A stretch of 20,308 bases of DNA from a virus, in the IMG/VR virus record IMGVR_UViG_3300031974_003624, positions 1 through 20,308 of that record; one strand, 5' to 3'. Both the position numbers and the translations under genes were made by a program. Each line of letters begins with the position of its first letter. Position 1 is the first letter of the stretch. Below the pieces are notes generated by a model that was given only the letters and a program-made list of their open reading frames with translations, did not search any database and was not told where the DNA came from. Shown here piece by piece: positions 1 through 20,308 of the stretch.

Positions 1-451
1 CCCGTTGATATAAATCTACAGTGTTGTTATTACCTTGTATTTCAATAAAGCCATCGTGCCCTGCTTTGCCCATTTGCGTATGATTGACTAGATTATTGTC
101 TCCGTTTATTATATTAGCTAAATGATGAGGAGCTCCGCCGCCGTCGGCTCTGTTGGTATCTGTTTGAGAGCTTAATAGATAATTACTATCTCCGGTTACT
201 GTCCAATATGCTTCATGACCACCTGTTTCGTCAACATCTATAGTTCCATCTGCATGTATACCTTGGTATATTATAATATCATTAACGTCTCCGGAGCCGG
301 TTAAAGAAACATAATTATCTTGGCTACGCTGTTGTATTTCTAAGCTTAAGTCGTCACTAATTTGTGAAATATAAATTTCATTTGCATTACCAATCTTCCC
401 GCTGATTAATAATGATACAGCTATCATTACCGACACCCACTGTATATCCAT
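1..451 (-). CDS. Curlin-repeat secreted protein, 3' end cut off by window edge
   Basis: The gene reads leftward and leaves the window before its stop codon. Translating 451 to 1 gives a hydrophobic signal peptide (about residues 1-23, ending GKIGNA) and a mature start NEIYISQ. That start is almost identical to the mature start of the other curlin-like gene at 1498-2238 (NEIYVNQ). Curlin-like repeats follow, with blocks such as GDSNYLL, GDNNLVNHTQMG and GNNNTVDLYQ that match the G-x-x-N and Q-x-G spacing of CsgA/CsgB repeats. I infer an amyloid subunit or nucleator exported through the CsgG pore encoded upstream. I chose the ATG at 451 because it gives a full signal peptide. An ATG at 427 is the alternative and would shorten the signal. 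Either way the gene overlaps the end of the FecR gene by 40-65 bases out of frame. CsgA-like and CsgB-like roles cannot be told apart. Confidence 0.72.
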   Translation of the reverse strand, partial: MDIQWVSVMIAVSLLISGKIGNANEIYISQISDDLSLEIQQRSQDNYVSLTGSGDVNDIIIYQGIHADGTIDVDETGGHEAYWTVTGDSNYLLSSQTDTNRADGGGAPHHLANIINGDNNLVNHTQMGKAGHDGFIEIQGNNNTVDLYQR

Positions 452-1532
452 AAATAGTCCAATCCTGCTGTGTTAAATCTAAAGTATAGCTAGTGTTTTT
501 ATCTAAAGTTAACTGAAAAACATTATTTGCTGAATTATCTTCTCGCCTAATAAAATATGAATTAGAAAACTCTTCATAAAAAATTCCTGTGTTTATATCT
601 AAACCTGTTGGCCGTTGTGTAAAAATAGTTTCATTTTGAATAGCAAGTTCGTCACGTAATGCATCTACTAATGCTTTGTTTAACATATCTAGCATGTCGT
701 ACATGACATCGGCAAATGTATAATCTGTTTCATCTAATTGAGTGTGCCAAATATCGTCAGTATTCAAATTATTTACATCTAATTCATCAAATTCTTCAAG
801 AAAATCAAATCCTAAAAAATCAAATAAATTTTTTGTTCTAACTCTAATTTCATCTTCAATTTCTTCGTAAGGAGATTTTTTACGTAAAATAATAAGCTGA
901 TTTATCATTCGTTCGTCTATATCAAGAATAAGAGGCTTAGACGGTGCTTGGCTACTTATTCTAGCCATTGTTGTCTGAAACGCTTGATTCATTACTACAA
1001 ATCCTGCGTCTGTTTCTACTGTTATTTCACCTGTGTAACAATCACCACTTACATCGCAGCTAGGCAATAAGGTTATCATACTTCCGCCTATTTCATCTAC
1101 TACCATGATAAAGTCTGTACCTCTAACTCCGATAGTAGCACTAGGGGTTCTAATTTTAACCTGCTGTCTATTATTTTTTGCTATTTGGCCACTAGCATAT
1201 CTGACTGTACCTAATGTTGCTTTTAAGCTTAATGCTCCTGTTCCTGCGTCAGGGTCATAAACAAAATCATCTATAAGTAATCTACTGTGTTCAGTAATAT
1301 CTACTCTTGTGTCATCTATAAAATCAATACGCATTTGCCCTCGAGCAGTCACAGCAGTATCCATGCTTTGAACAGTCACACCGGTAGTGCCGTCTATTAC
1401 GTCTCGGCCACGTTCTAGTACGCCACTACCTTTGATTTTTCCTATTTCGCCTGCATCTGCTAATGCTAAAGGAGCTAAAGCTAAACAACAAAATAGTTTA
1501 ATCAGTTTGTGTAATTGTAATTGTGCCATCAT
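387..1532 (-). CDS. Secreted FecR-domain protein within the curli cassette
   Basis: 381 residues with an N-terminal signal peptide (hydrophobic run FCCLALAPLALA, cleavage likely just before DAGE). Residues about 45-145 form a FecR-type domain: GTVRYASGQIA and then IRTPSATIGVRGTDF, the classic FecR core. The C-terminal 230 residues are acidic with no recognised fold. In bacteria many FecR domains are periplasmic scaffolds unrelated to iron, so an adaptor or assembly role for the curli fibre is plausible, but that is inference from position between two curlin genes. The reading frame could start at TTG 1538. ATG 1532 or 1529 is preferred. The start lies inside the end of the upstream curlin gene (35-base overlap), so its signal peptide is encoded by the same DNA as the last curlin repeat. 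Translation is probably coupled. Confidence 0.8.
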   Translation of the reverse strand: MMAQLQLHKLIKLFCCLALAPLALADAGEIGKIKGSGVLERGRDVIDGTTGVTVQSMDTAVTARGQMRIDFIDDTRVDITEHSRLLIDDFVYDPDAGTGALSLKATLGTVRYASGQIAKNNRQQVKIRTPSATIGVRGTDFIMVVDEIGGSMITLLPSCDVSGDCYTGEITVETDAGFVVMNQAFQTTMARISSQAPSKPLILDIDERMINQLIILRKKSPYEEIEDEIRVRTKNLFDFLGFDFLEEFDELDVNNLNTDDIWHTQLDETDYTFADVMYDMLDMLNKALVDALRDELAIQNETIFTQRPTGLDINTGIFYEEFSNSYFIRREDNSANNVFQLTLDKNTSYTLDLTQQDWTIYGYTVGVGNDSCIIINQREDW

Positions 1533-2238
1533 CTCCAACTAAAGTTAGATCTAAATCATTGTCGTATATGCCACTTTGAGTTACGATGATTGAATTGCCA
1601 CCGCCTGTTACATCTATGTTAACAGTATGTCCTGCGATGTCGCCGTCACCGTCAACATTAATAGCATATAAATTACCTCCTGCACTTGTGCTTAGTGATG
1701 CTGGAGATAATAAGCTAGAGCTAGTAGTGCTTAACGATGCACTACTGTCACTTGTGACAGTAACCGCAGCACTTTCGCCGTCGATTTCAGCATACACAGC
1801 ATCGCCGTCACCAGTTACTGTAAACGACACTGTTGCATTATCAGCTGAACTGGTTTCTCCTACATATATTACGTAGTCAGTATCGTCACCTGTGTTAGAT
1901 ATAGTCATAGTAGCTGAATCACACTCACCTGTTGCAGCACTACTACACAGTAAATCCAAAGTGTTGTTATCGCCGATAAATGACCAAGTACCTGTAAAAG
2001 TTATACCTTTGATTGTTGCATCTACAGTATTAAAATCACCAGTTTGTGTGAGTGTAATAGTTGTGTCGGTACCATTTAAGACTGCATCTGTAGTACTATT
2101 ACCAAACTCGTTGTCTTGACCAGTTTGTGTAATTGTTAACGTAAGACCGGCGCCTGCTTGATTTACATATATTTCATTTGCAAAAGCAACAGTTATTGCT
2201 GCTAAAGACGCTAAGCCTCCTATTATTAAAGCTTTCAT
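1498..2238 (-). CDS. Curlin-repeat secreted protein (CsgA/CsgB-like)
   Basis: 246 residues. The signal peptide ends VAFA and the mature protein begins NEIYVNQ. Imperfect curlin-type repeats follow: LTITQTGQDNEFGN, ITLTQTGDFNTVD, FIGDNNTLD, ISNTGDDTDY, IDVTGGGNSIIVTQSG and a final ITITQT. These show the alternating beta pattern with Q-x-G-x-x-N of curli subunits, which form extracellular amyloid. Repeats are more degenerate and more Thr/Asp-rich than in E. coli CsgA (about 150 residues), and a Ser-rich stretch splits the array near residues 165-185. A good Shine-Dalgarno (AGGGAG, six bases before the ATG) suggests strong translation. It follows csgG by 10 bases and overlaps the FecR gene downstream. 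The product is probably the main fibre subunit, or a phage-specific variant. There are two Cys in the middle, unusual for a curlin. Confidence 0.78.
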   Translation of the reverse strand: MKALIIGGLASLAAITVAFANEIYVNQAGAGLTLTITQTGQDNEFGNSTTDAVLNGTDTTITLTQTGDFNTVDATIKGITFTGTWSFIGDNNTLDLLCSSAATGECDSATMTISNTGDDTDYVIYVGETSSADNATVSFTVTGDGDAVYAEIDGESAAVTVTSDSSASLSTTSSSLLSPASLSTSAGGNLYAINVDGDGDIAGHTVNIDVTGGGNSIIVTQSGIYDNDLDLTLVGDDGTITITQTD

Positions 2239-2248
2239 TTGTATCTCC

Positions 2249-3073
2249 CTATGAATGATTATGAATTAAAATTTCTTCAGAAAATTTCCAAAGACCTTTA
2301 TCTTCCCCTGCAAGTATAAGCTCTACAATGCCTGCTTCAATTGCAGCTCTAACTGCATAATTGACAGGTTCATTTATAGACCATCCTACTTCGCTTTCTA
2401 TAATCTGTGTACCGAGATCTAGAAATTTAAAAATGTCGCCACCGCTTCTATAACTTGCTATTGTTTTTTCTGTTGCAACACTCACTAGAACTCTTCCGGT
2501 TTGTACACTTACTAAACGCATTGATACAGTAACTCTATCCATCCTATACTCGTCCTGTAGACCAAGTCCTAAATAGCGAGCGCCCATACCCCCGGTTGCT
2601 ATGTTACTATCATACCCGACTATTCCGCCTTCTAACAAAAGACCAGCAAACATTAATGGATCTAATGGTTCTGGCCCGCTTGGGCTAGATCGGTCGTATA
2701 CTTCTCTAGTATTTCTTATTAGTTGTCGTTCTTTAACTAAATTATCCATGCCTATACGCTCGACCACGTCAAACCAACTTCCATTCCCTACTTCCTGTAA
2801 AGCTTGTATTACCCAAACTTCTGCACCTTGAGTCACTGCTGAACTAAGATTGGCAAGTTTGTCACTAGGCTTTCTTTGTCCAGTTTTGTCTAAAAAACTG
2901 TACACACCAATTGCAATTTTTGGACCATCGATAGGAGGTATTGCGTCAAGATGAATTTGGTGACCTTGTACTTTCGGAGGACCAACTGACTCTTTTACAT
3001 CTTGCATCATATCATAACTTGCGCAACTAGCTAAAACTAAAAAGGATAAACTTATTAATAATTTTTTTATCAT
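2249..3073 (-). CDS. csgG: CsgG-like outer-membrane curli secretion pore (lipoprotein)
   Basis: 274 residues, very close to the 277 of E. coli CsgG. Residues 1-17 form a lipoprotein signal with lipobox L-A-S-C (lipidated Cys17). The body matches the CsgG family: IAIGVYSFLDKTGQ near residue 54, GAEVWVIQALQEVG and WFDVVERIGMDNLVKERQ, the LLLEGGIVGYDSN strand region, then RMDRVTVSMRLVSVQTGRVL and a C-terminal helix. CsgG forms a nonameric beta-barrel that passes unfolded curlins across the outer membrane. The start codon overlaps the csgF stop by one base (TAATG). Gene order csgF-csgG-curlin argues for a working secretion unit. No CsgE (periplasmic adaptor) or CsgC is present in the window. Family call is firm; activity in an infected cell is inferred. 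Confidence 0.93.
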   Translation of the reverse strand: MIKKLLISLSFLVLASCASYDMMQDVKESVGPPKVQGHQIHLDAIPPIDGPKIAIGVYSFLDKTGQRKPSDKLANLSSAVTQGAEVWVIQALQEVGNGSWFDVVERIGMDNLVKERQLIRNTREVYDRSSPSGPEPLDPLMFAGLLLEGGIVGYDSNIATGGMGARYLGLGLQDEYRMDRVTVSMRLVSVQTGRVLVSVATEKTIASYRSGGDIFKFLDLGTQIIESEVGWSINEPVNYAVRAAIEAGIVELILAGEDKGLWKFSEEILIHNHS

Positions 3074-3531
3074 TAGAAATTAAATTCTCCCGCTCCCGGT
3101 ATGCTGATTTCAGTATAACCGTCAGGACCATTTATTTCTAAAGTTATGGTACCTGTAAGTGTATCTTTGCTCCAAGTAATGGTGCTATCCTCAATTTCTG
3201 CTGAACCACTAGTAGCACAATTATCTGTACAATCAGCAAACATTGCATCTACCATTTGTTTACTAAGCGTTGCATAAATTCTTGATTCTAAATTTCTAAT
3301 AAATTTATTTAATACTGAATTTTCTAGTTCACGCTCTAATCTAGCTTCTTCTGCTTCGGCTTGTTTTCTAAGATCTTCTTGCGCATTAAACTTCAATTGC
3401 TCTGCACTAAGCACATGTGTACTATATCCATTGCCAAAATGAAATGCTGGGCTTTTGAAACCCCATACTAGATCAGCTTGTGCATGCGCTGCAACAATTG
3501 TGCAAAGCAAACTCCCTATCAAAACCCTCAT
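3073..3531 (-). CDS. csgF: CsgF-like curli assembly factor
   Basis: 152 residues with a signal peptide cut near HAQA-DLVW. The mature N-terminus (LVWGFKSPAFHFGNGYSTH, then LSAEQLKFNAQ) lines up with the CsgF segment that plugs the CsgG channel (TFQFRNPNFGG..., then LNSAQAQN). The middle contains a charged helix (about residues 50-80) and a short segment with two Cys (near residues 101 and 105). The C-terminus ends in strand repeats, ITWSKDTLTGTITLEI and YTEISIPG, like the CsgF C-terminal domain. E. coli CsgF is 138 residues. CsgF couples CsgG to the nucleator at the cell surface. It is the first gene of the cassette, with an SD AGGAGA six bases before the ATG and a TAAATA-type promoter box just upstream. 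Confidence 0.87.
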   Translation of the reverse strand: MRVLIGSLLCTIVAAHAQADLVWGFKSPAFHFGNGYSTHVLSAEQLKFNAQEDLRKQAEAEEARLERELENSVLNKFIRNLESRIYATLSKQMVDAMFADCTDNCATSGSAEIEDSTITWSKDTLTGTITLEINGPDGYTEISIPGAGEFNF

Positions 3532-3545
3532 ACTTTTCTCCTAAG

Positions 3546-3553
3546 TATTTAAC
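3546..3553 (-). promoter_or_regulatory. Possible late-type promoter box for the curli cassette
   Basis: Read on the minus strand the box is GTTAAATA, a one-base departure from the T4 late -10 pattern (NATAAATA). It lies about 14 bases before the csgF ATG, with the Shine-Dalgarno in between. No good sigma70 -35/-10 pair was found upstream. If right, the curli genes are made late in infection. Such six-base AT cores occur by chance in this DNA, so confidence is modest. Confidence 0.4.
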
Positions 3554-3591
3554 CTTTGTAGTATATTAACACGTTACAAGGTTAATTTTTT

Positions 3592-3599
3592 CATAAATA
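3592..3599 (+). promoter_or_regulatory. T4-type late promoter box before the nuclease gene
   Basis: CATAAATA matches the T4-like late -10 consensus (NATAAATA). It lies 26 bases before the chosen nuclease start, with SD AAGGAGAGG in between. Confidence 0.6.
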
Positions 3600-3625
3600 T
3601 GATGGGGCATTATAAGGAGAGGGCA

Positions 3626-4105
3626 ATGCAACAAAATGAATATGACGTCACCGTTCTCAAAGTAGTGGACGGGGATACAGTAGATGTTGACATAGATTTA
3701 GGTTTTGGCGTAACACTTAAAAATGAACGTGTGAGAATCATGGGAATTGACACTCCGGAATCTAGAACAAGTGATAAAGTTGAAGATTTATTCGGCGAAG
3801 CTGCTAAAGCTAGACTGAAACAATTAATGGAAGGCAAAGCAAAACTTATAACAACAGAAGACAAAAAAGGCGAAGATATGAAAGGCAAGTTTGGACGTAT
3901 CTTAGGTGACTTTTACGTTGAACATACTGAAGGCGTAAAAGAAAAAGTTACAGATATCTTAATTGCAGAAGGTCATGCTGTTGCTTACTTTGGCGGTTCC
4001 AAAGAAGAAATTCAAATGAAGCATATGGCTAATCGAGAAAAACTTTTACGCGAAGGCGTGGTGTTAAAAGAGGATTATGATCAAGCAGTTGAAAAAATGG
4101 CCTAA
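3626..4105 (+). CDS. Staphylococcal-nuclease-like (SNase) protein
   Basis: 159 residues. The SNase fold is clear: VVDGDTVDVD (metal-site Asp15/Asp17), RVRIMGIDTPESR (Arg37, Asp42, Glu45, with the Arg-to-Glu spacing of eight seen for R35/E43 of the S. aureus enzyme), and KFGRILGDFYV (Arg91, matching R87). All catalytic positions are present, so a Ca2+-dependent DNA/RNA endonuclease is likely. There is no signal peptide, so it should act in the cytoplasm, perhaps on host DNA or RNA. The frame is open from an ATG at 3599, but the ATG at 3626 has a strong SD (AAGGAGAGG) and the CATAAATA box would lie inside the longer reading. It converges with the exonuclease gene, the two stop codons overlapping. 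Confidence 0.88.
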   Translation: MQQNEYDVTVLKVVDGDTVDVDIDLGFGVTLKNERVRIMGIDTPESRTSDKVEDLFGEAAKARLKQLMEGKAKLITTEDKKGEDMKGKFGRILGDFYVEHTEGVKEKVTDILIAEGHAVAYFGGSKEEIQMKHMANREKLLREGVVLKEDYDQAVEKMA

Positions 4106-4782
4106 GCAATTTTTTCATAAAAAGTATAGACTCGATCCCACCAAGCAGATTCCCATTCGGCAAACTCATCTGGCCAAATATCAAACTGCTGATATTCGCC
4201 ATCACGACTACACATAAACACATGGCCTTCGCAGATGTTAGTGCCGTATATTTCATTGTGTGCAATAGCATAAGCCGTAAGTTGTAAGAAATAATCTTCT
4301 ACCCATTCAACTTTCTTAGGCTTATTGGTTTGCTTAAAATCCATTATAGAAGGCTGGCCTTTATAGGTTCCAACTAAATCAGTTGTTCCGGCATAGAGTT
4401 GCGGCACATAAAGCTGTACTTCTGATCCCCAAATTTCTCCTACATCTTGCATAGCATGTAATTTAATTTGTTCTGCCATGCTGTGCGCTTGTTGAGCATA
4501 CGGATTAGAACCTGCAGACGGCCATTCACCTGTATCTACATAGTCTTCTAAATACTTGTGCATGCGAGTGCCTACGCCTGCTGCTTCGGTTGTAATTTCT
4601 TTTGCTTTAGCTTCGCCTACACGTTTACGCCAAGCAATAAGATGTGTTTTATCTTTAGTAGCATCGAGGATAGTTGTTACGCTTGCAACAGCGCCACCAT
4701 CTGGTGTTAGGTATTTGCGTTTGCCGTCAACGCTGGTTCTATCTAAAGGTTTATAATCAAATTTATTTGTAATAAGGGTCAT
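4102..4782 (-). CDS. PD-(D/E)XK exonuclease (MGME1-like)
   Basis: 226 residues. Motifs of the RecB-like PD-(D/E)XK family occur in order: GTRMHKYLE (His75), a Glu in GSEVQLYV (Glu121), TTDLVG (Asp135), IMDFKQTNK (Asp148-x-Lys150) and QLTAYAIA. This arrangement resembles mitochondrial genome maintenance exonuclease 1 and the similar nucleases found in marine T4-like phages, which act on single-stranded DNA ends. It is the last gene of the Nfu - heme oxygenase - bilin reductase operon, and its ATG overlaps the reductase stop (ATGA). A role in phage recombination or host DNA breakdown is likely. Family call is strong, exact substrate unknown. Confidence 0.85.
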   Translation of the reverse strand: MTLITNKFDYKPLDRTSVDGKRKYLTPDGGAVASVTTILDATKDKTHLIAWRKRVGEAKAKEITTEAAGVGTRMHKYLEDYVDTGEWPSAGSNPYAQQAHSMAEQIKLHAMQDVGEIWGSEVQLYVPQLYAGTTDLVGTYKGQPSIMDFKQTNKPKKVEWVEDYFLQLTAYAIAHNEIYGTNICEGHVFMCSRDGEYQQFDIWPDEFAEWESAWWDRVYTFYEKIA

Positions 4783-5360
4783 TTTATGTCAGGCCAAAGA
4801 TGATTGAAAAAATAATCTTCGGCTTTATCTTTGCCAATATGTGCAGACAACATTTTTAGAGTCTGAGGATTTTTCCTTTGTCCGTCAATATAAGCTTGAT
4901 GTTTGTTGCTTACGTCTGTAGTTTTTAAATTAGGTAAGCCTTGCAGATATGATTTCAAAACAGGCACAACAGTCATTACTTCATTTAGATTTTTTGGTTT
5001 ACAGCACACAAAGTTTTCACTAAAAAAACCACTCCATTCAGGTCTAGGCCGAGGATCGCCTATTACTGGCAATTTAAAGACTCTTTCATCAACTGGAGTA
5101 AGATCAAAAAACATTCCGGTAAGAATGCCACTAATATTAATTACATCAAAGCCAAAGATCGGAGAAGTTGATTTTGCATGTGGCATAATAACCAAATGTA
5201 CAATTTCTACCTTATCAGTAGTGTAATATTCGTAGTGTGCCCATCTAAATTTTTCGTTAACGAACTTGCCATGCTCAAAACCAAAATCTTGAACAGGCAC
5301 AGAGTCGTTTGGGCTAAAATGAGATACCAGTTCATTCTTTAGGTTATTAAGTAAGATCAA
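4779..5360 (-). CDS. pcyX: Ferredoxin-dependent bilin reductase (PcyX-like)
   Basis: 193 residues from the chosen start. Family features: VHLVIMPHAKSTSPIFGFDVI (conserved Asp72 region), FFDLTPV (about 85-90), then RPRPEWSGFFSENFV and a Pro, the F-S-x-x-F block of the PcyA/PebA/PebS family. These enzymes reduce biliverdin using reduced ferredoxin. A viral branch called PcyX, found next to heme oxygenase on marine phage DNA and making phycoerythrobilin, fits length and context best; I recall this from the literature and could not check it here. Start choice: no ATG exists near the N-terminus. A TTG at 5360 is preceded by AGGAG ten bases away, inside the heme oxygenase end, giving a 14-base overlap. 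An upstream TTG at 5399 lacks such a site. Confidence 0.8.
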   Translation of the reverse strand: MILLNNLKNELVSHFSPNDSVPVQDFGFEHGKFVNEKFRWAHYEYYTTDKVEIVHLVIMPHAKSTSPIFGFDVINISGILTGMFFDLTPVDERVFKLPVIGDPRPRPEWSGFFSENFVCCKPKNLNEVMTVVPVLKSYLQGLPNLKTTDVSNKHQAYIDGQRKNPQTLKMLSAHIGKDKAEDYFFNHLWPDIK

Positions 5361-5889
5361 TGTGATCCATCTCCTGTAAAATATCAGCTGCAAAACCAAA
5401 TGCTATCGTAGCTTCAGGTGCCATACTATCGTCAAGTTTTTCTCTAAATTTATCTTTTAGGATTATAACATCTTGCTCAAATTCATAAAAACGAACAGGA
5501 AATTTATCTTTTAGATTTTTTGCAATAATTTGCCCGCCTGATAAATCTCCCATATGCCGAACATAACAATGAGCTAGTATTTTTTTAGGACTGCTAATGC
5601 TTTTAATATATTCAATATAATCTATAGAAGACTTTAATTTAAGTTCTTTTTTGCTTCCTATAGATAGCATATCTGAATAAATGAACCGAGTTCTGCATAT
5701 ATCTTCTATGCTGTCTAATACACCAAGTTCTGTTGCCTTAGTTTCTAAACAAGCATATACTAACCACATATTATATAGGTAACAGGCATACTCAGATGCA
5801 GTAAGATTGCCAGTTACAAGTTTTTTTGCAAATTTAGATTTTTCTGCTTTTTTATGTTGTTCTTTAGTGAGTTCTTTTAAATTATTCAT
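5347..5889 (-). CDS. ho1: Heme oxygenase (biliverdin-forming)
   Basis: 180 residues, all helical. The proximal heme ligand is probably His12 in LTKEQHKKAEKS. The family signature is complete at residues 104-120 (ILAHCYVRHMGDLSGGQ), where the Gly-rich distal helix lies over the heme. It opens heme to biliverdin IX-alpha, CO and iron using ferredoxin electrons, and so provides the substrate of the reductase encoded right after it. Cellular HO-1 enzymes are longer (about 230 residues); this is a compact version, as in phages. No clear Shine-Dalgarno precedes the ATG, which sits 7 bases after the Nfu stop, so it may rely on coupling to Nfu translation. Confidence 0.93.
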   Translation of the reverse strand: MNNLKELTKEQHKKAEKSKFAKKLVTGNLTASEYACYLYNMWLVYACLETKATELGVLDSIEDICRTRFIYSDMLSIGSKKELKLKSSIDYIEYIKSISSPKKILAHCYVRHMGDLSGGQIIAKNLKDKFPVRFYEFEQDVIILKDKFREKLDDSMAPEATIAFGFAADILQEMDHIDLT

Positions 5890-5896
5890 TGCTAAA

Positions 5897-6247
5897 TCAA
5901 TCAGAATTTATACTAGTATCGTCCTCATCTTCGTCGTCCCATGAATCCCAATCATAAAAATCCATTGATGAATAAAATGGATCAACAGTGCTCATAGGAT
6001 CGTCTTGAGCTTCTACAGTTTTAATTTCTGGAATATAGTGCATAAGCATGTTTTCAATGCCCATTTTTAAAGTCATTGTACTGCCTGCGCAGCCGCTACA
6101 CGCTCCGCCTAGTTCGAGTAATAGGTGCCCATCATTATAATCTAAAAATTCAATATTGCCGCCGTGCCCGGCAACAGCAGGTTTTACCCGTTCTTCTATG
6201 AGAAGTTTTATCTCCTCAACAATTGTTTCTGTTGTTCTTTCAGTCAT
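5897..6247 (-). CDS. Nfu/NifU C-terminal-type Fe-S scaffold
   Basis: 116 residues. Residues 5-75 are the Nfu domain: VKPAVAGHGGNIEFLDY and GGACSGCAGSTMTLKMGIE with the cluster-binding Cys50-x-x-Cys53. Nfu dimers hold a [4Fe-4S] cluster and pass it to target proteins. The C-terminal 30 residues are strongly acidic (WDSWDDEDEDD) with no match in the usual domain, a tail that may be phage-specific. It is first in the operon with heme oxygenase and bilin reductase. Both need reduced ferredoxin, so Fe-S supply for host ferredoxin is a reasonable inferred job. The ATG lies six bases after a perfect TATAAT with no Shine-Dalgarno, so the message is probably leaderless. Confidence 0.88.
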   Translation of the reverse strand: MTERTTETIVEEIKLLIEERVKPAVAGHGGNIEFLDYNDGHLLLELGGACSGCAGSTMTLKMGIENMLMHYIPEIKTVEAQDDPMSTVDPFYSSMDFYDWDSWDDEDEDDTSINSD

Positions 6248-6253
6248 AATTTA

Positions 6254-6281
6254 ATTATACTAAATTTTTAAAATTTGTCAA
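6254..6281 (-). promoter_or_regulatory. Consensus sigma70 promoter of the nfu-bilin operon
   Basis: Minus strand: TTGACA at 6281-6276, a 16-base spacer, then TATAAT at 6259-6254. Both hexamers are perfect. The -10 ends six bases before the nfu ATG, so transcription should start at or next to the A of the ATG. The -35 abuts the stop codon of the upstream gene. Confidence 0.85.
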
Positions 6282-6697
6282 GATATTTCAGTGTTGTTGC
6301 CAGGAGTCAAATCTTGGCTCATAGCTGTGTTCGTAGCATTCGTTGCCATAGCAGCTAACTTATCACTTGTATCATCTTTTGGTTGCTCAGCTTTTCCTGG
6401 AAGTGATGCGTCGGTCTTGATTACTATCTTATCAGAATCAAATTCTTCAATTATGTCTTTGAACTTTGGATCGTCGTATACGACATTAATATCGTCAATA
6501 CCAGTAAATTGTGGATAACCAATGTTAGACATAATTTCATTAAGATCTTTGTTTATAGCACCCTGCACTGGTTGAAAAGGGCCGTAGTGCAATACTAAGG
6601 CCTTTTTTTCTTGATTAGCTTCGCCTTGTAAATTTCTAAAAACTGAATACAAGGCATTAGTATCTATGTTTTCTCGCAGGATTTCTGCAAAGCGCAT
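6278..6697 (-). CDS. Unknown virion-type protein with capsid-targeting-like leader
   Basis: 139 residues, function not recognised. It begins MRFAEILRE, one of the shared leaders ending in L-x-E that I read as a capsid-targeting sequence. The central part has ALVLHYGPFQPVQGAINKD and predicted mixed alpha/beta. The last 35 residues are low-complexity, rich in Thr, Asn and Asp. It follows the gene at 6699-7478 with a one-base gap, in the same late transcription unit. The TGA stop touches the -35 of the next operon and no terminator is seen between them. Confidence 0.65.
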   Translation of the reverse strand: MRFAEILRENIDTNALYSVFRNLQGEANQEKKALVLHYGPFQPVQGAINKDLNEIMSNIGYPQFTGIDDINVVYDDPKFKDIIEEFDSDKIVIKTDASLPGKAEQPKDDTSDKLAAMATNATNTAMSQDLTPGNNTEIS

Positions 6698-6698
6698 T

Positions 6699-7478
6699 CT
6701 AATAACTTTTCTTTTTTCTACGTAAAGTTTTCTTTTTCTTTTTACCGTAGCCTTCGCTCATAATCATGCCAAGTCTACGTGAAAGATCCACGGATTCGCG
6801 TCTTGCACGGTCAGCTGGTTCTTCTCCACCTGCTGCTGGTGCACTTGCACTAAAGTCGTCATCGCCTGGTGCTTCTAAATCTATGTCTGCGTCTGCGCCC
6901 ATTTCTGCATCCATTGGTGCTGGTGGACCTTCAGCTGCGCCCATAGGAGCTACTGCTCCGCCTTCGCCGGTAAGCAAACCAACACCTGCAATTAAACCAT
7001 TACGTGTTTGTTCCATTGCTGCATAAAGTGCTTCTAACCCAGGCTTTACTGTATCTTGGAATTGCTGGCTGGTGTCTGCTCCTAGTTCATCACGGATAGC
7101 ATCTGCTAACTGTAGCATAGTTTCGCTTTGCATTTCAGCAGTATCGTCCATCCAACCTGTAACTCTATCTACCATATCTTTCGATGCCATTACAAGTTCA
7201 GCTTTATCTTCAGCACCTTCAATAAGAGCAGCACGATTATCAATTTCAGCTTCTAACATTTCTACAAACAATGAGTTTTTATTATACTCGTCAGTATTAA
7301 CATAATCATAACTATTAGATTCTAGCAGCTTATTCATTTTGCTAACTAGAGTTTTATGCATTTCTAACAATTGATTATAAGAATAGTCATCTAAATCAAC
7401 GTCAGTTGCGAACCTTTCTACTAGATTATTTCTTAATTCTTTGTATGTAGGCTTTTTATTCATATCTGTAAGTTTCAT
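6699..7478 (-). CDS. Probable head/virion structural protein
   Basis: 259 residues, no named family I can assign. The N-terminal 190 residues are helical and acidic (for example SYNQLLEMHKTLVSKMNKLLE). A Gly/Ala/Pro/Asp-rich linker follows (about 180-230), then RARRESVDLSRRLGMIM and a very basic end (KKKKKTLRRKKKSY). The linker plus Arg-rich ending is like conserved structural proteins of marine T4-like phages, from memory. The frame extends to a TTG at 7490, but the ATG at 7478 has SD GGAAAG and comes after a GATAAATA late box. A role in the prohead core or DNA contact is possible because of the basic tail. Confidence 0.65.
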   Translation of the reverse strand: MKLTDMNKKPTYKELRNNLVERFATDVDLDDYSYNQLLEMHKTLVSKMNKLLESNSYDYVNTDEYNKNSLFVEMLEAEIDNRAALIEGAEDKAELVMASKDMVDRVTGWMDDTAEMQSETMLQLADAIRDELGADTSQQFQDTVKPGLEALYAAMEQTRNGLIAGVGLLTGEGGAVAPMGAAEGPPAPMDAEMGADADIDLEAPGDDDFSASAPAAGGEEPADRARRESVDLSRRLGMIMSEGYGKKKKKTLRRKKKSY

Positions 7479-7501
7479 AGCACTTTCCAATTTCTATATA
7501 A

Positions 7502-7509
7502 TATTTATC
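7502..7509 (-). promoter_or_regulatory. T4-type late promoter box
   Basis: Minus strand GATAAATA, 23 bases before the ATG at 7478, overlapping the end of the preceding gene. Leader contains SD GGAAAG. Confidence 0.65.
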
Positions 7510-7912
7510 TAATTGAAAAAAAAATATTTGATAAATGTTCTGCAGCTTGGTTCATATTCTCTGCACCAATTTCATATCTAGTTTTTAAAACTTGTTTTTT
7601 AAAATTATCTTTAGTTTGTTCCATAGAATTTTTATAAAACACACAATCATTATAATTTTTTCTTATTTTGTCATCTAAGGTTTTTACATCGTGCATGATT
7701 TTAACAGAAAAATCAGAACGTACAAGACTTAGGGCAGCAAGTTTTGTGAAAGTTTCTGTTTTGTATTTTTTGTTTTGAAAAATTTTATAGGCACGGTTGC
7801 TTTTTTTAATGCATGTATTGCCTATATAGATAGCATTGCCTTTTTGATAAGGAAAAAGTTTTATATCAATATCATTCAGGAGCTGTTTTAAACGGGGTAT
7901 GACAGTATTCAT
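7505..7912 (-). CDS. Hypothetical basic phage protein
   Basis: 135 residues, Lys-rich, function not recognised. It has a short beta-like segment (GNAIYIGNTCIKKSNRAYKI) followed by a long helical part. Its ATG lies 41 bases inside the end of the upstream gene (7872-8105) in another frame. No good SD is evident at that ATG, so translation coupling is likely. The downstream end overlaps a late promoter box. Confidence 0.6.
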   Translation of the reverse strand: MNTVIPRLKQLLNDIDIKLFPYQKGNAIYIGNTCIKKSNRAYKIFQNKKYKTETFTKLAALSLVRSDFSVKIMHDVKTLDDKIRKNYNDCVFYKNSMEQTKDNFKKQVLKTRYEIGAENMNQAAEHLSNIFFSIR

Positions 7913-8105
7913 TACGTTTTACAAAAGTACTTCCATCTTTCTTTGTAGTATTTACTAGATTCTTTCTCTCTAGTGTTTTTAAAATGACTTCTTCTCGTTC
8001 TGTTAAACTTTCTATCGGCACTGGCAAGCCTAGCTTACTTAAAAGCTTTTGTTCTTCATTTGTTCTCTGTATTTCATAGCCTAATATAAGCTCGTTAATC
8101 TTCAT
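7872..8105 (-). CDS. Small protein, winged-helix-like, with capsid-leader-like start
   Basis: 77 residues. It begins MKINELILGYE, similar to the shared leader though the Glu comes two residues later than in most. Residues 34-66 (LTEREEVILKTLERKNLVNTTKKDG pattern) look like a small winged-helix or helix-turn-helix segment. Its ATG overlaps the stop of the gene at 8102-8374 (ATGA). No known family was recognised. A DNA-binding role is only a guess. Confidence 0.6.
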   Translation of the reverse strand: MKINELILGYEIQRTNEEQKLLSKLGLPVPIESLTEREEVILKTLERKNLVNTTKKDGSTFVKRNEYCHTPFKTAPE

Positions 8106-8374
8106 AGCGGCATTGTTCCGCCTTGCACTGCCGGACCACTTAAAGACATTGTTCCGCCTTGCACTTGATTGTTTGCAGGCGGTTGCTGTTGAGATTGTCT
8201 CTTAGTATCTTGAGCTGTACGAAGCGCTTGTTGAGCAAGCGGAAGTTCTTTTTGTAATCTAGCTAGCTCTTTTGTATGTGTTTGTATACTACTTTGGATA
8301 TTTTTTATTCGTGCTTGTGCTGCTTGAACTGGGTCTTGCTGTGTTTGTTCCTGTACTAGATCTGTTACTTTCAT
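8102..8374 (-). CDS. Small coiled-coil protein with capsid-leader-like start
   Basis: 90 residues. It begins MKVTDLVQEQ, a candidate capsid leader. Residues 15-60 form a Gln-rich coiled coil. The C-terminal third is Gln/Pro/Gly-rich and holds two copies of VQGGTM twelve residues apart, encoded by a 19-base direct repeat. It overlaps both neighbours by four bases, so it belongs to a tightly coupled late operon with the basic protein upstream. Function not recognised. Confidence 0.62.
   Translation of the reverse strand: MKVTDLVQEQTQQDPVQAAQARIKNIQSSIQTHTKELARLQKELPLAQQALRTAQDTKRQSQQQPPANNQVQGGTMSLSGPAVQGGTMPL
8111..8165. repeat. 19-bp direct repeat, period 36 bp
   Basis: The same 19 bases occur at 8111-8129 and 8147-8165, in frame. 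They encode the duplicated VQGGTM at the C-terminus of the small coiled-coil protein. Confidence 0.85.
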
Positions 8375-8625
8375 CTTTTGTTCATTCCTTGTGATAAACG
8401 CTTACTTGCTGGGTTTACACGCTTTGTACGCTTTGCACGTCTTGCCATTACTTTACCTAAGCGTGCTCGAGTTATTTTCATTTGCGCACTGCGTTTTACA
8501 TTTGGTGCTGCGTGACATGCCGTAGGTGACGAAACAATACGGCCATGACGTTTACCGCTAGAACACCTATATTTTCTCACAAGCGCTGATCCTTTACGTC
8601 CCCATATTTGTTTTGCTTCGTTCAT
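8371..8625 (-). CDS. Highly basic small phage protein (probable DNA-contacting virion protein)
   Basis: 84 residues with very many Arg and Lys and few acidic residues. Visible blocks are IWGRKGSALVRKYRCSSGKR, then two Cys in total (RCSS and ACHA), and a basic tail RRAKRTKRVNPASKR. Similar small basic proteins with the W-G-R-K-G-S start are, as I recall, conserved among marine T4-like phages with no known function. Charge suggests binding of packaged DNA or RNA. SD AGGAAA precedes the ATG. It is the first of three genes joined by four-base overlaps. Confidence 0.68.
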   Translation of the reverse strand: MNEAKQIWGRKGSALVRKYRCSSGKRHGRIVSSPTACHAAPNVKRSAQMKITRARLGKVMARRAKRTKRVNPASKRLSQGMNKR

Positions 8626-8633
8626 TTTTTTTC

Positions 8634-8882
8634 CTAATTTATAATAAGCACTAGTATTGTGCTTAATAAACCTGCCATTATTGTGCCAGCTGTAGTTATT
8701 ATTGTAGTAATTAAAGTTTTATTATTTCTAGCAATTTGTTCATTCTGATTTTTTAACATACTATGAACCATAGATACCGACTCTTCTACTTTACTAAGAC
8801 GATATTCTAATACTTCATAACGCTGAGCACATAAGTCAACATGGGCTTCTAAATTTTCTTTTTCCAAATCTGTAGTACTCAT
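8634..8882 (-). CDS. Coiled-coil protein with C-terminal membrane anchor (XhlA/holin-like)
   Basis: 82 residues. Residues about 10-55 are a heptad-patterned coiled coil (YEVLEYRLSKVEESVSMVHSMLK) and residues 58-81 one hydrophobic helix ending LSTILVLII. This layout is that of the XhlA group, membrane proteins linked to phage lysis, and also of some spanin-like or tail-anchored proteins. Two lysozyme genes elsewhere in the window make a lysis role reasonable, but nothing specific proves it. It has its own late promoter box (AATAAATA) and an SD AGGGA. Confidence 0.6.
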   Translation of the reverse strand: MSTTDLEKENLEAHVDLCAQRYEVLEYRLSKVEESVSMVHSMLKNQNEQIARNNKTLITTIITTAGTIMAGLLSTILVLIIN

Positions 8883-8904
8883 TCTAAATCCCTATTTAAT
8901 ATAG

Positions 8905-8912
8905 TATTTATT
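8905..8912 (-). promoter_or_regulatory. T4-type late promoter box
   Basis: Minus strand AATAAATA, 22 bases before the ATG at 8882. It overlaps the stop codon of the upstream gene. Confidence 0.6.
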
Positions 8913-9291
8913 CGATAGTTTTAAAAATAATATTTGTATACTGCTTATCATTAGTGACAAAACATTGTTTCTCTATTTTTGCTGTTTCGTCTAGGTCTAT
9001 ATTTACTGGTATACTATCAAAGTCTTTCATTAAATTATCTATTGAAATACTGTCTTTCATGCTAGGAGTAAAAACAAAATTCCAAACTTGGTGTTCTCCT
9101 TTGAATTTACTTCCAAAAATCTCATCTACTTTTTCTTTTGATGATGTCAATTTGATATTTTCTAAATTAACTCGTAAACCAATAGTCTGCACTATCATAT
9201 CATTGTTATCTTGCTGTAAAGATTCTTTACCTAATCTTTTCCTTACATTTGTATTAGTTATGTCAACAAGGGTTTTAATTAAAAACTGCAT
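8908..9291 (-). CDS. Conserved hypothetical phage protein
   Basis: 127 residues, function not recognised. It begins FLIKTLVDITNTNVRKRLGKE and continues with NDMIVQTIGLRVNLENI; I recall the same opening pattern (LIKTLVDIT, then LQTIGLR) in uncharacterised proteins of T4-like phages. The C-terminal half alternates strands and helices. The ATG has no SD and is only four bases from a CTTAAATA box, so the transcript may be leaderless. The gene lies just after a strong terminator, so it needs its own promoter. Confidence 0.68.
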   Translation of the reverse strand: MQFLIKTLVDITNTNVRKRLGKESLQQDNNDMIVQTIGLRVNLENIKLTSSKEKVDEIFGSKFKGEHQVWNFVFTPSMKDSISIDNLMKDFDSIPVNIDLDETAKIEKQCFVTNDKQYTNIIFKTIE

Positions 9292-9295
9292 ATGC

Positions 9296-9303
9296 TATTT
9301 AAG
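9296..9303 (-). promoter_or_regulatory. Variant late promoter box at a probable leaderless start
   Basis: Minus strand CTTAAATA, four bases before the ATG at 9291. It lies between the terminator at 9310-9342 and the gene, where a promoter is required. Confidence 0.45.
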
Positions 9304-9309
9304 GTCATA

Positions 9310-9342
9310 AAAAAAGCGCCACTGGAAAAGTGACGCTTTTTT
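9310..9342. terminator. Rho-independent terminator (can act both ways)
   Basis: A 14-bp inverted repeat with one mismatch (centre GCG-CACT / AGTG-CGC) and a 5-base loop GGAAA, with A-run on one side and T-run on the other. It ends the transcript of the small virion-type gene at 9363-9743. Confidence 0.88.
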
Positions 9343-9362
9343 AAATCTATTATAATTGTATA

Positions 9363-9743
9363 TTATAGACCTTCGAATGTTGTTGGTTCTGTAACTGTTA
9401 CAGTACCGCCACCGCCACAGGTGTAAACACCTGAGCTAGTAACTGAACCAGCTGATGTGTCTAGTACTTGACCAATTGCTGTTGCTACTGAATCGATATC
9501 AGTTGCATGACGATCACCAACGATGAAAATTTCTAGTCCAGTAGAAATAATTTGAATCATCATTCCGTGTGAACCAATTGATTCTACAGTTTGCTGACCA
9601 GTTGCTGCTGTTAGTGCTACAGCATCATTTGCACCACTTAGTACACACTTATAAAGTGTTACCTGTGCATTACGTTGAATAGTACCAAGTGTTGGTGCTG
9701 TTGGATTTACGCGAGTTACATCTCTTGTTACGGCTGTTGCCAT
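9363..9743 (-). CDS. Small abundant virion-type protein (decoration-like candidate)
   Basis: 126 residues, beta-rich, Thr/Ala/Val/Gly-rich, almost no Lys or aromatic residues. The N-terminus MATAVTRDVTRVNPTAPTLG is followed by short strands (VTLYKCVLSG, IQIISTGLEIFIVGD) and a Gly-rich turn. It stands alone as one transcription unit with a consensus late box (GATAAATA), a very strong SD (AAGGAGAG) and its own strong terminator. That is how abundant structural proteins are usually arranged. Head decoration or tail tube roles are both possible; the family was not recognised. The frame opens at 9767 but the ATG at 9743 has the SD. Confidence 0.7.
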   Translation of the reverse strand: MATAVTRDVTRVNPTAPTLGTIQRNAQVTLYKCVLSGANDAVALTAATGQQTVESIGSHGMMIQIISTGLEIFIVGDRHATDIDSVATAIGQVLDTSAGSVTSSGVYTCGGGGTVTVTEPTTFEGL

Positions 9744-9792
9744 CTTATCTCTCCTTGTTTGAATCAAAGCAAACTTTTTGCCTTGTTAAAAG

Positions 9793-9800
9793 TATTTATC
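9793..9800 (-). promoter_or_regulatory. T4-type late promoter box
   Basis: Minus strand GATAAATA, about 50 bases before the ATG at 9743. It serves the isolated virion-type gene. Confidence 0.7.
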
Positions 9801-9828
9801 AAAAACTAACCAAAATAATTTGTTAATA

Positions 9829-10710
9829 CTACTTTTTGTTTAGTTTTTTTATTCTTTTATGCAATAATTTAAGTTGAGATATTGCCACTGGTCCTGCTTT
9901 AACAAAATCGTGTACCATTTGTATTATTGGCAAATAACTTTGAATAAAGTTTATTGGCGTTGCTTTGCCTTGTGCTGCATATTCTACAAATTTAGTAGCC
10001 CTTACAGCGTTTTCGTTACCTACAATTAATCTATAATAACTTACATCGCTAGGAGATTTTTCTAAATCTGGCTGGCTTATATCAATTTCTGTATCTTTAA
10101 CTGTAGGATCAATAAGTCTATTAGAACCAGCCCAAGTAGAGTAATAATCTATAATATCACTTGCTCTAAGCTTAGCCTGAGCTGCGTGTAATAATTGTGT
10201 AATTACTTCTTGTTTTTTTGAAATATGCAGTTTAGGAAAATTGCCTATGTCTCTTCTTAGAGTGCTATACTTTGACGTTTGTTGTCGTAGGCTATTCTGT
10301 ACTTGATAAAAGATGTTAAAACTCTGTATAGCAAATGAAGTAGGATTAGCTCTAACTTGTGTTAAATATCCATTAATGGTCATTATTGGCACTTGGGTAT
10401 TGCGTCGTATTTGTTTTGCACTGCCAGGATCTTTTAATTTATCCATTGCATCGTTGTCACCGCCTACAAAGTATAAAAAATTATAAAGATCGGTATTAGC
10501 CATTCTAAATTGTCTATAGCCGTCACCGCTTGTTGTTTTTCTTAGATAATCTTGCAAAAATAAATTATTGTTAGCGTCATATCGCATTACTTCAATCATA
10601 CACAATATCAAAAACATTTTTTCGCAGCAATCAGAATACGTTAATGATTTCTGATCAGACGAGTTTCGTGTCATCCTAGCTTCGTGAATTTCCTTAATAA
10701 ATTCCATCAT
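9829..10710 (-). CDS. Hypothetical virion-type protein with capsid-leader-like start
   Basis: 293 residues, mostly helical, function not recognised. It starts MMEFIKEIHEARMTR. The segment F-I-K-E-I-H-E-A is close to the T4 internal-protein leader (Q-E-F-I-A-E-A) and has an I-x-E cleavage site. The body has CCEKMFLILCMIEVMRYD and several Arg/Lys helices, ending in KLLHKRIKKLNKK. Its ATG overlaps the stop of the ligase-like gene (TAATG), so the two are coupled. It could be an internal head protein or structural protein. Confidence 0.65.
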   Translation of the reverse strand: MMEFIKEIHEARMTRNSSDQKSLTYSDCCEKMFLILCMIEVMRYDANNNLFLQDYLRKTTSGDGYRQFRMANTDLYNFLYFVGGDNDAMDKLKDPGSAKQIRRNTQVPIMTINGYLTQVRANPTSFAIQSFNIFYQVQNSLRQQTSKYSTLRRDIGNFPKLHISKKQEVITQLLHAAQAKLRASDIIDYYSTWAGSNRLIDPTVKDTEIDISQPDLEKSPSDVSYYRLIVGNENAVRATKFVEYAAQGKATPINFIQSYLPIIQMVHDFVKAGPVAISQLKLLHKRIKKLNKK

Positions 10711-11996
10711 TATAAACCACTTAACTTTTGAATACTAGATAACTCTTCATTTACTTTATTTTTTTCGTAACAGTTGCAATGCTTGCAGTCTGGACCGCAC
10801 TTACATTTACTTACTGGTTGTCCGCAACATGCCTCTGGGCACATTTCTTCTTTTGATTCTCTTTGCACTGCTCTATTAGCAGCAGTAAAGCCTGATCTAT
10901 CTACAAGTTTAATTGCGCCTTCGGAATGGTCTAACACATATCCTTCACCACCTTTTGAGCCAGCAGTAGTTGCTTTAATAGCGCTATCGTGCGAATCAAA
11001 CTGTTTTATTATATCATTTTTTATTTGCATTATACTAGCAACAATTTGCCACATGCCATTAAAACCATTTATATGCGTATTTAGATATTCTTGTATCCGT
11101 GCTTGTTTAGCAGGCGAAACCTTACTAGTGGCTAGCCATTGCATAAAGTCTGCACCGAGATTAGTTAACCCTGTGTCTACTTTTTTATTTAAATATGTAT
11201 AGAAAATCATAGGCAAATCCTTCATTTTAAGCCTTGTAATTCTCTCTACGTTCAACATATCATCTATCTGTGCACCATATTTTTGCACAAGATTATTAGC
11301 CTCCCTAGCATGCGAGTCATTTACATTAGGTGCACGTTCGACAGTAACTGGCGGAAAGTATAGTACTTCGCCTGAATTCATCTGATTTAAAATAGTGTTA
11401 TCAACTGCTGTATCTTTACCATCTGGGGTCATAAATCTATGAACCACTACTCCACTTGTACTAGCACCAATTTGCTGACCTATTTCACTTTCTGCATCTA
11501 CTTCATACGTAACAATGTTAGGTGTAAATACGTAATTTCCATTTTCATTTGTTGGTGTATCAAAGTATAACAAATCACCTTTTAAATAGCCTATTACATG
11601 CTTAGGAAAACTTCTTTGGTAAAGATCGTACAGCGCACTCATTTTTCCTGCAAACACTTTTTGAGATTCAGGATTGTTTGGATTTCTTTTACTAAACATT
11701 TTGTTTACAGCAGCCGCTGACGTAGGACGACCGTCGTAGCCTTTTGCGCCAAATCCGCTTTTATCTGTTAAAACAAACTTGCCTTCTTCGTTTCTTCCAA
11801 ATATGATAGCAGGAGAGCCGTCCCATTTAATTGTCACATCTTGATGCCTGCCTTCTTCTAAACTTTTTAGTGCTTCAACTGCTCTACGAGCGCCAGCTGC
11901 ACCTTCCCAAAACACAAGGTCTTCTGCGTGCTGTATACGAGCTTCGGCACCTTCAGTAATTATTTGTTTATTTTCAAAAAGCTCTTGTACTTTCAT
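10710..11996 (-). CDS. Ligase-fold nucleotidyltransferase-like protein with Cys-rich tail
   Basis: 428 residues. IKWDGSPAIIFGR contains the K57-x-D-G motif I of covalent nucleotidyltransferases (DNA/RNA ligases, capping enzymes), where Lys takes AMP or GMP. EGYV (from Glu351) and AIKL (Lys363) fit motifs IV and V. The middle part (about 90-340) is unlike standard ligases. The tail carries eight Cys in 24 residues (386, 390, 391, 398, 400, 404, 407, 409), likely a metal-binding knot. The start MKVQELFENKQIITEG has two L/I-x-E sites, so I infer packaging in the head. It is next to a nucleotidyltransferase gene, suggesting nucleic acid end repair or modification on entry. It may belong to the phage DUF6267 group, from memory. 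Activity is unproven. Confidence 0.7.
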   Translation of the reverse strand: MKVQELFENKQIITEGAEARIQHAEDLVFWEGAAGARRAVEALKSLEEGRHQDVTIKWDGSPAIIFGRNEEGKFVLTDKSGFGAKGYDGRPTSAAAVNKMFSKRNPNNPESQKVFAGKMSALYDLYQRSFPKHVIGYLKGDLLYFDTPTNENGNYVFTPNIVTYEVDAESEIGQQIGASTSGVVVHRFMTPDGKDTAVDNTILNQMNSGEVLYFPPVTVERAPNVNDSHAREANNLVQKYGAQIDDMLNVERITRLKMKDLPMIFYTYLNKKVDTGLTNLGADFMQWLATSKVSPAKQARIQEYLNTHINGFNGMWQIVASIMQIKNDIIKQFDSHDSAIKATTAGSKGGEGYVLDHSEGAIKLVDRSGFTAANRAVQRESKEEMCPEACCGQPVSKCKCGPDCKHCNCYEKNKVNEELSSIQKLSGL

Positions 11997-12015
11997 TAAT
12001 CTCTACTCTTTATAG

Positions 12016-12768
12016 TTAATATGCGTAGTTTTGTATTCCTGCTAGATCTTTGAGTCTAGTAATGTCAGCACTTTCGGGAAGTTGCTTACCACGTTTTTCA
12101 AATGCTGCTCTAGCATCAGCAGTTAGTTCTTGATAATCAACACGGCTTCGAAGTGCGGTAAGAATAGTTTCTACGCTTTCTAAATCGTCTGGCTGAGCAT
12201 TAGGTCCGATTAAATGCTGGGCTATTTCTTGTGGGTTACGAGTAATAACTTGATTACTCATGCGATCAATAAGGCCCTGCTGTGGGCTCCATTTATAGGC
12301 TTGCGCTGTTGCAATACTGCTCATCAGTATTTGTCTTTCTGCACCTGAGTAAGCAGTTGCATCATTAGACCCAGCCATACTCCATTTCATCCATTCGGGA
12401 TCACCAAACATCAAATCTGTTTGAACATATCCATTTCCTTCGTCTCCATTTATAGGAGTAAGAAAGTGAACACTTATGCCTGTCTTGCGTATCCATGTTT
12501 TAGGGTCATGACCATTTTGTTCACACCAAGCTGCAAGTTTTTGCACAAGTTCATCTTTGGTTACTTCTTGTTGATTTACAGCTACATCTAGATCACCACT
12601 TGTTTCTTTACGCCCTGTAGATCCTAACATAAAATCTTCATGCGGTAAATTTGTTATTTTTTCTAACCAGCGTAGGGTAGGCACTACGTCTTTTTGGTCA
12701 ATTCGGCGTGTAATTATATTGCCATCTGGATCTTTAAATATGTTGCCGCCTTCAAGTAGTAGGGCCAT
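12016..12768 (-). CDS. Pol-beta-superfamily nucleotidyltransferase
   Basis: 250 residues. The catalytic motif is visible: LGSTGRKETSGDLDVAV, with Gly49-Ser50 and Asp59-x-Asp61, the G-S-x(n)-D-x-D signature of minimal nucleotidyltransferases. A third acidic residue is probably the Asp in YVQTDLMFGDP. Such enzymes add nucleotides to RNA, DNA, proteins or small molecules. The N-terminus MALLLEGGNIF has an L-x-E site at residues 4-6, so it may be cleaved and packaged. SD GAGGAAAG lies just before the ATG. It is followed after 19 bases by the ligase-like gene. Substrate unknown. Confidence 0.75.
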   Translation of the reverse strand: MALLLEGGNIFKDPDGNIITRRIDQKDVVPTLRWLEKITNLPHEDFMLGSTGRKETSGDLDVAVNQQEVTKDELVQKLAAWCEQNGHDPKTWIRKTGISVHFLTPINGDEGNGYVQTDLMFGDPEWMKWSMAGSNDATAYSGAERQILMSSIATAQAYKWSPQQGLIDRMSNQVITRNPQEIAQHLIGPNAQPDDLESVETILTALRSRVDYQELTADARAAFEKRGKQLPESADITRLKDLAGIQNYAY

Positions 12769-13015
12769 TTTTACTTTCCTCTATTATTTTTCTCATGCCT
12801 CTGCGGAATTTTTCAGTGTCGCCAGTTTTTAAGGCATTTGTAAATTTCTTTTCTAATTTTAAACTAGCATCAGAACCATATTGATTATTAACCCTGTTTA
12901 GCAAATTTATAACACTTTCAAGAATATTCGAAGCAGAAGCTTCGATCATATGTTCAGATCCAGTGTGTCTGTAATTTTGTAATTCTTCTAAAATTGATCT
13001 AGTTTTTTTACGCAT
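12752..13015 (-). CDS. Small helical phage protein, probable leaderless start
   Basis: 87 residues, basic and helical, beginning MRKKTRSILEELQNYRHTG. No family recognised. The ATG is only four bases after a consensus late box (AATAAATA) and there is no SD, so it is probably read from a leaderless message. A later ATG at codon 23 lacks an SD too. Its end overlaps the nucleotidyltransferase start by 17 bases, so the two are coupled. Confidence 0.62.
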   Translation of the reverse strand: MRKKTRSILEELQNYRHTGSEHMIEASASNILESVINLLNRVNNQYGSDASLKLEKKFTNALKTGDTEKFRRGMRKIIEESKNGPTT

Positions 13016-13019
13016 ACAC

Positions 13020-13027
13020 TATTTATT
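13020..13027 (-). promoter_or_regulatory. T4-type late promoter box (leftward)
   Basis: Minus strand AATAAATA, four bases before the ATG at 13015. Predicted start of transcription falls on the start codon. Confidence 0.6.
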
Positions 13028-13036
13028 AAACTATAA

Positions 13037-13044
13037 ACTAAATA
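13037..13044 (+). promoter_or_regulatory. Variant late promoter box for the lipase gene (rightward)
   Basis: ACTAAATA, in the mirror position of the leftward box. The leader to the ATG at 13070 holds SD AAGGGAGAG. Confidence 0.45.
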
Positions 13045-13069
13045 GTTACGAGAAGGGAGAGCTCGCAAA

Positions 13070-13816
13070 ATGAATATGAAATCACTTCGTGTCTCTGGGC
13101 GGGGACACGTACTAGCCAAGTTATCTGAATTCGTTTATGAAGAACCTGATGAAGCAAAAACTCTTGTAAACGATTTTGGTTTTCACACTTTTGAATATTA
13201 CAACAGAGACGGTGCACAAGCTTACCGTTTTGAAAGCGACACTGATGTAGTGTTTGCATGCAGAGGCACAGAACCAGGCAACTTTAATGATATGCTAGCA
13301 GACCTTGATGCTAGAAAAGAAGAAAGCGAAACAGTAGGCAAAGTTCACAAAGGCTTTAAACGTGAAGCAGACGATATATGGGAAATGATATATGAAGATC
13401 TAGTTGCACTAAATGATGATAAACGTAATTTATGGTTTACTGGTCATAGCTTAGGAGCAGCAATGATTACTATAATGGCAAGTCGTGCATGGGAAGATGA
13501 TGCATTGCCGGATCCGATTGAATTACATACATTTGGTTCTCCTAGAGCAGGTGATGCCCAGTTTGCAGACAGTATGAAAAATTACAAGCATTATCGCTGG
13601 GTTAATAACAATGATATTGTTACAATGGTACCTCCCGCATTTATGGGATTCAAACATGCAGGTACAGAAAAGTATATTAATTCAGATGGCATTGTTGTGA
13701 AAGTTGGTTTTTGGAAAAAACTAATGGATCGTTGGAATGGTATAATGGGCAACAAAATGGATATGATAAACGATCATACTTGTAGCCTATACGCAAAGCA
13801 CTGCAAGGCAAATTAG
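13070..13816 (+). CDS. Class 3 lipase-like alpha/beta hydrolase
   Basis: 248 residues. Lipase class 3 features occur in order: VVFACRGTEP with DMLADLDA (oxyanion region, about 60-80), GHSLGAA (nucleophile Ser127), HTFGSPRAGD, NNDIVTMVPP (Asp182) and a His in NDHTCSLY (His236). The full Ser-Asp-His triad is present. No signal peptide, so it acts in the cytoplasm or on the inner membrane face. Cutting membrane phospholipids to aid lysis or feed nucleotide synthesis is possible, but that is inference. SD AAGGGAGAG lies upstream, with ATG at 13070 or 13076. A terminator follows after about 50 bases. Confidence 0.9.
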   Translation: MNMKSLRVSGRGHVLAKLSEFVYEEPDEAKTLVNDFGFHTFEYYNRDGAQAYRFESDTDVVFACRGTEPGNFNDMLADLDARKEESETVGKVHKGFKREADDIWEMIYEDLVALNDDKRNLWFTGHSLGAAMITIMASRAWEDDALPDPIELHTFGSPRAGDAQFADSMKNYKHYRWVNNNDIVTMVPPAFMGFKHAGTEKYINSDGIVVKVGFWKKLMDRWNGIMGNKMDMINDHTCSLYAKHCKAN

Positions 13817-13862
13817 TAATATTACTGTAACTTATGCGTTTTATGCAAAGATCGTTTGTTCT

Positions 13863-13889
13863 AAAAGGGGCTATTAAAGCCCCTTTTTT
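13863..13889 (+). terminator. Rho-independent terminator after the lipase gene
   Basis: Stem AAAAGGGGCT / AGCCCCTTTT with a 5-base loop and a T-run on the plus strand. Confidence 0.9.
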
Positions 13890-13890
13890 G

Positions 13891-13899
13891 TGTTATAGT
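13891..13899 (+). promoter_or_regulatory. Extended -10 promoter for the small-gene cluster
   Basis: TGTTATAGT (TGn plus TATAGT), with no good -35, directly after the lipase terminator. The same nine bases form the -10 at 17955-17963. A leader of about 73 bases precedes the first ATG. The 162 bases between the lipase and the small genes hold only this and the terminator. Confidence 0.55.
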
Positions 13900-13978
13900 A
13901 TGTGTAAATAGAGTTAGTAAAAACATTTTCTTTCTCTAAATTTTTACTACTACAACTACAAAAAAGGACTAAAAAACT

Positions 13979-14137
13979 ATGTTTAAACTAGGCAGACTTT
14001 TTTCACGAAAGTCAAAAGACGCTGACGTTGACCAATTTATTCGTATGGAGTACGGCCTTGAGGTTCGTAATCTTATGAAAAATGGTATTCCACAAGATGT
14101 GGCAATCGAAGGTATTCGCAATAGGGTAAAATTGTAA
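13979..14137 (+). CDS. Micro-protein 1 of coupled cluster
   Basis: 52 residues. It begins MFKLGRLFSRKSKDAD (basic amphipathic helix) and ends with a helical stretch, DVAIEGIRNRVKL. SD AAGGA lies about ten bases before the ATG. Its stop overlaps the next ATG (TAATG). No family recognised. The short basic N-terminus resembles that of the third micro-protein. Confidence 0.6.
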   Translation: MFKLGRLFSRKSKDADVDQFIRMEYGLEVRNLMKNGIPQDVAIEGIRNRVKL

Positions 14138-14241
14138 TGAAAACAATTCAACAAAGTATAAAAAAATTCATTACAATTTTTGAACTTCCTTGGGAAGTTA
14201 ACCTACACGGATATCAGATAGGAACAGACACAGATGCGTAA
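14137..14241 (+). CDS. Micro-protein 2 of coupled cluster
   Basis: 34 residues (starts MKTIQQSIKKFITIFELPW, ends GTDTDA). No SD of its own; the ATG overlaps the preceding stop and the following gene starts inside its end. Coding nature rests mainly on this perfect chaining. Function unknown. Confidence 0.45.
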   Translation: MKTIQQSIKKFITIFELPWEVNLHGYQIGTDTDA

Positions 14242-14404
14242 ATTTATTAAATCACTTTTTGATCGGCGTTCTGATGAAGAACGTTACTTAGCCAATGCTT
14301 ATGATATATATGATCTTGAGAATAGGCAGCAAATGTTGAATAGGGGTGAAGCTCCTTTTCAAAAATACTATAAAACAACACTAGATGTATGGAATCACAA
14401 CTAA
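14234..14404 (+). CDS. Micro-protein 3, DUF3563-like
   Basis: 56 residues. The segment ERYLANAYDIYDLENRQQML matches the pattern of DUF3563 proteins (Y-L-x-x-A-x-D-x-x-D-L-E-x-R), small proteobacterial proteins of unknown role, often near other stress or accessory genes. The N-terminus MRKFIKSLFDRRSDEE is basic. It overlaps the gene before by 8 bases and the one after by one base. If the match holds, a host-derived small regulator is likely. Family call is from memory. Confidence 0.6.
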   Translation: MRKFIKSLFDRRSDEERYLANAYDIYDLENRQQMLNRGEAPFQKYYKTTLDVWNHN

Positions 14405-14553
14405 TGAAATCATTTTGGAAAGGCGTTGGCAACGTAATGAAAAAAGCTGGAGAGGCTAGAGCAAGACGAGCATTAGCTCCTTATCAACATATACTTGACT
14501 ATCATGGTTTTAGTATAACCGATAGCAATAATAAGAATAAAAAAGGAGCTTAG
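14404..14553 (+). CDS. Micro-protein 4, basic
   Basis: 49 residues, beginning MKSFWKGVGNVMKKAGEARARRALAP-type basic helix and ending KNKKGA. Its ATG overlaps the previous stop (TAATG). The stop codon lies in the loop of the terminator shared with the HNH gene. Function unknown. Confidence 0.55.
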   Translation: MKSFWKGVGNVMKKAGEARARRALAPYQHILDYHGFSITDSNNKNKKGA

Positions 14554-14566
14554 TGCTCCTTTTTTT
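14539..14566. terminator. Shared bidirectional terminator between convergent genes
   Basis: Stem AAAAAAGGAGC / GCTCCTTTTTT with a 5-base loop, usable from both strands. The plus-strand stop (14551-14553) is in the loop and the HNH gene stop (14565-14567) overlaps the T-run. Confidence 0.88.
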
Positions 14567-15074
14567 ATATGTATTGTTCCCAACTTTTTTGACGCAGATC
14601 AAACTTTAACTGTTTTCTTTTGTGTACTAGTTCATAATAGTCAGGATGATATGGCTTTCGCAACGGTGTAATATCTAGACGAGCACCTTTACGCACATTG
14701 CAAGCCTTACACGCTGTAACAATATTTGTCCAGTTGGTTTTACCACCTTTTGAAATAGGCACCACGTGATCAATTGTTAATTCACGCTTAGAAAAATTCT
14801 TATCACAATACTGGCAATCGTATAAATCACGCAAGTATACATTGTTTTTTGAAAATCTAGGATGTGATTTTCTTTTGTACATATCCTTTAGCATAATTAC
14901 AGCAGGCACACGAGTTTCCCAGCTAGGAGAACTTACAATCCAATCATCATACCATTCAAGCACAGCGCACTTGTCTAAGCACATGTAGGTAATTGCTTCT
15001 TTCCATTCCACTAAACTTAATGGTAGATATGATAGAGGTCTTGCATCAGCATTTAAAACCAAAACGTCTGGCAT
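14565..15074 (-). CDS. HNH endonuclease
   Basis: 169 residues. HNH motif: Cys87-x-x-Cys90, then TIDHVVPISKGG (His103), NWTNIV (Asn117) and Cys122-x-x-Cys125-Asn126. The four Cys form a zinc site. The N-terminal 80 residues (VLNADARPLSYLPLSLVEW) are the leading segment typical of stand-alone HNH nucleases of this McrA-like type, also common in marine T4-like phages. It may help packaging, recombination or homing. It has its own sigma70-type promoter and a bidirectional terminator, so it is an independent unit, unlike its neighbours. Confidence 0.92.
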   Translation of the reverse strand: MPDVLVLNADARPLSYLPLSLVEWKEAITYMCLDKCAVLEWYDDWIVSSPSWETRVPAVIMLKDMYKRKSHPRFSKNNVYLRDLYDCQYCDKNFSKRELTIDHVVPISKGGKTNWTNIVTACKACNVRKGARLDITPLRKPYHPDYYELVHKRKQLKFDLRQKSWEQYI

Positions 15075-15100
15075 CTTATTATTCCGTAGTAAAGATGTTT

Positions 15101-15129
15101 ATTATATAACTATAATATTAATTAGTCAA
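15101..15129 (-). promoter_or_regulatory. Sigma70-type promoter of the HNH gene
   Basis: Minus strand TTGACT at 15129-15124, 17-base spacer, TATAAT at 15106-15101. It overlaps the stop codon of the upstream lysozyme gene and gives a leader of about 20 bases. Confidence 0.8.
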
Positions 15130-15838
15130 TTAACTTTGTATAGGCATCATAAAATTCTCTAGCATAAGCCTTGCGTTTTTCGCGGTGCTCTCCTGAACTT
15201 TGTTCGTACCATTTGTCTACAAGTTCTGCAGCTTGTTCAGGCGTAGTTGCTTTGATTATTTTTTTCCATTGATGTGCATAACCTGTTGCAGGATGACCGT
15301 CGGTGCCTTTATGATCATATTTTCTAGTAGACAATTCTATTATGATAAATTCCAATTGTTGTTCAAAATTAGGCTGACTTCCATCTGACTTCCATTCTAA
15401 TCCAGACATAGTTTCCCAGTTTTTCCTTCTTGGAGCTCGCCACTGAGCTATGCCAAAAGCTTTGCCCTGGTCACCTACTGCTGCTGGATTGAATGTAGTT
15501 GATTCAGCTTTAAGATTGCCTACAAAACCTGCTGCTATTATTGCGGATAATTCGTCTGATAATCCTTGGTTTTTTCCAAATGTAACAAAAGCATCCATGA
15601 GATATTTTACAGTTTGATTTAGCGATGGTTTAGGATCTGTTGTCGATGCTGCTGTAGGCTGGCTGCTTGGAGCACTTACGAATAGTTTTTGGCCCATTTG
15701 GATCACGTCGCTTGAAAGATTATTCCATTTTTTTAAGTCGTCTACAGTAACGCCATATGTTTGACTAATACGCCACAAATTATCGCCTTGTGATACTTTG
15801 TGAGTTTTTTGTTCCAAAAGAATTTCATTTATTTTCAT
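15122..15838 (-). CDS. LysM - phage tail lysozyme protein with capsid-leader-like start
   Basis: 238 residues. Residues 1-10 (MKINEILLEQ) are the shared leader with an L-x-E site. Residues about 12-54 are a LysM peptidoglycan-binding domain (HKVSQGDNLWRISQTYGVTVDDLKK pattern). After a Ser/Thr/Pro linker, residues 75-235 look like the phage tail lysozyme family (IIAAGFVGNLKAES, FGIAQWRAPRR), with Glu in NLKAES the likely catalytic residue. It cleaves cell-wall glycan. If the leader works as I think, it is carried in the virion and helps entry. It could instead be a tail or lysis enzyme. Overlaps the upstream gene's stop by one base (TAATG). Confidence 0.83.
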   Translation of the reverse strand: MKINEILLEQKTHKVSQGDNLWRISQTYGVTVDDLKKWNNLSSDVIQMGQKLFVSAPSSQPTAASTTDPKPSLNQTVKYLMDAFVTFGKNQGLSDELSAIIAAGFVGNLKAESTTFNPAAVGDQGKAFGIAQWRAPRRKNWETMSGLEWKSDGSQPNFEQQLEFIIIELSTRKYDHKGTDGHPATGYAHQWKKIIKATTPEQAAELVDKWYEQSSGEHREKRKAYAREFYDAYTKLID

Positions 15839-16545
15839 TATCTGCCTCTTCTTCCAATAAGTCTTAAAAGTCTGTTTAGGACATTAGCATCTTGTTTACC
15901 GTTTGGTATTTTTTCAAACATGCCGGACGGATTTAGGAATTCTTTTCTATTAGGATACAGTCTTACATCATAACCTAATTTGCCAGCAAAGTTTGCTACC
16001 TTTTCCATAGTTACTATATCATCATTTGCATATGAACGTACTATCTCCATACGTTTTTTATAGTTCTCAACATCTAAAGGCGTGCCATCTGGATTTGTCT
16101 CTGGCATTATACCTTGGTCAAATTGTGCTAATTTTATAATTTCCGGAGGAGGCACTATCCGTATATTGTTTGTAAAACGTTTCACACTGCCAACTGGTGC
16201 TGTTCCCGGCAAGTCTAACCTAACTTCAAGTTCGTCTGCGTGTATTTCTGAAAACTGATAATCTTCAAGAGTCCAGCCAGGACGATTTGCTAATGCCTTT
16301 TTGAGCGTCCGTACGTCAACTTCAAATGTTACGTTTAAGTTGATATCAAAAGATTCATTATACCAATTTTGCGAAGAACTGCTGAAACTTATATAACTGT
16401 CTTTAGCTATAGCTTGCCCAAAATCAGTTGTGTTAACTTCCAGTGCGTCATTCTTAAGAATTTTAAGCGCTTTATCATAGGTAGTAGAATGATACAACAT
16501 ACGATAGTCAGCTGCATTTTCTAATAAAATTTCTTTTATTATCAT
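15838..16545 (-). CDS. ADP-ribosyltransferase-like protein with capsid-leader-like start
   Basis: 235 residues. After the leader MIIKEILLEN comes MLYHSTTYDKALKILKN (His19), resembling the Y-H-x-T strand of ADP-ribosyltransferase-fold enzymes. ISFSSSSQNW (about 52-61) fits the S-F-S motif, and ADELEVRL (Glu105, Glu107) the E-x-E site. Together these give a possible H-S-E type triad. The C-terminal half (about 130-235) is unknown and ends with basic RLIGRRGR. T4 packages the ADP-ribosyltransferase Alt in its head through the same kind of leader, so this could be a functional analogue. The fold call is from short motifs only. Confidence 0.55.
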   Translation of the reverse strand: MIIKEILLENAADYRMLYHSTTYDKALKILKNDALEVNTTDFGQAIAKDSYISFSSSSQNWYNESFDINLNVTFEVDVRTLKKALANRPGWTLEDYQFSEIHADELEVRLDLPGTAPVGSVKRFTNNIRIVPPPEIIKLAQFDQGIMPETNPDGTPLDVENYKKRMEIVRSYANDDIVTMEKVANFAGKLGYDVRLYPNRKEFLNPSGMFEKIPNGKQDANVLNRLLRLIGRRGR

Positions 16546-16563
16546 TTTTATTAACCTATATCA

Positions 16564-17373
16564 CTAAGCATTAGTCATTCCAGATTTAAATAAAGCAGCT
16601 TCTCTTTTTCTTCTTTTTACAAGACCAGGCAGTGGAACTTTAACTAGCTTTCCGTCTGGGCCTTTTTTAGTAACGTTGCGATACAACAGCATTTTAGCTG
16701 CGATAGTTTCGTCATCTCTTGTACCGTTAGCAGTAAGTTGATTAATATTACCTATGTTGTAAGTAAAGCTCATAAGTGCCGCTATCTGATCGTCATTCCA
16801 GTTGTAGTTGCCTTGACGTTGTACACGAGTTACGTGTTCAAACGCAGTCTGTAATTCACTGCGCAATCTGCGCTCTGCTTCTGCTCGGTCTATAACTTCG
16901 TTAGGACCTGTTGCTTTTGATCCGTACCCAATTGAATATTGTTTGTAATCTGGATAAGCATTTGGCTTGTAGCCTTCGAGCTTTTTTACCAAAGTAGTTG
17001 CTTGTTCCATTGCTGTGCCAGATAATTTAGGCACGCTGGTTTTTCTAGGAGGTATATCTAAATTTAAATTTAATGTAGGGTCACCTAAAAATCCTACGTT
17101 CTTAGACTGGAGTCCAAGTGGCTTACGTATATTAAGTGCTTTCATTGTTTCAGGACCCACTACTCCATCAACTTTAATACCTTTGTCTTTTTGATATTTG
17201 CGTACTGCTGCTTCTGTGCGTGGACCATACTTCCCGTCAATGCCAGTAGGTCCTATATCATAGCCTGAATTAACTAGATTGGTTTGAATTTGCTTAACTA
17301 AACCATATAGAGCCGGAGGATAAGTTCCAGTATTTTTTATTACCTGTTCATTTAATAGTTCAGCTACTCTCAT
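16564..17373 (-). CDS. PG-binding domain + GH24 lysozyme with capsid-leader-like start
   Basis: 269 residues. Leader MRVAELLNEQ; a peptidoglycan-binding type 1 domain at about 20-80 (GIDGKYGPRTEAAVRKYQK, VDGVVGPETMKAL); then a T4-type GH24 lysozyme at about 120-265. Catalytic residues fit Glu133, Asp142 and Ser147 (in place of T4 Thr26): LEGYKPNAYPD then YSIGYG. Later FTYNIGNINQL matches the T4 helix region. It cuts peptidoglycan during entry or lysis. The leader favours virion carriage, as with its neighbour, but the main endolysin role cannot be ruled out. Its start overlaps the stop of the basic protein gene (ATGA). Confidence 0.9.
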   Translation of the reverse strand: MRVAELLNEQVIKNTGTYPPALYGLVKQIQTNLVNSGYDIGPTGIDGKYGPRTEAAVRKYQKDKGIKVDGVVGPETMKALNIRKPLGLQSKNVGFLGDPTLNLNLDIPPRKTSVPKLSGTAMEQATTLVKKLEGYKPNAYPDYKQYSIGYGSKATGPNEVIDRAEAERRLRSELQTAFEHVTRVQRQGNYNWNDDQIAALMSFTYNIGNINQLTANGTRDDETIAAKMLLYRNVTKKGPDGKLVKVPLPGLVKRRKREAALFKSGMTNA

Positions 17374-17684
17374 TTTTTACTTCTTCTGCTTTTACTTCTT
17401 CTTTTCTTTGACTTACGCTTTGACTTTTTAACTGGTCCCGAACCGTAATGAGGTAATGGCCCTCCGTACTTAGCTCCGCGAATTTTCTTACCGCCAACAG
17501 TAACTCTTTTACTTCCGATTTTGTGACTTTTACGACCACTGCGTTTTCTATAACCTTGACTTTTACAGCTAGCCAAAGCACTTGCACCTAGAGCATGGTT
17601 AGGCTTACCGCTGGTACAAAGTTTTTTAGTTGCACGCCATTCGTCTAGATCAATTTCATCAAGTAGTAAATCATCAATTCTCAT
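17370..17684 (-). CDS. Lys/Arg-rich small protein with capsid-leader-like start
   Basis: 104 residues. The acidic leader MRIDDLLLDEIDLDEW has an L-D-E site and is followed by a Cys-containing part (KKLCTSGKPNHALGASALASCKSQG) and a tail that is mostly Lys, Arg and Ser. Acidic leader plus strongly basic body is what an internal head protein that contacts DNA should look like. Its ATG is five bases after a GATAAATA box with no SD, so it is predicted leaderless. Function is inferred; the family resembles uncharacterised phage proteins. Confidence 0.7.
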   Translation of the reverse strand: MRIDDLLLDEIDLDEWRATKKLCTSGKPNHALGASALASCKSQGYRKRSGRKSHKIGSKRVTVGGKKIRGAKYGGPLPHYGSGPVKKSKRKSKKRRSKSRRSKK

Positions 17685-17689
17685 AACAA

Positions 17690-17697
17690 TATTTATC
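17690..17697 (-). promoter_or_regulatory. T4-type late promoter box at a leaderless start
   Basis: Minus strand GATAAATA, five bases before the ATG at 17684, inside the end of the preceding gene. Counting T4 spacing, +1 is the A of ATG. Confidence 0.65.
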
Positions 17698-17902
17698 TGA
17701 ACTTGTCGGCAATGTTATCATACACAGGTTCTGGTACTAGTTTAAAAGTAAGTGCCTTTCTAGGTCCTTTTGTTGTGTGGAGGTTTATTACACCTGATTT
17801 TTCATGGTACTCTATTTTTGTTATCTTAGCACGTTCGTTGTTTTTACCGACTATTATTTCTTGTCCTAACTCTAAATCTACGGAAAATTTTTTCATGGTC
17901 AT
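17693..17902 (-). CDS. Small beta-rich hypothetical protein
   Basis: 69 residues, basic, with strand pattern LELGQEIIVGKNNERAKITKIEYH and VINLHTTKG, like a small beta-barrel (SH3 or KOW-like), possibly nucleic-acid binding. SD GGAGGAAG precedes ATG 17902. Its end carries the promoter box of the next gene. Function not recognised. Confidence 0.62.
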   Translation of the reverse strand: MTMKKFSVDLELGQEIIVGKNNERAKITKIEYHEKSGVINLHTTKGPRKALTFKLVPEPVYDNIADKFR

Positions 17903-17935
17903 TGTACTTCCTCCAACGCATAAACATATTTAGTG

Positions 17936-17963
17936 TTGACTTTTACTTGCAAGATGTTATAGT
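17936..17963 (+). promoter_or_regulatory. Strong sigma70-type promoter (extended -10)
   Basis: TTGACT at 17936-17941, 16-base spacer, TGTTATAGT with TATAGT at 17958-17963. It points to the two membrane-protein genes and suggests early expression. Confidence 0.8.
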
Positions 17964-17990
17964 CAAATAGTAACTAATCACGAGATAAGT

Positions 17991-18188
17991 ATGATTACAA
18001 TAGGAACTTTTGAAATTATTGTATGTGTAGCTGTATGGTTTATTACCTATTTTATAGGGTATAATCTAGGTGAACGTCGTGCTAGATCACAAACTGTATG
18101 GAACCTGATGAAAAAAGGTTTACTAAAATATACAACTAAAAACGGAAAAATTGAATTTGTAAAAGTGAGAGAAGAATATGGAAATTAA
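17991..18188 (+). CDS. Small one-TM protein, paralogue A
   Basis: 65 residues. Residues 5-25 are a transmembrane helix (IIVCVAVWFITYFIGY). The cytoplasmic part contains GERRARSQTVWNLMKKGLLKYTTKNGKIEFVKV. The same pattern (G-x-R-x-x-x, then L-x-K/G-x-x-L-K-Y, N-G-x-x-E-F-V) recurs in the next gene, so these are tandem duplicates. Transcribed from a strong sigma70-type promoter, so probably early; it may alter the host membrane or superinfection, a guess from layout only. Confidence 0.65.
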   Translation: MITIGTFEIIVCVAVWFITYFIGYNLGERRARSQTVWNLMKKGLLKYTTKNGKIEFVKVREEYGN

Positions 18189-18366
18189 TTGGCTTAGTAC
18201 AATTATTAGTGGGTGCCTTATTGCGTCTGCGTATTTTCTAGGTAAGCTAGACGGACGCAATCAAGGTGTTGCAAACATACTAGAAAAGTTAATTGGTGCA
18301 GGTTTTCTAAAATACCGGGAAAAATCAAACGGTGACTTAGAGTTTGTGCAGCATCCAGAAAAGTAA
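18178..18366 (+). CDS. Small one-TM protein, paralogue B
   Basis: 62 residues. TM at about 5-22 (LSTIISGCLIASAYFLG), then GRNQGVANILEKLIGAGFLKYREKSNGDLEFVQ, matching the C-terminal part of the preceding protein. Overlaps it by 11 bases, with SD-like GAGAGAAG before the ATG. A diverged tandem duplicate, function unknown. Confidence 0.65.
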   Translation: MEINWLSTIISGCLIASAYFLGKLDGRNQGVANILEKLIGAGFLKYREKSNGDLEFVQHPEK

Positions 18367-18369
18367 AAG

Positions 18370-18377
18370 GCTAAATA
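18370..18377 (+). promoter_or_regulatory. Variant late promoter box
   Basis: GCTAAATA, 19 bases before the ATG at 18397, with SD CAGGAG between. Weak by itself; position supports it. Confidence 0.4.
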
Positions 18378-18396
18378 TTGCATACAGGAGTGTGCA

Positions 18397-18687
18397 ATGC
18401 GAGCGACAGACATTGTTAGATCAATCCTTGATCTAATAGACAATATTGATTCTAAGCCAGAGGAGCAACCTGAAGTTGAAGTTGCTCCTCATGATGATAC
18501 ACAAAGCAGATTTAAACAGATATTTGCTATGTTAAACAACCCTGAAACACAGGGTTACGATAATTCTCCAAATGAAGTAATTGCTCCTATCGCCAGTATC
18601 ACTACTGATGCAGGCGGAGGTATGAATGCACCTAAGCACCCTGCAGATATTAGGGTAAAAGACCCAGGATACGGACATGGCAGCTAA
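18397..18687 (+). CDS. Conserved virion-type protein
   Basis: 96 residues. N-terminal helix MRATDIVRSILDLIDNID, acidic middle, then PNEVIAPIASITTDAGGGMNAPKHPADIRVKDP, a conserved-looking ending I have seen in marine T4-like phage proteins of unknown role. SD CAGGAG. The leader lacks a clear L-x-E site. Overlaps the next gene by 11 bases. Confidence 0.65.
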   Translation: MRATDIVRSILDLIDNIDSKPEEQPEVEVAPHDDTQSRFKQIFAMLNNPETQGYDNSPNEVIAPIASITTDAGGGMNAPKHPADIRVKDPGYGHGS

Positions 18688-18949
18688 CGGTATATCAACT
18701 AACGGAACAAAAGAAGAAAGACAGCTAGAGAAACTTGCTCTTGCTGAAGCTCGTCGTAAAGGACAAACTATTACTGAAGGCAGCGGCACTTGGAGCACTG
18801 ATGGAGTAGATGATCCTACAGCAGGCAGTTACCGTGCTCGCAACGATTTAGATGTTACACAAATACCTAATCCCTACGAAGGCAACGCAGTTAATCCAGA
18901 CGATGATGAAAACACTGACGCTCTTGTTGTAGGGAGACCTTGGGTCTAA
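18677..18949 (+). CDS. Conserved hypothetical, virion cluster
   Basis: 90 residues, hydrophilic and acidic; LEKLALAEARRKGQTITEGSG near the start and ALVVGRPWV at the end. No domain recognised. It lies between two virion-type genes and overlaps both (11 bases, then TAATG), so it is translated with them. Probably structural or a scaffold accessory. Confidence 0.62.
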   Translation: MAANGISTNGTKEERQLEKLALAEARRKGQTITEGSGTWSTDGVDDPTAGSYRARNDLDVTQIPNPYEGNAVNPDDDENTDALVVGRPWV

Positions 18950-19794
18950 TGCCTAATCTAAATCCAAACAGCACATCATATGTCCATAGTTTAGAGCCAA
19001 ACACAAATGACTTGACTATGGCCATGGACTACAACAGTGTTGGGCAACCTGTGATTAGAACTGTGGGTGGAGACATCTACAACTCGATCAACCTACCCGC
19101 AGGCTTTGGACAGATACACAAGTTTGGTGCTGTTCCGTCAATGAGCCAAAACACCGCCGGAACCATATGGGACGAGAACGATACAGTTTATCCTTGGGCA
19201 GCTATTGATGCCAACGGTGTGCTGACTGTGAGTGTGGTAGAGACAAACAATGAGTCAAACACCAGCACAGCACACGATGGCGATACAGTAGAAATACAGG
19301 GACTGGATGGCAACTACAATCTACAAACGGAAACAGTTACTATATCCGGATCAAGTGCCACAACCATCAACAACTTCAAACGAGTGTTTAGAGCACGATT
19401 TATAAATGGTGGAAGTTTTGATCCAAACACAAAAAGAATACTAATCAAGTCAGGTGTCACTACAGTGGCAAAGATACTTGAAGACTTGGGTCAAACACTG
19501 ATGAGCATCTATACCATACCAGCAGGCAAGACAGGTTATCTGATGCGTCTTGATATCACAGCACAAGGCACAGCAACAGGCAGTTTCAAACTGTTTGCTC
19601 GCCCAGGCGGTGTAGGAAGTTTTCAAATAAAACACACAGCAGAAGTGAATGGAGTAGGCGGACCGTATCAGTTGGAATATCCTATTCCACAATCATTCCC
19701 AGAGAAGACAGACATTGATGCTCGTATGCATACGCTGTCTAACAACGGTAGATATACTTGTACGTTTGATATTCTGCTTGTTGACAATACTTAA
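18949..19794 (+). CDS. Beta-rich virion structural protein
   Basis: 281 residues, mostly beta-strand, Thr/Gly/Asn-rich (VLTVSVVETNNES, VEIQGLDGNYNLQTETVTISG, TIPAGKTGYLMRLDITAQG). Looks like a capsid or fibre-head jelly-roll-type surface protein; family not recognised. The ATG at 18949 overlaps the previous stop, with SD AGGGAG. Codon choice looks more G/C-rich at third positions (ctg, aca, agc) than the neighbours, a possible sign of a separate origin. Confidence 0.68.
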   Translation: MPNLNPNSTSYVHSLEPNTNDLTMAMDYNSVGQPVIRTVGGDIYNSINLPAGFGQIHKFGAVPSMSQNTAGTIWDENDTVYPWAAIDANGVLTVSVVETNNESNTSTAHDGDTVEIQGLDGNYNLQTETVTISGSSATTINNFKRVFRARFINGGSFDPNTKRILIKSGVTTVAKILEDLGQTLMSIYTIPAGKTGYLMRLDITAQGTATGSFKLFARPGGVGSFQIKHTAEVNGVGGPYQLEYPIPQSFPEKTDIDARMHTLSNNGRYTCTFDILLVDNT

Positions 19795-19799
19795 AATCT

Positions 19800-19807
19800 T
19801 ATAAATA
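19800..19807 (+). promoter_or_regulatory. Perfect T4 late promoter
   Basis: TATAAATA, exact T4 late -10 sequence, about 70 bases before the tail-fibre-like gene, whose leader carries SD GAGGAGAG. Confidence 0.85.
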
Positions 19808-19877
19808 CTATTACAAACTGTGGTCAACCCGCAATGCAAGGTGGTTGGAGGGACAGGATCCCCGTGAGGAGAGAGCT

Positions 19878-20308
19878 ATGGCTGTAGGTCGCATATCAGG
19901 ACCGTTGTTAAAATCTAATCTGCTACGTAATGGCGTAGATCTTGCTGTAGAAACAGATCTCCTTTACTTTGACGTTACTAATTCTAGACTAGGTGTAAAA
20001 ACAACTTCCCCAGGATATGATTTACACGTAGCTGGCACACTTTTTGCGACTAATCTGACATCTGATCAAATCACTGTTGATAATTTACAGTTAGACGGAT
20101 CTACATTATCATCTGTTGTAGGTGACCTAATTTTACAACCTGCTACAGGATCAGATCAAGTTACAGTAAGTGGCAATATGGAAGTTACTGGCGACCTTAC
20201 CATTGGCGGAAGTATTACATTAGGTGACGCAGATACTGATGGTATAACACTAGATGCAGAAATCACAAGTGATATTGTGCCTGATGCTTCGGCGACTTAT
20301 AATCTTGG
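19878..20308 (+). CDS. Tail-fibre-like structural protein, 3' end cut off
   Basis: First 143 residues (no stop before the edge). It begins MAVGRISGPLLKSNLLRNGVD and continues with DLLYFDVTNSRLGVKTTSP and DLHVAGTLFATNL, a pattern well known in fibre or baseplate-linked structural proteins of marine T4-like phages (from memory). Short beta repeats follow (GDLILQPATG, MEVTGDLTIGGSITLGDAD), as in fibre shafts. Own perfect late promoter and strong SD. Host-recognition role is likely but inferred. Confidence 0.8.
   Translation, partial: MAVGRISGPLLKSNLLRNGVDLAVETDLLYFDVTNSRLGVKTTSPGYDLHVAGTLFATNLTSDQITVDNLQLDGSTLSSVVGDLILQPATGSDQVTVSGNMEVTGDLTIGGSITLGDADTDGITLDAEITSDIVPDASATYNL

Follow-up and report, generated by a model that had tools for sequence, protein, structure and literature searches.

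A KxDG ligase-like protein and a Pol X-like nucleotidyltransferase as a candidate head-packaged end-repair pair of T4-like phages

The locus and its two central proteins

The window, the whole stretch of DNA analysed here, is a virus record of 20,308 bases from IMG/VR. Two adjoining minus-strand genes stand at its centre, P0001 and P0002, and both reading frames lie where the first-pass annotation had placed them (Table 1). They are flanked by two partners. P0004 matches the virion structural protein family phrog_11854 (E 2.4e-12), and its relatives are found upstream of the nucleotidyltransferase in most loci, jumbo phages included. Relatives of P0003 follow the pair in most loci and follow the nucleotidyltransferase in two jumbo phages. 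Searches of known families and of the PDB returned no match for P0003; F4 and E10 of its leader are invariant, and the cleavage-like site is comparable to those of P0001 and P0002.

Table 1. Positions of genes, motifs and leaders in the window (arrows mark predicted cleavage points).
Feature	Position	Strand	Basis
P0003, conserved downstream partner, leader FIKEIHE↓AR	9829..10710	(-)	locus comparison
P0001, DUF6267 protein with putative KxDG ligase-like adenylyltransferase domain, 428 aa	10710..11996	(-)	PF19782, invariant motifs, AF2 model
Eight-Cys module CPEACCGQPVSKCKCGPDCKHCNCY, insert in C-terminal tail of P0001, residues 386-410	10767..10841	(-)	pLDDT <50
P0001 motif V, K363-L-V-x-R	10896..10910	(-)	conservation; 12 residues after motif IV
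P0001 motif IV, E351-G-Y-V	10935..10946	(-)	conservation; top hhalign match to jumbo-phage KxDG proteins
P0001 motif I, K57-W-D59-G60, predicted nucleotidylated lysine	11817..11828	(-)	invariant; aligned by hhalign with KxDG of jumbo-phage ligases
P0001 leader MKVQELFENKQIITE, ending in T4-protease-like site ITE↓G	11952..11996	(-)	E15 invariant in alignment of P0001 homologues
P0002, Pol X-like nucleotidyltransferase, palm and thumb only, 250 aa	12016..12768	(-)	AF2, Foldseek, hhalign
P0002 third predicted catalytic aspartate, D118	12415..12417	(-)	invariant; hhalign alignment to Pol X runs through D118
P0002 predicted catalytic motif, G49-S-T-G...S-G-D59-L-D61	12586..12624	(-)	G49, S57, G58, D59, D61 invariant
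P0002 leader MALLLE↓GG, very short	12751..12768	(-)	E6, G7, G8 invariant
P0004, upstream partner, 87 aa	12752..13015	(-)	phrog_11854 match

Elsewhere on the minus strand, the curli-type genes CsgG (E 1.4e-46) and CsgF (E 5.3e-11) occupy window positions 387-3531 and enclose genes for an unclassified repeat-like protein and for a protein with a FecR domain. Curli pore genes have previously been described in pelagimyophages and in methylophage Melnitz (PMC9004378). At 5347-6247, also on the minus strand, a heme oxygenase gene (E 5.2e-24) adjoins a NifU-like gene (E 4.8e-25).

P0001 belongs to Pfam family DUF6267 (PF19782; E 1.6e-35, 123.6 bits against a cut-off of 27, residues 21-378), which is present in at least 116 phage records, many of them from cyanophages. 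Across 33 dereplicated homologues, K57, D59, G60, P62, G67 and K79 are invariant and E351, G352, K363 and R367 are conserved at 0.97, the shortfall stemming from one truncated contig. The order and spacing of these motifs match those of KxDG ligases: motifs IV and V lie 12 residues apart in P0001 and 13 in T4 Rnl1, which, as read from the T4 genome, carries K99-E-D-G-S, E227-G-Y-V and the motif V lysine. At the place of motif III, P0001 reads KGDLLY and has an aspartate (Asp141) where ligases usually have a glutamate, a feature that counts against a role in end repair. In most homologues, and in P0001 if its tail is set aside, the chain stops about 14 residues past motif V, with no OB-fold domain or motif VI. 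DNA ligases need both, which argues against P0001 being a standard DNA ligase.

The AF2 model of P0001 (pLDDT 81) has a confident core. The best solved fold found for it by Foldseek is the adenylyltransferase domain of a fungal tRNA ligase (E 0.057, TM at most 0.2), and 12 of the 50 best matches are ligases; tRNA-ligase adenylyltransferase domains rank highest, with DNA ligases, including DNA ligases III and I and the ASFV ligase, lower. Given an E value of 0.057 at best, which taken alone is not significant, and the low TM-scores, a ligase-type adenylyltransferase fold is suggestive rather than proven. Matches in BFVD include DUF6267 proteins, annotated cytidyltransferases and RNA ligases of several phages. 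One of these, an Atu_ph07 entry labelled as an RNA ligase, has 324 aa and so equals in length the product of the Atu_ph07 gene that precedes the nucleotidyltransferase; an S-PM2 entry annotated as a cytidyltransferase matches the P0001 model along the greater part of its length. The RNA ligase family RNA_lig_T4_1 (PF09511) gave a weak, sub-threshold match (E 0.0057, 17 bits where the cut-off is 28.3), and profile hhalign found no link of P0001 or DUF6267 to T4 Rnl1 or Rnl2, with scores at chance level. The non-significant fold match and the missing profile link both weigh against the end-repair reading. In single-sequence searches of the PDB and Pfam with P0001 and P0002, DUF6267 alone exceeded its cut-off. 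Single-sequence hhalign comparisons with T4 Rnl1, Rnl2, gp30 and a Pol lambda stretch were uninformative and gave way to profile alignments.

P0002 had no significant match in Pfam, PHROGs or NCBIfam. Its motif LGSTGRKETSGD59LD61VAV supplies two of three aspartates (D59, D61 and D118) that are invariant among 23-27 homologues. Lys57 of P0001 and Asp59 and Asp61 of P0002, the residues singled out by the first-pass annotation, are therefore conserved throughout the homologues aligned. The AF2 model of P0002 has a pLDDT of 89.6. Foldseek returned 90 PDB matches below 1e-3, the best 50 of which are all family X DNA polymerases (Pol lambda, mu, beta and TdT; E about 1e-4). Against a Pol X profile built from phage, bacterial and archaeal Pol X sequences and one Pol lambda stretch, the P0002 profile scored 37.2 in hhalign, compared with a maximum of 25.4 in 150 column shuffles of trimmed alignments (two shuffle controls with an untrimmed alignment scored above 130). 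The alignment spans 137 columns: it starts at the GDLD motif, passes the third aspartate and runs on into the thumb. P0002 shares the three-Asp palm and the thumb with Pol lambda, mu, beta, TdT and bacterial PolX. Unlike these, it has about 25 residues before the palm, which in the model begins near residue 25, and lacks the 8-kDa and fingers domains. Together with chance-level scores against RlaP, the fold and the profile match indicate that P0002 is a minimal Pol X-like protein consisting of palm and thumb only. The RlaP assignment itself was rejected: PF10127 does not match the P0002 homologues, and the hhalign score of 16.5 against RlaP proteins equals chance. Atu_ph07 encodes its RlaP at a different place in its genome from its P0002 homologue. 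The adjoining of two nucleic-acid-type folds, proposed at the outset, thus holds in the form of a modelled Pol X fold beside a protein with KxDG ligase motifs and a suggestive fold.

Relatives of P0002 are encoded in at least 272 stretches of viral DNA in an IMG/VR scan; none was found in bacterial and archaeal genomes. Phosso carries a second P0002-like nucleotidyltransferase (L118, 5240-6133), which is remote from the first and lies among small genes, with a tRNA nearby.

Gene pairing and N-terminal leaders

The locus set was drawn from 80 stretches kept among those containing P0002 relatives, 22 loci collected for P0001 and two added jumbo-phage loci. Across 93 loci, a redundant set that holds 46 distinct nucleotidyltransferase sequences, a DUF6267 gene adjoins the P0002 relative in 88, with at most 30 bp between the genes in 84; the co-occurrence in T4-like genomes expected from the first reading is borne out. 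The five loci without a called DUF6267 gene are three on contigs that end within 1 kb and those of Phosso and Atu_ph07. In each of Phosso, Atu_ph07 and PA5oct, the nucleotidyltransferase is preceded by a KxDG protein whose divergence places it beyond a DUF6267 call by Pfam. These jumbo-phage proteins carry KLDGS or KIDG, EGVV or EGYV, and a KIVDK-like motif V, and the two best hhalign matches of the DUF6267 profile to the three proteins fall on motifs IV-V and on motif I. In one locus (L086, 4480-6675), nucleotidyltransferase and DUF6267 are fused in a single frame of 732 aa, with an INE↓G site directly before the ligase domain. The cassette adjoins primase and helicase genes in jumbo phages and cyanophages.

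The partner is not the same everywhere. In the cyanophages P-TIM40, S-RIM32, syn9 and S-SZBM1, and in locus L022, an NMNAT-like cytidyltransferase adjoins DUF6267, and a search of the P-TIM40, S-RIM32 and syn9 genomes with the P0002 profile found no relative. Either the ligase-like protein can have more than one kind of nucleotidyl transferase as its partner, or the two are less closely associated than the main set implies; the swap counts against reading the two proteins as an end-repair pair. In a cyanophage (L002, 3154-3930), a vibriophage (L005, 3994-4890) and PA5oct (L106, 6638-7654), proteins encoded next to the ligase-like gene resemble PD-(D/E)xK nucleases by eye; they have no significant Pfam match.

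Both proteins open with leaders of the kind seen in phage head proteins. Of 60 distinct DUF6267 sequences, 52 have a [LIVMF]xE[AGS] site at the domain boundary, preceded by leaders of very different lengths, and LxE↓GG is present in 44 of the 46 distinct nucleotidyltransferases. Exceptions include leaderless cyanophage, vibriophage and jumbo-phage versions. Those of jumbo phages and cyanophages begin at about the expected cleavage point, as in a jumbo-phage P0002 homologue that starts M-GGAAF. The packaging leaders reported in the first-pass annotation are supported as a pattern across the homologues, with the correction that P0002 of the window has a very short leader. About ten minus-strand genes of the window open with similar leaders. 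Among their products are a LysM/tail-lysozyme protein (15122-15838), a peptidoglycan-binding/lysozyme protein (16564-17373) and a protein (15838-16545) in which the leader MIIKEILLE is followed by motifs that look ADP-ribosyltransferase-like by eye (YHSTTYDKA, SFSSSSQ, DELEVRL); this last protein has no family match.

T4 internal proteins are packaged via such leaders, known as capsid targeting sequences (PMC9026906), and T4 and giant-phage head proteases cleave after glutamate (PMC5694885). P0001 and P0002 share with the T4 internal head proteins and Alt a short leader at the N terminus that closes with a head-protease-like xE↓ site; their own cleavage and packaging are predicted from the leader sequence. 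A contig of 110 kb (L088) encodes a gp21-type protease together with gp23, which by inspection contains KYLAE↓AAS at the matching place, the same LAE↓A pattern. A distant P0002 homologue, PA5oct gp253 (profile E 5.5e-16), is annotated as a structural protein by ESI-MS/MS and is the only homologue annotated as MS-detected; the annotation of the PA5oct ligase-like protein gp256 lacks such a mark, which counts against the end-repair pair. The Atu_ph07 cassette (gp64-gp68) lies inside a cluster, CDS 31-76, that includes 29 virion proteins detected by MS (PMC6102473). NMNAT-like proteins have been detected in the virion proteomes of several cyanophages, with possible carry-over noted by the authors (PMC10665884, PMC9602691). 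We infer from the leaders that P0001 and P0002 are apparently both loaded into the virus head for delivery to the host.

End repair and alternative roles

By analogy, the closest known kind for P0001 and P0002 is the RlaP and Rnl1/Rnl2 RNA-repair pairs of jumbo phages, for which the proposed logic is that nucleotides are restored before ligation (PMC7824862). These systems likewise pair a KxDG ligase with a nucleotidyltransferase of the Pol-beta superfamily. In contrast to them, P0002 falls outside RlaP (PF10127) and P0001 outside Rnl1 and Rnl2 by profile, so that the pair is a member of neither family, and its leaders suggest virion packaging.

We propose that P0001 and P0002 form a nucleic-acid end-repair pair that is packaged in the head via short, protease-cleaved leaders and delivered with the DNA, a reading to which we give an even chance. 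The leaders would place both proteins in the phage head, where a head-type protease would remove them, and the pair would enter the host together with the viral DNA. P0002 could then supply the nucleotides that a damaged 3' end or a gap has lost, after which P0001, its Lys57 charged with a nucleotide, would seal the end. The likelier substrate would be RNA, for example tRNA cut by host anticodon nucleases, with DNA as the alternative; the missing OB domain and the tRNA-ligase resemblance of P0001 favour RNA, and DNA stays a candidate in view of P0002's Pol X fold and of the primase and helicase genes close by. Between the DNA end-sealing and the tRNA modification or repair originally envisaged, RNA repair fits somewhat better.

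If the substrate were DNA, the Pol X-like enzyme would fill gaps and the ligase would seal nicks or ends of the injected genome, much as the minimal Pol X and ligase encoded by ASFV serve genome repair (PMC5330486, PMC6344480). That comparison is a functional analogy only, drawn from an unrelated virus whose ligase is a DNA ligase. The exclusively Pol X character of the 50 best P0002 folds, the DNA ligases among the folds matched by P0001 and the replication genes beside the cassette in jumbo phages and cyanophages speak for repair of DNA; we nevertheless consider it unlikely, as P0001 stops shortly after motif V with neither OB domain nor motif VI, and several of these phages already encode a separate DNA ligase of the usual type. 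A quite improbable alternative is that one or both proteins modify the host rather than repair nucleic acids, acting like T4 Alt by attaching nucleotides to proteins or tRNAs of the host during entry. It would account for the leaders on both proteins and is in keeping with the ADP-ribosyltransferase-like appearance of a neighbouring leader protein and with the NMNAT-like partner of DUF6267 in cyanophages, but the conserved pairing of ligase motifs with a polymerase fold is more easily explained by a shared nucleic-acid substrate.

The two genes might also be mere neighbours, leader-bearing head proteins that cluster in one island while each acts alone. The number of similar leaders in the window and the exchange of partner in cyanophages would suit this view, which we regard as the least probable of all, given that gene order is conserved with short gaps in 84 loci, that leaderless jumbo phages keep the pairing and that a fusion exists.

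The end-repair pair could extend to a more general statement, which we put forward tentatively and with less than even confidence: marine T4-like virions may contain all that is needed to heal and seal ends, in the form of a Pol X-like polymerase and a ligase of a new family. This machine would act in the first minutes of infection, ahead of phage gene expression, for instance by undoing tRNA cleavage by host defence. If true, this would provide a function for DUF6267 and for an unnamed nucleotidyltransferase family, and would mean that phages inject repair enzymes and do not merely make them after infection. From end repair of this kind follows a prediction on how immunity that targets translation is escaped in abundant marine bacteria.

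The eight-Cys module

The eight-Cys tail that the first-pass annotation had joined to the ligase-like protein is indeed present, but its suggested part in the enzyme mechanism was rejected, since the stretch is a mobile insert confined to one lineage and modelled with low confidence. Within the collected DUF6267 proteins it occurs only in the window and in the close relatives L008, L009 and L010; its other carriers are unrelated phage proteins. It looks like a mobile module of putative metal-binding type and poses a second question, separate from that of the enzyme pair. The exact pattern was absent from a collection of bacterial and archaeal genomes. Protease-like sites flank the module in 60% and 72% of cases, compared with about 28% in random windows of the same proteins; both flanking sites are found in only 36 of 83 contexts, and we therefore make no claim that the module is excised. 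These 83 distinct phage protein contexts of the pattern MCPxACCGxPVTECxCGPDCKHCDCY comprise small proteins, internal positions and tails; at the DNA level, a pattern for the module is present in 73 viral stretches and a looser one in at least 120.
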